From Desulfobacca acetoxidans DSM 11109 (GTDB lineage Bacteria; Desulfobacterota; Desulfobaccia; Desulfobaccales; Desulfobaccaceae): a DNA stretch of 64,000 nucleotides. The stretch covers positions 2,170,001 to 2,234,000 of the forward strand of contig NC_015388.1 in assembly GCF_000195295.1 (NCBI RefSeq), read 5' to 3'. Positions 1 through 64,000 of the stretch are shown here, in pieces. The notes under the pieces were generated by a model. The model was not told where the DNA came from, did no database searches, and saw only the letters and a program-made list of their open reading frames with translations. The translations under genes were made by a program, and so were the position numbers. Numbering within the stretch: position 1 is the stretch's first letter; every line of letters starts with the position of its first letter.

Positions 1-31
1 CGGCCAGACGGCTGGACTCTGCCCCAGATAG

Positions 32-49
32 ACCCCGGAAACCCGGGGT
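32..49. terminator. possible terminator hairpin
   Basis: A perfect 7-bp inverted repeat, ACCCCGG and CCGGGGT, encloses a 4-nt loop. On the + strand it is followed by a T-rich stretch (TTTGCGTCTTTGATTT), so it may end a rightward transcript entering from outside the window. The rest of bases 1-190 shows no gene. The T tract is interrupted, so the terminator call is tentative. Confidence 0.35.
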
Positions 50-190
50 TTGCGTCTTTGATTTGGTGCCGAGGCACTGACACAGAACAAGTGGCAAGCA
101 GAGTGCCAGGAAGAGATGTTTGTTCCTGTAAATTATCCGCCAGGAGAGCATATTACATTTCATCGGCTGTCTCCGCTTAGGACCTCGGAG

Positions 191-1489
191 TTAATAGACC
201 ACTAACTCGCGTTCCCTTGCTCCTAACATTTTCTTCGGATCGTGCACCAGGAGGAGATATCCCTGCAGCCATTTCGACGGACGGCGTGCTGAAAACCGGC
301 AGGGTCGCGCTATTTTCTTTTTCGGTTTACCAACGTCATACTGCTGCTTGGCGATTCGGGGTGAATCGTCATTGCTGGTGGAGTCAATAAGGGGGCTCTC
401 GAGGGTCTTGGGTTTTCGGGTGCTGATCGGCGCCATTGTCTCTTCCGTTGCAGCATCGATAGCCCGGCACAAGGGGAGTGCCCGAGATGCTGGAGACGGG
501 CGTTGCTGTTCACTACGGTTTGCAGATTCCTGAACAATCTCGCCGTAACTCGCGAGTTTGATGCTTTCCAACGCAGAAAAACCGTTGCCTTCGTGATCAG
601 GAGGTTTTTCGGATTCTGCCGCAGGACTGACTAACTCGGCCTTTTCCACCGGTCCAGGTTTCGGATGGCCGCCTTTTTTGGTCGGCGGCGGACCTGCCAT
701 TACAGGCCGCGCCTTTTCTCCTTGGGAGGATTCGGAATCCGAGTTAAGGGTGAGCGAGCTATTGTTTTTGGACCGGGAGGTGGTGTTCTTAGGTTCTTGC
801 GGCTGCAGTCGGTTTGGGTCTCCTGCTCTTTCCGGCGGTAGATTGGGATCTTTAGATAGGCTGGCTATTGAGGAGGCGCGGGGAGCAACCGGAGAATGAG
901 GGCCAGACGTGGGCCTGCCCAAACCGGCCAGCACCTGGTTTAATTTTTCTCTGGCCGGCGCTTCGCCCTCGGTTTTGCGCCACAGGGCCAGGGCCTGATC
1001 ATCCCTGCCCTGCCGGCACCAGAGTAATCCGAGGTTATTACGGGCCAGGAGATAGTTTGGATCTCGATCCAGCACCATCCGGAAATGCTTTTCAGCCGCT
1101 TTATAATTGCCGGATAGATAGTTGGAGTAACCCAGGTTATTCATGGCACTCAGATTATCCGGATCTAGAGACAAGGCCTTTTCATAAAGGGATTGAGCTT
1201 TGGCGTAATCACCCAGGAAATCATAGCAGCTCCCCAAGACATTCAAAAGCCTGGTATTGGCCGGATCGTTCTCAGCGGCGGTGCTCAGTTCTTGCAGTGC
1301 CAGATCATACCGCCCCGAAAGCTTGAAATAATGAGCACTGCGAATGGCCCGCTCGCTGTCGGGAACAGCTCTCAAGGTGGAGAAGAATTTTTTCTCCATC
1401 TCCATAGTTGGCGACGCTCTATGCTGACATCCGCCAGCCAAGCCGAGCAGCATACCCAGACAGATAATAGTTAATTGAAAAGCTTTCAT
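191..1489 (-). CDS. TPR-repeat lipoprotein, TadD-like, of a Tad pilus locus
   Basis: The N-terminus is a lipoprotein signal with a hydrophobic stretch ending in the lipobox LAGGC. About three tetratricopeptide repeats follow (for example NVLGSCYDFLGDYAKAQSLYEKAL and the next repeats with AMNNLGYS and ARNNLGLL). The C-terminal half is Pro/Ser/Lys-rich and probably disordered. TPR lipoproteins of this kind (TadD) assist Tad secretin or pilus assembly, and the upstream co-directional secretin and prepilin peptidase support this. I start at the ATG at 1489, preceded by AGGA and giving a normal signal peptide; an in-frame start at 1525 adds 12 unlikely residues. The C-terminal extension is longer than in a typical TadD, so the exact orthology is uncertain. 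Confidence 0.75.
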   Translation of the reverse strand: MKAFQLTIICLGMLLGLAGGCQHRASPTMEMEKKFFSTLRAVPDSERAIRSAHYFKLSGRYDLALQELSTAAENDPANTRLLNVLGSCYDFLGDYAKAQSLYEKALSLDPDNLSAMNNLGYSNYLSGNYKAAEKHFRMVLDRDPNYLLARNNLGLLWCRQGRDDQALALWRKTEGEAPAREKLNQVLAGLGRPTSGPHSPVAPRASSIASLSKDPNLPPERAGDPNRLQPQEPKNTTSRSKNNSSLTLNSDSESSQGEKARPVMAGPPPTKKGGHPKPGPVEKAELVSPAAESEKPPDHEGNGFSALESIKLASYGEIVQESANRSEQQRPSPASRALPLCRAIDAATEETMAPISTRKPKTLESPLIDSTSNDDSPRIAKQQYDVGKPKKKIARPCRFSARRPSKWLQGYLLLVHDPKKMLGARERELVVY

Positions 1490-1535
1490 GATAGGCATCC
1501 TGAACATTGCCGATTCTGGAAACATCGTTTTACCT

Positions 1536-1544
1536 GGGGGGGGG
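1536..1544. repeat. homopolymer tract of nine G
   Basis: Nine consecutive G on the + strand (C on the coding strand) lie in the 107-nt spacer between the small lipoprotein gene and the TPR gene. The tract is about 45 nt upstream of the TPR start. Runs this long are prone to slippage. Confidence 0.85.
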
Positions 1545-1596
1545 CGGCGGGTCTCAGGTATAAACGTTCTCTGGCAGACCTGGAAAGAAAATTGTC

Positions 1597-1923
1597 TTAT
1601 TTACCGCCCGTGCCTAATTGAATAAAACTGGCTGCAGCTTTTTCAGGCTGTTGACGTTCGAAACTCTTGTTAAAGCCCTCCATATTGGTAATCGCGGCTT
1701 TTGGACTCATCCCAGTAGTTGGAGATTCAGTCAGGGCGGCCTGGGGATTGACGATCTGCACAGCTTGATTATAAGCCCAAGAGGTGCCGTAATCATCTCT
1801 TAGGGCAGAATCTGGGGCACAGCCGGATATAGCAGCACCGATGAGCACCGCCAACATCGAGGTCAACAGGCGGCTCCTTCTGTAGGCTATTTTTCGGCAA
1901 TTAATCGGTTGTTCGTTCATCAT
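1597..1923 (-). CDS. small lipoprotein of the Tad pilus locus
   Basis: This 108-residue protein has a basic N-terminus, a hydrophobic segment (SMLAVLIGAAISGC) and a lipobox Cys, so it should be an outer- or inner-membrane lipoprotein. The mature part contains ALRDDYGTSWAYNQAVQIVNPQA and later a GMSPKAA...F.KSFE pattern. I recognise this layout as that of short lipoproteins found between the Tad secretin and later tad genes, recalled from memory without alignment. Its molecular role is unknown; it may help secretin assembly as CpaD or RcpB-type proteins do. The start has GGAG five nt upstream. It lies 61 nt downstream of the secretin gene on the same strand. Confidence 0.65.
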   Translation of the reverse strand: MMNEQPINCRKIAYRRSRLLTSMLAVLIGAAISGCAPDSALRDDYGTSWAYNQAVQIVNPQAALTESPTTGMSPKAAITNMEGFNKSFERQQPEKAAASFIQLGTGGK

Positions 1924-1984
1924 TAATTCTCCAACGGTTAAACGTGTCAGGTTATAATCGGTTATTCACCCCAAACGACTCTTC

Positions 1985-3496
1985 CTATTCCAGATGTCCG
2001 AACCCCGGCGGGGTGATCTCTCGAGCTGGCGACGCCGCGGGTGGCTGTGGTTTTTTATCTCGGCCTTCACTCCGACCCAGAAGATAAAACTCCAAATCAG
2101 TGGGCTCGATGTATTTATCAGTCGGCAGCCGGTGGGGTCCGGGGGGCTGAGATTTGACCAGGTGGGGGGTTACCAGGATGACCAGCTCGGTTTCGCTTTT
2201 TTGAAAGCTGCTGGAACGGAAGAGCACCCCTAGAATGGGCAGATCTCCTAATAAGGGATATTTATTCACAACATTGCGGTGTTGGTCCGACAGCAGGCCG
2301 GCGATAGCCAGTGTCTGGCCGTCTTTCATCTCCACCTGGGTGGTAGTCCGGCGAACCTTGAGCCCCGGTACTATAAAATTATTTACTACCACCGTGGTCT
2401 GACTGGAAAAGTCTAATTCTGAGACCTCCGGATTGATGCGCAGGGCAATTTTGTCGTTGTCTAACACGGTGGGAGTGAATACTAGGCCGACGCCGAACTT
2501 CTTATAGTCTATTGAGGTAGTTCCTAATCCGGACGGTACCGGAATGGGAAATTCGCCGCCGGCCAGGAAACTGGCCTCCTGTCCACTGGTGGTCACCAGA
2601 TTGGGTTCGGCCAGTATCCGTCCCAGACCATTTTTTTTCAAGACATCAAAGAAGGCCGTCCAGAAAAATGATCCGTAGAGTCCGCCGAAGACGGCGTTAA
2701 CCGAGCTGGAAAACTGTTGCGAGGATGTCGTAACTCCGGGATTGACCAAAACTCCTGGCGCCGTCACTGAGTCGAGATTCCGGTCAATGTTCTTTAAGAT
2801 ACTTAAACTATTTAAGAGGGTTGCCCCAAAGTTGCCGGCTTTGTTGGAATAGGCAAAGTTGATGCCCATCTCTTTTCCTACCGACCGGTTGATCTCCGCT
2901 ACCCGCACCGCCACCATGACCTGCTGCACACCGCCGATATGGAGAAGGTTCACCACCTTATCCTTTTTGCCGCCGGAAAAGGCGGTGGCTAATGATATGG
3001 CGGTTTCTTGGGCTACCGGACCGGAAACTTCTCCTGATAAGACGACTGTATCCTCGGCAGCCTCTACGGCAATCTTCTCTTTGGGCAATACCTTGAAGAG
3101 TTTTTCCTTTAACAGGCTGACATCGGCTTCCACCGTTACCTTGGCGCTGGAAAAACTTCGTTTGCCCCAAAGACTGATATTGGTAACCCCAGGGGCATTG
3201 CCGTTGATATACACTTCCCGCTCGGAGATCATGATAATATCGGCCACCTCGGGATCAGCTACGGATATACGAGAGATCGTAAAAGAAGTCCGCAGCACCT
3301 TGGAGCGTCCGACCCGTAGCCGGATCACCTGTTCCAAATCCTCATCTTTTACCCGTTCCAGGAGGGCTTGAGCCGCCAAGACGGACGGAGGAGAGTACAC
3401 GGCGGCACTGCCCAAAATTAAAACCATTGCCGCTAGAAAGCGTATGAGGCCCTTGGCATTCAATCTTGGATATCCCTTTCCAATGGCAGTTAGCAT
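1985..3496 (-). CDS. cpaC: Tad pilus outer-membrane secretin (CpaC/RcpA family)
   Basis: The protein forms the outer-membrane channel through which Flp/Tad pili or secreted substrates pass. After a signal peptide (RFLAAMVLILGSAAV...SVLA) comes the BON-like N-domain typical of CpaC (VLRTSFTISRISVADPEVADII, then VVLSGEVSG). The C-terminal secretin domain follows, with GGEFPIPVPSG and the signature around LAIAGLLSDQ...YPLLGDLPILGVLFR, ending ELVILVTPHLV. I choose the ATG at 3496, which has AAGGA 10 nt upstream; a GTG at 3532 has no good ribosome site. It follows the prepilin peptidase gene and precedes two lipoprotein genes in one leftward operon. No ATPase (tadA) is present in the window; it may lie beyond the left edge or elsewhere. 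Confidence 0.92.
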   Translation of the reverse strand: MLTAIGKGYPRLNAKGLIRFLAAMVLILGSAAVYSPPSVLAAQALLERVKDEDLEQVIRLRVGRSKVLRTSFTISRISVADPEVADIIMISEREVYINGNAPGVTNISLWGKRSFSSAKVTVEADVSLLKEKLFKVLPKEKIAVEAAEDTVVLSGEVSGPVAQETAISLATAFSGGKKDKVVNLLHIGGVQQVMVAVRVAEINRSVGKEMGINFAYSNKAGNFGATLLNSLSILKNIDRNLDSVTAPGVLVNPGVTTSSQQFSSSVNAVFGGLYGSFFWTAFFDVLKKNGLGRILAEPNLVTTSGQEASFLAGGEFPIPVPSGLGTTSIDYKKFGVGLVFTPTVLDNDKIALRINPEVSELDFSSQTTVVVNNFIVPGLKVRRTTTQVEMKDGQTLAIAGLLSDQHRNVVNKYPLLGDLPILGVLFRSSSFQKSETELVILVTPHLVKSQPPGPHRLPTDKYIEPTDLEFYLLGRSEGRDKKPQPPAASPAREITPPGFGHLE

Positions 3497-3568
3497 CGCT
3501 TTTCCGTCCTTACTTGACCCGTACGACCGCACCGCGTTATCTTCTGTTGGCAGAAAGGCCGGTCCGTT

Positions 3569-4133
3569 CTAAAAAAGATTCCCCCGCACCAGCAGGACAC
3601 CCATCCCCAAGGCAATAGCCATCCCATACGGGATGCCCGGAGTCTGATTGGAACTGGGCGTCATAGTCTCCAGCAGGACGCCCTGACCGCGACACAAGAC
3701 CATGGTTTGGAACCGGACCCAGCCGCGTTTGAGAAAACTCCAGAGAATCCCCCGCCATATTAACACACCTAAACTCATCAGCCCGCCAGCTATCCCCATA
3801 TAACAGAAGAGGGAAAAACAGCCTTTGGGACCCAACCAGGCGCCTAAGGCAGCCAAACCTTTGACATCTCCAGCACCCATCCCCCCCCAGGATATATGGA
3901 ATCAGCAGCAGACCTAGACCTAAAAGCAGACCGAACAGTCCTTGCCCCAGACCAGACCAGCCGAAGAATACCGTCTGATAAAACAGACCGGCTAAAGCGC
4001 CACCGAAAGTGAGATAATTCGGAATCCGTCGAGAGTGCAGGTCACTGGCAGCTATCGCTAACGCCAGCAAGAGGGGTGGGAGTAAATTCATCGGCAGATA
4101 CCGCCCCCAGGCGAGAAATTCGGCATCACTCAT
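3569..4133 (-). pseudogene. cpaA: A24 prepilin peptidase (CpaA/TadV), frameshifted at a C8 tract
   Basis: The peptidase matures Flp-type prepilins in the inner membrane. The first reading frame encodes a membrane protein with the first catalytic Asp (AIAASDLHSRRIPNYLTF) and runs to the hydrophobic segment ending PYILGG. The second motif, GMGAGDVKGLAALG, with the second catalytic Asp, continues in another frame from 3880 to 3569. The two frames meet at eight consecutive C (3881-3888; G on the coding strand). Seven would restore a continuous protein of about 187 residues, normal for TadV/CpaA. As read, the product would end in unrelated sequence at 3537. This could be a sequencing error, a real inactivating mutation or a phase-variable switch; the sequence cannot decide. 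Confidence 0.85.
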
Positions 4134-4599
4134 GTTTCACCTTACGCAGGTTATTATTTGGGGAAATTGGGTGTGTAAATGTTTAAGCAAATCTGAATGT
4201 CATGATATTAATCGGCAACCCTGACTAATTTCATTAATTCATTTGTGACTAAATCATCGGGTGGCAGGGAATAATTTAACAAAGCCAGCAATTCCCGAAG
4301 GAACGCGGGGCAGGTGGGAATGAAGGCTGTCTCCGATATTCCTCATTGCATGTCCCCTCCGCCTCCTTCTTAAGCTTCAGCTTGGAAACGAGAGGGGAAA
4401 GACGATCGCTACGCTATGCCCAGAGTAATAGTTTCATAAAATCGGGAGTTTTAAAGCAGCTTGGAATAAAAGTAATTAATTTTAAACAATATACAACCTC
4501 GCCTTGCAAATCCGCTTCTTCGAACATAACATAAAGGGTAGTTGAGAACCCGGCAGACTGCGGTGTGGGTTCGAAGAATCCAAGAAGGGAGGATGAGTT
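4134..4599. other. intergenic region between divergent tad and dodecin genes
   Basis: This 466-bp spacer separates the leftward tad genes from rightward dodecin. It must hold promoters for both directions. Apart from the dodecin promoter candidate at 4504-4532 I see no convincing gene, riboswitch or repeat. Short reading frames here have no ribosome sites or protein-like composition. Confidence 0.5.
4504..4532 (+). promoter_or_regulatory. candidate sigma70 promoter for dodecin-rtcA
   Basis: TTGCAA (4504-4509) and TAACAT (4527-4532) are separated by 17 nt. They lie about 70 nt upstream of the dodecin start, which is a plausible leader length. Confidence 0.45.
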
Positions 4600-4812
4600 A
4601 TGGGCAGAGAGCAAGTTGCTCGTGTGACGGAGATCATTGCGGAATCTCCTGTGGGCTTTAAAGAAGCCATTAATGTCGGCTTCACCCGAGCTTCCAAGAC
4701 CTTGAGGGGTATCACCGGTCTCAGGGTTGTGGAACAACGGGTATCGGTAAAGGATGACAAAATTGATACTTACCGGGTGCGCATGGAAGTCATCTTTATT
4801 TTGGATGAATAA
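4600..4812 (+). CDS. dodecin family flavin-binding protein
   Basis: Dodecins are tiny proteins that assemble into hollow dodecamers and store or buffer flavins. The 70 residues match the family in length and pattern: an N-terminal strand (VARVTEIIAESP), the helix with F.EAI..GF.RASKTLRGI, then V.EQRVSVKDDKI..YRVRMEVIFILDE. The ATG has a strong GGGAGGATG-type ribosome site. It sits 9 nt upstream of rtcA on the same strand and is probably cotranscribed, although no functional link between flavin storage and RNA cyclisation is known to me. Confidence 0.88.
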   Translation: MGREQVARVTEIIAESPVGFKEAINVGFTRASKTLRGITGLRVVEQRVSVKDDKIDTYRVRMEVIFILDE

Positions 4813-4821
4813 TCCATCGCA

Positions 4822-5856
4822 ATGCTCGTTCTGGACGGGTCATATGGTGAAGGGGGCGGCCAGATAATTCGTACCTCCCTGTCGCTGGCCGCCCTCACCG
4901 GTAACGCCATACGACTGGATCGGATCCGCTACGGTCGAAGGCAACCCGGTCTCAGGCCGCAGCATCTTACTGCCGTCCGCGCCCTGGCCCAGGTTACCCA
5001 TGCTGCTCTAACCGGAGACGAGATCGGCTCCACCTGCCTCACCTTCTCGCCCCAGGGAATTTTCCCCGGCAACTACACCTTTGATGTCGCTGAAAAAACC
5101 GGTAGCGCGGGTTCGGTCTGCTTAATCGCCCAAACACTGCTGCCCGTTCTGATTTTTGCCGATGCGCCTTCTAGTCTGATCATCAAAGGTGGCACTCATG
5201 TACCTTGGAGTCCGCCGGCGCATTATCTTAACGCCGTTTTTCTTCCGGCGCTAAGAGAGATGGGCCTGAACGCAGACCTGGAAATAATCCGATGGGGATT
5301 TTATCCTTTGGGAGGAGGAGAGATCCGACTGCGGCTGGCACCGGTTCAAGAACTCAATGCCATAGACTGGACCGACCCACCGGCGGCAACGGATTTTCAA
5401 GGTTTGTCGGCCGCAGCCAATCTTCCTGCCCACGTTACACGGCGCCAGATGCAGGCTCTGCAACAATCTTTGGATTGGCCCCTGCGTATTTTGGAAGAAA
5501 AGGCTCCCAGCCGGGGAAAAGGCAGTTTCGTATTTCTCTGGGGACCGCATGCCGGATTCTCGGCGTTGGGGGCTCGAGGCAAACCGGCCGAGAGCGTCGC
5601 GCTTGAAGCGGCTATGGCACTGAAACGTTTTTTAACGCTTAGAACCGGGGTGGACTGCCGTCTGGCAGATCAGATAGCGTTGTATGCCGCCCTGGCCGCA
5701 GGTGTCTCCAGGTTCAGCAGCGAGATGATCACGTCTCATCTGCTCACCAATATTTGGGTGATTGATCGGTTTTTAGGCCAAAGGTTTGCAGTGCAGGGTA
5801 ATCTGGGGGGTACGGGAATAATTATGGTGAAAGGTAGCCGGGGTTTTAATCGGTAA
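4822..5856 (+). CDS. rtcA: RNA 3'-terminal phosphate cyclase
   Basis: RtcA uses ATP to convert RNA 3'-phosphate ends to 2',3'-cyclic phosphates through an adenylated His intermediate. The 344-residue length is normal. Signatures include LDGSYGEGGGQIIRTSL at the N-terminus, RRQPGLRPQHLTAVRAL, and GSAGSV with KGGTHVPWSPPAHY in the centre. The C-terminal SEMITSHLLTNIWV carries the likely adenylated His, by analogy with E. coli RtcA. In enterobacteria rtcA is regulated by RtcR and paired with the ligase gene rtcB; neither partner is seen here. The gene ends immediately before the convergent sensor gene, with zero intervening bases between the two coding ends. Confidence 0.95.
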   Translation: MLVLDGSYGEGGGQIIRTSLSLAALTGNAIRLDRIRYGRRQPGLRPQHLTAVRALAQVTHAALTGDEIGSTCLTFSPQGIFPGNYTFDVAEKTGSAGSVCLIAQTLLPVLIFADAPSSLIIKGGTHVPWSPPAHYLNAVFLPALREMGLNADLEIIRWGFYPLGGGEIRLRLAPVQELNAIDWTDPPAATDFQGLSAAANLPAHVTRRQMQALQQSLDWPLRILEEKAPSRGKGSFVFLWGPHAGFSALGARGKPAESVALEAAMALKRFLTLRTGVDCRLADQIALYAALAAGVSRFSSEMITSHLLTNIWVIDRFLGQRFAVQGNLGGTGIIMVKGSRGFNR

Positions 5857-8670
5857 TTACTGACCACTGACCGCAGACCACTCATCCCTGAGGGCATTCT
5901 CCGGCTGCGTTCCTGCATCTTCTGCATCGATTACTTCCGGTTTGACCGTTTTGCCGCCCCCTAACATGGCCGCAATTTTCTGTGACAGGGCGGCAATGCG
6001 ATATGGTTTCTGAATGAATCCCAAGGCCCCTTTCTCCATCATCAGGTGCACATCTTCATCCATGCTGTGTGCACTGTAGAGCAGTACCTTGATTTCCGGG
6101 TCGATCTCTCTCAACCGGTAAAAGGTTTCCCGCCCGCTCAGGCCGGGCATAACCATATCCAATACCACCAGGTCAATTTCCTCCCGACGCTCCTGCACGA
6201 TGGCAATTGCCTGCATCCCGGTGGCCGCCGGGATAACCTTATATCCCAGTCTACCTAAAATCCGGGCGCCTATAGCCCGCACCGGTTCCTCGTCGTCTAC
6301 CAACAGAATGACCCCGGAACCCCTCACAAACCGCAGCGGGCGCGGCTGATAAGTTTGCACCGGCTTCTTCGAGACCGGCAGATAGATGTGGAATGTGGTG
6401 CCAAAAGCAGCCTCACTGTCCATTTCAATAATGCCCTGGTGATTTTTAATAATAGAATACACCGAGGCCAGAGAAGGCCGGCCCTCACTCCCTACTTCTT
6501 CCGACACCACAAAAGGTTCAAAAATCTTCCCCTGCAACTCGGCATTTACGACCAACTGCGGAAAATTAAACGCAATATATACATAGGGGCCGGGCAACCG
6601 GTTGTAAGGTTGACAGAATTCCTCATCCAAAACAACTTCCTCGGTGCTGATGGCGACCTCCTGAACCTTGGCGCCTCGGGGCCTCCCCATCAACAATACA
6701 TTGACCAAAACCTGTTCAATCTGCCCCTGGTCAACTTCAGCAGCCGGCACTTGTGGCCCCGGTCGGTAATGAATCCGCATCTGTTTGTGGGAAAATCGCA
6801 GCAGTTTGATGATCTTGTCGATAAGCAGATTCAGGTCCACCGGTTTAAGACTGAAATGCCGTTGTCCAAACGATAATAACTGGTCAATCAGTTCAGCGCC
6901 TTTGGTTACTTCCTGCTCAATCTGTTTGAGGTCATTATAACCCGGCCCCGTCGGCTTCAGATCGGCCAGTACCAGACCGTTGAGTATCAGGATATTGATC
7001 AATATATCATTGAAATTTCGAGCCCACCCCGATGCTAGAGCACCGATGGCCTCCATCTTCTGCTGTTGCAGCAACTGCCGCTCCATCTTTCTCATGGAGG
7101 TAACATCGTTAATCATCGCAAAAGACCCGACATATTGCTCCTCTTCCATGAGAGGTACTGAACTCAAAATAACTGATATTGTCTTGCCTTTCGGCGTCTG
7201 GAGTTCCAGTTCCTGCTGTGCCACCTTGCCCTTGCGGTTCTGTACTAGCATGGTGGCTAAAAACTTGCTGTTATCACCCCTCAGGAAGAGAGAGAGCTCT
7301 TTCCCCTCAAGATGTTCTTCGTCGATAATCTCCCGCAGACGGCGATTAGCAAACCGAATAATCCCCTGTCCGTCAATGATCCAGATTCCTTCGTAGGCGT
7401 TCTCCACCAGTTCCCGATATCGCCGTTCCGAAATTTCCAGTCTACGATGCATCAGGGCGCTGTCTAAAGCCATGGCGATCTGATGGGCAAAGTTCATGAC
7501 CAGCTCTTTGTCGATGTCGGCAATATGAGGATCGCACCGCATCCTGTCGGCCAGGATCACCCCGATGACCTTGCCGCGCACCGATATAGGAGCCAGAATG
7601 AATGCCTTGGGCTGAAAAAGTTGAATGAGCTGATTCCCCTTGTTCAAACGGCTGTGGGCCACATCGTTGATAACGACAGGGATGCCGTTGATGGCAACCC
7701 GGGCAATGACGTTATCCACCTTCGAAACCGGTATCTTATAATCTTTTACCTTCTCGTACAGGGTTGGATCAATCCCTACTCCACAGTGGATCTCTAAATG
7801 ATTTGATGCCTCGTTAAGTAAAAAAACCCCGGCCCGATCTAATTTGGCGAACCTGATTAAGAAATTTAGGGTGACCTGCAGCAGACCTTTCAGATCAACC
7901 GCAGTCAGGGCCGCCATACAGGTTTCCGGCAGAGACATGAGCTGATCGATCTTCTCCTTGAGCTGCAGATTCAGATGATGTACTTCATCGTATTTCCGCT
8001 TTAAAATCTCCTTATCTTTCTCCAACTCCTGGATGGTATCCCGCAATAACCGCCAGGGGAGAAATACACTTCGCAGCCATTTCTTTAAGCGCGATCGGTC
8101 TTCCCACGTACAAAAATACTCACAATAATCATCCCCATGGAAATAACAGCGCCTTTCCTCTAAATCCCCGGGCGGCAGATGCCAGATGGTCGGCATGGCC
8201 GTCAGGATGCCCCGATTAAAGAGACAGAAATCTTCATCAGCCGGGATATGGCGAAAATAACGAAACTTGACGACCGCCTGGCAGCGACCGATAAACTGCA
8301 CCTCCACCGTCTTGTTGCGGTTGAACTTATCGCTGATTACCTGAATCTTTTTCAAGGCCAGGCGCGGGTTGCCAAAGGCCTGGGTAATAATCCGTTGAAC
8401 ATAGCCGAATTTCTGTTTAGTAGCAGCATAGCTGCCGATCTTGAAAGCTATCTCATCATCCTGACTCAAGCTCCTGGCTTTCTTGAACATTTGGATGACC
8501 ACGTCGCTGGACACCCAGTTGTTGATGTCGGTGAGGAACTCCTGCGGATTTGGCAAGACTTCTATTTCAGGATGTAAATCCTGGAGGAGGGTAGGGGTTA
8601 GGGCAGGAAAATGCTCCTGAAAATAATCAATGATTACCTTGGTGTTCAGGCATCCATGATGCTTTTCCAT
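5857..8670 (-). CDS. hybrid sensor protein with GAF, PAS, degenerate histidine kinase core and intact receiver
   Basis: The order is an N-terminal region ending in a V4R-like patch (CYFHGDDYCEYFCTW), a coiled coil, a GAF domain, a PAS domain, a kinase-like region and a receiver domain. The kinase region keeps the family outline but not its catalytic residues. The H-box reads GALASGWARNFNDIL, so the phosphoacceptor His is Arg551. The N-box Asn position is Met661 (VLLMGRPRGA). The G1 DxG and G2 GxGLGL motifs are replaced by NFPQLV and EGRPSLAS. In contrast the receiver has its acidic pair (D792, D793), phosphorylation site D838 (LDMVMPG), Ser/Thr and Lys. I infer an output or phosphate-sink protein that cannot autophosphorylate. 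It is tail-to-tail with rtcA, and its last residues read through a 7-bp-period repeat. Confidence 0.9.
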   Translation of the reverse strand: MEKHHGCLNTKVIIDYFQEHFPALTPTLLQDLHPEIEVLPNPQEFLTDINNWVSSDVVIQMFKKARSLSQDDEIAFKIGSYAATKQKFGYVQRIITQAFGNPRLALKKIQVISDKFNRNKTVEVQFIGRCQAVVKFRYFRHIPADEDFCLFNRGILTAMPTIWHLPPGDLEERRCYFHGDDYCEYFCTWEDRSRLKKWLRSVFLPWRLLRDTIQELEKDKEILKRKYDEVHHLNLQLKEKIDQLMSLPETCMAALTAVDLKGLLQVTLNFLIRFAKLDRAGVFLLNEASNHLEIHCGVGIDPTLYEKVKDYKIPVSKVDNVIARVAINGIPVVINDVAHSRLNKGNQLIQLFQPKAFILAPISVRGKVIGVILADRMRCDPHIADIDKELVMNFAHQIAMALDSALMHRRLEISERRYRELVENAYEGIWIIDGQGIIRFANRRLREIIDEEHLEGKELSLFLRGDNSKFLATMLVQNRKGKVAQQELELQTPKGKTISVILSSVPLMEEEQYVGSFAMINDVTSMRKMERQLLQQQKMEAIGALASGWARNFNDILINILILNGLVLADLKPTGPGYNDLKQIEQEVTKGAELIDQLLSFGQRHFSLKPVDLNLLIDKIIKLLRFSHKQMRIHYRPGPQVPAAEVDQGQIEQVLVNVLLMGRPRGAKVQEVAISTEEVVLDEEFCQPYNRLPGPYVYIAFNFPQLVVNAELQGKIFEPFVVSEEVGSEGRPSLASVYSIIKNHQGIIEMDSEAAFGTTFHIYLPVSKKPVQTYQPRPLRFVRGSGVILLVDDEEPVRAIGARILGRLGYKVIPAATGMQAIAIVQERREEIDLVVLDMVMPGLSGRETFYRLREIDPEIKVLLYSAHSMDEDVHLMMEKGALGFIQKPYRIAALSQKIAAMLGGGKTVKPEVIDAEDAGTQPENALRDEWSAVSGQ
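5862..5889. repeat. 7-bp-period repeat, four units
   Basis: Four heptamers in phase read GACCACT, GACCGCA, GACCACT, CATCCCT. They overlap the last codons of the leftward sensor gene, giving its C-terminal residues, and begin six bases after the rtcA stop. They resemble the GCYCACT-type arrays at 10028 and 61437. Confidence 0.6.
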
Positions 8671-9109
8671 GTCTGCCGCCCTGACGAGAAAGGAGTTTCT
8701 GGGTTGAGAGGGTGCATCCTGGCGCCCGTTATCACAGAATTGAACATTTGCGCAATGAAGCGGCCGAAATGAACGATCGTTGACCGCATAGCCTCAAAAA
8801 TCATCGAGCCAAACAAATTCTGCCAACTTCACTTTTCATATTTCTAACATATATGTTCATGTTTTTAGACATATTCGATATTATACTAACCTATTAAAAT
8901 TATTTGTCAATATATTTCGACATAATGGTTTTAATTAATTAACAGACGGAATAATCGAAAACCATACACCATCTGCCAACAATCAGAGACCAGCAGCCAG
9001 CAACCCAACTTTGTGACAACTGTCCTATCTGTTCTGTCTAACTTGCTTATATATCAATAATATCCTGGCTATCCGAATTGCTTCGGCACAATACCCAAGG
9101 AGGATAGCC
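8671..9109. other. AT-rich divergent intergenic region
   Basis: This region of about 440 bp lies between the leftward sensor gene and the rightward acyltransferase gene. It holds a perfect 12-bp palindrome, AACATATATGTT, at 8846-8857 (possible operator) and a 28-nt repeat at 9005-9032. No gene is visible. Confidence 0.5.
9005..9032 (+). repeat. 28-nt dispersed repeat, copy 1
   Basis: This stretch matches 58553-58580 with one mismatch, including an exact 20-nt core from 9013 (GTGACAACTGTCC...). Both copies lie about 70-80 nt upstream of a start codon on the same strand, so a shared regulatory or promoter-proximal role is possible. Confidence 0.7.
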
Positions 9110-10117
9110 ATGCAAAACATCCTTAACCGCTCGCCCAAGAAGCGACTCAACCTCAGCAAGTTTTGTCAGATGCACCTTAGCCGGTCTCTGGCCCGCCGCG
9201 TTCCTTTCCCAGTCTCCCGCTTCTACCTTTCCTGTATCGGGAAGTTGTACTACCTGCTGAATCCCCAGGAGCGTGATCTCATCTGCCATGCCATCACCCA
9301 GGTCTTTGAGCCGCGCATGCCGCAGTCCGCTTTATCAGGGCTTATTGCCCGCACCTTCCGCGGCATCTTCACCCATTATCAGGAAAAGCTCTTTTTGGCC
9401 TATGCCCCGGTGAATCGCGTGAAGGCGGAATTACAGCAGCGTCTGCAGATCCGGGGCGCAACCGAGCTAAAGAACGCCCTGGACCGCGGTTGCGGGGTCA
9501 TCCTGGCCACCGGACATTTCGGTGCCGTGGAATTTCTGCCCGGTGCCCTGGCACTTCAGGGCTGGCCGACGGCGATCATTGTCCGGCCGCAAACCAAGGA
9601 ACTGGCCGCCTCTCTGACGTCTCGGGCGGCTCTCATCAATCTCAAACTGATTTTTCCCGAGCATGGCAAGGTCCTGCCCGCAGCCCTAAAGTCCCTCCGG
9701 GAAGGCCGGATTCTGATTACCGAGTGTGACGAATTTGAACAATGGCGGCTCAACCCGGAGCAGCCCGTGGATTTTTTGGGCTTCCACCTCCCGAGTGATC
9801 GCACCCTGAACGTTTTACAGAAGCGCTCCGGGGCGCCGGTGCTTACGGCCTTGGTCCGACGGGAACCGAAGCGGCAATACTGTGTGCAGCTTGCCGGGGT
9901 ACCCGCCTTCTCTTCCACACGCGAGACGAGTGCTCTTTGTTTGCATCGCCTCCAGGAAGAGATCTTCAGACATCCCGAACAATGGTACCAGTGGAAAGAG
10001 TTCGGCCGATTTATTGCGGCCTTGCCAGCCCATTGCCCACCGCCCACTGCCTACCGTTCACTGTCCGCTGTCCCCTGTGCATTGAATTGTGCGGTGCTGA
10101 CCACTCAAGGAGGGTAG
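9110..10117 (+). CDS. LpxL/HtrB-family lipid acyltransferase, paralog 1
   Basis: Members transfer acyl chains to lipid A precursors or related lipids at the inner membrane. The catalytic HX4E motif is H136-FGAV-E141 in ILATGHFGAVEFLP, and a downstream TECDEFEQW segment also suits the family. The N-terminus (RLNLSKFCQMHLSRSLARRVPF..SRFYL..IGKLYYL) is shared with the paralog at 14137, whose catalytic His has the same residue number. The ribosome site is AAGGAGGA. The last 30 or so residues (PAHCPPPTAYRSLSAVPC...) come from a 7-bp-period repeat and differ from the paralog, so the native C-terminus probably ended near FGRFIAAL. The stop is 4 nt before fabF, suggesting coupling. The acceptor lipid is not predictable. 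Confidence 0.82.
   Translation: MQNILNRSPKKRLNLSKFCQMHLSRSLARRVPFPVSRFYLSCIGKLYYLLNPQERDLICHAITQVFEPRMPQSALSGLIARTFRGIFTHYQEKLFLAYAPVNRVKAELQQRLQIRGATELKNALDRGCGVILATGHFGAVEFLPGALALQGWPTAIIVRPQTKELAASLTSRAALINLKLIFPEHGKVLPAALKSLREGRILITECDEFEQWRLNPEQPVDFLGFHLPSDRTLNVLQKRSGAPVLTALVRREPKRQYCVQLAGVPAFSSTRETSALCLHRLQEEIFRHPEQWYQWKEFGRFIAALPAHCPPPTAYRSLSAVPCALNCAVLTTQGG
10028..10083. repeat. 7-bp-period repeat, eight units, inside the 3' end of a gene
   Basis: Eight consecutive heptamers run GCCCATT, GCCCACC, GCCCACT, GCCTACC, GTTCACT, GTCCGCT, GTCCCCT, GTGCATT. The consensus is about GCCCACT. The array is in frame with, and forms most of, the C-terminal tail of the upstream acyltransferase. Confidence 0.75.
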
Positions 10118-10121
10118 TTCA

Positions 10122-11447
10122 ATGTTAAGCGGCAAGATTATCAATCTTCGAAGGGTCGTAGTAACCGGTATGGGTCTGGTAACCCCTTTGGGAAACTCCC
10201 TGTCTGATTCCTGGAAAAAATTAGTGGCCGGCTGCTCGGGAATTGCTCAGGTAACGAAGTTCGCCGCCGACCTGCAGGAATTTTGTCAACGGTATAAAAT
10301 TCCTGAAGACTTTCCACTCATCGCCGGTGAAGTAAAAGACTTCGATTTTAAGGCCCGGATGCTATCAGCTAAACCTGACCTGACTAAAGAAGACCTGAAA
10401 CTGGCCAAGTACACCGATAGTTTCACCCAATATGCCCTGACCGCCAGTTATGAGGCCTTGGCGCAGTCCCGGTTGGATCCCTCAGTCGAAGACCCGGAGC
10501 GCCTCGGCACTATCATCGCTACGGGCATGGGCGGCGTCGCCAGTTGGGAAGAAGCCTGCCGAAAGTTTGATCAAGAAGGGGTGAAGAGGGTTTCTCCTTT
10601 CATGGTTCCCAAACTGCTACCCAACCTGGCTGCCGGGAACGTAGCCATCAGCATTGGCGCCCAGGGACCCAATACCGCCCTATCCAGTGCCTGTGCCGCC
10701 GGCGGGCAGGCCATCGGCGCCGCCTTTCGATCTATTCAACTGGGCGAGGCCGATATCATGCTGGCCGGAGGGGCGGAAGCGGCACTGACGCCTCTGACCG
10801 TGGCGGGTTTCTATCGTATGGGTGCCTTGGCCACCGGTTTTAACGACCGTCCGGAAGCCGCCAGCCGACCCTTTGATCAAGAGCACGCCGGGTTTGTCCT
10901 GGCTGAGGGGGCTGGCATCATGGTGCTGGAAGAGTTAACCCACGCCTTAAACCGGAATGCTCCTATATTCGCTGAGTTGAGCGGCTTTGGCATGTGTGGC
11001 GATGGTCACCACATTACCGATCCCGATCTCAAAGGTGCTATCCGGTGTATGCGCCGGGCGATGCAGGATGCTGGCATAGAGCCCCGTGAGATCGACTATC
11101 TCAATCCCCACGCCACTTCGACGCCGGTAGGAGACCGAAATGAGGCCCGGGCTATCAGCCAACTCTTTCCTCAGCAGCCTGCCGTCAGCGCCACCAAATC
11201 TTTGACCGGTCATCTCTTGGGAGCTGCCGGGGCTGTGGAGGCCATTTTTACTGTGTTGTCGGTGCACCAGGAGGTGATACCGCCATCCCTGAACCTCGTG
11301 GAAATCGATCCGGATTGTGCCGGTCTGTCCCTGGTAGCAGGTGAGGCTCAGAACCGAACGGTTCGTTACGCTCTCTCTAATTCCTTCGGCTTCGGCGGCA
11401 CAAACGCGGCGTTATTGTTCAAGAGATATCCGTCATGGATTCTTTAA
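10122..11447 (+). CDS. fabF: beta-ketoacyl-ACP synthase II (KAS II)
   Basis: FabF condenses malonyl-ACP with an acyl-ACP to lengthen fatty acids in the cytoplasm. The family triad is visible: Cys191 in SSACAAGG, His330 in NPHATSTPVGD and His364 in KSLTGHLLGAAG. The C-terminal NSFGFGGTNAALLF is also typical. The N-terminal VVVTGMGLVTPLGNS is classical. At 441 residues it is longer than usual (about 410), with an insertion around residues 35-90 (KFAADLQEFCQRYKIPEDF...), as in some deltaproteobacterial FabF. The start has AAGGAGGG nearby. It is sandwiched between an acyltransferase and a hydroxyacyl-CoA dehydrogenase, so it may be a pathway-specific copy, not the housekeeping enzyme. Confidence 0.92.
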   Translation: MLSGKIINLRRVVVTGMGLVTPLGNSLSDSWKKLVAGCSGIAQVTKFAADLQEFCQRYKIPEDFPLIAGEVKDFDFKARMLSAKPDLTKEDLKLAKYTDSFTQYALTASYEALAQSRLDPSVEDPERLGTIIATGMGGVASWEEACRKFDQEGVKRVSPFMVPKLLPNLAAGNVAISIGAQGPNTALSSACAAGGQAIGAAFRSIQLGEADIMLAGGAEAALTPLTVAGFYRMGALATGFNDRPEAASRPFDQEHAGFVLAEGAGIMVLEELTHALNRNAPIFAELSGFGMCGDGHHITDPDLKGAIRCMRRAMQDAGIEPREIDYLNPHATSTPVGDRNEARAISQLFPQQPAVSATKSLTGHLLGAAGAVEAIFTVLSVHQEVIPPSLNLVEIDPDCAGLSLVAGEAQNRTVRYALSNSFGFGGTNAALLFKRYPSWIL

Positions 11448-11477
11448 ACCGAACCGCAACAAGGGAAAGGAATACTC

Positions 11478-12374
11478 ATGCAAACTCAGGAAATTAAAAA
11501 AATGCTCGTCATCGGCGCCGGCCTGATGGGCCGCCAGATCGCCCTCCAGGGTGCCCTTTTTGAGGTAGAGGTAGTCATGTATGGCCGTTCCGAAATTTCT
11601 CTGGCCCGAGCCCGCCGCCATCTCAAGCGATATGCTTCCTATCTCACTCAAGGTGGGTTTATCGGTTCGGACAAGGCTGCCCAAGCCCTGAAGCGCATCA
11701 CCTTGACCACAGATCCAATCGTCGCAGCTGCCAATGTAGACCTGGTAAGCGAATCGGTTACCGAAAACCTATCGCTGAAACAGCAGATTTGGGCTCAGTT
11801 CGGGCCGCTGCTCCCGGCTCAGGCCATTTTGACCACCAATTCATCTATGCTTCTGCCATCCGAATTTGCTGCCGCATGTGGTCGGCCAGAGCGATTTCTG
11901 GCATGGCATTTTCACCAGCTCTGTTTTATCAAGAATGTCGTGGATATCATGCCGCATGCACAAACCGATCTGCAATACGTCCAAACCCTAACGGAGTTTT
12001 CCCGCCGTCTGCAACTCCAACCGATCGTACTCAGGAAAGAACATCGCGGTTACGTCTTTAACGCCATGCTGACCAACCTGCTGACGGCAGCCCTGGAATT
12101 AGTCGTTGCTGACGTGGCCAACGTTGAGGATATTGATCGGGCCTGGAAGACAGTTATGCAGACGCCGCAGGGACCTTTCGGCATCATGGATGGGGTGGGA
12201 TTAGACACTGTGGCCCATATTCTGCGCTTTGGAGTGGCCGTAGCCCCCGAAAATCCTCTCTATGCGGGAGCTTTGGAGTGGCTGCAACCGAAGATCGAGC
12301 AGGGCCATTTAGGACAAAAAACCGGCAGGGGATTTTATAGCTATTCCCGCCCCAAACTGGCGTCAGTTAGTTGA
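11478..12374 (+). CDS. 3-hydroxyacyl-CoA dehydrogenase family protein
   Basis: The enzyme family oxidises 3-hydroxyacyl-CoA (for example 3-hydroxybutyryl-CoA) with NAD, or works in reverse. The Rossmann nucleotide loop is at the N-terminus (MLVIGAGLMGRQIA). Further family marks are ADLVSESVTENLSLKQQ, TTNSS and a WHFHQ segment in place of the usual GMHFFNP, then a C-terminal helical domain with GPFGIMDGVGLDT and GRKTGRGFYSYS-like ending. At 298 residues it is of normal single-domain length (about 285). It starts 30 nt after fabF with AAGGGAAAGG upstream, so acyltransferase, fabF and this gene form one likely operon. It converges on fadL with one base between stops. The exact substrate is uncertain. 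Confidence 0.85.
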   Translation: MQTQEIKKMLVIGAGLMGRQIALQGALFEVEVVMYGRSEISLARARRHLKRYASYLTQGGFIGSDKAAQALKRITLTTDPIVAAANVDLVSESVTENLSLKQQIWAQFGPLLPAQAILTTNSSMLLPSEFAAACGRPERFLAWHFHQLCFIKNVVDIMPHAQTDLQYVQTLTEFSRRLQLQPIVLRKEHRGYVFNAMLTNLLTAALELVVADVANVEDIDRAWKTVMQTPQGPFGIMDGVGLDTVAHILRFGVAVAPENPLYAGALEWLQPKIEQGHLGQKTGRGFYSYSRPKLASVS

Positions 12375-12375
12375 A

Positions 12376-13629
12376 TTAGAATTTACAGGAGAGGCTGAAA
12401 CCCAAAGAATGATTGTCACTTTCATATTTGCCATTGGCTTGGTTGGCCGCCGGCAACGGTGTGCCATTAATCGCCAACATGTTTGCTTTGGAACGATTTT
12501 CACTCAGGATGTAGTTGTAGGCAAACCCGAGGGTGAAGCGACCGATTTGGGTATCACCGCCAATGGTAAAAATATGCCGGTTGGCATCGGGAATGGTCGG
12601 GTCGAAGGTGTCGGAAGGCACTGGCGTCAGATCGTAGATATAGCCCACACGAGCTTTCATGCCGGGGCGAAGTTCGTAATTGGCACCGAATCGGAAGGCC
12701 CAGGTATCGTCCCAATTTTTCTCCTGCAGGATCGAGGAAAGAGTGGCAGGCGGAATTGTTGCCGGGATTGGCTGGTTTAGTGTGAGGAGTAGGTTCTTGT
12801 AGGTTGACCAGCCCGTCCAGGTTACGTCGAATTCAAAGACAAAAGGTTTGATCCGGCTATAGGCGCAACCCCAAGTCACCGAAGGAGGGAAGACCACATC
12901 CGCCTCACCTCCGACATTATCTAGCAGAGAGACGCTCAGATCGCCGCTATGGGTCACCTTGATCTCACTCCGATAATGGACACCCAACTTGACGCCTTCC
13001 ATCGGTTCATACAACAACCCCAGGTTATAGCCGAAGCCAACCCCATCGCCCTTGAAATCATTGTCGATATCCCGCAACGGGGGTACAAAGCGGACGGTCT
13101 TGCGGCGGATCTGCACCTTCGACCATAAAACGTCAAAACCCACGGCGCCGGATAAGTTATCGAGCAGTTTCACCGAGATTACCGGATTGAGGTTAAATGT
13201 CTGCAGCTTGGACTTGGTGGTGAGGTATTGTCCGGCCCAGGTCGAGGGCCACTCGGTTCCTAAACCGAAGGGGGTAAACAACCCCAACCCGGCGACAAAA
13301 CGTTCATTCAGAGGCAAAACGGCATAAAAGGCGGGTACAGAAAAGATCTCGTGTTTGGCGGTGGCATGTAGACCCGTCGGGCTATTGTAGGTGCGATTGG
13401 TACTGCTGAGAACCGAATTAAGGTAGATCTCAGGTTGCTTTAACTGGATCAAACCGGCGGGATTGTAAAAGATGGCAGAGGGATCATCAGCTTGTGCTAC
13501 GAAAGCATTACCCTGGGCCATTGCCGCCGTCCCCTGCTGCAAGACGGCGAAGCCGGCTGCATACACCCCAGATACCTTCCATAACACCATGCACAAAACT
13601 ATCAAGTAGACGGCAACGTCTCTTGGCAC
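12376..13629 (-). CDS. FadL/OmpP1-type outer-membrane long-chain fatty acid transporter
   Basis: FadL-type beta-barrels pass hydrophobic compounds across the outer membrane. The mature N-terminus (GFAVLQQGTAAMAQGNAFVAQADDPSAIFYNPAGL) is the family hallmark and forms the hatch. GLGLFTPFGLGTEW, alternating barrel strands and a final aromatic residue (SLSCKF) follow. I start at GTG 13629, which has AAAGGAG seven nt upstream and gives a normal signal peptide (VYLIVLCMVLWKVSGVYA). The ATG at 13698 would add a second hydrophobic stretch. Its position opposite a FabF and hydroxyacyl-CoA dehydrogenase operon suggests a role in fatty acid or hydrocarbon uptake, which is inference. Confidence 0.9.
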   Translation of the reverse strand: MPRDVAVYLIVLCMVLWKVSGVYAAGFAVLQQGTAAMAQGNAFVAQADDPSAIFYNPAGLIQLKQPEIYLNSVLSSTNRTYNSPTGLHATAKHEIFSVPAFYAVLPLNERFVAGLGLFTPFGLGTEWPSTWAGQYLTTKSKLQTFNLNPVISVKLLDNLSGAVGFDVLWSKVQIRRKTVRFVPPLRDIDNDFKGDGVGFGYNLGLLYEPMEGVKLGVHYRSEIKVTHSGDLSVSLLDNVGGEADVVFPPSVTWGCAYSRIKPFVFEFDVTWTGWSTYKNLLLTLNQPIPATIPPATLSSILQEKNWDDTWAFRFGANYELRPGMKARVGYIYDLTPVPSDTFDPTIPDANRHIFTIGGDTQIGRFTLGFAYNYILSENRSKANMLAINGTPLPAANQANGKYESDNHSLGFSLSCKF

Positions 13630-14136
13630 GGGTCGGCTCCTTTCTTGTTTGAGGTGCAGGCTAAAAAAGGGGAGGAATATTAAAATTCTTTTTAGCATAC
13701 TTTAAGCTAAGCAGCAATCATTTTGTTGCCAATTTTAAATATTTAAACGAATAACCATATTGTTATATTATCGGCATATCTAATAATTTAATAAATTATT
13801 AGAGGCAAATTATTACGACAAGATAATATATTTATATTGTATCCTATTAAATTATCTGCAATATTCGAGATATTATTTTTTTCTCTAAAATAAAATTTTT
13901 TTTACAATCAGTCGATAAAAAATGTAAAAATATAATTCACAAATTCATATGAAACGGGTATAATTCGTTCATCCTGACAGAAATAATTTTTTAAGCAGAT
14001 ACGTCCTCATACTGCTCCTGGCGGGAACAATGTGATCTGGCCGGTAAGCATAAATGGAGAGGTATCTGTAAAAGGAGCGAAGGCCATTGTTTGGCAATTT
14101 ATTGCAATAATAGAAATATGTTAAAAGGAGATCATC
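13630..14136. other. AT-rich divergent intergenic region
   Basis: About 500 bp, visibly AT-rich, lies between fadL (leftward) and the second acyltransferase (rightward). The best signal is the promoter at 13936-13964. No gene is seen. Confidence 0.5.
13936..13964 (+). promoter_or_regulatory. sigma70-like promoter for acyltransferase paralog 2
   Basis: TTCACA (13936-13941) and a perfect TATAAT (13959-13964) have an ideal 17-nt spacing. The leader to the ATG at 14137 would be about 165 nt. Confidence 0.6.
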
Positions 14137-15123
14137 ATGAATCCGAAACAATTTATCTCCCGTCGGCTGCGTCTCAATCTCAGCAAATTCCTCCAGATGA
14201 GACTGAATAGCTGGTTGATCCGATTCCTGCCCTTCTTCCTTTCACGCTGCTACCTCATTGCTTTAGGCCGACTCTACTATTTTTTCAATCGCAAGGAAAA
14301 GCAATTAATTAAGCAGACCATTACCTATGTCTGGAGTGAGAAATTAACTGCTTCAGAGCTGCGCCGGATGGTCCGAAAGACTTTTAAGGGTATCTTCGAT
14401 CACTATCACGAAAAGCTTTTTTTGGCCTATTCCCCTTTTAATCGGGTGAAAAAGTTCCTGGGTAAACGACTGCGATTCGAGGGCGAAGAAGCGCTGCAGC
14501 AGGCCTTGGCGGCCGGGAAAGGCGCCATTCTGGCCACCGGCCATTTTGGCGCGGTGGAATTCCTGCCGGCGGCGTTGGCCTTTAAAGGCTATAAGGTCGC
14601 CATTATTTGCCGTTTTCAGACAAGTCGACTACGAGACACGTTAGTTGAGCGCGCCGGGCAGGTGGATCTCGAAGTAATTGACGCGGACCGCGGCAACTGC
14701 CTTTTAGCGGCCCTGAAAGCATTGAAACAGGGAAAGATTATCATTACCGAGTCAGATGAGTTTGATGAGTGGAAGGCAAAGGATGATTACCAGATCTCTT
14801 TCTTGGGTGCCTGGCTGGACTATGACCGATCTCTGGACATTTTGAGCAAACGCTCAGGCTCTCCGGTGGTTTCAGCCTTAGTGAGCCGCCATGGCAAGGG
14901 TTATGCTCTGCAGTTGACCCCCATTACCCTAAAATCGTCGACTGAAACGAGGATGGGAGAAAAGTGCCTGGCAGTGCTGGAGAATATGCTCCAGGCGTGT
15001 CCGACACAATGGTATCAATGGAAAAAATTCGGCAAGATGATCAGTCCATATCTGGAAAACATCGCGCCAGCAGTCAAACCTTCGTTGGCACCGGCGCGTT
15101 TTACTCTTCGCCATGCACACTAA
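14137..15123 (+). CDS. LpxL/HtrB-family lipid acyltransferase, paralog 2
   Basis: This 328-residue protein is a clear paralog of the one at 9110. They share RLNLSKFLQMRL, the LYYFFNRKE segment, KGIFDHYHEKLFLAYSPFNRVK and the catalytic ILATGHFGAVEFLP, with H136 and E141 at identical positions. The second motif is TESDEFDEW. It should acylate a lipid A-like or other glycolipid acceptor at the inner membrane. The ATG has an AAAAGGAGATC ribosome site. Unlike paralog 1 it stands alone in its transcript, and its C-terminus lacks the repeat-derived tail. The two genes may act on different positions of one lipid; this is inference. Confidence 0.82.
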   Translation: MNPKQFISRRLRLNLSKFLQMRLNSWLIRFLPFFLSRCYLIALGRLYYFFNRKEKQLIKQTITYVWSEKLTASELRRMVRKTFKGIFDHYHEKLFLAYSPFNRVKKFLGKRLRFEGEEALQQALAAGKGAILATGHFGAVEFLPAALAFKGYKVAIICRFQTSRLRDTLVERAGQVDLEVIDADRGNCLLAALKALKQGKIIITESDEFDEWKAKDDYQISFLGAWLDYDRSLDILSKRSGSPVVSALVSRHGKGYALQLTPITLKSSTETRMGEKCLAVLENMLQACPTQWYQWKKFGKMISPYLENIAPAVKPSLAPARFTLRHAH

Positions 15124-16043
15124 GAATGACTTGACAGAAGAAATGCTGATTATATAATGTAAATTACTATATAAATTATTAAATAAATTATGATTTAATA
15201 TCCATAAAGAATTTATGAGAGAGGTCTTGCTCATATTCTTTAATTCTCATCCTGGACATGGAGAAAAATCTATCCCTTTTAGCTAGGCGATTCTTCGTTT
15301 CGTTCCGGATGATAGATGCTGCAGGAAGCGAATCTTGTTAGATAGTCGAGAAGAACGACTTTAGCGTAGCAATGATATGACTCAGTAAAACAGGGTAGTT
15401 TCGGATAACACTATCACTGCCTGCATCGATAGGTATTGTGCCAGTGAGCCGCCTATCGTAAAGGAATATGACAGAATCGTTTGCTTTCAGGGTCTTGAGG
15501 TTCATGTTACACCATTCCTATGGAACGAGGGGGGCGAGTTTCAAATCGCCGCTCTATCGCCGAGAGGTTTTTGCAATCCCGTCTGACTCCAAGATTACCC
15601 GTCTGCCCACCGCAATGACGACTTGCCCCTACCACCACAAGGCCTTATTATGTCAACGAAACAATGGCAATTGCCGATCGGATTTTTCACTTTAGGAGGC
15701 TGAGCACTATCCAGACCAACTTTATTATCCCTTAAACCGCACTGCCGCAATCGGCGCCAATGAACCCTCGGCGGTTAACCGGAAAGGATCATTCAGGCCC
15801 ATCCGCAGGGGCGATTCTTGTATTCGACCCAAACAACTGAGGTGTTACGAATTGCCTGCTTCCAATCATCTGTTCAAACACCCGGATGGTTTGGGTGTTT
15901 GCCGCGGCGCGAGAATCCCTCCTTGTATAAACATCCCGGTTCGATTATTATAAAAAAGATGAAGTTCTATTAAGAACGATTTTGACCTTTTCCCTGTCTG
16001 ATTGAATTCTCCGAGACCAGCACTTACTTTCGGTTAAGGACCT
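15124..16043. other. long intergenic region with hairpins, no gene recognised
   Basis: About 920 bp lies between the second acyltransferase and the symporter-kinase gene. It holds a perfect 9-bp hairpin, CAAACACCC and GGGTGTTTG, at 15875-15901. A weaker 7-bp one, CGATAGG and CCTATCG, lies near 15428-15458. A degenerate member of a GAAGCGAAG-type repeat lies near 15287-15316 on the minus strand. Short reading frames in it do not look coding. It could hide a small RNA, but I cannot show one. Confidence 0.45.
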
Positions 16044-19000
16044 ATGTTGTCCCAAAGTACAGTTGCCCTGGCGGCATTTGGTTATCTACTATTCCTGTTC
16101 GCATTAGCTTTTTATGGCGACCGCCGGCGGTCTCAAGGCCGCAGTCTGATTGCCAATCCGTATATCTATACCCTCTCATTAGCTGTTTATTGCACCTCCT
16201 GGACGTTTTATGGCAGTGTCGGCAAGGCGGCTACCCAGGGAATGGTTTTTCTCTCGACCTACCTGGGGCCGACTTTGGGGGCTTTCGCCTGGTGGTTTGT
16301 GGCTCGCAAAATCCTCCGGGTGTGCAAGGAAAACAATCTTACGACGCTTTCCGACTTTTTGGCGCTGCGTTTTGGGAAAAGCAGTTTTCTGGGCGCTCTG
16401 GCTACTGTGGGGGTGTTGCTGGCTATAATCCCCTATATCGGACTCCAACTAAAATCGGTTTCTGACACGTTTACTATCTTGGTACACCGTAATGTTGCGG
16501 TCCTTGGCCGAGCCAATATCTTGCAAGACACCGCTTTCTATGTGGCCCTGATTTTGGTCATATTTGGCATTCTTTTCGGGGCCAGGCATCTTGATCCTAC
16601 CGAACGTCACGAGGGTATGGTGGCGGCGGTGGCTTTTGAGTCTCTGGTCAAGCTGCTTGCTTTTCTATCAATCGGCGTTTTGGTCTCGTGGGTGCTATTT
16701 TCGGGTTGGGGCGACCTCTTCGGTCGCATCAGTCGCCATCAGGATTTCAGCCGATTGCCTTATTTGAACACCAATCCTTTAAATACCTTTATGTTATTCC
16801 TGGTGGAAAGTTTATTGGCCATGGGAGCCATTATTCTGTTACCCAGACAGTTTCATATGACCGTTGTCGAGAATACGGAAGAGAGGCATCTTCTTACCGC
16901 CATGTGGTTGTTGCCGTTGTATTTTTTCCTTATTAATCTGTTTGTTGCACCTATTGCCTTTGGCGGCCTGCTCTTGGGTTTGCCGCAGATGCAGGCCGAT
17001 ACCTTTGTGCTGCGTCTCCCTTTGGAGCACGGCTATCCATTCCTGGCCCTCCTGGCCTTTTTGGGAGGGTTGTCGGCCTCCACCGCCATGGTGGCCGTGG
17101 CCTCCATAACCGTCAGCACCATGTTGTTAAACACCTTGATTATGCCATCGGCTCTGCGTCTCCACCTAGCAGACCATCTTTCGCCGCATCTTCTACTGAT
17201 CAAGCGTCTGGGCATCTTGATCGTCATTTTATTGGGGTACGGCAGTTATCGTTTGATTGGCGTTTCCATGATGTTGGTGGACATGGGACACATCGCCTTT
17301 TGTGGTGTGGTCCAATTGGCCCCGGCGGTTTTAGGTGCCCTGTATTGGCGGGAGGCAAACAAAAATGGGGCGATAGCGGGTATAAGTATCGGTTTTGCTC
17401 TTTGGGCCTATACCCTTGTCCTGCCGCCCATGGTGGAATCAGGTTGGCTGCCAACCTCTATCTTGACCTCGGGTCCATGGGGCTTTCCCTGGCTCAAACC
17501 CACCTCTCTTTTTGGTCTTATCGGGTTGGACAATCTCTCCCATGCCTTTTTCTGGTCAATGACGAGCAACATCCTGGTCTTTGTCTGCGTCTCGGTGCTC
17601 ACCCGACCCGATTCCGAAGAAGAAGAGCAGAGCGGGCGTTTTGTCGACATCTTTATCGGTGAGGCGGGCCGCCGGAGGGAAAAACGCTTTACTTATCTCC
17701 CGAGCCTGGATCAGCTTACCCAATTTATGGCAAAATTCATCAATCCGCAAAAAGCGGCCGAAGCCCGCCAGCAATTCCTTGATGAGAATAAGAACCGAGA
17801 AGAAGAATGGGGCGATCAGGAGAAGATGCAGCTTGCTGAGTTCGTTGAGCGCACCATTGCCGGTTCTATCGGACCGGCTGCCGCTCGGATCATCATGGAC
17901 GGTTATCTTTCTTCGGTAGGTTCCAGGATGGAAGAGGTTTTTGATCTCTTCGGGAGGATCACCAGTTCTTTGGAAGAGAGTCAGGAGCAACTTAAACGCC
18001 GGGTGGCGGAGCTCTCGGTGCTCTACGAAGCCGCGCGCAAGCTTACCTCCTCTCTATATATGCCCGAATTGATGGAAGGCGTGTTGGATCTGTTGGTGAA
18101 TCGTTTAGGGGTGGAGAGGTGCGCCGTCCGGCTCTTGGATGGGGACGGTTTTCTGCGCATTAAGAGCTCCCGTAACCTATCGCCTATGGCAATGGAGATA
18201 AGCATCAAACCCGACATGCGGCCTCTCTTGGGGCAATGCCTTCTCACTCCTCAGGTTATTTCGGTGGCGGATAGCTCTATCGTCTGGGACCGCCTGCAGG
18301 GGTTGTATGAAGAGGAGCCGATGGCTTCTTTTGTCATGGCTCCGATCGCCACCGAAACGGTGTCGCTAGGCGTCCTCACTGCGGCTAGCAACCAAAAAGG
18401 TTTTTTTGCCAAGGAGCACGTCGAGTTTTTCCAATCCCTGGCTGGTCAATTGGGCCTGGCGGTGCGCAGCGCCCAGATGGTGGCCCACCACATCCGCAAC
18501 CCCCTGGTAGCTATCGGCGGCTTTGCTCACCGGTTGGCCAAAAAGCTCCCGCCCGGATCGATTACTCAAAAATACGCCGAAATTATCATTAAAGAGGCAG
18601 AGCGGCTCGAAAAGATGGTGGGTGATATAGTTGAGACAACCGTCGTGGCTATTCCCCGGGAGGAGGAATCCGATATCAATCAGGTGGTGCGCGGCGCTTT
18701 AGGCATCATGAAAGAAGCCTTCGAAAAAAAGCAGATTAAATTAAGAGTGAATCTGGCCGATGGTCTGTCTCCTCTGACCATGGATGTGGGTAATTTAAAA
18801 AGGGCTTTGCTGCAACTGATTGCTAATGCCCTGGAGGCCCTGCCGTCGGGGGGCTCTCTGGAAGTTGTCACTGCGCAAAGTCCCGACGGTTATGTTCAGA
18901 TTCAGATTATTGATAATGGCAAGGGAATTCCTGCCGCCATATTGCCCCATATTTTCGATGCCTTCTTCTCTACTAAGCCCGCCGGTCCGGGTTTAGGTCT

Positions 19001-19112
19001 CCCCATTGTTCACAAGATCATCTCGCAACACGGGGGGCAGGTCAGCATTGCTAGCGAGGAAAACGTCGGTACAACGGCAACTGTTAAGCTACCCATCGCC
19101 AAATATGCGTAA
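16044..19112 (+). CDS. sodium:solute symporter-fused sensor histidine kinase (CbrA-like)
   Basis: The first 500 or so residues form a multi-helix SSF transporter module (LAVYCTSWTFYGSVGKAA, TLSDFLALRFGKS, YGSYRLIGVSMMLVDMGHIAFCGVVQLAPAVLGALYW) as in CbrA and PutP-type sensors. A linker and GAF domain (about 660-800) follow, then a HisKA domain with phosphoacceptor His816 in VAHHIRNPLVAIGG. The HATPase domain has N-box LLQLIANALEAL, G1 IIDNGKGIP and G2 GPGLGLPIV. All catalytic motifs are intact. It should sense a transported or bound nutrient at the inner membrane. No response regulator is adjacent, so the partner is unknown. The length (1022) fits the family. Confidence 0.9.
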   Translation: MLSQSTVALAAFGYLLFLFALAFYGDRRRSQGRSLIANPYIYTLSLAVYCTSWTFYGSVGKAATQGMVFLSTYLGPTLGAFAWWFVARKILRVCKENNLTTLSDFLALRFGKSSFLGALATVGVLLAIIPYIGLQLKSVSDTFTILVHRNVAVLGRANILQDTAFYVALILVIFGILFGARHLDPTERHEGMVAAVAFESLVKLLAFLSIGVLVSWVLFSGWGDLFGRISRHQDFSRLPYLNTNPLNTFMLFLVESLLAMGAIILLPRQFHMTVVENTEERHLLTAMWLLPLYFFLINLFVAPIAFGGLLLGLPQMQADTFVLRLPLEHGYPFLALLAFLGGLSASTAMVAVASITVSTMLLNTLIMPSALRLHLADHLSPHLLLIKRLGILIVILLGYGSYRLIGVSMMLVDMGHIAFCGVVQLAPAVLGALYWREANKNGAIAGISIGFALWAYTLVLPPMVESGWLPTSILTSGPWGFPWLKPTSLFGLIGLDNLSHAFFWSMTSNILVFVCVSVLTRPDSEEEEQSGRFVDIFIGEAGRRREKRFTYLPSLDQLTQFMAKFINPQKAAEARQQFLDENKNREEEWGDQEKMQLAEFVERTIAGSIGPAAARIIMDGYLSSVGSRMEEVFDLFGRITSSLEESQEQLKRRVAELSVLYEAARKLTSSLYMPELMEGVLDLLVNRLGVERCAVRLLDGDGFLRIKSSRNLSPMAMEISIKPDMRPLLGQCLLTPQVISVADSSIVWDRLQGLYEEEPMASFVMAPIATETVSLGVLTAASNQKGFFAKEHVEFFQSLAGQLGLAVRSAQMVAHHIRNPLVAIGGFAHRLAKKLPPGSITQKYAEIIIKEAERLEKMVGDIVETTVVAIPREEESDINQVVRGALGIMKEAFEKKQIKLRVNLADGLSPLTMDVGNLKRALLQLIANALEALPSGGSLEVVTAQSPDGYVQIQIIDNGKGIPAAILPHIFDAFFSTKPAGPGLGLPIVHKIISQHGGQVSIASEENVGTTATVKLPIAKYA

Positions 19113-19468
19113 TAGCATATGCTTATATGAAAACCGTGAGCCGTGAGCTGTGAGCCGTGAGCCGTGAGCCGTGAGCCGTGAGCTGTGAGCCGTGAGCCGT
19201 GAGCTGTGAGCCGTGAGCCGTGAGCCGTGAGCTGTGAGCTGTGAGCCGTGAGCCGTGAGCCGTGAGCTGTGAGCCGTGAGCCGTGAGCTGTGAGCCGACA
19301 TTGCGAACTGAATACTCGGGACTTGCGGGTTTTTATGCTTCGTTGTGATTTTTAAATATGTGAACTTATGAGAGTAGATCTGGAGGGCAGACGCTTTTGC
19401 TAAATCGGAACTTATTTTCTTGGTAATTTCGAATATTATTTCCTGAGGATGCCTTGTAGGAACGGTTC
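19113..19468. other. intergenic region dominated by a 7-bp tandem array
   Basis: This 356-bp spacer between two kinase genes consists largely of the 161-bp heptamer array at 19136-19296, followed by about 170 bp of AT-rich sequence that should hold the promoter of the next kinase gene. No gene is seen. Confidence 0.6.
19136..19296. repeat. perfect tandem array of 23 heptamers, GTGAGCY
   Basis: Exactly 161 bp consist of 23 uninterrupted copies of GTGAGC followed by C (16 units) or T (7 units: numbers 2, 7, 10, 14, 15, 19, 22). Every other position is invariant. The array begins 23 bp after the stop of the upstream kinase gene. The complement reads GCTCACR, related to the shorter arrays at 10028 and 61437. 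Confidence 0.97.
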
Positions 19469-21346
19469 ATGGATATTGAGATCCTTCTCATAGCATCAAT
19501 CCTGTTCCAATTGCTGGCCGCGGTGTTGGCTCTGCGTCTCATCCGCATCACTGGCCGCGCCCGGGCCTGGATTATTATTGCCGGGGCCCTATTTCTGATG
19601 ATCATCCGTCGAGTGATCAGCCTTTATGAATTGCTGACCTCTGGCTATCTACATCCGATTGATATTTCGGCTGAATTTGTGGCCCTTGTTGTCTCCGCCT
19701 TATTCCTCTTAGGTATATCCTGTATCTATCCGCTTTTTCGAACGCTCCAGAGTTCACAGGAGGCGCTGCGATTGAATGAATCCCGCCTGGCGGCGGTCTG
19801 GGAGCTGAACCAGATGACCTCCGCTGCATTGCAGGAAGTCACAGATTTTGCCCTGGAAGCCGGGGTTAAGCTAACCAGGAGTCAGGTCGGCTTCGTGGGA
19901 ATGGTCGATGAGAACGAAGCCAACCTACGGATTCTTTCCTGGTCTCGCCAGGTCATGGACCAGTGTTCGGTTCATAGCCGGCCGTTGTTATATCCCATCG
20001 CCACCGCCGGATTATGGGGGGAAGCGGTACGCCGCCGCCGGCCGCTGATTGTCAACGATTATGAACAATCCCAGGAGATTAAAAAGGGCTACCCCGCTGG
20101 CCATATCTCGATTAACCGTCTCCTGTTGGTTCCAGTCCTAGATAGTGGCCGAGTAGCGGCATTGGCCGCTGTGGGCAACAAACCGGAGCCGTATAACGAG
20201 CAGGATCAGCGGCAGCTTACCTTACTGCTCCAGGGCATGTGGTGGCATATTCAACGCCAGCGTTCGACGCAGGCCATGGCTCATGAGATAGAGCGCATGC
20301 ACCAATTTCAGACCAAGCTCATCCAGACCTCCAACGATGGCATTATTGCCAGCGATCGGCAGGGCAATATACTCATCTTCAATTCCGGAGCGGAAACGAT
20401 CCTAGGACATCGGAAGGAAGAGGTGGTCGGTGTTATCAAGGTTCAGGAACTGTATTCTTCCGGAGTCGCCCGTAAGATTTTGAAAGAATTGCTATCTCCC
20501 CGGTATGGTGGCCGGAAGCGGTTGGTTAATTATGAAACCGTCGTTTTAAATAAACAGGGCGAATTGATTCCGGTAGAATTATCGGCCACACTTATTACCG
20601 ATGACCACCAGGTGGCTGCAATTGTCGGCTTCTTCCGCGATCTGCGGGAACGGCGCCTGCTTCAGGAAAAGCTGTTGCAAAATGAGCGGCTGGCGATCCT
20701 GGGGCGGATGGCGGCTCATATCAGCCATGAAATTAAAAATCCGCTAATGGTTATTGGCGGTTTTGCTCGGCAGGTACGAGAGAATCTTGACGGTTCGCCG
20801 GAAAAAAATCTGGAGAAGCTGCAGATCATCATCGACGAAATCAGGCGCCTGGAAGATTTTCTGTTGGAAGTGGGGCGTTATGGAAAATTTTCGGAGCCGC
20901 ATTTGGTGGTGGGTGATCTTAATGTGCTCATCCAGGAGGTTTGCCGCTTTCTGGACCCGATTTTGGAAGAAAAAAGGGTGAGACTTAAACTAGACCTAGA
21001 CCCCAAACTTCCCACTTTTGCATTTGATCCGGAACACCTGCGGCAGGTTTTCCTGAATCTGGCCAAAAACAGTCTGGAGGCCATGGAACATTCCGGAACT
21101 TTGACTTTCGCCAGCCGCACCGTTCCCGGACACATTCTGGTAGAGATCAGCGACACTGGCGTTGGTATTCCCCCCGAGGCGCTGGCCAAGATTTTCCAGC
21201 CCTTCTTTTCCACGAAACCACGGGGCTCCGGCTTAGGTCTGGCCATTTCCCAACAGATTATGGCGGCTCACCAGGGTGAGATCCAGATCGCCAGTGAACC
21301 CGGCCGGGGGACTCGGGTTACCCTCTCTTTTCAAGTTTCTTTTTGA
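19469..21346 (+). CDS. membrane sensor histidine kinase with GAF and PAS domains
   Basis: Three or four N-terminal membrane helices (about 1-90) anchor the protein. A GAF domain (about 110-270), a PAS domain (NDGIIASDRQGNILIFNSGAETILG, about 285-395), a HisKA domain with His420 (HISHEIKNPLMVIGGFARQV) and a HATPase domain follow. The latter has N-box VFLNLAKNSLEAM, ISDTGVGIP and GSGLGLAIS, so the kinase core is intact. The architecture resembles NtrB/AtoS-type kinases that pair with sigma54 activators, but no response regulator is nearby. The ATG follows GTAGGAAC. It lies downstream of the symporter kinase on the same strand, separated by the heptamer array, so joint transcription is uncertain. 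Confidence 0.9.
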   Translation: MDIEILLIASILFQLLAAVLALRLIRITGRARAWIIIAGALFLMIIRRVISLYELLTSGYLHPIDISAEFVALVVSALFLLGISCIYPLFRTLQSSQEALRLNESRLAAVWELNQMTSAALQEVTDFALEAGVKLTRSQVGFVGMVDENEANLRILSWSRQVMDQCSVHSRPLLYPIATAGLWGEAVRRRRPLIVNDYEQSQEIKKGYPAGHISINRLLLVPVLDSGRVAALAAVGNKPEPYNEQDQRQLTLLLQGMWWHIQRQRSTQAMAHEIERMHQFQTKLIQTSNDGIIASDRQGNILIFNSGAETILGHRKEEVVGVIKVQELYSSGVARKILKELLSPRYGGRKRLVNYETVVLNKQGELIPVELSATLITDDHQVAAIVGFFRDLRERRLLQEKLLQNERLAILGRMAAHISHEIKNPLMVIGGFARQVRENLDGSPEKNLEKLQIIIDEIRRLEDFLLEVGRYGKFSEPHLVVGDLNVLIQEVCRFLDPILEEKRVRLKLDLDPKLPTFAFDPEHLRQVFLNLAKNSLEAMEHSGTLTFASRTVPGHILVEISDTGVGIPPEALAKIFQPFFSTKPRGSGLGLAISQQIMAAHQGEIQIASEPGRGTRVTLSFQVSF

Positions 21347-21528
21347 GAACGCGGTTGGAAGGAGGAGTATCGGTATGATAAAAGCTTCGCAATGAGGAAG
21401 CTGTCTTATTTTCTCACCTATCCAACCCTTGTGGATGAGATTTTGTACTTAGCCTTAGAACGTTCTTTTGCCGAAAACTTTACCAACGCTGTGGGCGGCT
21501 ACGGTCAGGTGGTTGAAAGGAGTCCGCA

Positions 21529-22548
21529 ATGAGTGAGAAACTGGTGGAGGTCACCCGGGGGGCTCGGGTGGAGAGCATCCATTTCGGCGATATTGCCGTA
21601 GTTGACCGGGAAGGGCGCCTTACCTGCTCCTTAGGAAATCCCGACATGTGGGTCTGCCTGCGCTCCATGGCCAAACCGATACAGGCCTTACCCGTTATAA
21701 CTACCGGTGCCGCCCGCAATTTCGGTTTTGGCGATGAAGAATTGGCACTTTTTTGCGGTTCTTTAAACGGCCAGGATTTTCAGGTCGCCCTCGTAGAAAA
21801 GGTTTTGGCACGGCTAGGTCTTAGCGTCGAGCACCTGCAATGCGGGGTTCACGCCCCCTCACATCGACCAACGGCGCAGGCCATGGCCAAAGCAGGTCTC
21901 GCCCCCAGCCCGCTGCATAACAACTGTGCCGGGAAACACACCGCCATGTTGGCCCTGTGTGTCCACCACGGTTGGCCCCTGGATCACTACTTAGATCCAG
22001 GTCATCCGGTACAGCAGCTTATCCTTCATACTATTGCCGTCGTCACCGAGACGCCAGCGGATCAGATAACCGTGGCCATAGACGGCTGCGGTGCACCGGT
22101 TTTTTTTGTTCCGTTAAGACACATTGCCCTGGCCTATGCCAGGTTCGCTGCGGCCGGGTGGAGCGGACCGGCGGCTGCGCCTCTCGATAACGCCATAAAA
22201 ACGCTAGCCCACGCCTGTCTGGCACATCCTCGCCTGATCGCCGGCGATGGCCGCATCTGCACGGACATTATGCAGGCCCTCCCGGGTCAGGTAATTGCCA
22301 AGACCGGGGCAGAGGGAGGCTATAGCCTGGCCTTGCTAAACAAAGGACTCGGCGTCGCGATCAAGATCTCAGACGGACATGCCCGCGGGCTCAATTCCAC
22401 CGCTGTGGAAGTCCTGGCCCAACTAAGGGTGTTGACCGCTGCGGCCGCCGAGGTCCTAACAGCTTATCATCACTCGGATATCAAAAACCACCGGAAGGAA
22501 GTCGTCGGCCAGATTCGCCCGGCCTTTGAATTGATTAAAACGGGTTGA
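21529..22548 (+). CDS. asparaginase II family protein (ReAII type)
   Basis: This family hydrolyses L-asparagine to aspartate and ammonia and is unrelated to the classical bacterial asparaginases. Its signatures are visible: RSMAKPIQALP, ELALFCGSLNGQDFQ (usually ASHxGE in relatives), CGVHAPSH, LHNNCAGKHTAMLA and AIDGCGAPVFFVPL, with GRICTDIMQALPG and KTGAEGGYS toward the C-terminus. These include the conserved Ser, Lys and Cys residues of the active site. At 339 residues it has normal length. It stands alone and is followed by a strong terminator. No amino-acid metabolism genes are adjacent. Confidence 0.88.
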   Translation: MSEKLVEVTRGARVESIHFGDIAVVDREGRLTCSLGNPDMWVCLRSMAKPIQALPVITTGAARNFGFGDEELALFCGSLNGQDFQVALVEKVLARLGLSVEHLQCGVHAPSHRPTAQAMAKAGLAPSPLHNNCAGKHTAMLALCVHHGWPLDHYLDPGHPVQQLILHTIAVVTETPADQITVAIDGCGAPVFFVPLRHIALAYARFAAAGWSGPAAAPLDNAIKTLAHACLAHPRLIAGDGRICTDIMQALPGQVIAKTGAEGGYSLALLNKGLGVAIKISDGHARGLNSTAVEVLAQLRVLTAAAAEVLTAYHHSDIKNHRKEVVGQIRPAFELIKTG

Positions 22549-22610
22549 AATTCACCCCAGAATTGCTATAGTAATATCGTTTTCTGGTTTTAGGTATTCA
22601 GTTTTCTGTT

Positions 22611-22651
22611 ACCGGTTTTCGGTTAAAAGCTTTTATAAAACCGGTTTTTTT
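22611..22651 (+). terminator. intrinsic terminator after the asparaginase gene
   Basis: A 9-bp perfect stem, ACCGGTTTT with AAAACCGGT, encloses a loop that itself contains the palindrome AAAAGCTTTT. Seven T follow immediately. Confidence 0.8.
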
Positions 22652-22655
22652 CTGT

Positions 22656-22680
22656 CACCCTAAGCGAAGCGAAGGGTTAC
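22656..22680. repeat. degenerate dispersed repeat (GAAGCGAAG type)
   Basis: TGTCACCCTAAGCGAAGCGAAG resembles a motif, TGTCAYYCTGAGCGAAGCGAAG, that I know as a scattered intergenic repeat in many genomes. A degraded copy on the opposite strand lies near 15287-15316. Confidence 0.4.
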
Positions 22681-22720
22681 GAGTCTTTAAAAATTTAAAC
22701 CTTTACCTTGAATTGAGAAG

Positions 22721-23218
22721 ATGAAACCTTTGTGGGCGCCTTGGCGCATGGACTATATCTTAGGGGAAGATAAACCCAGCGGCTGTATCTTCTGCCCCTG
22801 GGAGGGGGAAGACCTTCGGGCCAGGTTAATCTTATTCAGTGGTCGTCTCAGTCGGATCATGATGAACAAGTTTCCTTATGCCAACGGTCATCTGTTGGTG
22901 TCGCCACTGCGACATATTCCCGAGCTGGATGGTTTAAGTCATGAGGAACTGTTGGATCTAATGCTCAAGGTGCGCCAGTCATTGAAAATCTTGCGTCACG
23001 TGATGAATCCTGATGGTTTTAACGTGGGTTTAAATCTGGGCGCCGTAGCCGGAGCCGGGGTTGAGGCTCATTTGCATTTTCATATCGTGCCCCGTTGGCT
23101 GGGCGATACGAACTTCATCCCGGTTTTTGCCGACGTGCGGGTCATTCCGGAACATTTTCAAGCTACCTACGAGAAGCTGTATCCCCATTTTCAAGCCTTA
23201 GCGGACGGAGAGCAATAA
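22721..23218 (+). CDS. HIT-family nucleotide hydrolase or phosphorylase
   Basis: HIT proteins act on nucleoside phosphoramidates or dinucleoside polyphosphates such as Ap4A. The active-site histidine triad is EAHLHFHIVPRW. The upstream part has CIFCPWEGED, a zinc-ribbon-like CxxC, and the strand pattern MMNKFPYANGHLLVSPLRH typical of the branch that includes Ap4A phosphorylases. At 165 residues it is of normal length. The ATG lies in a poor ribosome-site context. It overlaps the next gene by one base (TAATG), so the two are translationally coupled. Confidence 0.9.
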   Translation: MKPLWAPWRMDYILGEDKPSGCIFCPWEGEDLRARLILFSGRLSRIMMNKFPYANGHLLVSPLRHIPELDGLSHEELLDLMLKVRQSLKILRHVMNPDGFNVGLNLGAVAGAGVEAHLHFHIVPRWLGDTNFIPVFADVRVIPEHFQATYEKLYPHFQALADGEQ

Positions 23219-23568
23219 TGCGCCTGGTAAAAGTAGTCCTGGTCCTCCTCGTGCTGTTCATCGGCTTTCTGCTGGTACGGCAGAATCATGATGTTCTCAC
23301 TCAGACAGCGCAATTCAAATTGAATCTTTATATTATTTCTTTTCAGAGCGCACCGCACTCCCTATGGGTGCTTCTGACTTTTGCGTTATTCTTGGGGATT
23401 TTCGGGACCGGACTTTACACTTTGCTGGGTCTTTTGAAACAACGGCAGGCCAATCGGCAGTTGCGTCATGACCTGGAGGTCTTGAAAAGTGAAATTCAGA
23501 CCATCAAACCCAAGACCGAATCGACGCCGCCGATTAGCCAGGCTGCCGACCTGTCTCAGTCGATCTAA
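23218..23568 (+). CDS. LapA-domain (DUF1049) small membrane protein
   Basis: Two membrane segments (VVLVLLVLFIGFLLV at the N-terminus and LWVLLTFALFLGIFGTGLYTLLGLL in the centre) frame a short periplasmic stretch. A charged coiled-coil-like tail follows (RQANRQLRHDLEVLKSEI). This is the layout of LapA/YciS proteins, which in E. coli pair with LapB in control of LPS synthesis. I start at the ATG at 23218, which shares a base with the preceding stop; a longer frame upstream reads through the HIT gene out of phase and is not real. No lapB is next to it. Confidence 0.8.
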   Translation: MRLVKVVLVLLVLFIGFLLVRQNHDVLTQTAQFKLNLYIISFQSAPHSLWVLLTFALFLGIFGTGLYTLLGLLKQRQANRQLRHDLEVLKSEIQTIKPKTESTPPISQAADLSQSI

Positions 23569-23655
23569 GTCCTAAAAGCGGGAGGCGCTTCGCTTTCCCG
23601 GCCTATGACCCGCTTGAATAGGCTACGATTCAAGTCTAAACGGGATGATTAATCA

Positions 23656-24111
23656 GTGCCTGTACGAGCAGCCAGACCGACCCGTTTCCGGAATACCAGG
23701 ATACAAGTATTCGCCCTGCTACTGGCTCTCTATCTGCCTGTGGTCAGTGCCCTTGTACATGCCTCCCATACCTGCCACAAAGCCGGAAGATGCTGCGTTC
23801 CTTGTCAAGATGCCGGATGCAGCTGCTCCTGGCAGAACTGTAAGACCTGCAATGGTGTATCTTCCGATACCTACAATCCTGCCGTTTCCGTCTTTCTAAT
23901 TCCCGATCAACAGGTCCACTCGTCCCCCAAGAGGTGTCTGGCCTGTGAATTTCTTCAACATTTTCCCGGCAGGGCCACTAATGCGGCAGCAGTCTTAACG
24001 CCGCTTAACATCGAAGTAACAAAGGTCAGTCTGTTTTATCGACTTATCCTCTCACACTGGCTCTTTACCTGCCCAACCCCTCGGGGCCCTCCTCTTTCTT
24101 CCGTGGCTTAA
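23656..24111 (+). CDS. cysteine-rich secreted protein upstream of a TonB receptor
   Basis: The protein starts at GTG. It has a hydrophobic segment (VFALLLALYLPVVSALVHA) that looks like a signal peptide, followed directly by HTCHKAGRCCVPCQDAGCSCSWQNCKTC, very rich in Cys. A CLACEFLQHFP motif and a C-terminal RGPPLSS follow. The C-terminal pattern and Cys/His content recall DUF2946-like small secreted proteins found beside metal-related TonB receptors, recalled from memory without alignment. I infer possible metal binding in the periplasm. It precedes the receptor by about 140 nt on the same strand. The ribosome site is weak, which lowers confidence in the start. Confidence 0.55.
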   Translation: MPVRAARPTRFRNTRIQVFALLLALYLPVVSALVHASHTCHKAGRCCVPCQDAGCSCSWQNCKTCNGVSSDTYNPAVSVFLIPDQQVHSSPKRCLACEFLQHFPGRATNAAAVLTPLNIEVTKVSLFYRLILSHWLFTCPTPRGPPLSSVA

Positions 24112-24253
24112 CCTTAATCAGAAAGCTAGAAATTTCCCGCTCTGGTTGGCAACTTCACCGGATTATCAGACCCAAAGGTGTGCTGTTATCCCAAGAGCCC
24201 GAGCTTTCCGGTTTGAAATTCCCTAACACGCCAATGCCTAAAAGGGGAGAGTT

Positions 24254-26359
24254 ATGTTCTTTGCTGGGGGTAAACAATGGTTATCCGGAGCTTTGGTCAT
24301 TGTCGGTCTGTGGAGCTGGCCGGTTGTGGTCAAGGCGGAACCTGTAGGAGTTACAACCGAAGTTCAAGAAGAGGGAACGCTGACAGAAGTCGAGAAGGAG
24401 CCGGGAAAATCGGATTCGGTTCAGATGGAATCAGTAGTAGTTACTGCTACCCGCACCGAAACCCCGGTTTTTGAGACCTCCCTGCCCGTGAATGTAATCC
24501 GGCGTGGGCAGATTGAACGCGAGCAGCCGATCTCTATAGCCGAAATCTTTAAGAGGGAAGCCGGCCTGGATGCCTCAACCACTGGACCCGGCAGCGTGCG
24601 GCCGATGATTCGCGGACTCTTTGACGACCGGGTGCTTGTTTTGGTGGACGGCATCCGACTCTCGGAGCAACGGGGCGGCGGTAGCCATCGTCTCTCCATC
24701 GATCCATACCAGATCGAAAAAATAGAGGTGGTAAGGGGTCCTGGTTCAGTACTCTATGGGTCGGATGCCATCGGTGGGGTGATCAATATCATCACCCGGC
24801 AGGCGAAGGTTGAAGATCGCCCTGGCCGGCGTTCGGAATTCTCCCTGAGCGGAGGGGTAGATAATGCCTGTGACGGATTGGAGCAGAATACTGTCTGTCA
24901 AGGTGGCTACAATAACGTCAATCTATTTTTAAACAGTATTTATCGTAATACCAGTGATATCAATACCCCCAGCGGCAATCTGCCTCACAGCTTCTACCGG
25001 GGTTTTACCCTGAGCGGCAGCGGCGCCATCGCCTGGCCGCAGAGCGAATTGACCTTTTCGGCCTGGGGGACCGAAGGTGATATCGGAATTCCCAACCGAA
25101 CCGCGCAAGAGAGTTATTTTAAAGACGAGGTTCATGCTATGGCCCAGGGAAGTTATCGCCATTACGATATATCGGAGTACTGTCCCGAAATCCGGGTGGA
25201 CGCGGCGTTCCAACGTCATCAGCGCCACATGCAGATACTCAATCCCACCCCTGCAACCTCAGATCTGGATATCCTGCTCAACATCAATACCTGGAATCTG
25301 CAGCCGCAGGCCAATCTTACCTGGGGAGACCGGCATCGTTTTACCACGGGCTTGCAATTCTTCCGGGAAGACGCCTCCTCCACCCGAGACCGTTGGCTGC
25401 TTACTGCGGGCGGTTGGACGCCCAGCCCGCTCCCCGGAGTGATCCCTGATTCTGACCGCACCGGACTTGGCATGTATGTTCAGGACGAATTTACCCTGAC
25501 CGACCGTCTTTCATTGACTCCAGGGATACGGTTTGATTGGATCAGGGCTGCGGCCGGGGAATCGCCCCTGCATCCGGTCGGGAGTAGCAGCGCAGATGAT
25601 AGTGCGGTGAGCGGCAATCTCGGGATGGTGTATCGACTCACCCCCCACCTTAATTTAGTTGCCAATGCCGGGCGGGCTTTTCGAGCGCCCACCCTCCTGG
25701 AACGGTTTTTTTATGGACCGCACCAGGATACAGTGGATATCGGCAATCCGGATTTAAAGCCCGAAACCAGTTTCAATCTGGATGTCGGGTTGAAGGCGAA
25801 TTTTTCCCGCTTTCAAGGTTCATTGAGTTTTTTTCGCAACGAAATCTCCGATTACATCATTAAACGCGACACCGGCGTTTTTGACCCGGTAAGCGGTCTG
25901 GAGATTGCCAGATGGGAGAACGTCGGGCGAGCCTTGCTCTACGGGGCCGAGGCCGAAGGGGCGTATATTCTGGGTGCCGGGTTTTCCCTCTTCGCCAACC
26001 TGAGCTATGTGCGCGGCAAAGACCAGACAGCGTCCACCGACCTACCGGATATTCCTCCCTTTAAAAGTAATTATGGTTTGCGTTATCAAGCCGCGGTGCG
26101 GTCAGATTGGGATGTCTGGACTGAATTTGCCGGCCTGACGGTTTCCCGCCAGGGTCAGGTGGCACCGTCGGAGCGGCCCAGCGGAGGATACACCACCCTT
26201 ACCTGGTCAACCGAGACCTGCTATAAAAAAACCGTCCGCCTGAGTCTGATGGTGGCCAATCTCACCAATAAAAGCTACCATGACCATCTCTCGCGGGTGA
26301 CCTGGATGAACGAACAGCCGGGCCGCAATGTCCGATTTAATGTCAGCTTTGCATTTTAG
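24254..26359 (+). CDS. TonB-dependent outer-membrane receptor
   Basis: The receptor imports a scarce ligand, such as a metal chelate, siderophore or corrinoid, using TonB energy. It has a signal peptide (WLSGALVIVGLWSWPVVVKA), a TonB-box-like region before the plug, and the plug domain (VVVTATRTETPVFETSLPVNVI, RPMIRGLFDDRVLVLVDGIRL, VVRGPGSVLYGSDAIGGVINIIT). A 22-strand barrel ends in an aromatic residue (RFNVSFAF). The 701 residues suit the family. The ATG has AAAAGGGGAG upstream. The ligand cannot be read from the sequence. The Cys-rich gene upstream suggests a metal; the abundant corrinoid enzymes in the acs cluster make cobalamin another possibility. I found no cobalamin riboswitch in the leader. 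Confidence 0.92.
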   Translation: MFFAGGKQWLSGALVIVGLWSWPVVVKAEPVGVTTEVQEEGTLTEVEKEPGKSDSVQMESVVVTATRTETPVFETSLPVNVIRRGQIEREQPISIAEIFKREAGLDASTTGPGSVRPMIRGLFDDRVLVLVDGIRLSEQRGGGSHRLSIDPYQIEKIEVVRGPGSVLYGSDAIGGVINIITRQAKVEDRPGRRSEFSLSGGVDNACDGLEQNTVCQGGYNNVNLFLNSIYRNTSDINTPSGNLPHSFYRGFTLSGSGAIAWPQSELTFSAWGTEGDIGIPNRTAQESYFKDEVHAMAQGSYRHYDISEYCPEIRVDAAFQRHQRHMQILNPTPATSDLDILLNINTWNLQPQANLTWGDRHRFTTGLQFFREDASSTRDRWLLTAGGWTPSPLPGVIPDSDRTGLGMYVQDEFTLTDRLSLTPGIRFDWIRAAAGESPLHPVGSSSADDSAVSGNLGMVYRLTPHLNLVANAGRAFRAPTLLERFFYGPHQDTVDIGNPDLKPETSFNLDVGLKANFSRFQGSLSFFRNEISDYIIKRDTGVFDPVSGLEIARWENVGRALLYGAEAEGAYILGAGFSLFANLSYVRGKDQTASTDLPDIPPFKSNYGLRYQAAVRSDWDVWTEFAGLTVSRQGQVAPSERPSGGYTTLTWSTETCYKKTVRLSLMVANLTNKSYHDHLSRVTWMNEQPGRNVRFNVSFAF

Positions 26360-26400
26360 GAGAACCGCGATTACCCTTTATTATGCCAGAGACTCCCATT

Positions 26401-26444
26401 TAAATTGTCATGTTCTGGTGATCACAACGAAATATGCAAACAGA
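26401..26444 (+). repeat. 44-nt dispersed repeat, copy 1
   Basis: The segment beginning TAAATTGTCATGTTCTGG and ending near AAACAGA matches 61360-61403 in 42 of 44 positions. It lies between the TonB receptor stop and the mutS start. Confidence 0.85.
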
Positions 26445-26559
26445 AACCTGGCAGCGATCTGCCGGCTTCGAGGTGTTCAACTCGGAACTCAAAACTTATT
26501 TTCTGATTAATCGGCGTATCAGTTTTCTTTTTTCTCCGAAGATAAGATACAATACAGGC

Positions 26560-29103
26560 ATGAGTGCGGATGCGCCTGATAAGATTACTCCCATGCTGCG
26601 GCAGTATCTGGATATTAAGGCCCGGCATTCCGAAGGCCTGCTGCTCTTCCAGATGGGGGATTTCTATGAACTCTTTTTTCAGGATGCTCAGACCGCAGCT
26701 CAGGATCTGAATATCGCCCTTACCAGTCGCAGTCGGGCTGAAGAAGAGGCCATCCCCATGGCCGGGTTCCCACTGCACGCCGCCGAAGTCTATATCTCCC
26801 GCCTGCTGGAGCAGGGGCACCGGTTGGTTATCTGCGACCAGGTGGAAACCCCGGCCCAGGCCAAGGGTCTGGTGCGGCGGGAGGTGACCCGCATCCTGAC
26901 CAGGGGGGTGATTGTCGATCCGGATAAATTGGCGGCCAAGGAAGCCAATTTTCTGGCAGCCGCCATCTGGCAGGGGAGGAAGTGGGGGATAGCCTTGGCG
27001 GAACTGTCCACCGGGGATTTTCGATTGACTGAGGGACAGAACCTGGAGGCCATGTGGGAAGAACTTTATCGTCTGCGGCCGGTGGAGTTGCTGCTGCCGA
27101 ATAGCTGCCAGACAGAAGATTTTTCGGTATCGTTTGCCTGGCTTAACCCTTCCCCCAGCCTGCAATACCGCTCCGGTGAGGACTTTCACCTGGAGGCCGC
27201 CACCCGGCGTCTGCAACGCCATCTGGGAACCCTTTTTCTAGACGGTTTCGGCCTAGCCGGCTACTCTCTCGGATTGCAAGCGGCCGGGGCTATTCTGTGC
27301 TACCTGGAGGAAAACCGCACCGGGACCCCGCGACACCTCACCTCCTTAATTCCTTATGCACAATCGGATTACCTGGGGCTGGATGAAGCCACCATCCGTA
27401 ACCTGGAAATCTTTGAGAATTTCCGCACGCGCAGCCGGCCCAATTCTCTGCTGGACATCGTAGACTCCACCCAAACGCCCATGGGAGGCCGTAAGCTGGC
27501 CCAATGGTTGCGTTATCCCTTAAAACAGCTAACTGCCATTCAGGAGCGTCTGGCGGTGGTGTCCTTTTATAAAGAACAATCCCTTCTGCGGCAGAAATGG
27601 CGGGATTTATTGAAAGGCCTGGTCGATCTGGAGCGCCTCACGGCCCGGATCGTTTTGGAACAGGCTACCCCCCGTGACCTCATTGCTTTGAAGAACTCTT
27701 TGGCTCAACTCCCTGCCCTTCGCTGCCTGCTGCCGCCGGAGCTGCCGCCCTTGGCCGCTAATCTAGCCGCAGAATTGGAAGATCTGACCGACGTTCATGA
27801 CGCCATCAAGGCCGCCTTAAGGCCTGAGCCACCGTTAAGCATTAAGGAAGGGGGGATCTTTCAGGAGGGGTATAATACCGAATTGGACGAGCTTATCTCC
27901 CTGACCAGGCGGGATAAGGACTGGATTGCCCGGTTGGAAGCCCGGGAGAAAGAGCTTACCGGCATCGGCTCCCTGAAGGTGCGCTATAATAAGGTGTTCG
28001 GCTATTATCTGGAGGTATCCAAGGCTAATCTGCACCTGGTGCCGGAGTACTTTATCCGGAAGCAGACCCTGGTGAACGCCGAACGGTTTATTACGGCGGA
28101 ATTGAAGGAGTATGAGTCCCGACTGCTGGGCGCCGAAGAGGCCAGGAAAGACCTGGAGCTTCAGCTTTTTCAGGAATTGCGGCGACAGATCGGCCAGGAG
28201 GCGGCGCGCTTGAAAAAAGTTGCCGATGCCCTGGCAACGTTGGATGTCCTGGCGGCTTTGGCTGACATCGCGGCGCGTCGCCAATATGCCTGTCCCCGGT
28301 TGCAGGAGGGGCGTGGTATCCGCATTGTTCAAGGACGGCATCCGGTCATTGAGCAGGTCCTCCCGCCCGGCGGGTTTGTGCCCAATGATATCGATCTCAA
28401 CGACCGGGCGACTCTGATGATTGTTACCGGGCCGAATATGGCGGGCAAATCAACCATTCTGCGGCAGGTGGCCCTCATTGCGCTCATGGCTCAGATCGGC
28501 AGTTTTGTCCCGGCGGCGGCGGCCGACATCGGGGTGGTGGATCGCATCTTTACGCGGGTGGGGGCGGTGGATGACATCGGCCGGGGGCAGAGCACCTTTT
28601 TGGTGGAGATGCACGAGACTGCCAATATCCTGCATCAGGCTACCCCTCGCAGTCTGGTGGTGTTGGACGAGATCGGCCGGGGCACCAGTACCTTTGACGG
28701 CCTGTCGCTGGCCTGGGCGGTAGCGGAATATCTGCACGATCTTGCCGGGGAAGGGGTTCTGACCCTGTTTGCTACTCATTACCATGAGCTCACTGCCCTC
28801 AGCCGCTTGAAACCTCGCGTTCACAACCTTCAGGTGGCAGTGGCGGAGGCATCCGGTGATATTGTCTTCCTGCACCAGTTGCGGCCGGGTGCCGCCAACA
28901 AGAGCTATGGGATTCAGGTAGCCCGACTGGCGGGTGTCCCGGCCCCGGTGATTGCCCGCGCCCAGGAGGTCTTGGAGAACATTGAAGCCGGGACCCTGGA
29001 TCAGGTCGGCTTCCCGCGCCTGGCCCGCCCCCGCCGAAGGTTGCCGGTGGGAGATGTCGGCCAACTCGGACTGTTTGCTTCGCCTGAGCAGTCTTCTTCC
29101 TAG
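26560..29103 (+). CDS. mutS: DNA mismatch repair protein MutS
   Basis: MutS binds base mismatches and starts methyl-independent or MutL-dependent repair. The N-terminal mismatch-binding domain has the clamp motif GDFYELFFQDA (Phe-X-Glu). The C-terminal ATPase has Walker A TGPNMAGKSTILRQ, Walker B LVVLDEIGRGTSTFDG and the FATHYHELTAL switch. From the ATG at 26560 the protein has 847 residues, normal for MutS1. The frame is open for 42 more codons upstream, but that part reads through the dispersed 44-nt repeat and has no homology to MutS, so I reject it. No mutL is adjacent. It converges on dnaE. Confidence 0.97.
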   Translation: MSADAPDKITPMLRQYLDIKARHSEGLLLFQMGDFYELFFQDAQTAAQDLNIALTSRSRAEEEAIPMAGFPLHAAEVYISRLLEQGHRLVICDQVETPAQAKGLVRREVTRILTRGVIVDPDKLAAKEANFLAAAIWQGRKWGIALAELSTGDFRLTEGQNLEAMWEELYRLRPVELLLPNSCQTEDFSVSFAWLNPSPSLQYRSGEDFHLEAATRRLQRHLGTLFLDGFGLAGYSLGLQAAGAILCYLEENRTGTPRHLTSLIPYAQSDYLGLDEATIRNLEIFENFRTRSRPNSLLDIVDSTQTPMGGRKLAQWLRYPLKQLTAIQERLAVVSFYKEQSLLRQKWRDLLKGLVDLERLTARIVLEQATPRDLIALKNSLAQLPALRCLLPPELPPLAANLAAELEDLTDVHDAIKAALRPEPPLSIKEGGIFQEGYNTELDELISLTRRDKDWIARLEAREKELTGIGSLKVRYNKVFGYYLEVSKANLHLVPEYFIRKQTLVNAERFITAELKEYESRLLGAEEARKDLELQLFQELRRQIGQEAARLKKVADALATLDVLAALADIAARRQYACPRLQEGRGIRIVQGRHPVIEQVLPPGGFVPNDIDLNDRATLMIVTGPNMAGKSTILRQVALIALMAQIGSFVPAAAADIGVVDRIFTRVGAVDDIGRGQSTFLVEMHETANILHQATPRSLVVLDEIGRGTSTFDGLSLAWAVAEYLHDLAGEGVLTLFATHYHELTALSRLKPRVHNLQVAVAEASGDIVFLHQLRPGAANKSYGIQVARLAGVPAPVIARAQEVLENIEAGTLDQVGFPRLARPRRRLPVGDVGQLGLFASPEQSSS

Positions 29104-29139
29104 CCCTGGCCGTTAAATGACCTCCGGAAAAGATTGATG

Positions 29140-29171
29140 CCAGCCAGGGCAGGCTGCTTGCAGCAGGCTGG
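29140..29171. terminator. possible bidirectional hairpin between mutS and dnaE
   Basis: CCAGCC (29140-29145) pairs with GGCTGG (29166-29171), with a nested GCTGC/GCAGC stem in between. It lies between two convergent genes, but neither side has a good T run. Confidence 0.35.
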
Positions 29172-29181
29172 TAAGAAGGAT

Positions 29182-32100
29182 TCAGTAGTCTAACGCCGAG
29201 TAGTTGAAAAGCAGATTAACCTCGTCTCTGAGGGCGGCAGAGGGCCTTATTTGCAGATGTTGGGGCAGGGCCAGGACCTGCTCGGGTGCCTGAGGTGAGA
29301 TAAAATGCAGGAAGGCGGGGATGGGACCGCGATGCCGCTGCAGAATTTCATGCAAGCGATCCAGAAGGTCTCGGTCCAGTCCGGTGGTATGGAGGCGCAG
29401 GTGGAGCGCCGGGGGGATTTTTTCGGCCTCGGTTTGGAGGGGGCGAATATCCTGGGCGATCAACTTCGGACCTTTCTCTTCTTGTGATACTGTTCCCCGA
29501 ACGAGCAACGGTATCAGAGGTGATTGGAGAAGCGTGGCCACCCGTTGATAGAGGTCGCTAAAGACCACCACCTCTACCGAGCCCACTTGATCTTCCAGGG
29601 TGGCGAAAGCCATGCGTTCGCCTTTTTTGGTCATGGTTTCTTTAACCGCCACTATCAGACCGCCGAGAAGCACCGGTCCATTTTCCGGTTTTTCCGCCAG
29701 ATCATCAATGGTCAGATCGGTGAGTGCCTGCAATTGCTGTCGATACTTTGCAAGGGGATGCCCCGAGAGATAAATACCCAGCGCCTCTTTTTCGCGGGCC
29801 AGTTTCTCCTGTTCATCCCACTCCGGGACTGGAGGCAGCCAATCATCGCCTTCGCCGAGGTCAGCTTCACCGAGGCCGCCAAACATATCCATCTGGCGAG
29901 CCGCCTGCAATTTCAGCGCAACTTGCGCTCGTTCCAGGGCGGCCTCAACACCACCAAAGAGGCGGGCTCGATTGATCCCCAAAAAATCCAGGGCGCCGGC
30001 CTGGATGAGTGATTCCAAGACTTTTTTATTGACTTTGGTTTGATTCGCCCGTTCTAAAAAATTCCCCAAGGAAATGAAAGGGCCTTTCTTTCTGGCCTCG
30101 AGGATAGCTTTGATAGCGTTGTCGCCGACGTTTTTTACCCCGGCCAGGCCGAAGCGGATCTGGCTACCCTCGACGGTAAAATCCCGCTCACTGGCATTGA
30201 GACTGGGTGGCAGTAAGACAATCCCATCCTCTCGGGCTTCCTGGATGTGTTTGGTGAGCGTCGTGGGACTGTTAATTTCGCTGGTAAATAGAGCGGCCAG
30301 AAACTCCAATGGATAGTGGGCTTTTAAATAAGCGGTCTGATATGTAATGTAGGCGTAGGCAGCGCTGTGCGATTTATTGAAGCCGTAGCCGGCAAATTTT
30401 TCAATGAGATGAAAGAGCTTTTCGGCTTTGGCCAGAGGAAAGCCGCGGGAAACAGCGCCGCTGCAGAAGCGCTCCTTTTGGGCCGCCATCACCGCCGGTT
30501 CTTTCTTGCCCATGGCCCGGCGCAGGATATCGGCCTCTCCCATGGAATAGCCAGAGATGATTCCGGCAATCTGCATCACCTGTTCCTGGTATAAGATAAT
30601 GCCATACGTCTCTTTCAGGATCGGTTCCAACTCCGGCAGTTCGTAGGTGACGTTTAATTCCCCGTGTTTACGTTTAATGAAGTCATCGACCATCCCACTT
30701 TCCAGGGGACCGGGACGATACAGGGCTACCAAGGCGATGAGGTCTTCGAAACAGGTGGGGCGCAACTGGACTAGTTTTTCCCGCATACCGCTGCTTTCCA
30801 ACTGGAAGACGCCGGCAGTGTTTCCCGAACGCAATAGTTCAAAAGTTGCCGCATCCTCTAAGGGAAGTTGGCGATAATCAAAATTTTTATCTTTCTGGCG
30901 CCGCACGATCTGGGCCGCGGTTTCCAATACCGTCAGGGTGCGCAGACCTAGAAAGTCAAACTTGATGAGGCCGACTTTTTCTACCCCTTTCATCTCAAAC
31001 TGGGTGATAATTTCGTCTTTGTTGCCTTTATAAAGCGGAAGGTAGCACCATAAGGGCTTGTCGGCAATGACCACACCGGCAGCGTGAGTGGAGGCATGGC
31101 GCGGCAAACCCTCCAGGGCGGCGGCGATGGTTAGGACTTCCCGAATGTTCTCATCGGCGTCGCGCGCTTCCCGCAGGCGGGGCTCCTTTTCCAGCGCCGT
31201 CCTTAAATTAATCTTTAAGACATCCGGCACCAGTTTGGCGATCTTGTCCGCTTCCGGGTACGGCAAGTCCAGGGCGCGGCCGACGTCGCGAATGACCTGT
31301 CGGGTCTTCATACTGCCGAAAGTGATGATCTGCCCCACGTGCTCCTTGCCGTACTTGCGGGCGACGTAATCGATGATCTCTCCCCGGCGTTCGAAACAGA
31401 AGTCCACGTCGATATCGGGCATGCTCTTGCGTTCCGGATTGAGGAAGCGTTCAAAAAAGAGGCCATAGGCAATAGGGTCTAAGTCGGTGATTTCCAGGGC
31501 GCAGGCTACCAGACTGCCGGCCGCCGAGCCCCGGCCTGGCCCCACCGGGATATGCCGCTTGCGGGCATAGCGGATAAAGTCGGCCACTACCAGAAAATAT
31601 CCGGCAAATCCCATCTGGCAGAGCAGAGCTAGTTCCTCTTCCATCCTGGCCCGGTAGTGCTGAATTTTCTCCATCGGCCAGGCGCCGGATAATTGCCACT
31701 GGTGGAGGCGATGCTCCAGACCCCGCCGGGCTTCTTGTTGTAGTTGGGCCTCCATTGTCTGGCCGTTTTCCAGAGGGAAGACCGGAAAGTGAAATTCTCC
31801 CAAGGGCAGCTCAAGCTGACACCGGTTGGCAATTTCCAGGCTGGCCTCCAAAAGGTCCGGGCGATCCGGGAAGGCTGCAGCCATTTGGACCGGACTCTTA
31901 AAAAAAAGCTGATCGGTGCTGAAACGCATACGTTTGGTGGTGTTGATGGTCTTGCCGGTTTGGATGCATAGGAGGACGTCATGAGCCCGGGCATCTTCCG
32001 GACGCAGGTAGTGGCAATCGTTGGTGGCCACCACCGGCAGACCCAATCTAGGCGCCATTTCCAACAAAGCCGCATTGACCTTCTGCTGTTCGGTCAGGTC

Positions 32101-32634
32101 ATTGGCCTGTACCTCCAGATAGAAGCGCCCCGGAAAGATTTCTCCGTATTCCCTGGCCGCAATTTCAGCGGTTTTGAGGTCATCGGCGACAACATGGGCC
32201 GCTACCACCCCGTGAAGACAGGCGCTCAGGGCGATGAGGCCCTCGGCGTGATCGGCCAGGAGTTCTCGGTCAACGCGGGGTTTGTAGTAGAAACCTTCAA
32301 GATTGGCCTTGCTGACCAACTTGAGCAGGTTCTGATAACCGGTAAGGTTTTCGGCCAAAAGGACCAAATGGTAATTATCCCCTTTTTTGCCACTTTTCTC
32401 CAAGCGACTGCCGGGGGCGACATAGAGTTCGCAGCCGATGATCGGTTTTAAACCGGCTTTCTCGGCCTTGGTATAGAACTCAACCACTCCGAACATGTTG
32501 CCGTGATCGGTGATCGCCACCGCCGGCATTTCCATACTCAGGGCAGTGTCAATTAAATCATTTAAGCGAATGGCGCCGTCCAGGAGGCTGTAGGCGGTAT
32601 GGACATGGAGGTGAACAAAACCGGGGGTTGCCAT
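29182..32634 (-). CDS. dnaE: DNA polymerase III alpha subunit
   Basis: DnaE is the replicative polymerase. The 1150 residues contain an N-terminal PHP domain (HLHVHTAYSLLDGAI, AITDHGNMFG, CELYVAPGSR) with its metal-binding residues apparently intact. The palm carries the catalytic PDIDVDF (D409 and D411) and the third Asp in IKFDFLGLRTL. A helix-hairpin-helix region (FLGINRARLF) and an OB domain (GPVLLGGLIVAVKETMTKKGERMAFATLEDQVGSVEVVVF) follow. This is the DnaE1 layout. The ATG lies at the end of a short AT-rich region. It is convergent with mutS; no other replication genes are present. Confidence 0.97.
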   Translation of the reverse strand: MATPGFVHLHVHTAYSLLDGAIRLNDLIDTALSMEMPAVAITDHGNMFGVVEFYTKAEKAGLKPIIGCELYVAPGSRLEKSGKKGDNYHLVLLAENLTGYQNLLKLVSKANLEGFYYKPRVDRELLADHAEGLIALSACLHGVVAAHVVADDLKTAEIAAREYGEIFPGRFYLEVQANDLTEQQKVNAALLEMAPRLGLPVVATNDCHYLRPEDARAHDVLLCIQTGKTINTTKRMRFSTDQLFFKSPVQMAAAFPDRPDLLEASLEIANRCQLELPLGEFHFPVFPLENGQTMEAQLQQEARRGLEHRLHQWQLSGAWPMEKIQHYRARMEEELALLCQMGFAGYFLVVADFIRYARKRHIPVGPGRGSAAGSLVACALEITDLDPIAYGLFFERFLNPERKSMPDIDVDFCFERRGEIIDYVARKYGKEHVGQIITFGSMKTRQVIRDVGRALDLPYPEADKIAKLVPDVLKINLRTALEKEPRLREARDADENIREVLTIAAALEGLPRHASTHAAGVVIADKPLWCYLPLYKGNKDEIITQFEMKGVEKVGLIKFDFLGLRTLTVLETAAQIVRRQKDKNFDYRQLPLEDAATFELLRSGNTAGVFQLESSGMREKLVQLRPTCFEDLIALVALYRPGPLESGMVDDFIKRKHGELNVTYELPELEPILKETYGIILYQEQVMQIAGIISGYSMGEADILRRAMGKKEPAVMAAQKERFCSGAVSRGFPLAKAEKLFHLIEKFAGYGFNKSHSAAYAYITYQTAYLKAHYPLEFLAALFTSEINSPTTLTKHIQEAREDGIVLLPPSLNASERDFTVEGSQIRFGLAGVKNVGDNAIKAILEARKKGPFISLGNFLERANQTKVNKKVLESLIQAGALDFLGINRARLFGGVEAALERAQVALKLQAARQMDMFGGLGEADLGEGDDWLPPVPEWDEQEKLAREKEALGIYLSGHPLAKYRQQLQALTDLTIDDLAEKPENGPVLLGGLIVAVKETMTKKGERMAFATLEDQVGSVEVVVFSDLYQRVATLLQSPLIPLLVRGTVSQEEKGPKLIAQDIRPLQTEAEKIPPALHLRLHTTGLDRDLLDRLHEILQRHRGPIPAFLHFISPQAPEQVLALPQHLQIRPSAALRDEVNLLFNYSALDY

Positions 32635-33140
32635 AAGTCTTCCTCATATTTATGGAATTAACTATTTTTGTGTGAGGGGTCGGGGCAGCTTGCTGATCCT
32701 ATCTTACCATAAAGATGTTCCAAAAAAAAAGAATGAGGTGAGAAGTTATTTTAAAATGTCGTATTACGCCGGTTAAGGGCATTATAATAATTTTAGGCTT
32801 AGCTTCAATAAGCTATCGAGGTATCTTGAATCCAAGCAGGCAGCATACTCAATCCCGGACTACTTTCTAATACCAGTTTTCTTGTATTACTGAGCTATTA
32901 GGATTTGTCGAGATTTTTTGGTCAGACGACCGGACATAACTAACTATATTTCATAACGGTGCTTGGCTGACGGGGGGGCCAGGGACTTCTAAATGCAAGT
33001 TAATTGCTCATGATAGATGATTTTTTTGCTTGACAGCAGCGGCTCTTTGGAGATATGGTTAGATTTGAAAATAATTTCACAAAAGTACACCAGGCAAAAT
33101 GAGGTTTAGTAAAAAACCTTGAGATAAGGAGGGAGTGACC
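32635..33140. other. divergent intergenic region upstream of the acs cluster
   Basis: About 500 bp lies between dnaE (leftward) and acsD (rightward). The only strong signal is the promoter at 33030-33059; an A9 tract lies near 32722. No gene is seen. Confidence 0.5.
33030..33059 (+). promoter_or_regulatory. sigma70-like promoter of the acs cluster
   Basis: A consensus TTGACA (33030-33035) is followed after 18 nt by TATGGT (33054-33059). The leader to the TTG start at 33141 would be about 75 nt. Confidence 0.6.
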
Positions 33141-34082
33141 TTGGCTTTTGAGATTCCGAAGGGTAAGTATTCCGGCGCCATCAAACCGGTGACGGTGGGT
33201 GCCAGCAACGCTTTAACTCTGGGTGGTGAAACCGCCTACCCGTTCTATCTTTTTGAGGGGCAGATGCCCAATAAACCCCGTATCGCCATGGAGGTATGGG
33301 ACATCGATCCGGCCGAAGAATGGCCGGCTCCGGTATTGGAGCCCTTCAAAGACGTTGTGAAGGATCCGGCGGCCTGGGCGCAGAAGTGTGTCAAAGAGTA
33401 TGGAGCAGAGGCTATCTGTTTGATATTGAAGAGCACCGATCCGAATGGCGACAATGCTCCGGCGGACGCAGCCGCGGCCACGGCCAAGAAAGTAGCCGAC
33501 GCTGTTGATGTACCTCTTATTGTGTATGGCACCAGTGCCGTAGATAAGGATGCTGAGGTTCTGGCGGCAGTGGCGGAGGCCTGTGTCGGCAAGAAATTAG
33601 TCCTTGGTCCCGTGCAGGATAAAAATTTCAAGAAAATCGGAGCCCAAGCCCTGGCCTACGATCATTCTGTGTCGGCCAACACCCCGATTGACGTCAACCT
33701 GGCAAAGCAGTTAAACATTCTTTTAGGCAACCTGGGTGTTCCTGAAAGCAAAATCCTTATTGATCCGACCACTGGTGGTCTGGGCTATGGCATGGAATAC
33801 TGCTATTCCGTCATGGAGCGGATTCGGATGGCGGCCTTAACCCAGGATGATGACAAATTAATGTTGCCGATGATTAACTACGTCGGTCAAGAAGTTTGGA
33901 AGGTCAAGGAATGCCGTCAGACCAACGACGAAGCACCGGAATTAGGCGACCAGGCCAAGCGGGGTATCATGATGGAAGCCATAACGGCAGCCTCACTATT
34001 AGTAGCCGGCTCCGACCTGCTCATCATGAGACATCCTGAATCCATTAAACTGGCAAAATCTCTTATCGAGGAATTGTCCTAA
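33141..34082 (+). CDS. acsD: corrinoid/iron-sulfur protein small subunit of CODH/ACS
   Basis: The small subunit is a TIM-barrel partner of AcsC. Together they carry the cobamide that shuttles a methyl group between methyl-tetrahydro(folate or pterin) and acetyl-CoA synthase. Family marks include GGETAYPFYLFEGQMPNKPRIAMEVWD near the N-terminus, PLIVYGTSA, LIDPTTGGLGYGMEYCYSVMERIR and a C-terminal LLVAGSDLLIMRHPES. I choose TTG at 33141, because AAGGAGG sits 8 nt upstream; the in-frame GTG at 33135 would be almost on top of it. It is the first gene of acsD-acsA-acsB-acsC-acsE and is followed by a terminator. Confidence 0.95.
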   Translation: MAFEIPKGKYSGAIKPVTVGASNALTLGGETAYPFYLFEGQMPNKPRIAMEVWDIDPAEEWPAPVLEPFKDVVKDPAAWAQKCVKEYGAEAICLILKSTDPNGDNAPADAAAATAKKVADAVDVPLIVYGTSAVDKDAEVLAAVAEACVGKKLVLGPVQDKNFKKIGAQALAYDHSVSANTPIDVNLAKQLNILLGNLGVPESKILIDPTTGGLGYGMEYCYSVMERIRMAALTQDDDKLMLPMINYVGQEVWKVKECRQTNDEAPELGDQAKRGIMMEAITAASLLVAGSDLLIMRHPESIKLAKSLIEELS

Positions 34083-34092
34083 CACGTTTTTG

Positions 34093-34116
34093 GGCCGATT
34101 ATGAGCGGCCTTTTTT
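34093..34116 (+). terminator. intrinsic terminator after acsD
   Basis: GGCCG and CGGCC form a 5-bp stem around an 8-nt loop, directly followed by six T. Its position between acsD and acsA suggests partial termination or a separate promoter for acsA. Confidence 0.7.
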
Positions 34117-34250
34117 CTTGTATTGGCATTAAAAGGAAACCGAGAAACTCGCAGCAAGGATGTAAAAGGGCAAGCCAGGGCGGGCAACTGCGGATTTCTC
34201 CTCTAAAGGGTCCATGAAGGCAACCCAGATAAGGTTTTGGAGGAAGTGAC

Positions 34251-36272
34251 ATGGCTGAAGAAGTTGTAAAAGTTGAGTCTCGTACCGTAGATCCGGCTGA
34301 ACAGCAGATGCTGAAAAGGGCGCAGGCAGAGGGTATTGAAACCATTTGGGATCGGGCCGACAAAATGAAACCCTGTCCCATCGGCTCTGAAGGGGCTTGT
34401 TGTCGTATCTGTTCCCAGGGGCCGTGCCGGGTGCCGCCGCCCAAGAAGGCCAAGCCGGGCGAGGAACAGAAGAAACAGGCAGTGGGTGTGTGCGGCGCTA
34501 CTGCCGAAACCATCGTGGCCCGTAATTTTGCCCGCATGGTGGCAGCCGGGTCGGCGGCGCATACCGATCACGCCCGTGGGGTAGCTCACCTGTTCAAAGA
34601 AGTGGCCCATGGCCGGGCTCCGGGTTATGAATTGAAGGACGCCGGCAAGTTAAGGGCAATCGCGCGGGATTATGACGTGCCTCTCTCTGTGGGCGAAGGA
34701 GATGACAAGAAATCTCGCTCCAAAGAGGAAATCGCCCAGGATCTGGCCGAAAAAGTTCTGGCCGAATTCGGTCAGCAAAGCGGCGAATTGGTATTCTCAA
34801 GCAAGCGGGCCCCCAAGAAACGGGTGGAACTCTGGCGGGGTCTGGATGTGATGCCCCGGGGTTTCGACCGGGAAGTGGTAGAAATTATGCATCGCACCCA
34901 CATGGGGGTGGACCAGGATTACAAAAATATTATTCACCAGTGCACCCGCTGCGCCATTTCCGACGGTTGGGGCGGTTCCATGCTGGCCACCGAGCTGCAG
35001 GATGTGTTGTTCGGCACCCCGGTGCCGGTATTGGGCGACAGCAACCTGGGGGTGTTGAAAGAGGATCACGTTAACGTCATCATCCATGGCCATGAACCCC
35101 TGTTGCCGGAATTGATTAATGCTGCCAGCCAGGATCCCGAGATGCTTGAGTATGCCAAAAGCAAGGGCGCCAAAGGCATCCAGTTGGCCGGTATCTGTTG
35201 TTCGGCCAATGAGATTCTGATGCGCCATGGCATTCCGGTCGCAGCAAACTTCCTGGGCCAGGAACTGGCGATCATCACCGGCGCCGTGGACGCCATGGTG
35301 GTGGATGTGCAGTGTCAGTTCCAGGCATTAGCCTCTCTAGTCAAGTGTTTCCATACCAAGCTGATCACCACCGATGAACGGGGCCGGATCGAAGGGGAAA
35401 CCATGTATATCCCCTTCGACGACCATCATGGGCCGGAGATTGCCCGCAAGGTCTTGAAAGAAGCGATCGATAACTTCCCCAACCGCAGAGCGCCGGTTAT
35501 TATTCCGGAACAGAAGTACCCGTGCGTGGTAGGTTTCAGCATGGAGACCATCCGCTATCTGTTGGGCGGCTCCATCCGGGGTTCCTACTACACCCTGAAT
35601 GACAACATCATCGGCGGCCGGGTTCGGGGTATCGGCGGCGTTGTGGGCTGCAACAACGTGCGCACCTTGCATGACAATGCCCATCTCTCCATGGTGAAAG
35701 AGTTAATCAAGAACGATGTCGTCGTGTTGACCACCGGCTGCAATGCCATCGCCTGCGCCAAGGAGGGTCTGTTGACCCCGGAAGCAGCAATCAAATACTG
35801 TGGCGCCGGGTTGGCGGAAGTGTGCGAGACGGTCGGTATCCCGCCGGTATTGCATATGGGTTCCTGTGTGGACAACGCCCGTATCCTGCTGGCCGCCGCG
35901 GCCTGCGTCAGGGCTGGCGGTTTGGGCAACGACATCAGCGACCTGCCGGCGGCTGGGGCAGCCCCCGAGTGGATGAGTGAAAAGGCCATCTCCATCGGTC
36001 ACTACTTTGTGTCCTCCGGCGTTTACACTATCTTTTCGGCAGCTTGGCCCACCACCGGTTCCGAAATCCTCACCGATTACCTCTTCCACGGTCTGGAAAG
36101 TGAACTGGGCGGCATGTGGGATTTCGAGCTCGATCCAGTGGTAGCGGCTCAGAAGATGATTGCTCATATCGACAAGAAGCGGGCGGCCCTGGGTATCGAC
36201 AAGGCCCGGGAACGCGTTCTCTTCGATATGGCAATGCGCCGTGAGATGGAAACGGCTACCGGCGGCGAGTAA
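34251..36272 (+). CDS. acsA: anaerobic carbon monoxide dehydrogenase catalytic subunit of CODH/ACS
   Basis: The Ni-Fe enzyme interconverts CO2 and CO and passes CO through a tunnel to acetyl-CoA synthase. The N-terminal cysteine cluster CPIGSEGACCRICSQGPCRV supplies the B- and D-clusters. C-cluster ligands are in ICCSANEILMRHG, GVVGCNNVRTLHDN, TTGCNAIACAKEG and LHMGSCVDNARIL. The 673 residues fit the CooS/AcsA family. The ATG has GGAGGAAGTGAC upstream. The Ni-insertion ATPase genes cooC or acsF are not present next to it. With pckA and a monocarboxylate permease elsewhere in the window, acetate oxidation or autotrophic acetyl-CoA synthesis is the likely use. Confidence 0.96.
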   Translation: MAEEVVKVESRTVDPAEQQMLKRAQAEGIETIWDRADKMKPCPIGSEGACCRICSQGPCRVPPPKKAKPGEEQKKQAVGVCGATAETIVARNFARMVAAGSAAHTDHARGVAHLFKEVAHGRAPGYELKDAGKLRAIARDYDVPLSVGEGDDKKSRSKEEIAQDLAEKVLAEFGQQSGELVFSSKRAPKKRVELWRGLDVMPRGFDREVVEIMHRTHMGVDQDYKNIIHQCTRCAISDGWGGSMLATELQDVLFGTPVPVLGDSNLGVLKEDHVNVIIHGHEPLLPELINAASQDPEMLEYAKSKGAKGIQLAGICCSANEILMRHGIPVAANFLGQELAIITGAVDAMVVDVQCQFQALASLVKCFHTKLITTDERGRIEGETMYIPFDDHHGPEIARKVLKEAIDNFPNRRAPVIIPEQKYPCVVGFSMETIRYLLGGSIRGSYYTLNDNIIGGRVRGIGGVVGCNNVRTLHDNAHLSMVKELIKNDVVVLTTGCNAIACAKEGLLTPEAAIKYCGAGLAEVCETVGIPPVLHMGSCVDNARILLAAAACVRAGGLGNDISDLPAAGAAPEWMSEKAISIGHYFVSSGVYTIFSAAWPTTGSEILTDYLFHGLESELGGMWDFELDPVVAAQKMIAHIDKKRAALGIDKARERVLFDMAMRREMETATGGE

Positions 36273-36357
36273 TAAGCTTTGCATGCTTCCCTGCTTCTCG
36301 AAGGCGGGCAAGCATGGTGCGGTATCTTAATTTCCTTATGAATAAGGAGGAATTTTT

Positions 36358-38577
36358 ATGTCTAAGATAATCATTTCGGCAGCCATTCGGGGCGCCCACA
36401 AAATTGTCGACAAATGTGCCGCCAAGTTGGATGAAGCCCTAAAAAAATATGGTCCCGACCAGGAAATCGGCTTCCCGAATACCGCTTACTTCCTGCCCAT
36501 TATTTATTCATTGATGGGTATCCCGGTAAAAACCTTGAAGGACGCTCAGGGCATTATGGAACGCTGTAAAAGCCTATTGCCACCCGTTCCGTCTGAGAAA
36601 TTTTACCTGCCTTATCTGGGACCCGGCTTGGACGCCGGCCTGGCCACCCTCTTTGCCGAGGAAATCTTTGAGGCCATCCGTATTTTGGAACAGCCCGATT
36701 TCTATGTCTACGGTGAAGATGTTATTGACAAAAGTTCGGCGAATATCTGGGTCGGTCCGGCCGACGACATCATTCTGCGGAAACGCGGCGTAGAATTTGT
36801 AGACGGCTCTGCTCCCGGGTTTGCCGCCGTTGTCGGTTCGGCACCCTCGGTAGATGAAGCCTGTGCCCTGGCTCATGAGTATCAGACCAAGAACCTTTAC
36901 GTCTTTATGGCCGCTCGGGACATCGAGGGTAAGACTTCTTTTGCCGAGCAGCTTGTAGAAGGCGGTATGCAGATCGGTTGGCCGACCCGTTTGGTGCCGT
37001 TCAGCCCGGATATCTCAGGGGCGGTCTTTGCCCTGGGCTTTGCTAACCGGGCGGCCATGTCCTTTGGCGGTTGCAAACCCGGCGCCGCTCTGAAAAACCT
37101 GATATACAACAAAGACCGGATCTTTGCCTTCGTCAACGCCTTGTCCACCATCCCCGACGAGTGGTATGCCAATGCCGCCGGTTGTATCAACTACGGCTTC
37201 CCCACTATCACCAACCAGGATATCCCCCAAGTGCTGCCTACCGGTATCTGTACTTACGAACACGTGGTCAGCAACGTGCCTATGAAGGATATCGGGGCCA
37301 AGTCCATCGAAGTGCGCGGCTTGAAGGTGGTAATCACCGAGGTGCCGATTCCGACCGCCTTCGGTCCGGCCTTCGAGGGTGAGCGGGTCCGTAAAGATGA
37401 GCTTCGGTCGCAATGCGGCGGCGGCAAGACTCTGGCGGTGGAATGGGTTACCAGCAAACGCATGGACGAAGTAGAGGACGGCAAGGTGGAACTCTTCGGT
37501 CCCGACCTCGACTCCGTGAAAGAGGGCGGTGGCCTGCCTCTGGCGGTGGTAGTGGAAGTGGCCGGCCGTAATTTCCAGCCCGACTTCGAACCCATTCTGG
37601 AACGGCAGATGCACCATCTGGTAAACTACGTCCAGGGTATCATGCATATGGGTCAGCGGGATATCGCCTGGTACCGCTTCGGCAAGGCTGCCGTAGAAAA
37701 AGGTTTCCGCCTCGAACATATCGGCAAACTTCTGCATGCTAAGTACCATCAGGATTTCGGTACTATCTTTGACAAGGTGCAGGTGAAGCTTTACACCGAA
37801 AAGGAAAAGGTAGACGAGATTGCGGAACAGGCACGGAAGGTGTATGCCGAGCGGGATGCCCGGATCGAGGGTATGACCGACGAGACCACTGATATCTTCT
37901 ACTCTTGCACTCTGTGTCAGTCGTTTGCACCTACCCACGTCTGCGTGGTCAGCCCGGAGCGGACCGGTCTGTGCGGTGCATACAACTGGATGGACTGCAA
38001 GGCTTCCTATGAAATCAATCCCACCGGTCCGAACCAGCCGGTGGCCAAAGGTAATATGACCGATGAAAGGTATGGCAAGTTTGATGGGGTCGATGCCTTT
38101 GTGCAGAAGGCCTCCCGGCAGGCGATCAACACGGTAAGTTTTTACAGCCTGTTGGTTGACCCGATGACCACCTGCGGCTGCTGCGAGTGTATCGCTTCGG
38201 TTCTGCCGATGTGCAACGGTGTCATGACGGTGCATCGCGACTATACCGGCGAGACCCCCTGCGGTATGAAGTTCACCACCCTGGCGGGCACCGCCGGCGG
38301 CGGTCTGCAGACCCCGGGTTTTGTCGGTCACAGCAAGTATAACATCTGCCAGCGGAAGTACCTGGTAGGTGACGGCGGCCTCCTGCGCATGGTATGGATG
38401 CCCAAGAGCCTGAAAGAAGAGCTCCGGGAAAGATTAATCAAACGGGGTGAGGAATTAGGATATCCCAACCTGATTGATATGATCGCCGACGAAACCGTGG
38501 GCGTTACGGAAGATGCGATCTATCCGTTCCTGGAAGAAAAAGGCCATCCGGCTTTAACGATGGAATCAATCCTGTAG
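36358..38577 (+). CDS. acsB: acetyl-CoA synthase (CODH/ACS alpha subunit)
   Basis: AcsB joins CO, a methyl group and CoA at its A-cluster, or runs in reverse to cleave acetyl-CoA. The A-cluster ligands are visible as C517, C520, C529 and C539 (SCTLCQSFAPTHVC then C in TGLCGAYN), and the distal Ni site C606-G-C608 (TTCGCCECIASVLP). The spacings equal those of the Moorella enzyme. The length, 739 residues, is that of the bacterial type with its N-terminal CODH-docking domain. The ribosome site is TAAGGAGGA. It follows acsA by 85 nt and is separated from acsC by 208 nt containing two strong hairpins. Confidence 0.97.
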   Translation: MSKIIISAAIRGAHKIVDKCAAKLDEALKKYGPDQEIGFPNTAYFLPIIYSLMGIPVKTLKDAQGIMERCKSLLPPVPSEKFYLPYLGPGLDAGLATLFAEEIFEAIRILEQPDFYVYGEDVIDKSSANIWVGPADDIILRKRGVEFVDGSAPGFAAVVGSAPSVDEACALAHEYQTKNLYVFMAARDIEGKTSFAEQLVEGGMQIGWPTRLVPFSPDISGAVFALGFANRAAMSFGGCKPGAALKNLIYNKDRIFAFVNALSTIPDEWYANAAGCINYGFPTITNQDIPQVLPTGICTYEHVVSNVPMKDIGAKSIEVRGLKVVITEVPIPTAFGPAFEGERVRKDELRSQCGGGKTLAVEWVTSKRMDEVEDGKVELFGPDLDSVKEGGGLPLAVVVEVAGRNFQPDFEPILERQMHHLVNYVQGIMHMGQRDIAWYRFGKAAVEKGFRLEHIGKLLHAKYHQDFGTIFDKVQVKLYTEKEKVDEIAEQARKVYAERDARIEGMTDETTDIFYSCTLCQSFAPTHVCVVSPERTGLCGAYNWMDCKASYEINPTGPNQPVAKGNMTDERYGKFDGVDAFVQKASRQAINTVSFYSLLVDPMTTCGCCECIASVLPMCNGVMTVHRDYTGETPCGMKFTTLAGTAGGGLQTPGFVGHSKYNICQRKYLVGDGGLLRMVWMPKSLKEELRERLIKRGEELGYPNLIDMIADETVGVTEDAIYPFLEEKGHPALTMESIL

Positions 38578-38598
38578 TTATGACTAAATGCTCCGGCT

Positions 38599-38626
38599 CG
38601 CTCGGGTTAGCGCCATAACCCGAGCG
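38599..38626 (+). promoter_or_regulatory. hairpin 1 in the acsB-acsC spacer
   Basis: A perfect 11-bp inverted repeat, CGCTCGGGTTA and TAACCCGAGCG, has a 6-nt loop. There is no T run after it, so it may stabilise an mRNA end or mark a processing site more than terminate. Confidence 0.7.
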
Positions 38627-38640
38627 CAGCCGCCTCACTT

Positions 38641-38667
38641 GAGTCTGCCAAAGATTTTGGCAGGCTC
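38641..38667 (+). promoter_or_regulatory. hairpin 2 in the acsB-acsC spacer
   Basis: CTGCCAAA and TTTGGCAG form a perfect 8-bp stem with a GAT loop, extended by GAG and CTC beyond one mismatch. It lies 15 nt after hairpin 1. It is followed by TTATCTGTT, a poor terminator tail. Confidence 0.65.
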
Positions 38668-38785
38668 TTATCTGTTAACCGAGGGCATTCAGCAGAGCTG
38701 AACCGTATTCGTTTTATCTTTAAATTGAGATCGCTGAATGTATCAGCGCCTTCAGGGCGCAGGCCATAAATAAGGAGAGAGAGCA

Positions 38786-40126
38786 ATGGCGTTAACTGGA
38801 ATTGCAATTTTTAAGATGCTCCCTAAAACTAACTGTAAGGAATGCGGTTTTCCCACATGCCTGGCCTTTGCCATGGCCCTGGCCTCCGGAAAAGCAGAAT
38901 TGGCCGCATGTCCTTATGTATCCGAGGAGGCCAAAGAAAAACTTTCCGCCGCCTCGGCCCCGCCGATTCGTCCGGTAAAGATCGACATGAAGGACGCCCA
39001 GATCACAACTGGCGGCGAGACCGTGTTTTTCCGGCATGAGAAGACCTTTTTTAATCCTACCATCCTGGCAGGTACCCTCAATAGCGACCTGAGCGACGCC
39101 GACATCGACGCCAAGCTCAGCGCTTTTATGAAAATGCAGTTTGAGCGGGTGGGTTTTAATCTGCGGCCGCAGATGTTTGTGGTTAAGGATGTAAATGGCG
39201 ACGCGGCCAAATTTGCCGCCGTAGCCAAAGCAATCGTGGATAAGAGCGACGCCGCCATCGTATTGATGAGCGACAAGGTTGAGGTTTTGAAGGCTGGCGC
39301 CGAGGCTGCCAAAGAGCGCAAACCTGTCCTGTATGCTGCTACTGCGGCCAATGCCGACGCCGTCGGTGGTCTGGCCAAAGAGATGGGTCTCCCTGTAGTG
39401 GCGAAAGCAGACGGTTACGATGCCCTGGCCGAATTGACTACCAAGCTCACCGGCATGGGTTTGCAAGATATTATTTTGGATTCCGGGGCTCGGACCATCA
39501 AACAGGTGTTGCAAGACAACATCGCCATCCGTCGGGCCCCGCTCCTGGCGCAATTCAAGCCCTTCGGCTTTCCGACCATCAACTTACCCTGTGAAATGAC
39601 CGATGATCCGATGAAGGAAGCCCTCTATGCTTCCATCTGCATTGCCAAGTATGGCGGCATTGTAGTTTTAAAAGACCTGGATCCGACTTATATCTTCCCG
39701 TTGTTGCTGCAGCGTCTGAACATTTACACCGACCCGCAGCGGCCAATGATTGTCACTCCGGGCATCTATCCCCTCAATAACCCGGATGAGAATTCGATTA
39801 TTGCCATTACTACCAATTTCGCCCTTACCTACTTTATCGTTACGGGTGAGATTGAGGGAAGCAAAGTTCCCACCTGGCTCCTCATTAAAGACACCGAAGG
39901 TCTGTCGGTTATGACCGCCTGGGCTGCAGGGAAATTCTCCGGCGACGACGTCGGCATGTTTGTCAAGAAGTGCGGCATCGTCGATAAAGCAAAGACCCGC
40001 TCCCTCATTATACCCGGTTATGCGGCAGCCATCAGTGGCGACCTGGAGGAAGAGCTACCTGATTGGAAGATTCTCATCGGTCCACGGGAAGCAGCCCATA
40101 TCCCGGCCTTCTTCAAGGCTCAGTAG
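38786..40126 (+). CDS. acsC: corrinoid/iron-sulfur protein large subunit of CODH/ACS
   Basis: AcsC binds the cobamide cofactor and a low-potential 4Fe-4S cluster that reactivates it. The cluster ligands C17, C20, C25 and C42 lie in NCKECGFPTC and AACPYV, with the spacing of the Moorella protein. A TIM-barrel domain and a C-terminal cobamide-binding domain follow, ending with LIIPGYAAAISGDLEEELPDWKILIGPREAAHIPAFFK. The length (446) is normal. The ribosome site is AAGGAGAGAG. It forms a heterodimer with AcsD, whose gene is at the start of the cluster. Confidence 0.96.
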   Translation: MALTGIAIFKMLPKTNCKECGFPTCLAFAMALASGKAELAACPYVSEEAKEKLSAASAPPIRPVKIDMKDAQITTGGETVFFRHEKTFFNPTILAGTLNSDLSDADIDAKLSAFMKMQFERVGFNLRPQMFVVKDVNGDAAKFAAVAKAIVDKSDAAIVLMSDKVEVLKAGAEAAKERKPVLYAATAANADAVGGLAKEMGLPVVAKADGYDALAELTTKLTGMGLQDIILDSGARTIKQVLQDNIAIRRAPLLAQFKPFGFPTINLPCEMTDDPMKEALYASICIAKYGGIVVLKDLDPTYIFPLLLQRLNIYTDPQRPMIVTPGIYPLNNPDENSIIAITTNFALTYFIVTGEIEGSKVPTWLLIKDTEGLSVMTAWAAGKFSGDDVGMFVKKCGIVDKAKTRSLIIPGYAAAISGDLEEELPDWKILIGPREAAHIPAFFKAQ

Positions 40127-40161
40127 GAAAGCAATCGGCTCTGAAGAAGACAACAATTCAA

Positions 40162-40183
40162 AGGAGGCCGTTTCCGGCCTCCT
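40162..40183 (+). promoter_or_regulatory. hairpin between acsC and acsE
   Basis: AGGAGGCCG and CGGCCTCCT form a perfect 9-bp stem with a TTTC loop. The tail has no T run. The 5' arm contains a Shine-Dalgarno-like AGGAGG that the stem would hide. Confidence 0.65.
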
Positions 40184-40215
40184 CAATCCAGTTCTCCAAA
40201 GAAAGGGGAGGCGAT

Positions 40216-41109
40216 ATGAGCCAAAGGTTGATCCGCATAGGTGAGAACCTCAACGTGGTGACCAAAAGATACGGCGAGGCCATGAAAAATCGGGATAAAA
40301 AGCCCCTGCAGGAGCTTGCCATGGCCGAAGCCGAAAAAGGCGTCGATTATATTGACCTTAATATCGGTCCGGCCAGAAAAGGCGGCGAAGAACTCATGGA
40401 ATGGGTGGTAAAAACGGTGCAGGAAGTTGTACCCAACATCCCCCTGGCCCTCGACACCTCCAACATTGCCGCCATGGAAGCCGGCCTCAAAGTCCACAAA
40501 GGCAAGGCCCTTATCAACTCCATCATGGCCCGTCCCGAGCGCATGGATGGCATGATGCCCTTGGTGAGGAAGTACGATGCTTACATGATCGGTCTGCTTT
40601 GGGGACCGGAAGGTATGCCTCGAGATGAGCACGAACGGGGTATGCTCACTGCCGAAATCCTCGCGAAAGCGGCGGAGTATGGCATTGAGAATGAGGATAT
40701 CTGGTTTGATCCCATCATCGCCCCCCTGAATATCCAGCAACAGCAGCTGGTGTCATCTTTAGAGTTCATGAAGATGCTTCAGGACATGGCGCCAGGGTCA
40801 AAATCCACCTGCGGTCTCTCAAACTCCAGCAATGGCGTGCCCGATAACCTGCGGCCGGTGATTAATATCACCTTTGCCGTTATGCTGCAACGGTATGGCA
40901 TGTACTCCGCCATCGTAGATGCTTTTGATGATAAATTAAAAGCCATGACCTCGGGTGAGCCCAACCCTACGGTGGATGCCATCTACAAGGCCATGGACGG
41001 CGAGGCTGTGGACATGGACAAACTGGACCAGGATGGCAAAAACTATATCAAAACTGTCCGCTGTATCATGGGGCAGACCCTGTTTTCCGATTCCTGGCTG
41101 GAAGTGTAA
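40216..41109 (+). CDS. acsE: methyltetrahydrofolate:corrinoid/iron-sulfur protein methyltransferase
   Basis: AcsE moves the methyl group between methyl-tetrahydrofolate and the AcsCD corrinoid. The TIM-barrel, 297 residues long, has the pterin-binding pattern IGENLNVVTKRYGEA, YIDLNIGPARKGG, LALDTSNIAAMEAGL, SIMARPERMDGMMPLV and CGLSNSSNGVP. This is the standard bacterial MeTr length. The ATG at 40216 has AAAGGGGAGG upstream; a longer in-frame reading to 40063 runs back into acsC and is rejected. It is the last gene of the cluster and is followed by a terminator. Genes for the remaining folate branch (fhs, folD, metF) are not in the window. Confidence 0.96.
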   Translation: MSQRLIRIGENLNVVTKRYGEAMKNRDKKPLQELAMAEAEKGVDYIDLNIGPARKGGEELMEWVVKTVQEVVPNIPLALDTSNIAAMEAGLKVHKGKALINSIMARPERMDGMMPLVRKYDAYMIGLLWGPEGMPRDEHERGMLTAEILAKAAEYGIENEDIWFDPIIAPLNIQQQQLVSSLEFMKMLQDMAPGSKSTCGLSNSSNGVPDNLRPVINITFAVMLQRYGMYSAIVDAFDDKLKAMTSGEPNPTVDAIYKAMDGEAVDMDKLDQDGKNYIKTVRCIMGQTLFSDSWLEV

Positions 41110-41137
41110 CGATAGAGGACATATATCTAACAGAAAA

Positions 41138-41168
41138 GGGGAGGGCGGCAGCCTTCCCCAGCTTTTTC
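41138..41168 (+). terminator. intrinsic terminator of the acs cluster
   Basis: GGGGAGGGC pairs with GCCTTCCCC (nine pairs, one G-U) around a GGCA loop, followed by AGCTTTTTCT. Confidence 0.75.
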
Positions 41169-41208
41169 TCCGGATCCGTAGGAACCACCCATCCGGACCC
41201 GGATAGCG

Positions 41209-41688
41209 TCAGACCCCACACTTTTTAATCCTCTGCAATATTAAATCAACTGCCTCCTGAGATGTCGTTACCATTGCCACCCCTTCCAACCGCCAGGTGA
41301 CTGACAACCCCACTACGGGTTTTCCCAGCTTGAGTGCAATAGCCGCCTCCGAAATTGTGCCGTATTCCCCGTCTACTGCAATCAATCCGTCTGCGCTGTG
41401 GGCGATCAAGACATTGCGGGCGTGTCCCAGGTTGGTCGGAAGGCTATAGGTCAGGTAGGGATTGGCATCTTGTCGGTCTGGTCCGGGTAGGATACCGATA
41501 CTAACGCCTCCCGCCTCCTGGGCACCCCGAGCCGCGGTCGACATGACCCCGCCCAAGCCACCGCAGAGCAGGACTGCGCCTCTCCGGGCGATTTCCTGAC
41601 CTATCTGCCAGGCTACAGGGAGGATACCACCTGTTGCTTTGCTGCCGCCGATAACTGCAATATAGACCGGGGGTGTTCTGGAAATCAT
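41209..41688 (-). CDS. TIGR00725-family SLOG/LOG-like protein
   Basis: The protein has the SLOG Rossmann fold of lysine-decarboxylase-like (LOG) proteins: AVIGGSKATGG at the N-terminus, LLCGGLGGVMSTAARGAQEAGGVSIGILPG, NVLIAHSADGLIAVDGEYGTISEAAIAL. These bind nucleotide-derived ligands; true LOG enzymes cleave nucleoside monophosphates. The catalytic LOG motif PGGxGTxxE is altered here to VDGEYGTISE, as in the TIGR00725 branch, so hydrolase activity is uncertain. At 159 residues the length matches that family. It is the last gene of a leftward set with the DHS-like gene and gmhA, separated by about 140 nt. Confidence 0.8.
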   Translation of the reverse strand: MISRTPPVYIAVIGGSKATGGILPVAWQIGQEIARRGAVLLCGGLGGVMSTAARGAQEAGGVSIGILPGPDRQDANPYLTYSLPTNLGHARNVLIAHSADGLIAVDGEYGTISEAAIALKLGKPVVGLSVTWRLEGVAMVTTSQEAVDLILQRIKKCGV

Positions 41689-41827
41689 TTCATTGTCTTT
41701 TCTTTATCGAATTGATGAAACACTTCAACTGCTTAGGGGGAATACAAGATTTTCCCCTATCGGATGGGGCTGTCGGTGCCGTAGTGCTGTAGGAGCGGCA
41801 CCGTCCACCATTCCTTGATCTATTCTC

Positions 41828-42829
41828 TCAGATAGGTGAGGTATTATCTCTTGGTAAATTTTTCCTGGCGGTTGCTTCCGAGCACTCCTCCACCACCATG
41901 GCCGCCAGGAGAGGAAACAGGATCTCATGATGGCCGGTCAGGGCGAATCCCTGTCCTGACCCTTGAGTGGGACGCCGCACGACGTTGGTCAAGGGTCGGT
42001 AGTGTTGGATAAAGTCCAGGTTGACGGTGGTCAATGGCGTTACCGGCGACCCAAGATTGCGGGCCAAAGAAAGTGCCTTGAGAAAAACCTCCGGCAATAT
42101 GACCGCCGAACCGAGATTAAGATACACACCTCCTGCCAACCGGCTCACCAGAGCGGCAAAAACCCGAAAATCCTGGTGTGTGGCTTGCCCCAAAGCTGCC
42201 GGGTCGACGCTCGGATGCATATGGATAATATCCGTACCTACTGCCACATGTATGGTGGCCGGTATGCCTGATGCTGCCGCCTGCGCCAAAACGCTGAGAT
42301 GGTTGTGGGGAAAATCGGCCTCTAATAGTCGCCGGCCGACAGCCTCTCCCAGTCCCAGACCTTGATCCACCCCCCAACTGATGGCGCGGTTGAGAAAAAC
42401 GGCCGTTTCTTCCGCCATGCCGAACTGACCTGCTCCTATGACAGCCTCAACCTCCTCCGAGGTGCGTCCTACCATGGCGATCTCGGCGTCGTGAATGATG
42501 CCGGCGCCATTGAGGGCGACTGCCGAAATGAGGCTTCGATGCATCAGATCGATAATCAGGGGGCTTAATCCTACCTTTAAGACATGGGCCCCAAATCCGA
42601 GAAGAACGAGATGATCCTGCCGGCGAGCCTGCACCCAAGCCGCAGCAATCTTTCTAATATCGAGGCCGGCCAAGATCTTAGGCAGGGTGTTGAGGTAATC
42701 CTGGAAAGATCCGCCGGGCCGCCAGGGTTGGGCAAAATCGGTATGCGTGACTTTACTATGGCGGTCTTTCAGACTATACGTCTGGACCTGATCCAGAGAC
42801 AGTGGGACAATCTTTTCGTACTCATTCAT
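41828..42829 (-). CDS. deoxyhypusine-synthase-like protein
   Basis: The central part (LVLLGFGAHVLKVGLSPLIIDLMHRSLISAVALNGAGIIHDAEIAMVGRTSEEVE) has the NAD-binding pattern of the bacterial deoxyhypusine-synthase-like family, seen in deltaproteobacteria. Bacterial members are not expected to modify eIF5A and some act as homospermidine synthases; this one is uncharacterised to my knowledge. FGMAEET and the VAVGTDIIHMHPS segment are further landmarks. I choose the ATG at 42829, two bases after the gmhA stop, which implies translational coupling; a start at 42877 would overlap gmhA by 46 bases. The pairing with gmhA hints at an unknown sugar or polyamine step. Confidence 0.65.
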   Translation of the reverse strand: MNEYEKIVPLSLDQVQTYSLKDRHSKVTHTDFAQPWRPGGSFQDYLNTLPKILAGLDIRKIAAAWVQARRQDHLVLLGFGAHVLKVGLSPLIIDLMHRSLISAVALNGAGIIHDAEIAMVGRTSEEVEAVIGAGQFGMAEETAVFLNRAISWGVDQGLGLGEAVGRRLLEADFPHNHLSVLAQAAASGIPATIHVAVGTDIIHMHPSVDPAALGQATHQDFRVFAALVSRLAGGVYLNLGSAVILPEVFLKALSLARNLGSPVTPLTTVNLDFIQHYRPLTNVVRRPTQGSGQGFALTGHHEILFPLLAAMVVEECSEATARKNLPRDNTSPI

Positions 42830-42831
42830 GG

Positions 42832-43419
42832 CTACTGAAAGCGTTCCGGAAATAGGAGGAAGTCCACCAGGTCGCACAGAATATGGCCTATGGCAAGCTG
42901 CACTTCCTGGATGCGGGGTGTCTGACGTGAACGGACGATCAGGGCAATGTCCGCCAAGGGCGCCATCTTGCCCCCTTCCCGGCCGGTTACCGCCAGCGTT
43001 TTTAGACCCTGGGCCCGGGCCACGGTCAAGGCCTGCACCACATTGGGGGAGTCACCGCTGGTGCTAATGCCCCAGGCAACGTCGCCCTTCTGCCCTAAGG
43101 CCTGAACCTGCTTGACAAAGACTTCCCGAAAATCGTAGTCATTGCCGACAGCGGTGAGAATCGAGGAATCAGTGGTCAGGGCGATGGCGGCTAAGGGCGG
43201 TCGCTCAATCTGAAAACGGTTGACAAATTCCGCCGCTAAATGCTGGGCGTCGGCAGCACTGCCGCCGTTGCCGAAGAGGAGTAACTTGTTCCCCTCACGC
43301 AACACCGTGGCCAACATCCGGGCTGCGGCCACCACCTGCTCCGTCTGTTCCTCCATAAAACTCGCCATCAACTGCATAGACTGTGAAAAGGCCTCTTTGA
43401 CCCGGTGTTCGAGTAACAT
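42832..43419 (-). CDS. gmhA: sedoheptulose 7-phosphate isomerase
   Basis: GmhA makes D-glycero-D-manno-heptose 7-phosphate, the first step of LPS heptose synthesis. It is a SIS-domain protein with LLLFGNGGSAADAQHLAAEFVNRF, ALTTDSSILTAVGNDYDFREVF, GISTSGDSPNV and QEVQLAIGHILCDLVD, including the His and Glu expected at the active site. Its 195 residues are normal. Other heptose genes (hldE, gmhB) are absent from this neighbourhood. The downstream DHS-like gene begins two bases after its stop. Confidence 0.92.
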   Translation of the reverse strand: MLLEHRVKEAFSQSMQLMASFMEEQTEQVVAAARMLATVLREGNKLLLFGNGGSAADAQHLAAEFVNRFQIERPPLAAIALTTDSSILTAVGNDYDFREVFVKQVQALGQKGDVAWGISTSGDSPNVVQALTVARAQGLKTLAVTGREGGKMAPLADIALIVRSRQTPRIQEVQLAIGHILCDLVDFLLFPERFQ

Positions 43420-43962
43420 CTGTCTATCCTTCGGAAGGATTTTAGCTTATTGAGCAAATTATAACTGCACAGGCTCGAGAGTCTGTGCTATCGGCAACTG
43501 TTTTGCATAGTCTACGGGCGCTTTTGAAAGAATGACAATTACTATGTATCTTGGAGGGCCCAAAAGTCAAGAAAATCCGATTGGGAAACCTTAGTGGGCA
43601 GGTCAATCCTATATGTTCCATTACACTCCTTTAGAGGAGGAGTGTGAGCCCGATGAGCCGGGAATTGACTTTGAACTTCAGGATAGTTGGGAAAAAGATT
43701 GACGATTATGGAATGGTACTTTAATATTAACACGTTATTATCTTTTAGCGGTCGGTCGAAGTACTGGTATGTTAGAGGGCGGTGGAATTGGACCCTACAG
43801 CCTTTCCGCCGGTCGCCCTGGGGGAGAGAGCCGGGACGAAAAGTAAAACCGAAAACTTGAAATCTTATCCCAATACCTGGCCGTTAGAGAAAATCATTTT
43901 ATCTCGAAAGTTATAAACCGTCTTGCGATGTTGACGTCCGGGCGGGAAAGGAGAAAATTGTT
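43420..43962. other. divergent intergenic region and long gap leader
   Basis: About 540 bp lies between gmhA (leftward) and gap (rightward). An inverted repeat, ACACTCCT and AGGAGTGT with a 7-nt loop, lies at 43623-43645. The gap promoter is at 43699-43727. The roughly 230-nt transcribed leader includes a GC-rich segment (43776-43835) that can fold, for example GGGCGG with CCGCC. I do not recognise a known riboswitch in it. Confidence 0.5.
43699..43727 (+). promoter_or_regulatory. sigma70 promoter of the gap-pgk-tpiA operon
   Basis: TTGACG (43699-43704) and TAATAT (43722-43727) are spaced by 17 nt, close to consensus. Transcription would begin near 43735. Confidence 0.65.
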
Positions 43963-44973
43963 ATGCCAATCCGTGTCGCCATTAACGGTTTCGGTCGCAT
44001 CGGTCGTTGTTTGGCCCGGGTCATCTTTTCAGAGCGTCAGGATGTTGAGCTGGTTGCTATCAACAGCCGGGGCGATACCGAATCGGCGGCGCTGTTGTTC
44101 AAATATGATTCCATTCATGGCGTTTTCCCAAGCGAAGTAAGGGCTAGACCTGATAGCCTGATTATCGATGACCGCGAGGTCCGTATCACCCGTCTGGATG
44201 ATCCCCGGAAGTTACCTTGGAAAGATCTGGCGGTGGATATTGTCCTCGAATCCACCGGAGTCTTTCGGGATCGTTCTTCTAATGAGGGCCACCTGGCGGC
44301 AGGCGCCCATAAGGTCATTGTCGGAGCGCCCGGTAAAAAGTTAGACGCTACTTTTGTCCTGGGCGTCAATGAAAAACACTATGATCCTGTAAAACATGTG
44401 ATAGTCTCCAATGCTTCATGTACCACCAACTGCCTGGCGCCTTTGGTCAAGGTACTGCATCAACATTTTGGGGTAGAATACGGGTTGATGACAACGGTGC
44501 ATTCTTATACGATGGACCAGCGATTGCTGGATGGTTCCCACCAAGATGCGCGGCGGGCTCGGGCGGCCGCCCTGTCCATGGTTCCTACCAGCACTGGGGC
44601 GGCCAAGGCCGTGGCCGAAGTACTTCCCGAATTGAAAGGCAAATTGGACGGTCTGTCGGTAAGGGTGCCAACGGCCAACGTCTCCATCGTTGATTTGAAT
44701 GTCATGGTAGCCAGGACAACAACCAAAGAGGGGGTTAATCAGGCCTTCCAAGAGGCAGCCGCCGCGGAACTCAAGGGCATTCTGCAATATGTGACCCTGC
44801 CGCTGGTCTCCTGCGATTATAACGGCTGTCCCTATTCCGCCAGCCTCGATGCCGAACTTACTGCAGTCATGCAAGGCAACCTGGTTAAGATCATGGCCTG
44901 GTATGATAACGAGATGGGCTTCTCGCACCGCATGATAGACCTGGCGGCATATATGGGACAAAGATTAACTTGA
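43963..44973 (+). CDS. gap: glyceraldehyde-3-phosphate dehydrogenase, type I
   Basis: The enzyme interconverts glyceraldehyde 3-phosphate and 1,3-bisphosphoglycerate with NAD. The Rossmann motif INGFGRIGRCLARV opens the protein. The catalytic Cys is in SNASCTTNCLAPLVKVL, and NEMGFSHRMIDLA closes it. The 336 residues are normal. The ATG is preceded by AAAGGAGAAAATTGTT. It starts an operon with pgk, tpiA and probably secG. In this organism the operon is likely gluconeogenic as much as glycolytic. Confidence 0.97.
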   Translation: MPIRVAINGFGRIGRCLARVIFSERQDVELVAINSRGDTESAALLFKYDSIHGVFPSEVRARPDSLIIDDREVRITRLDDPRKLPWKDLAVDIVLESTGVFRDRSSNEGHLAAGAHKVIVGAPGKKLDATFVLGVNEKHYDPVKHVIVSNASCTTNCLAPLVKVLHQHFGVEYGLMTTVHSYTMDQRLLDGSHQDARRARAAALSMVPTSTGAAKAVAEVLPELKGKLDGLSVRVPTANVSIVDLNVMVARTTTKEGVNQAFQEAAAAELKGILQYVTLPLVSCDYNGCPYSASLDAELTAVMQGNLVKIMAWYDNEMGFSHRMIDLAAYMGQRLT

Positions 44974-45073
44974 CCATTCATCCCACAGTAGTCTGCTGGC
45001 AACTGGGACAGAGGTTGCACCGCACGGGGAGCCGAGGAGCTGAACTCTTGACACTTGCGAAAAGGAGAGCCGG

Positions 45074-46273
45074 ATGAAGTATCTACAAGACGTTGATATT
45101 CGGGAAAAAACGGTGTTCATTCGCGTGGATTTTAATGTTCCCCTCGACCGTAACCGCAACATTACTGATGATACTCGCATCAGGGCGGTTTTGCCGACTA
45201 TTAATCATTGTTTGGATGAGCATGCCAGAGTCATTCTTGCCTCTCATTTAGGCCGTCCTAAGGGTCCTGATCCGAATAAGAGCCTGGAGCCGGTCTCCCG
45301 GCGGTTGTCCCGGCTGATTCACAAAACTGTGGAGTTTGTCCCGGATTGCATCGGCCCGGAGGTTCAAAAAATAAAGCAAAAGATGCAACCGGGGGATGTC
45401 CTGCTACTGGAAAACCTGCGATTTTACCCTGAAGAGGAGAAAAACGATCAGGATTTTGCCCGACAACTCATGGAGGGAGTGGACGTTTACATCAATGACG
45501 CCTTTGCCGTCGGTCATCGGGCACATGCCTCGGTTCATGCCGTAACCCTGTTTGCGCCGATCTGCGCCGCCGGTTTTCTATTGCGGGATGAAATCCTGTA
45601 TTTCCATAAGTCCATGGAGGATCCGGCCCGCCCCCTCGTGGCCATCATCGGGGGCGCCAAGATTTCCAGTAAATTAACGGCTCTGATAAACCTCCTGAAG
45701 CATGTCGACAAGCTGATCATCGGCGGCGCCATGGCTAATACCTTTATCAAGGCCATGGGTTACCAGGTGGGAAAATCATTGGTGGATGACAGTCTGCTGG
45801 ATGAGGCAAAAGAACTGATGAGCACCGCCCTGCAAAAAGGGGTGAAGTTTTATCTACCGGTAGACGTCATCGTAGCGGATAGCCTCGATAACCGGGCCGA
45901 AAACCGGGTGACGACAATTCAGGAAGTTCCGGCTGATTGGATCATCGCCGACATCGGACCTGCCTCTATCACCCTGTTCAATGAAGCCCTGCAAGATGCC
46001 CGCACCGTGGTGTGGAACGGCCCCATGGGCGCTTTTGAGATCGAGGCCTTCAGCCGGGGAACGCTGGCCATGGTGCATAACGTCGCCAACTCCTTCGCCC
46101 TGACCATCGTCGGCGGGGGTGACACCGATGTAGCTATTCACAAGGCCGGAGAAGTCAACAAATTCTCCTATATTTCTACCGGCGGCGGGGCCTTCCTGGA
46201 ACTGTTAGAAGGCAAGAAACTGCCAGGTATTCTGGCCTTAGAGGAATGGCATAAAAAGCATCAAAGCGCTTGA
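45074..46273 (+). CDS. pgk: phosphoglycerate kinase
   Basis: PGK transfers phosphate between 1,3-bisphosphoglycerate and ADP. Signatures include [82 protein letters not shown] (YINDAF here), [19 protein letters not shown] and [10 protein letters not shown]. Its 399 residues are the usual bacterial length. The ribosome site is AAAGGAGAGCC. The stop TGA overlaps the region that holds the tpiA ribosome site, so the two are tightly coupled. Confidence 0.97.
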
Positions 46274-46281
46274 GGAAACCG

Positions 46282-47046
46282 ATGACTGAGATGCGAAGAC
46301 CGCTCATAGCGGGTAACTGGAAGATGCACCTGACCCTGGCCGAATCCGCGGCTCTGGCGCGAACGGTGCGCACCGACCTGAAAGAAACGGCAGTTGCCGA
46401 AGTGGTGCTGGCACCGCCTTTTACCGCCCTGTCCGTTGTTGCTCAAGAACTGGCGGGTTCTCCAGTTCAGTTGGCAGCCCAAGACGTCTTCTGGGAACTA
46501 CAGGGGGCCTACACCGGGGCTATCTCGCCCAGGATGCTGCAGGACGTGGGCTGCCGTTATGTTATCATCGGGCATTCGGAACGACGACAATATTTTGGCG
46601 AAACCGATGCTACCGTGAACCGTAAAATTAAGGCTGTTTTAACCGTCGGTCTTCAGCCTATGATGTGCATCGGCGAGACCCTGGCCCAACGAGAGGCTGA
46701 AGAGACTCTGGCAGTCATAACTTCCCAATTGACGGGAGGGTTGGCTGATCTGCTCCCGGAAGAGATAAACCGGTTGGTGATTGCCTACGAACCGGTTTGG
46801 GCCATTGGGACCGGACGCACCGCCACCCCCGAACAGGCCCAGGAGGTCCATAGCTTTATCCGGCAACTGCTGGCGAAACAAGTGAGGCCGGACATCGCCT
46901 ATGGGTTACGCCTCCTCTACGGCGGCAGCGTCACCCCTGATAATATCAAGGTGTTGGCCCAAGCGCCGGATATCGACGGCGCCCTGGTGGGAGGAGCCTC
47001 GCTCAAAGCCGACTCATTTCTCAAGATCGCCGCCTTGGGAAATTAA
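46282..47046 (+). CDS. tpiA: triosephosphate isomerase
   Basis: TpiA interconverts dihydroxyacetone phosphate and glyceraldehyde 3-phosphate. The barrel shows IAGNWKMHL (Asn, Lys), the electrophilic His in IIGHSERRQYFGE, the catalytic Glu in AYEPVWAIGTGRTATPEQA, and LYGGSVTPDN. I take the ATG at 46282 because GAGGA sits 5 nt upstream, overlapping the pgk stop; an in-frame TTG at 46270 would overlap pgk by four bases and add four residues. About 254 residues, normal. Confidence 0.96.
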   Translation: MTEMRRPLIAGNWKMHLTLAESAALARTVRTDLKETAVAEVVLAPPFTALSVVAQELAGSPVQLAAQDVFWELQGAYTGAISPRMLQDVGCRYVIIGHSERRQYFGETDATVNRKIKAVLTVGLQPMMCIGETLAQREAEETLAVITSQLTGGLADLLPEEINRLVIAYEPVWAIGTGRTATPEQAQEVHSFIRQLLAKQVRPDIAYGLRLLYGGSVTPDNIKVLAQAPDIDGALVGGASLKADSFLKIAALGN

Positions 47047-47162
47047 TCTTTCCGCAAGGAAGCAGGATATTCTCTGCTCCTGGTTTGGAAATGAGCGGCC
47101 GGATTATGAATCTGCAGACGTGGGTTGCTTTTTTCCATTCGATGAAGTATACTAGTAAAGTT

Positions 47163-47477
47163 ATGACAAATATCATTGTTATCGTGCATATTATCGTCTG
47201 CCTGGCCCTGATTTTCATTGTCCTGCTGCAGACCGGCAAGGGCGCCGGTATCGGGGCGGCCTTTGGCGGCGCCAGCCAGACTTTTTTCGGCAGCTCCGGG
47301 GCAACGCCTTTTCTAGCCAAGTTGACGGCGGCAGCCGCTATTTTGTTCATGGTGACATCGCTGGCGTTGACCTTTATCGGTCATCAGGGTGGAGCTTCGG
47401 TGATGAAGGGGGCAGGGGTGCAACCGGCCGCGCCAACAGCGCCAGCCCCAACTCAGCCGGCTCCGCCTGGAAAATAA
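47163..47477 (+). CDS. secG: SecG preprotein translocase subunit
   Basis: SecG is the small accessory subunit of the SecYEG channel. The protein has two membrane helices (IIVIVHIIVCLALIFIVLLQ and LTAAAAILFMVTSLALTFI) framing the hallmark TGKGAGIGAAFGGASQTFFGSSGATPFL. A Pro/Ala-rich tail ends it. I start at the ATG at 47163, giving about 104 residues; open frame continues upstream to 47085 without family resemblance. The ribosome site is weak. The tpiA-secG-tRNA-Leu order is a common arrangement and supports the call. Confidence 0.93.
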   Translation: MTNIIVIVHIIVCLALIFIVLLQTGKGAGIGAAFGGASQTFFGSSGATPFLAKLTAAAAILFMVTSLALTFIGHQGGASVMKGAGVQPAAPTAPAPTQPAPPGK

Positions 47478-47485
47478 AATTCTAT

Positions 47486-47571
47486 GCCGAAGTGGTGGAA
47501 CTTGGTAGACACGCCATCTTGAGGGGGTGGTGGGGAGACCCGTGCGGGTTCAAATCCCGCCTTCGGCACCA
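47486..47571 (+). tRNA. tRNA-Leu, anticodon GAG
   Basis: The 7-bp acceptor stem GCCGAAG/CTTCGGC is perfect and is followed by an encoded ACCA. The anticodon stem is CCATC/GGTGG with loop TTGAGGG, so the anticodon GAG is at 47521-47523. A long class II variable arm and the T arm GCGGG-TTCAAAT-CCCGC follow. It reads CUC and CUU. It lies 9 nt after secG and its downstream side borders an accessory island, making it a possible integration site. Confidence 0.97.
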
Positions 47572-47583
47572 AGTTATTATATT

Positions 47584-47617
47584 AGGCGTAATTCCAATGA
47601 GTTACGCCTTTCCTTTT
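47584..47617 (+). terminator. terminator after tRNA-Leu
   Basis: AGGCGTAA and TTACGCCT form an 8-bp stem around a 10-nt loop. TTCCTTTT follows. Confidence 0.7.
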
Positions 47618-47756
47618 GGCCGCTGGCCTCAATCCGCCCACATTTCCGCCCGTGGGCAGGGGCACCAGATAGTTGCGTTTGACATACCCCACCAGGCCCT
47701 TCCACCCCGCCCTTCTCATGCCCGCTGGCGGGATTACAGATTCCAACCGCAACCGG

Positions 47757-48252
47757 TCAAAAATCCGTTTCGCCGTATGGCGCTGTTTTTGGGCTTTCTT
47801 TATCAGCCTCTAACCGTTGATCGATAATCTGCAGATATGGCCCCAGGACTCGATAGGGTTGCTGGGCGCCGCCGCCAACCCCGGCCAGCCCTTTCTCGAT
47901 CTCGTCAATGAACAGCAAACAGGGCGCCATGGCATCCACCGCCTTCAGGACTTTCGGCATCTTGGCTTCACTCTCGCCCACCAGGGAGCCGAAGACCCGA
48001 CCCATGTCGAGGGACAGAACCGGCCAGCCGACTTCGTTTCCCAATGCCTTGGTGAAATAACTTTTGCCTGTCCTTGGGACTCCCAGGAGCAGGATTCCCC
48101 TGAAAGGCAACCCTGGTCACCGGTTCTTAAACCGGTTCAGCGTCCACTCCTTCAAGTTCTCCAGGCCGCCCAGAGTGGCGAAAGTCTCAGTGAATTGGGA
48201 GAACTGCAAGGCCGCCGATTTTTCCACCATCTGAGCCTTCAGGGTGCAATCT
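47757..48252 (-). pseudogene. remnant of a Ycf46-like AAA+ ATPase
   Basis: Two frames on the minus strand together resemble the central part of Ycf46-type AAA+ ATPases. The first (about 48252-48117) reads TLKAQMVEKSAALQFSQF and LGGLENLKEWTLNRF before a stop. The second (48110-47757) has a Walker A-like GVPRTGKSYFTKAL, SLDMGRVFGSLVGESEAK and Walker B LLFIDEIEKGLAGVGG. It then loses similarity. The usual N-terminal domain and the C-terminal part of the ATPase are missing, and a stop and frame change lie between the fragments. It is therefore a decayed copy. It lies directly downstream of the tRNA-Leu gene, at the start of the accessory island. Confidence 0.7.
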
Positions 48253-48341
48253 GTTATCACTTATGAGATCAGCTTATCAGCTTGAGCACTTGATCGGCAA
48301 ACAGGGCGATGACACCAAACATCAGATGGAGCCTGACTTAG

Positions 48342-48560
48342 GAGCGGGGAGAAAACGCAATCCCCAACCACGTCAAGGCCCTGTTCGCCGTCCACGCCCA
48401 AATGGTGCAATTCCTGGCGGACAGCATGATCTCCGGCCTCAAGGTGGAAGGCATGGCCAAAAAGCTCGGCATCCCCCGTTTCACCCTGGCGGAAGCGGAG
48501 CGCCTGGCGGCCCAAAAGATGGAAGCCAAAGCATCTAGGAAACGGAAAAGAGCAAAATAA
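48342..48560 (+). pseudogene. fragment of an unrecognised gene
   Basis: An open frame with coding-like composition follows an in-frame TAG. It contains AVHAQMVQFLADSMISGLKVEGMAKKLGI and ends in a Lys/Arg-rich tail (KASRKRKRAK). The first in-frame ATG is internal at 48402, with no clear ribosome site. I do not recognise the family. It is most likely the 3' end of a truncated gene, since flanking genes are also decayed. Confidence 0.4.
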
Positions 48561-48620
48561 TTAGGGGGTTGTGGCGCACCAGTCGCGGCCTTTCATTTGC
48601 AGCAAAAGGTGGTAAACGTA

Positions 48621-49116
48621 ATGTCTAAGCACAATGGCAGGAAAAGGGAAAGCGCGGCGTTTTATAAAAAACATCACCAGCAGAAGCCCCAGCTATTATC
48701 CCCCAGCTTCAATCGTCAACTCATCGTGCAACTCTATCTGGCGGGTGAACACCCGGACGCCATCGCCGTTTCCATGGCGGAACCGGCGGTTACCGTCATA
48801 AGAGTTATCTACGAGACATTCTGGCAGAAAGACGGGCGGATGGAATTGCGGGATGATGAACTGCTCTCCATGCCCGTCGGAGATTTTGCGGCCAGCGAGC
48901 GGCTGAAGAGTTGCCTATTGGGGGCCAAACCGAAGAGCTTCAGGGACGTGGTGGACGGCGGCTTGGCGAAGCTGGCGGAACTGCCCCAAGAATCCTACGA
49001 TCTTCGAAGAACTTTTCGAGTTGATGAAAAAGGCCGGGTTCTACCCCACCAAACGGAACCTCAAACAAATCCCGCCGGAGCGCCTCCCCCACCGCATCTT
49101 GCAGGAAGCTATTTGA
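48621..49116 (+). pseudogene. unrecognised gene with a frameshift near codon 126
   Basis: The ATG at 48621 has AAGGTGG upstream. The first frame encodes a basic N-terminus and AAFYKKHHQQKPQLLSPSF then IVQLYLAGEHPDAIAVSMA. Near 48999 the protein-like sequence moves to the +1 frame, which reads FEELFELMKKAGFYPTKRN then IPPERLPHRILQEAI and stops at 49116. The original frame instead runs to 49247 with Pro-rich, non-protein-like sequence. I infer a single-base indel in a gene of about 165 residues. The family is unknown to me; a phage or mobile-element origin is possible but unsupported. Confidence 0.55.
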
Positions 49117-49250
49117 TGGCGGTTAAAGATAGGGGGCATTCACAGAGACCTGCGTGGGCTGTTTTGCAGAGGAAAACAAACATCGAAATGGTTAACCCTT
49201 CTGAAGACGTGAATTTTTTCCGACGGGGTGCCAAGGGGTTTGGGTAAAAA

Positions 49251-49279
49251 TTGCTATTGATGTCTTTTTTTGCTAACAT
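49251..49279 (+). promoter_or_regulatory. candidate promoter of the three-gene cassette
   Basis: TTGCTA (49251-49256) and TAACAT (49274-49279) are spaced by 17 nt, about 60 nt upstream of the first cassette gene. The sequence turns markedly AT-rich here. Confidence 0.45.
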
Positions 49280-49340
49280 ATATATGTGGAAGGGCTATCT
49301 GGAAATATAAGAACTTTATCTCTAATGGTACGGTCAGCAT

Positions 49341-49997
49341 ATGATAACTGATCAAATAGTAATACAAGGGTTGAGCATCGTTTTATTAGGGGATTTTAAT
49401 CCGAAAATTTTTCAACCGGCATGGTTTGCCCAGGAGAATCTTATCAGAGCCCCTGAAGCCGAGGCTGCCGACATTAAAATTATTAACCCAGAAATAGTAA
49501 TTTTTGAATTGGAGTGGCTTGAACTTCAAGTTACCCGTGATAGATGTCTATTTGGAACTACTCAAGAAGCTTACTATGAGGTCGTTCGCGATTTATGTTT
49601 AGGTACTTTCAAGTTATTAAGACATACCCCTATACAAAAGATGGGGATTAATAGAAATTATCATTTTAGAATGAATTCAGTGGAAGAATGGCACGCTTTT
49701 GGGCACAAAGTTGCCCCTAAAGAGCTTTGGATTAGCGTATTAAAAACCCCAGGCTTAGCAAGTTTGACAATTCAAGGAATGAGAGAAGATGACTTAAAAG
49801 GATACATCCGGGTGAAAGTTGAACCTTCTAAAAGGGCACATCCGGGAATTTATATCCAAGTTAATGACCATTATGAAGTAGAAGAAGCTTCAACTTCAAT
49901 AGGATGTGAAAAAATTATCAATATTATCGAATCATTATGGAATAAATCCAAAGAAAAAGCTGAATTAATAATCAACAATATCTTGAATTGGAAATAA
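49341..49997 (+). CDS. cassette gene 1, unrecognised 218-residue protein
   Basis: I do not recognise this family. The sequence is well-ordered in composition, with alternating strands (IVIQGLSIVLLGDFN, IVIFELEWLELQVTRDRCLFGT), a helix (EAYYEVVRDLCLGTFKLL) followed by MGINRNYHFRM, and a C-terminal ITI-like strand pair ending in YIQVNDHYEV and a final helix. The strand-helix-G(I/L)NR pattern recalls TIGR04255-like proteins found beside phage-defence genes, but the resemblance is weak. No signal peptide or membrane segment is present. Codon use is AT-rich compared with the flanks. Gene 2 starts two bases after its stop, so the pair is coupled. Confidence 0.7.
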   Translation: MITDQIVIQGLSIVLLGDFNPKIFQPAWFAQENLIRAPEAEAADIKIINPEIVIFELEWLELQVTRDRCLFGTTQEAYYEVVRDLCLGTFKLLRHTPIQKMGINRNYHFRMNSVEEWHAFGHKVAPKELWISVLKTPGLASLTIQGMREDDLKGYIRVKVEPSKRAHPGIYIQVNDHYEVEEASTSIGCEKIINIIESLWNKSKEKAELIINNILNWK

Positions 49998-49999
49998 TT

Positions 50000-50575
50000 A
50001 TGCACATTTATAAATCTAATTTGGAGCAAAGTGAAGATGAGAACGGATTAGATTCACCAATTATATTGGTTACTGATCCAAGTGCATTGTTAGATACTAG
50101 AGGAATACGTTCTTGTTTTAAAAATCCAGAAGAGGAATCTCAAATCGATAAGATTGATGAGAACTTTGACAGGCTGGCGGAACAAACTGTAAATATTGGA
50201 GAATTTTCTTCACCCATTATTAAATTTCCTTCGATTTCTCATCGACGCAATCATATGGTTTCCTTGCAGAAGTGGCAAGGATATGTACTCATAGTTACAG
50301 ATAATTCTCTCCTTGTTAGGCTGGTCGATCTATCTAAAAATGGGGGAGATGAAGAGGCTGAAATTCCTATTGAAGAAATTTCAGATGATGATAAAGACCT
50401 TATTAGGCCAGGGGCTATTTTTTATTGGAGTATTGGATACTTAGATAGTTATAGTGGACAACGTTCGCGGGTGTCTGTTATAAGATTTCAGAGGTTACCA
50501 TCATGGAGTAAAGAGGAGATAGATGCGGCTAAACGAGAAGCAGAACATCTCCAGGAAGCAATTACCTGGAAATAA
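50000..50575 (+). CDS. cassette gene 2, unrecognised 191-residue protein
   Basis: The function is unknown. The N-terminal half is acidic (SEDENGLDSPIILVTDPSALLDTRG) and the middle has GEFSSPIIKFPSISHRRNHM. The second half looks like a small beta-barrel (WQGYVLIVTDNSLLVRLVDL, GAIFYWSIGYLDS, RVSVIRFQRLPSW) and ends with a charged helix. It is soluble by appearance. I start at the ATG at 50000, two bases after the stop of gene 1. The last 53 bases overlap gene 3, which has its own strong ribosome site inside this gene. Such overlap suggests fixed stoichiometry of the products. Confidence 0.7.
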   Translation: MHIYKSNLEQSEDENGLDSPIILVTDPSALLDTRGIRSCFKNPEEESQIDKIDENFDRLAEQTVNIGEFSSPIIKFPSISHRRNHMVSLQKWQGYVLIVTDNSLLVRLVDLSKNGGDEEAEIPIEEISDDDKDLIRPGAIFYWSIGYLDSYSGQRSRVSVIRFQRLPSWSKEEIDAAKREAEHLQEAITWK

Positions 50576-51701
50576 TGACTATCTAGCTCCTGAGCAAGAT
50601 GAGATAGAGGTTTCTCTTTTTGGCCCTGGTTATGGAGAAAGCGTACTATTACACATCGGCTATAATCAATGGGTCATAGTAGATTCATGCATTGAGCCTG
50701 TCTCTGAGTTCCCTGCCCCTATTTCTTATCTTCGTAGAATCAATGTAGACCCCGCAATTGCCGTCAAGCAGATTATCGCTACTCATTGGCATGATGATCA
50801 TGTCCGCGGATTAGCCGAAGCATTCAAAGAGTGCAAATCTGCTGAATTTGTGTGTTCTGTAGCCCAAACAACCAAAGAATTTTTCACCCTTGTTGCTGTA
50901 TATGGTGCTCGCTCAATGATCGAAAGTACAGGGGTTAAGGAATTTTCTGAGATTTTGGAAATTTTGAGGAATAGGGGGACCAAAAACAAATTTATCTCAC
51001 CTAAATTTGCGGTTGAAGGCAGATGCCTTTGGCAACGCAATACTAAGCCCGGAGATCAAAGTCAGCCGTGCGCTATATATGCTTTATCGCCTTCAGATGC
51101 TTCAGTGCTACTTGCTCAAATCGGGCTTTCTAAACTTATTCCACAAGTAGGTGAGACAAAAAAGAGAGTTCCATCTTTGGGACCAAATCATTCATCAGTA
51201 GTATTATTAGTGACGATTGGCCAAGACTCAATTCTATTAGGGGCAGACCTTGAGGAAACAGGAAATTCAAATACAGGTTGGATGGCGATAATAAATTCCG
51301 GGACCCGCCCAAAGGAGAAAGCATCTTTTTTTAAAATTCCACACCACGGTTCGGTTACTGCTGATAATCCACAAGTTTGGTCTTTAATGCTGAGATCAAA
51401 GCCAATCTCTTCATTGACACCGTTCGCGACAGGAAAAGTTTTTTTGCCCACTAAAGATGATGTAGTTAGAATTTGTAATAACACTGATAAAGCCTTTGCT
51501 ACAAGCATTCCCAAACATCCTAAATCTAGAAGTCGGCCAAAGATGGTAGAAAAGCAGCTAAAAGAAATGAGAATAAAGTTAAGGAGCGTCTATTGTTCTC
51601 CTGGCCAGGTGCGTGCGCGCGGTCGTTATATTGACGAAAAAATAAACTGGACGGTTCAGTTATTAGGGGGAGCTATCGAATTGAAAGATATTTATCATTG
51701 A
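50523..51701 (+). CDS. cassette gene 3, metallo-beta-lactamase-fold hydrolase (ComEC-like domain)
   Basis: This 392-residue soluble protein has the MBL metal site H88-W-H90-D-D92-H93 (THWHDDHVRG). A later Asp242 is in LLGADLEE and a His pair (H274, H275) in KIPHHGS. These positions match the cytoplasmic MBL domain of ComEC/Rec2, a nuclease-like branch, but the transmembrane part of ComEC is absent. The N-terminal strand pattern VSLFGPGYGESVLLHIGYNQWVIVDSC fits. The ATG at 50523 has GAGGAG four nt upstream and lies 53 bases inside gene 2. I infer a nuclease or phosphodiesterase that is the effector of the cassette; the substrate is unknown. Confidence 0.85.
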   Translation: MRLNEKQNISRKQLPGNNDYLAPEQDEIEVSLFGPGYGESVLLHIGYNQWVIVDSCIEPVSEFPAPISYLRRINVDPAIAVKQIIATHWHDDHVRGLAEAFKECKSAEFVCSVAQTTKEFFTLVAVYGARSMIESTGVKEFSEILEILRNRGTKNKFISPKFAVEGRCLWQRNTKPGDQSQPCAIYALSPSDASVLLAQIGLSKLIPQVGETKKRVPSLGPNHSSVVLLVTIGQDSILLGADLEETGNSNTGWMAIINSGTRPKEKASFFKIPHHGSVTADNPQVWSLMLRSKPISSLTPFATGKVFLPTKDDVVRICNNTDKAFATSIPKHPKSRSRPKMVEKQLKEMRIKLRSVYCSPGQVRARGRYIDEKINWTVQLLGGAIELKDIYH

Positions 51702-51720
51702 AAAATTCATTGTAAGAAAT

Positions 51721-51954
51721 CTATTGGTTTGTTAAGTTGCTCATCTGATTTAAGCACATGAACCACCTGACCATCGCCCTCCATGCTTCCTCGGCGTCAT
51801 CAAGTTTTGTCTCCACATGGGCCACTCGCGTATTCCGAAATTCATTAACCTCTTTCAATTCAGCATTCAGACTCTTCATCTCTGGGCCCCGGAGATTATC
51901 AGTGAAAAAGAAATTAATAAATGATATTAGCCTATTAACTTTTTTTGTCGTCAC
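51721..51954 (-). pseudogene. C-terminal remnant of an unrecognised gene, cut by the transposase fragment
   Basis: This minus-strand frame encodes 77 residues with ELKEVNEFRNTRVAHVETKLDDAEEAWRAMVRWFMCL. The RNxxVAH pattern followed by an acidic turn and a long helix resembles C-terminal helical (HEPN- or Swt1-like) domains of larger defence or repair proteins. It begins exactly where the truncated IS701 transposase ends, so its upstream part appears to have been replaced by that insertion. Identification is tentative. Confidence 0.4.
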
Positions 51955-52576
51955 TACATCATTGGGTAGGCAATATCACAAACAACAACCCCAGGGTCAA
52001 TCTCCCAACCCAAGACTTCATCAATCAAATCGAGAGCCAACTGCCATTTGGTCTTAAAAGAAGTGTTGGCCGGGACTCCAACTTTTTTCAGACGCTCCCC
52101 TCTGGCTCATCCGTCCATTCCTGCGGAAGGTAAAGCTGAAAATTCAAAGGCATACTAGCCTCATCCGTGGCCAAGTGCAACGATACCGCCACCTGGCAAT
52201 TGGCCACCTTACCCAAAGTCCCCGAGTATTGACGGGCCACACCTACCGATTTGTCTCCTTTTTTGGGGAACCCGGTGTCGTCAACAATCCAAGCGCTTGC
52301 AGGGATCAGTTCCTTGGCCATTCTTTCAGCCAGCCTCCTCCTCACAGGCTTAAAATCCCAAGGACTCTGACCAATAAGTTGCTGCATGGCCTGCATGTTG
52401 CCATCCGGCATGCGGTCGGCCATAGGTTCGATAGATTTCCTCTCTCCATCGAGAAGAAGACCTCTCACATAAACGCCACCCCAGTGTCGGCGCTCGGCCC
52501 GACCAAGTGGCTCAAGAAGATCTTTGAGAAATTTCTCAAGCCGCTTTCGGCATTCACGTAACTGGTTCGCATCCAT
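51954..52576 (-). pseudogene. truncated IS701-family transposase
   Basis: The N-terminal region is typical of IS701 DDE transposases: RRHWGGVYVRGLLLDGERKSIEPMADRMP, QQLIGQSPWDFKPV, AWIVDDTGFPKKGDKSVGVARQYSGTLGK and NCQVAVSLHLA. After QEWTDEPEG a frameshift moves the coding sequence (ERLKKVGVPANTSFKTKWQ..., then GVVVCDIAYP) to another frame, which stops at 51954. The C-terminal half with the last catalytic Glu is missing, so the element cannot move by itself. I could not find terminal inverted repeats. Confidence 0.85.
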
Positions 52577-52745
52577 GTGCCCATGTCAATAAAATAAAAA
52601 CTAAATGTCAATAACTTAACGAAGTAGTATTAGGCACGCGACTAATTCTTACTAGTCTCTCAACTATCTTAGATTATATTGATTATAGCTCAGCGCGTGC
52701 CTATGCGTCCGAAATGCAGGTTTTGTCTAATGTAAAAAAAAGTAG

Positions 52746-52778
52746 TTGAAATGTATAGCACAATATACTATAGTATAT
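52746..52778 (+). promoter_or_regulatory. toxin-antitoxin promoter with palindromic operator
   Basis: TTGAAA (52746-52751) and TATAGT (52769-52774) are 17 nt apart. A perfect 16-bp palindrome, ATATACTATAGTATAT (52763-52778), covers the -10 element. Transcription would begin next to the ATG at 52782, giving an almost leaderless mRNA. An HTH antitoxin binding this site would shut off its own operon. Confidence 0.65.
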
Positions 52779-52781
52779 AGT

Positions 52782-53162
52782 ATGATGGGCGGCAACTTGC
52801 GGATTTTCAAAACAAAGTGGTTCATGCGCTTTGCACGGGATGAAAGGATCATTGATGAGAGTCTGTGTCAAGCTATCGAGAGGGCAGAGCTTGGGATCGT
52901 AGACGCTGATTTAGGCGGCGGGGTTATCAAGCAACGGGTGGCGAGGCCAGGGCAGGGGCGCTCAAGGGGCTACAGGATGCTAATTGCCTACCATGCCGGA
53001 GATCGAGCGGTGTTCCTTTACGGCTTTGCAAAAAAGGAACGTGAGAACATCGGGGACGATGAACTAGCGACGCTAAGAGAAATTGCAGCGGCATGGTTGC
53101 AGGCGGATGAGGAAAGGCTCACGAACGCAATTTTAGAGGGAACTTTAGAGGAGACAATATGA
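52782..53162 (+). CDS. RelE/HigB-like toxin of a type II toxin-antitoxin system
   Basis: Toxins of this family (PF06296-like, RelE superfamily) block growth by cutting mRNA or related means. The core reads RIFKTKWFMRFARDERIIDESLCQAI, then GGGVIKQRVARPGQGRSRGYRMLIAYHAGDRAVFLYGFAKKERENI, the standard strand and basic-patch pattern. I start at the ATG at 52782 (or 52785), which coincides with the transcription start predicted from the promoter; an upstream TTG would lie inside the -35 box. The stop overlaps the antitoxin start in ATGA. Codon composition is GC-richer than in the cassette, so it may have arrived separately. Confidence 0.85.
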   Translation: MMGGNLRIFKTKWFMRFARDERIIDESLCQAIERAELGIVDADLGGGVIKQRVARPGQGRSRGYRMLIAYHAGDRAVFLYGFAKKERENIGDDELATLREIAAAWLQADEERLTNAILEGTLEETI

Positions 53163-53500
53163 AGACCAGAGACAAAAAGACGACCCGGCTGACGCAAGCA
53201 TTGCTTGAAACAGCCGATGACATGAGACGGGCGGGGATTATGGATGAGGAGGCTTACCGCAAAATCACTATGCGTCATCTTGGTCCAGAGAACAAAGGCA
53301 GAAGCGAGCCTTTAAGCGGGGAAGACATCCGAGCCATGCGAGAACAGGCGCATATGAGCCAAGCGGTATTCGCACATTACCTAAACGTGTCGGTCAGCTA
53401 TGTATCGCAGTTGGAACGAGGCGCCAAACGTCCCACCGGAGCGGCGCTGGCGCTTTTGAACGTAATCAAACGCAAGGGAATCGAGGCAATTCTTGATTGA
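53159..53500 (+). CDS. HTH (XRE/HigA-like) antitoxin
   Basis: The C-terminal half is a Cro/C1-type helix-turn-helix: LSGEDIRAMREQAHMSQAVFAHYLNVSVSYVSQLERGAKRPTGAALALL. The N-terminal half is likely the toxin-binding part. The gene overlaps the toxin stop by four bases (ATGA). It should neutralise the toxin and repress the operon at the palindrome on its promoter. It is the second gene, the HigBA order. A strong hairpin terminator follows. Confidence 0.88.
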   Translation: MKTRDKKTTRLTQALLETADDMRRAGIMDEEAYRKITMRHLGPENKGRSEPLSGEDIRAMREQAHMSQAVFAHYLNVSVSYVSQLERGAKRPTGAALALLNVIKRKGIEAILD

Positions 53501-53570
53501 CATAAAAAAAAGGATTTAATGGGCTTTGCGCCGGAAGGAATCGAAATGCAACCTCAAAAATTGGGTCTTT

Positions 53571-53606
53571 AGGGCGCAATCTCAAAGAGGTTGCGCCCTT
53601 TATATT
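53571..53606 (+). terminator. terminator of the toxin-antitoxin operon
   Basis: GGGCGCAA-T-CTC pairs with GAG-G-TTGCGCCC, a 12-bp stem with one U-G pair and an AAA loop. TTTATATT follows. Confidence 0.8.
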
Positions 53607-53659
53607 AACGCCGCTGAATTGCCTTCTCAGGATTGATCTAGTCTGCACCCCCAGCCAAC

Positions 53660-55261
53660 CTAAAGACTTGGGCCGGCCTGTTTGATCTCCGGCGCCACCA
53701 AGGCGTCGAACATGGTAAAGTTGTCGATGAACATGCCGGCCAGTTTACGCGCCTGGGCATCATAGGCCGCCTGGTCCGCCCAGGTACGCCGCGGGTTCAA
53801 GACCTCCTCCGGCACGCCCGGACAGGTAGTAGGGATGGGCAGACCAAAGAATGGCTCAGCAATCGTCGGAATCTGATCCAGGACTCCCCCCAAGGCGGCA
53901 TGGATGATGGCCCTCGTATAGGCGATCTCCATACGTTTACCGACCCCGTAAGGCCCCCCGCTCCATCCGGTATTAATCAACCAGACGGAAACCTTATGAT
54001 GGTGAATTCTATCCTGCAAGAGATCGGCATAGACTGTGGGCGACAGGACCATGAAAGGAGCGCCGAAACACGTGCTGAAGGTGGCCGTGGGTTCGTTGAT
54101 GCCTTTCTCGGTACCGGCTACCTTGGCAGTATAGCCGGAAAGAAAGTGATACACTGCCTGTTTTGGGGTGAGCTTGGCCACCGGCGGCAAGACTCCAAAG
54201 GCATCACAGGTGAGCATGATGATATTACGGGGATGGCCGCAGACCCCTTCCCGAGTGGCGTTGCTGATGTGGCTGATGGGATAGGAGGCCCGAGTGTTCT
54301 CGGTGAGAGAATCGTCATTGAGGTCTATCCTGGCGGTATTATTGTCAAAGCCGACATTCTCCAATATGGTGCCGAACCGGCGCGTGGTCTGGTAGATGTC
54401 AGGTTCGGCGGTGGGAGACAGGCGGATGACCTTGGCGTAACAGCCGCCCTCGATATTAAAGATGCCGTCCTTACTCCAGCCGTGCTCATCATCGCCAACC
54501 AGGGTGCGGGATGGATCCGCAGAGAGGGTCGTCTTACCGGTACCTGAGAGGCCGAAAAAAATGGCAGCGTCACCTTTGGCCCCGACATTGGCTGAACAAT
54601 GCATCGAGAGAATTTTCTGCTGAGGCAAAAGATAATTTATGACGGTAAAAATGGATTTTTTGATCTCCCCGGCATACTGGGTGCCTCCGACCAGAACCAA
54701 TTTTTTACCGAAATGAATGACAATGAAGACATCGGAGCGGGTGCCGTCAACTTCAGGAACGGCGTGAAAGTGAGGAGCACAGATCATGGTGAATTCCGGC
54801 ACGTGATTGAGCAGCTCCTCTGGGGTGCCTTGTTTGAACATATTGCGGGCAAAGAGGCATTGCCAGGCCATTTCGGTAATCACCCGGATCGGAACGCGAT
54901 ACCGCCGGTCGGCACCGGCAAAACAATCCTGGACAAAAAGGTCCTTACCCTGCAGGTAGGCCAGGAGACGATGGTGCAGGGCAGAAAATTGTTCCGGGGA
55001 CATAGACTTGTTCACCTGTCCCCACCAGATTTTATCTTCACTGGACGCTTCCCGGACGATGAACTTGTCATTGGGGGCACGGCCGGTATGTTCCCCCGTT
55101 CGTACCACCAAGGGACCTAAATGGGCCAGGCGGCCCTCACGCCGCCGGATGATCTCCTCATACAGCAATGGCGAGGCCAGATTCCAATAAACAAAGTTAA
55201 CATTCTTGATGCCATGATTGTCCAATCCATAATGGCTGACTAACGGATTTTGAATATCCAT
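53660..55261 (-). CDS. pckA: ATP-dependent phosphoenolpyruvate carboxykinase
   Basis: PckA converts oxaloacetate and ATP to PEP and CO2, the entry to gluconeogenesis. It contains LVVRTGEHTGRAPNDKFIV, FAGADRRYRVPIRVITEMAWQCLFARNMF, the P-loop IFFGLSGTGKTTLSADPSRTLVGDDEHGWS, and the NIEGGCYAKVI and GGPYGVGKRM segments. The length, 533 residues from the ATG at 55261, is normal. That start has GGAG seven nt upstream; one at 55291 would add ten residues without family resemblance. An acetate- or C1-using anaerobe needs this step to make sugars, in line with the acs and gap-pgk-tpiA genes. Confidence 0.96.
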   Translation of the reverse strand: MDIQNPLVSHYGLDNHGIKNVNFVYWNLASPLLYEEIIRRREGRLAHLGPLVVRTGEHTGRAPNDKFIVREASSEDKIWWGQVNKSMSPEQFSALHHRLLAYLQGKDLFVQDCFAGADRRYRVPIRVITEMAWQCLFARNMFKQGTPEELLNHVPEFTMICAPHFHAVPEVDGTRSDVFIVIHFGKKLVLVGGTQYAGEIKKSIFTVINYLLPQQKILSMHCSANVGAKGDAAIFFGLSGTGKTTLSADPSRTLVGDDEHGWSKDGIFNIEGGCYAKVIRLSPTAEPDIYQTTRRFGTILENVGFDNNTARIDLNDDSLTENTRASYPISHISNATREGVCGHPRNIIMLTCDAFGVLPPVAKLTPKQAVYHFLSGYTAKVAGTEKGINEPTATFSTCFGAPFMVLSPTVYADLLQDRIHHHKVSVWLINTGWSGGPYGVGKRMEIAYTRAIIHAALGGVLDQIPTIAEPFFGLPIPTTCPGVPEEVLNPRRTWADQAAYDAQARKLAGMFIDNFTMFDALVAPEIKQAGPSL

Positions 55262-55569
55262 GAACGGTCTCCGATCCATGCGATTAATCACGATTACTAG
55301 TCTTCACACTACACTGGATACAGGCGGTAAAACGAAAGTCCAAGTAAACGGCCACACCTGCTTTTATTTTTAGCACACCCGCTAGAAAAAATCACCTTTT
55401 CCTTCCTTCTTGCTTTTCTTTGACTGTAGTTACTTAGGCCATCGGGCTTAATAGGGAGCGTGAAAAAATTTTCATAATTTTTAAAGTTATCAGTACGAGG
55501 ATTCGATAAGAACTTTTAAAGAGCATAACAAAATAGATCACTTAGTTCACAATATATCAGGAGGATGAC
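55262..55569. other. divergent intergenic region, pckA and merR
   Basis: About 300 bp separates the two divergent starts. It is AT-rich toward the MerR gene and should hold both promoters. I see no clear palindrome of the MerR spacing and no gene. Confidence 0.45.
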
Positions 55570-55839
55570 ATGATGCAGGAACTTGGGCGCAACATCCTGT
55601 TGAGCATCGATCAGGTGGCCAGGTTAACCGGCGTTAAGAAATCGACCTTGCGGTATTGGGAAAAAACCTTTCAGGACTTTTTATGCCCGAATCGCACCTA
55701 TTCCAAAAGAAGAGAGTATAGCATAGATGAAGTAAATATCATTGAGACCATAAAGAAGCTCATCGAAGAAGAGCACCTGACGAACATGGGCGTTAAGTTG
55801 CGGTTAGGCGAAATAAACGGCAACGGCCCCTCATGTTGA
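55570..55839 (+). CDS. MerR-family HTH regulator, short
   Basis: This 89-residue protein has the winged HTH of the MerR family: LLSIDQVARLTGVKKSTLRYWEKTF and REYSIDEVNIIETIKKLIEEEHLTNMGVKLRL. It has no C-terminal effector domain or metal-binding Cys beyond a final Cys89. Such short forms resemble regulators beside carbon or stress genes and often act by dimerising through the long helix. The ribosome site is CAGGAGGA. It is divergent from pckA, which it might regulate; this is inference from position only. Confidence 0.85.
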   Translation: MMQELGRNILLSIDQVARLTGVKKSTLRYWEKTFQDFLCPNRTYSKRREYSIDEVNIIETIKKLIEEEHLTNMGVKLRLGEINGNGPSC

Positions 55840-56212
55840 TTATGGCTCGACTACCGGTCATCCATCGACTCAAACCATTTCAAAGCGGAGTGGGGGGACA
55901 TCCCTGTTAATATTAACGATATCACCAGGGAAAAACCTCTATCCATTAAACCGCGCCAATCCAACTACCCTGAACTAGTTTCCCACACTCCAGTCCTCTC
56001 ACCATCCTGACGTTGCCAGAGTAAAGTCCGATGCTTATGATCATAGCAAGCTGCGGACTTCTATGGCTCTCTTTTTTTATTGAAATTTTGCTTCACCTCT
56101 GGGTCGGTTGGTTTATAATAGAAACTTCTGCAGTTTTTATAAACCTTCCCTTGACATCGTGCGGTAAGCGCGTCTTTTACAACCCGAAGAGATTAAGGAT
56201 AATAACCGCCTT
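55840..56212. other. intergenic region, no gene recognised
   Basis: About 370 bp between the MerR gene and the secreted AgmX-like gene. A short hydrophobic reading frame at 56031-56216 has no convincing ribosome site and overlaps the next start; I do not call it. No repeats seen. Confidence 0.4.
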
Positions 56213-56662
56213 ATGAAACTGCAAATAAAAAACGCCCTGTGGGTTATCCTAAGCAGCGTCACGGTATTAATGACCTGGCCGGGTTTGGCACCGGCAGAAC
56301 AGACCAATGAAAGACCTGACATCGGAATTTTGCGAATCAGCATTCTCAACCTGACTGTCCATGGCAAACAGGAGGTGTCAGTAGTTCGGGAGGCCATGAC
56401 TGTTCTCCTGCCCCAGTTGGCCGATTGTATCCAGGCTGAATATCAGCGGGTAAACAAAGTGCCGACAAGAATCGTTCTACGCCTTAATGTGGCCGGCTGC
56501 GGCAAGATCGTGTGGTGCAAGATAGTAGACCCGGTCCTGAAGACCCTGGATAATTGCGTCTGCAAGATCCTCCAGCAGATGCAACTGCCGGCAGGCGGTG
56601 AGGAGATCTCCCGGGTGACGGTTCTTTTGGGGGTGAAGATCGATCACCTGCTAACACCGTAA
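56213..56662 (+). CDS. secreted protein with an AgmX/TonB-C-like domain
   Basis: A signal peptide (LWVILSSVTVLMTWPGLAPA) leads to a mature domain of about 120 residues. Its pattern resembles the AgmX/PglI C-terminal (TonB-C-like) domain: VREAMTVLLPQLADCIQAEYQRV, then VLRLNVAGCGKIVWCKIVDPVLKTLDNCVCKIL and a final VTVLLGVKI strand. It has five Cys that could form disulfides. These domains are common in deltaproteobacteria, and their exact role is unknown. The ribosome site is weak. It precedes the LctP permease by 130 nt without clear linkage. Confidence 0.6.
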   Translation: MKLQIKNALWVILSSVTVLMTWPGLAPAEQTNERPDIGILRISILNLTVHGKQEVSVVREAMTVLLPQLADCIQAEYQRVNKVPTRIVLRLNVAGCGKIVWCKIVDPVLKTLDNCVCKILQQMQLPAGGEEISRVTVLLGVKIDHLLTP

Positions 56663-56794
56663 GTCAGGCACCCTGATTGCTGTTTTCCGGTGATGTTATC
56701 TCGCTGCTTCTCACGATTTTTTGCCTCAGTGCTGTTATTCAGATGTATGATCTCCGGGCAATAAAAACCGATAGGAAAAATTGGTCAGGAAATA

Positions 56795-58300
56795 ATGTCG
56801 TTCTTATTGTTTGCGTTGGGCTGGACACCGGTAGTATTGTTGTCCATTCTGGCGATCTGCCTGAAACGTTCGGCCCTGGAGCTGGGCGTCTATGGTTTTG
56901 TCTATGTGGTGCTGTTAGCAGGGTTGATCTTTCAAACGCCAGCATCGGTGGTCTGGTGGGCTGCCTGGGATGGCTTTTTGACCACACTGCCTTTGCTGAT
57001 AGTAGTTTTTTTGGGTATTCTTTTTTCCCAACTCCTCATCGCCACCGGTTCACTCAGACGCATTGTCGCCTGGCTGCTAGGTGGATTAGCGCGACCCCTA
57101 CACCGTCAGATGTTGATCACCTTCGGGTTGGCGAATTTTTTTGAAGGAGCCAGCATTATTGCGGAACCCATGGTGGCGCCGATGCTCGTAGTTACCGAGG
57201 TCAAGCCGGCCGGGGCCGCAGCCCTGTCGATCATCGGTTATTCCGGTCTGATGAGCGTTGAAATGGCGGGAATTATCATAACGGTCCTGGCATTGGTTAC
57301 CGGCCTGCCGTTTTATGACCTCGGGGTGGCGGCGGCCTGGATGTCAGTACCGGCAACCCTCCTGATGGCGCTATGCGTCCCATTTTTCTTGCCGGACGCA
57401 CGAGAGGCCTGGCGACAGTTGCCGTTGATTTTGGCCTGTAGTCTGGCGGTGAGTTTGGCGACGTTGGCAGCCGCCGTCTGGCTCGGGGTGGCCATTGCCG
57501 GTATGGTCGGGGGACTGATCCTAATTGCGATATTGTTGCTGGGCGGAGGTACCTCACCAGACCGGGATCCGGCTATAATCAGAGATCTGGCCCCTTTTGC
57601 AGTGATCCTGGTCCCCCTGATCTTGGTCAACACTATTCCCTGGATGCAGGATTTAACTCTGCGACGGCTCATTTTTACCATCTCCCTGATTCCTATCCAC
57701 CCCATTACCTTTACCCCTTTTTTCTCGGCCTACCTCTATCTCTTTTTAGCCCTGATGCTAACAGTGGTTTTGCTCCGGATGCCCCAAGAGGAGTTGCGGC
57801 AGTTAGTGACGGTAAGCTTTAATAAAGGCTGGCGAGCGCTGGCGGCGATGGGACTGTTTGGCTCCATGGGACAGATTATCGCCTATACCGGTTACGCCCC
57901 AGGTTTCGGACAGTTGCAGCAGCTTGACAACATCCCCTGGATCCTGGCGGCTGGATTAAAAACCTATACAGGCAGTTTGTATCCGTTGTTTGTACCTCTT
58001 TTAGGTTGGGTGGGGACATTTCTTACCGGCTACGGAGTAGCCTCGCTGATGTTGTTTGGAGAACTTCAGGTACAAGCAGCACCGCTGCTCGGGGTTTCAG
58101 CCACCATGCTGGCGGCCGGCCTGACAGTAGGGGCATCTATCGGTTCGATTTCCTCACCGTTGAAGATTGCCATCGCCACCGCCATGTGCGGGGCCATAGG
58201 ACAGGAAGGTTCGATCTTACGGCTAACTATACCCTTAGGGGTTGGTGCTTCGCTCCTGATGGGTGTCGTACTGTGGATGGTGGGCTTAAGTGGCTATTGA
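56795..58300 (+). CDS. L-lactate permease family (LctP) transporter
   Basis: LctP-family proteins import lactate, glycolate or related monocarboxylates by proton symport. The 501 residues form about 13 hydrophobic segments. Family marks are the LLIVVFLGILFSQLLIATGSLRR region, FGLANFFEGASIIAEPMVAPMLVV, ALSIIGYSGLMSVEMAGIIITV, FGSMGQIIAYTGYAPGF, GWVGTFLTGYGVASLMLFGELQVQAA and ATMLAAGLTVGASIGSISSPLKIAIATAMCGAIGQEGSILR. The ATG follows TCAGGAAATA. No lactate dehydrogenase genes are adjacent, so the substrate is uncertain; acetate or lactate would fit the acetyl-CoA metabolism of the window. Confidence 0.85.
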   Translation: MSFLLFALGWTPVVLLSILAICLKRSALELGVYGFVYVVLLAGLIFQTPASVVWWAAWDGFLTTLPLLIVVFLGILFSQLLIATGSLRRIVAWLLGGLARPLHRQMLITFGLANFFEGASIIAEPMVAPMLVVTEVKPAGAAALSIIGYSGLMSVEMAGIIITVLALVTGLPFYDLGVAAAWMSVPATLLMALCVPFFLPDAREAWRQLPLILACSLAVSLATLAAAVWLGVAIAGMVGGLILIAILLLGGGTSPDRDPAIIRDLAPFAVILVPLILVNTIPWMQDLTLRRLIFTISLIPIHPITFTPFFSAYLYLFLALMLTVVLLRMPQEELRQLVTVSFNKGWRALAAMGLFGSMGQIIAYTGYAPGFGQLQQLDNIPWILAAGLKTYTGSLYPLFVPLLGWVGTFLTGYGVASLMLFGELQVQAAPLLGVSATMLAAGLTVGASIGSISSPLKIAIATAMCGAIGQEGSILRLTIPLGVGASLLMGVVLWMVGLSGY

Positions 58301-58649
58301 GGGTATGGCAGAGAGTTGTGCCATTAATCGGATACCGGTTTGGTATTCTGTCGAACAGGAGAAACCCATGAATAGACTTCAGAGAGTACTCTTGACAGGA
58401 AAATGACCCTTGCTGGTGCGGAGTTTCAGAAGCCGGTAATAAACTCAAAGATATTATCGCAACGTATTTTTTCATCATTCGCTTTCCGTTTGCCGTTTCC
58501 ATCTCGTCAGACAATTTCGCCCTAGACTTTCCCTCACAAAATCCGTGGATTGCCAACTGTGTGACAACTGTCCTATCTGTGTTAGACTTTTCCGCTCCAA
58601 ATACATATAACAGTCTAAAATTATTAATAAATTGTGTGGAGGGGCAGAT
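58301..58649. other. intergenic region with a dispersed repeat
   Basis: About 350 bp after the permease. It contains copy 2 of the 28-nt repeat (58553-58580) and AT-rich sequence before the next gene. A minus-strand reading frame here has no ribosome site or protein-like features. Confidence 0.5.
58553..58580 (+). repeat. 28-nt dispersed repeat, copy 2
   Basis: It matches 9005-9032 with one mismatch, and the 20 nt from 58561 are identical. It lies about 70 nt upstream of the start at 58650, much as copy 1 lies about 77 nt upstream of 9110. Confidence 0.7.
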
Positions 58650-58898
58650 ATGGCAGTTATTCTTTTTGATCAGGCCAAAAGGCGGGTACGGCGGCAGTCA
58701 AAAACCCCGCAGGGACCGGGTAAGATTTTGTCACTGGCAAATCTGTCTGATCAGGTTCTGCTTCGAGTAACGAAGCGTCAGGCAGCCCGGGAGATGGAGT
58801 ATTTAAGGTATCTGTACCAGGTCACGGGCGGGGATCCGACGATGCTCCCAACCTTGGAGCAGATGCAGGAGATTCAAAATGGCACCATTGAGTTCTGA
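58650..58898 (+). CDS. small protein of unknown function
   Basis: About 82 residues, starting at an ATG with GGAGGGG upstream. It is basic at the N-terminus (FDQAKRRVRRQSK) and contains LSDQVLLRVTKRQAAREMEYLRYLYQ and PTLEQMQEIQNGTIEF. No membrane segment or known domain is recognised. It overlaps the next gene by 20 bases, so the two are coupled. The consistent codon pattern and good ribosome site support a real gene. Confidence 0.6.
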   Translation: MAVILFDQAKRRVRRQSKTPQGPGKILSLANLSDQVLLRVTKRQAAREMEYLRYLYQVTGGDPTMLPTLEQMQEIQNGTIEF

Positions 58899-59196
58899 TG
58901 TCCAGCGAGACCTGAAAGATGAATTTCACCCCCTGATCATTGAGGATTCCTGGGAAGGAACGATCTATCTGGAAGCCGAAGTAATCAAGGAGTGGCAAGG
59001 AGTGTGCGGCGGCTATAAAATCCTGCGTGATCCTGAAGGACGGATGTATTGGTGGGGCGTTTTCCCCGCCGCCAACGGTAAAGGGGCTCGCCAACGCCTG
59101 GTCTCCTTCCTGAATCGGGACGAGGCGGCGGAAGCATTGGAAACTCTATTTACCGGGAGGAGAGGGCGGTTGGATCATTTTCAGGTCCTGCACTAG
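58879..59196 (+). CDS. protein of unknown function, partner of the preceding small gene
   Basis: It has 105 residues, with strands IIEDSWEGTIYLEAEVIKEWQGVCGGYKILRDPEGRMYWWGVF and a helix ENRDEAAEALETLF-like near the end. It is probably a small alpha/beta protein in the cytoplasm. AGGAG lies seven nt upstream, inside the overlap with the preceding gene. Its TAG stop overlaps the stop of the convergent waaA gene in a shared CTAG. No family is recognised. Confidence 0.6.
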   Translation: MAPLSSDVQRDLKDEFHPLIIEDSWEGTIYLEAEVIKEWQGVCGGYKILRDPEGRMYWWGVFPAANGKGARQRLVSFLNRDEAAEALETLFTGRRGRLDHFQVLH

Positions 59197-60506
59197 CCGG
59201 GAATAAGGCCTTGCAACAGCTCCGCCTGTCGCCTGGCTGCCCCCTGGTGTTCCTCTAAAGCCCTGAGACCGCGCCGGCCTCGCTCCTGCATTTCTTTCGG
59301 GTGGGATAGACAATATTGGCCCGCCTGGATCAATTCCTGCAGGTTCGACACCGGCCACCCAGCCGCTACACTCTCCAACATCGCACGGGCGGCAGTGAAA
59401 TTGTTCAGGTGCGGACCATAGAGCGGCACTTTTCCCCAAGCGGCAGGCTCCAAGATATTCTGACCGCCGTGCGGAACCAGGCTGCCGCCTACAAAGACCA
59501 GGTTGGCCAGGTGATACAGGGCGAAGAGGTCACCGACGGTATCGACCAGCACCACCGACTCCCGGCGCTGTTCCAGGCCGTTTTTCAGCCTATGCCAAGA
59601 ATGGAAGGGGAGACCTGCCTGGCCCAGGAGTTGGCCGACCGGGGCCGCGCGTTCCGGATGCCGCGGTGCCAGCGCCAGTTGCAGGGCAGGGTAGGGGCGG
59701 CATAGGGCTTGATAAGCTCGAATGATAACCTCTTCCTCACCCGGGTGGGTCGAGGCCGCCAGGAGAAGGGGGGCCCCTTGCGGTCGCCAGATTTCCTGAA
59801 AAATCTTTGCCTGGGTCCACGACTCGGGATTTTGTCGCCGTTCAAATTTTGTAGTACCGGTGGTAAAAACTTTACCAGGAGGAGCACCCAAGGCCATAAA
59901 CCGCTCGGCGTCTTCGGCGCTGGCGGCAGCAATTAAATCAAATAGTTGAATGATATACTTTAGATAACAACTGAATCTGAAATAATTTCTGAAGGAATTT
60001 TCCGACAGGCGACCGTTCAACAAGGCCAGCTTGACGCCGCGTCTTTTGGCTGTCATCAGAAAATTTGGCCAGATCTCGGTCTCCAGCGCAGCATAAATCG
60101 TGGGTTGCAGATGTTCTAAATAACGACGCACTGTCCAGGGCAGGTCTAAGGGATAATAAAAAACGTTCTTAGGAGGCGGATATAACCGTCGGGCAACGGT
60201 CTGCCCGGTTTCGGTGCCGGTAGATAATAGGAGCTGCACCTGAGGAGTCTGGTGTTCCAGTTCCTTTACCAGAGGTTCGGCTGCAGCAATTTCGCCTACC
60301 GACACCCCATGGAGCCAGATTCTTGTCGACCTGGCATCATGGTTTTTGGCAGGTAGACGCAACCCTAAACGCGGAAGAAAGCTCTCGCCAAAACCGCGGG
60401 ATTTAAGCCGCCAGTAGAACCAGGGCCATCCGTACAGACCAGCCAACACAGTGGCGCCCTGATATAGTCTCAGAGCACATGGGGGTGGAGAAAATGTCTG
60501 ATCCAT
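59193..60506 (-). CDS. waaA: 3-deoxy-D-manno-octulosonic acid (Kdo) transferase
   Basis: WaaA adds Kdo to lipid IVA at the cytoplasmic face of the inner membrane. It has an N-terminal hydrophobic anchor (GATVLAGLYGWPWFYW), IWLHGVSVGEIAAAEPLVKEL, LLLSTGTETGQTVA, YYPLDLPWTVRRYLEHLQPTIYAALETEIWPNFL (acceptor binding), and the GT-B donor region LLLAASTHPGEEEVI, DTVGDLFALYHLANLVFVGGSLVPHGGQNILEPAAWGKVPLYGP. The length, 437 residues, is normal. The gene is single. Together with gmhA and the LpxL-like proteins it supports a full Kdo-heptose LPS. Its stop overlaps that of the convergent small gene. Confidence 0.95.
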   Translation of the reverse strand: MDQTFSPPPCALRLYQGATVLAGLYGWPWFYWRLKSRGFGESFLPRLGLRLPAKNHDARSTRIWLHGVSVGEIAAAEPLVKELEHQTPQVQLLLSTGTETGQTVARRLYPPPKNVFYYPLDLPWTVRRYLEHLQPTIYAALETEIWPNFLMTAKRRGVKLALLNGRLSENSFRNYFRFSCYLKYIIQLFDLIAAASAEDAERFMALGAPPGKVFTTGTTKFERRQNPESWTQAKIFQEIWRPQGAPLLLAASTHPGEEEVIIRAYQALCRPYPALQLALAPRHPERAAPVGQLLGQAGLPFHSWHRLKNGLEQRRESVVLVDTVGDLFALYHLANLVFVGGSLVPHGGQNILEPAAWGKVPLYGPHLNNFTAARAMLESVAAGWPVSNLQELIQAGQYCLSHPKEMQERGRRGLRALEEHQGAARRQAELLQGLIPG

Positions 60507-60690
60507 TTATTTGTCGCAACTCATCAGTCGCTCAGAGCAGCCGATGCCTATGGGAGAACCTCAATAATGCAGATAAGAGAACGAAATATTAAAACGGTCC
60601 GCAGGTGATTTACACATAATCAGATTAGTTTACATAATATATATTATCAGACTCATCGATATGCTGTTTGAATCCCTCCATGGCCAATCC

Positions 60691-61275
60691 TCAAAATTTT
60701 CTCCGGATAAGGTCTCTCAGATTCTGATAATCCACTTCAACAATCTTCCAGCCGTCTCTATCGGGTTTCCGGGCCAGGCGGAATCGAAATGGCCGGTTAT
60801 CTTTTGGATCAGTCAGTATGACTTCGGCCACATCTCCCTGGCGATTTATCTCAGCAGCGCCCACTATTGTGGTAAGACTGGCCTTTTCCAAGGTATTCAA
60901 CCCGGAAATATAGTGCTGGGTTTGGGTTTTGATAAGCGGCTCCAAGGCTCCGACGAATTTAGGTGTGAGGATGCGGGCCATTCTTTTACTAAGACCCCGG
61001 GCCAGGCGGGAGATATCGTCCTCGCGATTGTTTGATCCTTCGGTCCCGCTCAACCACTGATCAAATTCCTCGGTGGAATGGACCGCCAGGTTGTCTGCAA
61101 TCGACTGGAGATCGATATACTGGAACAGCGTATCCACATCATTGCCCTGGATAGCCTTGACCATCTGCAACAGCGCCCATCGGGGGCTATCATGCCAATA
61201 CCAGAAATAACTCCCGATGAGCAAACCGACCAACCCGGTAAGCACTGCCAAAACCGCAATAATCCGTGAACGCAT
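60691..61275 (-). CDS. DUF2939-like membrane-anchored protein
   Basis: The N-terminal helix AVLAVLTGLVGLLIGSYFWYW probably anchors it. The mature part follows the DUF2939 outline: SPRWALLQMVKAIQGNDVDTLFQYIDLQSIADNL, then a helix and VGALEPLIKTQ, with a final beta region (GDVAEVILTDPKDNRPFRFRLARKPDRDGWKIVEVDYQNLRDLI). It probably lies in the periplasm. The role is unknown. No close partners; the next genes diverge. Confidence 0.7.
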   Translation of the reverse strand: MRSRIIAVLAVLTGLVGLLIGSYFWYWHDSPRWALLQMVKAIQGNDVDTLFQYIDLQSIADNLAVHSTEEFDQWLSGTEGSNNREDDISRLARGLSKRMARILTPKFVGALEPLIKTQTQHYISGLNTLEKASLTTIVGAAEINRQGDVAEVILTDPKDNRPFRFRLARKPDRDGWKIVEVDYQNLRDLIRRKF

Positions 61276-61359
61276 GGTCTCTCGTTCCTCTTTGGCAAGA
61301 ATGTCTAGTTGTTGAATGGTCTAACCCTATGACCACCTTGAGCCGCTGCCCCTTTTATA

Positions 61360-61403
61360 TAAATTGTCATGTTCTGGTAATCACAACGAAATATGAAAAC
61401 AGA
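61360..61403 (+). repeat. 44-nt dispersed repeat, copy 2
   Basis: It matches 26401-26444 with two mismatches (TAAATTGTCATGTTCTGG...AACGAAATATG...). Both copies lie upstream of a rightward gene, and both are followed within 200 nt by a start codon. Confidence 0.85.
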
Positions 61404-61436
61404 GCCATGGTAGCCGCTTGCAATAATGCTTTTTCT

Positions 61437-61464
61437 GCCCACCGCTCACCGCCCACTGCTCACT
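61437..61464. repeat. 7-bp-period repeat, four units
   Basis: GCCCACC, GCTCACC, GCCCACT and GCTCACT follow each other in phase. The pattern is the same as at 10028-10083, and the complement of the 23-unit array at 19136 gives GCTCACR. Confidence 0.75.
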
Positions 61465-61592
61465 GTTTTCATACAATACTATCATGCCTATGATTGCCTG
61501 ACACTAGATTTTCAATGCCGTCGGCCCAAGGACACTAATGGCGCTGATTGCTGATAGCCAAGCGCCTCGCAAAAGGTTATATTACAAAAATT

Positions 61593-62753
61593 ATGCAGAA
61601 AATCAGGCTTACCGCAAAAGGCCGCCGCTGGCGCCGCACCGGGCACCCCTGGATCTATCGTAATGATCTGCTGCCGGGACAGACTGCGGTATCGGGGGAA
61701 GTGGTGGCGGTTTACGATGCTCAGGAGCGCTTTTTAGGGCAGGCCCTCTACAGTGCCGTCTCCCGCATAGCCCTGCGCCTGTTGACCGTCGACGACATCC
61801 CCATTAACGCCGACTTTTGGGAGGCCCGGCTGCACCAGGCTCTCGCCTACCGCCGCCGGGTGGTTACGAACTCCAACGCCTGTCGTCTGATCTATGCCGA
61901 AGCCGACGGTTTCCCCGGTCTAATCTTGGATAATTACGATGGCCACCTGGTATTTCAGATACATCATCCCGGCATGGCCCGGCTGCTCCCTCAACTCATA
62001 GATCTCCTGCAACCGCTGCTGCGACCCCAGTCCATTACCCTGCGCAACGATAGCGAAGTTCGCCGTTTAGAGGGGCTACCGCTGGAAATCGAGGTTATCC
62101 GGGGAGAGCTGCCGGAACGGTTGCTAGTCCAGGAAGGGACGGTACAATTCTGGGTTGATGTTCGTGGTGGGCAAAAAACCGGTCTGTTCTTGGACCAGCG
62201 GGAAAATCGGCTGGCCGCCGCGGCTTGGGCCCAGGGAGAGGTACTTGATTGCTTTTCGTATCAGGGAGGATTTGCTTTACATGTAGCTTCTCATGCCCAG
62301 CACGTGGTGGCAGTGGAATCTTCCGCTCTGTCTCTTGGTCTGGCCCAGGACAATGCCCGGTTAAACCGGATGCACAATGTCGACTGGATACAGGCTAATT
62401 GCTTTGATTTCCTGAAAAAAGCCCACGCCAGCTCCAAGTTCTATGACCTGATCATCCTTGACCCGCCAGCCTTTGCCAAAAGCCGGGCCGATCAGCCCGC
62501 AGCCTTCAGAGGTTACCAAGACCTGAACCGGCGGGCCTTGCAATTATTGAAACCCGGTGGAATATTCATTACCTGCTCCTGTTCATACAATCTGTCGCAG
62601 GAAACCTTCCTGGGGCTTCTGCGCCAGGCGGCACAGGATGCCAGACGTCAGGTGCAGGTGATCGAATGCCGGGGAGCGGCCAAAGATCATCCGACCCTGC
62701 TGGCCCTGCCGGAAAGCACATATTTGAAATGCTTTGTCTGTAGGGCGCTTTAG
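61593..62753 (+). CDS. rlmI: 23S rRNA (cytosine-C5) methyltransferase, RlmI family
   Basis: RlmI methylates C1962 of 23S rRNA with S-adenosylmethionine. An N-terminal PUA domain (GRRWRRTGHPWIYRNDL, GEVVAVYDAQERFLGQALYS) is followed by a central domain and a Rossmann methyltransferase: KTGLFLDQRENRL, LDCFSYQGGFALHVASHAQHVVAVESS, IILDPPAFAKSR and ITCSCSYNLSQETFL with the conserved Cys. I start at the ATG at 61593, matching the usual N-terminus; the open frame continues upstream to 61548 without resemblance. The length is 386 residues. Confidence 0.92.
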   Translation: MQKIRLTAKGRRWRRTGHPWIYRNDLLPGQTAVSGEVVAVYDAQERFLGQALYSAVSRIALRLLTVDDIPINADFWEARLHQALAYRRRVVTNSNACRLIYAEADGFPGLILDNYDGHLVFQIHHPGMARLLPQLIDLLQPLLRPQSITLRNDSEVRRLEGLPLEIEVIRGELPERLLVQEGTVQFWVDVRGGQKTGLFLDQRENRLAAAAWAQGEVLDCFSYQGGFALHVASHAQHVVAVESSALSLGLAQDNARLNRMHNVDWIQANCFDFLKKAHASSKFYDLIILDPPAFAKSRADQPAAFRGYQDLNRRALQLLKPGGIFITCSCSYNLSQETFLGLLRQAAQDARRQVQVIECRGAAKDHPTLLALPESTYLKCFVCRAL

Positions 62754-62797
62754 ATTCAGTCTGTCTCATGTCGGCTTTAATTCTCAATACCCGGGAT

Positions 62798-63241
62798 TCA
62801 GGTAAAGAGGCATAACCGACATTCACGGGCATACTTCATAAATTCTGCTGCATCCCAGATTTTGACGCCTTCGATCAGGGCCTTCTCACCTACTTCCATC
62901 ATATCTGCCGTCATTCTACAGGCCACCAGTTCCACCCCCTCCAGTTGCGCCATTTCGACCAGCTCCGGAAGACTGGGGATATTGGCCTGCTCAACCTTTT
63001 TTTTCATCATCCAGGTGGCCATAAGGCTCATTCCTGGCACTGCTCCCATTACCCCCGCCGGGATAAACTTTGCCTTCTCAATACCGCCGGGACGTAGTAG
63101 GTTTAACCCCATAAAAGTATAAAATATTTTGGTTTCCATACCCTGTCGGGCGGCGTTGATTCCTAGAATGAGAGCGGGATAAGCGCCATCCAGGGTATCC
63201 CTGGAACAGATGAAAGCCGCGCTCTCTTTTTTTTCACTCAT
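62798..63241 (-). CDS. DsrE/DsrF-like sulfur relay protein
   Basis: The DsrE/DrsH-like fold handles persulfide sulfur. This 147-residue protein has FICSRDTLDGAYPALILGINAARQGMETKIFYTFMGLNLL at the N-terminus, a central helix, and a C-terminal LVACRMTADMMEV and ARECRLCLF. Cys in the VACRMT strand corresponds to the active-site Cys of many family members; the C-terminal CRLC pair is an extra. The upstream gene encodes an ArsR regulator, and an identical 10-bp palindrome lies upstream of both genes, so they probably form one regulated unit. In a sulfate reducer this fits sulfur or sulfide handling. Confidence 0.85.
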   Translation of the reverse strand: MSEKKESAAFICSRDTLDGAYPALILGINAARQGMETKIFYTFMGLNLLRPGGIEKAKFIPAGVMGAVPGMSLMATWMMKKKVEQANIPSLPELVEMAQLEGVELVACRMTADMMEVGEKALIEGVKIWDAAEFMKYARECRLCLFT

Positions 63242-63264
63242 GCGGATTACTCCTTTAGTTTGTT

Positions 63265-63274
63265 ATAATATTAT
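63265..63274. promoter_or_regulatory. palindromic operator candidate upstream of the DsrE-like gene
   Basis: The perfect palindrome ATAATATTAT lies 24 nt upstream of the gene start. The same ten bases occur at 63605-63614 upstream of the ArsR gene. The shared core extends to ATAATATTAT-S-AT. ArsR-type repressors bind short AT-rich palindromes. Confidence 0.6.
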
Positions 63275-63307
63275 GATGTACTAATATATAGTTGAAAATT
63301 TTTTGTC

Positions 63308-63595
63308 TTACGTCTTGCAGAACAGATCCTGCATCAGCGCCATCAGCCCCAACAGGCGCGGATCCTTTAAGCTGTAGTATACCTGATTGCCGGACCGCCG
63401 GGAGGAGAGTAGCTGCTTATCCTTCATCAGATTGAGGTGTTGCGAAAGATTCGATTGTGAGATATCCAAGGCTTTTTCCAATTCCGAGACAGACATCTCG
63501 GATCCACTCAGGAGTTGCAGAATCATTAATCTGGCGGGATGAGCCATGGCGCGCAGGCAGCGGGCCGCTTGTTCACTCTTTTCTCTCTGGTTCAT
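63308..63595 (-). CDS. ArsR-family transcriptional regulator
   Basis: This 95-residue winged HTH repressor has RCLRAMAHPARLMILQLLSGSEMSVSELEKALDISQSNLSQHLNLMKDKQLLSSRRSGNQVYYSLKD. The classical metal motif ELCVC in the recognition region is absent (MSVSEL instead). The only Cys are C13 and C93, near the two ends, a layout that could allow persulfide or disulfide sensing as in SqrR/BigR-type regulators, though the spacing differs. It is upstream of the DsrE-like gene on the same strand and likely controls both. Confidence 0.88.
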   Translation of the reverse strand: MNQREKSEQAARCLRAMAHPARLMILQLLSGSEMSVSELEKALDISQSNLSQHLNLMKDKQLLSSRRSGNQVYYSLKDPRLLGLMALMQDLFCKT

Positions 63596-63604
63596 TATAA
63601 TATA

Positions 63605-63614
63605 ATAATATTAT
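63605..63614. promoter_or_regulatory. palindromic operator candidate upstream of the arsR-type gene
   Basis: ATAATATTAT, identical to 63265-63274, lies about 10 nt upstream of the regulator start in AT-rich sequence, consistent with autoregulation. Confidence 0.6.
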
Positions 63615-63865
63615 CATATATAGCTAATGTCAAGATTATATTACAGGCAAGAAGCCATTTTCATGGTTTGCGGGTGACTCGCAGCTCAAAGATTGCCGGG
63701 AAAATTTTCCCCAATCCTTCTGCAGCCAGAAATAAATCTGAGCAAGCGGTCTATCCTCCCCCTTAATTTATCATTCTCAGCCTGTCATTTTCCCCTCCCT
63801 TTTACATTGCCAGTTTGTGAAAAAGACATATAATTATTTTCCATAGATCATTCCAGGGGGCGGTC

Positions 63866-63997
63866 ATGTTGAAAATTTCCCTTTGGCTTCTTATCCTCTG
63901 CCTCGTTCTTTTTCTGTGGGGGATTAATTCTGGTGAAATCGCCAGCATCCTGAATAGTGGTACGAATATCTGTCTCTCGTGCATCGGGGTGGGTTAA
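63866..63997 (+). CDS. CD1871A-like small CXXC membrane protein
   Basis: This 43-residue frame starts at an ATG preceded by GGGGGCGG. It has one membrane helix (SLWLLILCLVLFLWGI) followed by SGEIASILNSGTNICLSCIGVG and a stop. The helix, the conserved spacing and the terminal NICLxCIGxG match the CD1871A family of CXXC proteins, known from annotation but of unknown role, which often precede a 4Fe-4S protein gene. The TAA is followed by G of ATGG (63997-64000), so the next gene may begin by overlapping the stop (TAATG). Only its first bases are in the window. Confidence 0.75.
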   Translation: MLKISLWLLILCLVLFLWGINSGEIASILNSGTNICLSCIGVG

Positions 63998-64000
63998 TGG

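Follow-up and report, generated by a model that had tools for sequence, protein, structure and literature searches.

A hybrid histidine kinase of Desulfobacca acetoxidans without catalytic motifs, probably maintained as a sensor with a phosphorylatable receiver

The 64,000-nucleotide stretch of DNA analyzed here (hereinafter the window), part of a Desulfobacca acetoxidans genome that consists of a single contig of 3,282,536 bases, contains a gene for a hybrid histidine kinase (HK), denoted P0001, in which the phosphoacceptor histidine and the N, G1 and G2 boxes are all replaced and the active site of the receiver is kept. Comparative analysis supports the classification of P0001 as a pseudokinase, not a decaying gene, and this protein probably is retained as a sensor offering a phosphorylatable receiver to its fellow signaling proteins.

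Domain organization of P0001

The gene for P0001 occupies positions 5857-8670 of the minus strand, the strand having been left unspecified in the original prediction. As originally predicted, the frame is open over 937 codons; it has an ATG start and no internal stop, and full-length homologs of the 937 amino acid product are present in the order. The predicted V4R-like, GAF and PAS sensory domains are recovered as well. The N-terminal V4R/H-NOX-like domain (residues 1-200; 8071-8670), delineated from an alignment of 30 homologs (A1), a sub-threshold V4R match and the predicted fold, is followed by a predicted long helix or coiled linker (residues 201-254; 7909-8070), in which 85% of the columns are invariant in the genus, and by the GAF (residues 259-402; 7465-7896; PF01590, E = 7e-16) and PAS (residues 417-524; 7099-7422; PF13426, E = 6e-10) domains, both recognized by Pfam. 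The two-helix dimerization and phosphoacceptor (DHp) domain without its histidine (residues 530-602; 6865-7083) was mapped from the predicted helices 524-568 and 576-602 and from alignment with canonical HisKA relatives. It precedes a HATPase_c-like (CA) domain devoid of ATP-site residues (residues 609-766; 6373-6846), for which the CA fold is predicted and the PF02518 match, spanning residues 710-767, is below the cut-off. The receiver (residues 788-899; 5974-6309; PF00072, E = 6e-24) is the last of the domains. Downstream, a gene for RNA 3'-terminal phosphate cyclase (4822-5856, plus strand) is convergent with the pseudokinase gene, the last bases of the two genes abutting with zero gap, and the same gene order is found in the congener G003.

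Loss of the catalytic motifs and preservation of the receiver

The catalytic motifs were compared across 21 homologs, namely the four copies from the genus, copy A from a genome of another family of the order (G010), and 16 canonical proteins. Read column by column, all 16 canonical homologs contain H551, N661, D703, G705, G707, G729, G731 and G733 (P0001 numbering), and nine more distant family members from other Desulfobacterota also possess canonical motifs. In the window protein, the same columns are occupied by R, M, F, Q, V, E, R and S, and replacements are found in all four genomes of the genus: R at 551, M at 661, F/A/V, Q/Y/T/A and V in the G1 box, and E, R and S in the G2 box. Thus, the original prediction correctly placed arginine at the phosphoacceptor position (R551, codon CGA, 7018-7020) and methionine at the N-box asparagine position (M661, 6688-6690), and the DxG and GxGLGL motifs that it reported as missing are indeed gone: the G1 box (DxGxG) reads FPQLV (residues 703-707; 6550-6564), and the G2 box (GxGLG) has become E-x-R-P-S (EGRPS, residues 729-733; 6472-6486), with E, R, P and S invariant in the genus. 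In the genome as a whole, P0001 has the sole HATPase_c match below the Pfam cut-off among the 48 found in a census that rests on searches (22.4 bits, the next lowest match scoring 31.7). This outlier, taken with the sharing of the substitutions by 4/4 genomes of the genus, speaks for more than a chance occurrence.

A further replacement, absent from the original prediction, affects the residue four positions after the phosphoacceptor (H+4; residue 555, 7006-7008), which is asparagine in all 16 canonical homologs and aspartate in all five members of the clade that unites the genus with G010 copy A (hereinafter the dead clade). In the HisKA kinase CrdS, the equivalent N375D substitution abolishes measurable kinase activity and any significant phosphatase activity (PMC3510030). 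Because this change eliminates both activities in CrdS, P0001 should, by homology, be dead in both directions. The possibility that P0001 acts solely as a phosphatase, dephosphorylating a partner regulator without any kinase activity of its own, was considered because HK phosphatase activity hardly depends on the histidine, CrdS H371A being still capable of dephosphorylation (PMC3510030); nevertheless, with the required H+4 asparagine lost throughout the clade, we rejected this role as improbable.

The F-box (IFEPF, residues 716-720; 6511-6525) and G757 are retained. Together with the preserved CA fold, the F-box might point to a non-canonical kinase with a different nucleotide site or a different acceptor residue, and there is a parallel in the subfamily 2 ethylene receptors, for which, in the absence of the HK residues, a Ser/Thr kinase role has been proposed (PMC1781942). 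However, every nucleotide-contacting motif of P0001 is gone, several having been replaced by bulky or charged residues, and the alignment reveals no alternative histidine in DHp helix 1, so we assign this possibility a low probability as well. Taken by its features, P0001 lacks those that define an active HisKA kinase, that is, the DHp histidine, the N, G1 and G2 boxes and the H+4 Asn/Thr, and it displays features of a pseudo-histidine kinase: an HK fold by descent, a loss of catalytic residues that is conserved among orthologs, and a gene under selection.

The receiver, by contrast with the lost kinase motifs, retains both acidic residues (D792 and D793), the phosphorylatable aspartate (D838), the Ser/Thr (S866) and the lysine (K888), the three aspartates being at the positions originally given. 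All complete receivers in the dead clade contain these residues; the G001 contig stops before D838, and the full receiver is visible in three genomes of the genus. Judging by its residues, the receiver appears competent for phosphorylation.

Purifying selection on the degenerate kinase

All four genomes of the genus that we examined share the substitutions, including the arginine and the methionine whose presence in orthologs was a key question for the original prediction, and the window copy shares 72-79% identity with the remaining three. In the closest pair, G003/G001, dN/dS is 0.05 for the DHp domain, 0.04 for CA, 0.04 for GAF and 0.06 for the V4R-like domain, at a synonymous distance of about 1; in many other pairs, synonymous sites are saturated. 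For the CA domain, pN/pS is 0.06-0.30 within the genus, similar to the 0.23-0.27 obtained for the catalytic orthologs from the sister genus, and the receiver, in pairs with complete receivers, evolves at a dN/dS of about 0.08-0.10. Neutral simulation of residues 525-775, in which the number of substitutions per site was set to 0.3 and thus to roughly one third of the synonymous distance actually observed, yielded a mean of 5.6 stop codons and an expected identity of 53%, as opposed to the observed zero stops and 92% identity. The genus-specific residues W549, R551, D555, M661, R663, P664, R731, P732 and S733 are invariant. The DHp-CA fold is still predicted by AlphaFold, and the PDB matches include CckA, ZraS and other kinases; in this model, the ATP-lid region, residues 719-730, is of low confidence.

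Recent decay of the gene, or a sequencing error, could be invoked given that many motif residues are changed and that the kinase part, judging from branch lengths, evolves somewhat faster than the remainder of the protein. However, the identical changes occur in four independently sequenced genomes, the frame is open in all of them, and the sequence evolves under purifying selection, which makes this explanation extremely unlikely; recent decay in particular is ruled out by the shared substitutions, the dN/dS values and the neutral simulation. Orthologs with intact motifs, which might have indicated recent decay, were found only outside the genus, and hence the loss is old. Because the same substitutions are present in 4/4 genomes and the dead region is under strong purifying selection, the pseudokinase is not decaying, and the sequence comparisons show that the entire P0001 chain, including the dead DHp-CA region, is subject to such selection.

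The strength of selection on the DHp-CA region, which in the closest pair matches that on the sensory domains, and the invariance within the genus of W549, R551, R663, P664, R731, P732 and S733 are also compatible with a different role, in which the dead DHp-CA region binds and controls a kinase or a response regulator, the receiver of P0001 itself is regulatory or makes only contacts in cis, and phosphorylation of D838 is not essential. The precedent is DivL of Caulobacter crescentus, in which the HK core has been repurposed to bind DivK~P (PMC4211667). The receiver of P0001, however, fully keeps its catalytic residues and is constrained, which would be needless if phosphorylation were irrelevant, and we regard such an allosteric role as a plausible but rather doubtful alternative.

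Order of the catalytic losses

In the phylogenetic tree, G010 copy A joins the genus with 100/100 support, and this grouping persists (100/99) when the kinase columns are removed; a clade uniting G010 copies A and B is rejected (AU test, p = 0.0002). The same grouping without these columns and the AU test jointly eliminate convergent loss in G010 copy A, as well as long-branch attraction via the degenerate kinase columns. In G010 copy A, the N, G1 and G2 motifs and the H+4 asparagine are gone and His551 is kept. Canonical motifs are found in the sister genus (3/3 genomes) and in G010 copy B, and these sequences form a group with 79-86% bootstrap support. Given that copy A, within the dead clade, lacks the ATP site and retains the histidine, the most parsimonious order of events is that the ATP site and the H+4 asparagine were lost first and the histidine later; loss of kinase catalysis before the diversification of the genus is the best explanation of these data. 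The divergent copies possibly originated by a duplication that antedates the split of the families or by lateral transfer. A scan of contigs detected one further dead-clade record, which, judged by length and identity, is the same contig as the G002 copy.

Taken together, these genomes might preserve a series that we outline only tentatively. An active hybrid kinase would have given rise to a form that lost the ATP site and the H+4 asparagine and kept the histidine and the receiver, as in G010 copy A, which could be phosphorylated only in trans, presumably by the active paralog in a heterodimer; the histidine would then have been lost in the genus to which the window belongs, so that a dead body would remain through which V4R-like, GAF and PAS signals gate a receiver in the pathway of the active partner.

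The N-terminal sensory module

The predicted model of the N-terminal domain (mean pLDDT 82) has H-NOX as the closest fold (Z of about 17 over 173 residues, 2.6 A), and the MopR sensor domains, which belong to the aromatic-sensor type, yield a weaker fold match (Foldseek E of about 1e-3); a profile search of this domain against solved structures produced no match, the similarities being by fold alone. The V4R family (PF02830) matches P0001 with 12.2 bits, below the gathering score of 31, and 25 of the 30 homologs likewise match it below the cut-off (best E = 4e-5). A V4R/H-NOX-like fold is supported by the predicted model and these sub-threshold matches. No histidine that could serve as the conserved proximal haem ligand characteristic of H-NOX is invariant among the 30 sequences of alignment A1, only the N-terminal H4 being nearly so. 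In contrast, C149, E172, C175 and C183 are invariant in this alignment, and this Cys-Glu-Cys-Cys set may correspond to the zinc ligands of MopR/DmpR; the invariant Cys and Glu residues suggest a putative zinc site as in V4R proteins.

The domain defined by this module of approximately 200 residues was found in 53 of 395 genomes, and in Desulfobacterota it precedes several outputs, which were read by eye: hybrid kinases, HisKA_3-type and HisKA kinases, and apparent HD-GYP proteins. Fusions of the module to apparent HisKA_3-type kinases, short HisKA kinases and HD-GYP proteins are encoded at loci L025, L060-L064, L028-L030 and L034-L037. The V4R/H-NOX-like domain thus appears to serve widely in Desulfobacterota as an input module, one for which no Pfam model reaches its cut-off.

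Candidate partners and the proposed mechanism

An active full-length paralog with the same architecture (L002 type) is encoded elsewhere in the genome (G000:C1:517171-520140). Among the 29 genomes of the order that were searched, this type is limited to the genus, where in G002 the gene is split over two contigs. The dead clade and an active full-length paralog co-occur in five of five genomes, the paralog being of the L002 type in the genus and copy B in G010, and the three genomes of the sister genus possess the active ortholog only. The co-occurrence, which represents just two independent lineages, is no more than suggestive. The kinases at 16044 and 19469 of the window, named in the original prediction as potential donors, keep the N, G1 and G2 boxes, lack a receiver, and are found near the pseudokinase gene in the same order in the congener G003 (75% and 67% identity, respectively); in two genomes of the sister genus, neither was detected in the approximately 7-10 kb flanking the active ortholog. 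We consider the full-length paralog to be at least as good a candidate for the phosphoryl donor as these two kinases. By eye, the alpha-1 helix of the P0001 receiver is closer to those of the active orthologs than to that of the paralog, which makes recognition by the DHp domain of the paralog less certain. A search with Pfam Hpt yielded no stand-alone HPt in the genome, where divergent HPts would be missed, and a single Hpt match within a large frame; given this result, we consider it unlikely that the P0001 receiver takes part in a classical relay, and we set aside a relay of this kind.

Accordingly we lean, with some reservation, toward the explanation that P0001 is a hybrid kinase without catalysis that is kept as a non-enzymatic, sensor-gated receiver charged in trans. 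Under this explanation, the V4R/H-NOX-like, GAF and PAS domains would bind signals, and the DHp-CA body would serve as a dimerizing scaffold through which these signals determine how the receiver is folded or how accessible it is. An active kinase would most likely donate the phosphoryl group in trans, for instance the full-length paralog acting alone or in a heterodimer with P0001, the kinases at 16044 and 19469 being alternative donors. P0001 could then function as a sensor-gated receiver, a phosphoryl sink or a modulator of the active kinase.

Genomic neighborhood

The genus pseudokinase locus and the loci of the active copies (G010 copy B and the sister genus) have a neighboring acyltransferase gene in common and, within the family, also a FadL-type porin gene, and G010 copy A is found in a different context. 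In the window, positions 9110-15123 encode two lipid A-type acyltransferases, a ketoacyl synthase, a 3-hydroxyacyl-CoA dehydrogenase and a FadL-type porin; these genes stay together in the genomes of the genus, as far as the contigs or stretches reach, and in the sister genus the active kinase ortholog adjoins an acyltransferase and the porin. The intergenic stretch that separates the pseudokinase gene from the divergent acyltransferase/ketosynthase/dehydrogenase operon contains a block, TTTGTGACAACTGTCCTATCTGTTCTGTCTAACT (9010-9043, plus strand), located some 70-100 bases ahead of the start of the acyltransferase gene (9110). This block is nearly unchanged in 4/4 genomes of the genus, whereas the rest of the intergenic stretch has diverged. 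No second copy of the block, with up to 3 mismatches allowed, was found in the genome. This block is likely to be the promoter/operator of the divergent operon.

Relationship to known pseudo-histidine kinases

To our knowledge, well-studied pseudo-histidine kinases are few and come mainly from Caulobacter and plants. P0001 resembles DivL in that both are multi-sensor HKs in which the phosphoacceptor histidine is replaced in orthologs, DivL functioning without kinase activity. Unlike P0001, however, DivL has tyrosine in place of the histidine and keeps the other boxes (H, N, G1, F and G2), whereas P0001 lacks N, G1, G2, the histidine and the H+4 asparagine, and carries a receiver. The subfamily 2 ethylene receptors ETR2 and EIN4 of Arabidopsis similarly combine an HK-like domain lacking essential residues with a receiver (PMC1781942), but these are plant receptors that signal through CTR1, and their likeness to P0001 lies in the shared HK and receiver modules. 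In Caulobacter, the hybrid HK CCNA_03265 (CC3162) lacks the conserved histidine and keeps the receiver aspartate, and phosphorylation of this aspartate by an HPT has been suggested as one possibility (PMC11481889). Compared on these residues alone, it is like P0001; unlike in P0001, where DHp helix 1 offers none, a nearby alternative histidine was considered in that case. The closest proteins by architecture are the active orthologs from the sister genus and wider Desulfobacterota (L013-L024, L045 and L108-L115), which share the V4R-like/GAF/PAS/DHp-CA/REC arrangement and align along almost their entire length at 33-54% identity but, unlike P0001, are all canonical in their catalytic motifs.

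Pseudo-histidine kinases thus are already known, and P0001 is unusual for the completeness of the loss, which extends to the phosphatase residue, and for the surviving intermediate. Automatic annotation would label this gene a histidine kinase. With the catalytic form, the intermediate and the fully dead form all available in related genomes, the order of loss and the remaining function are directly testable.
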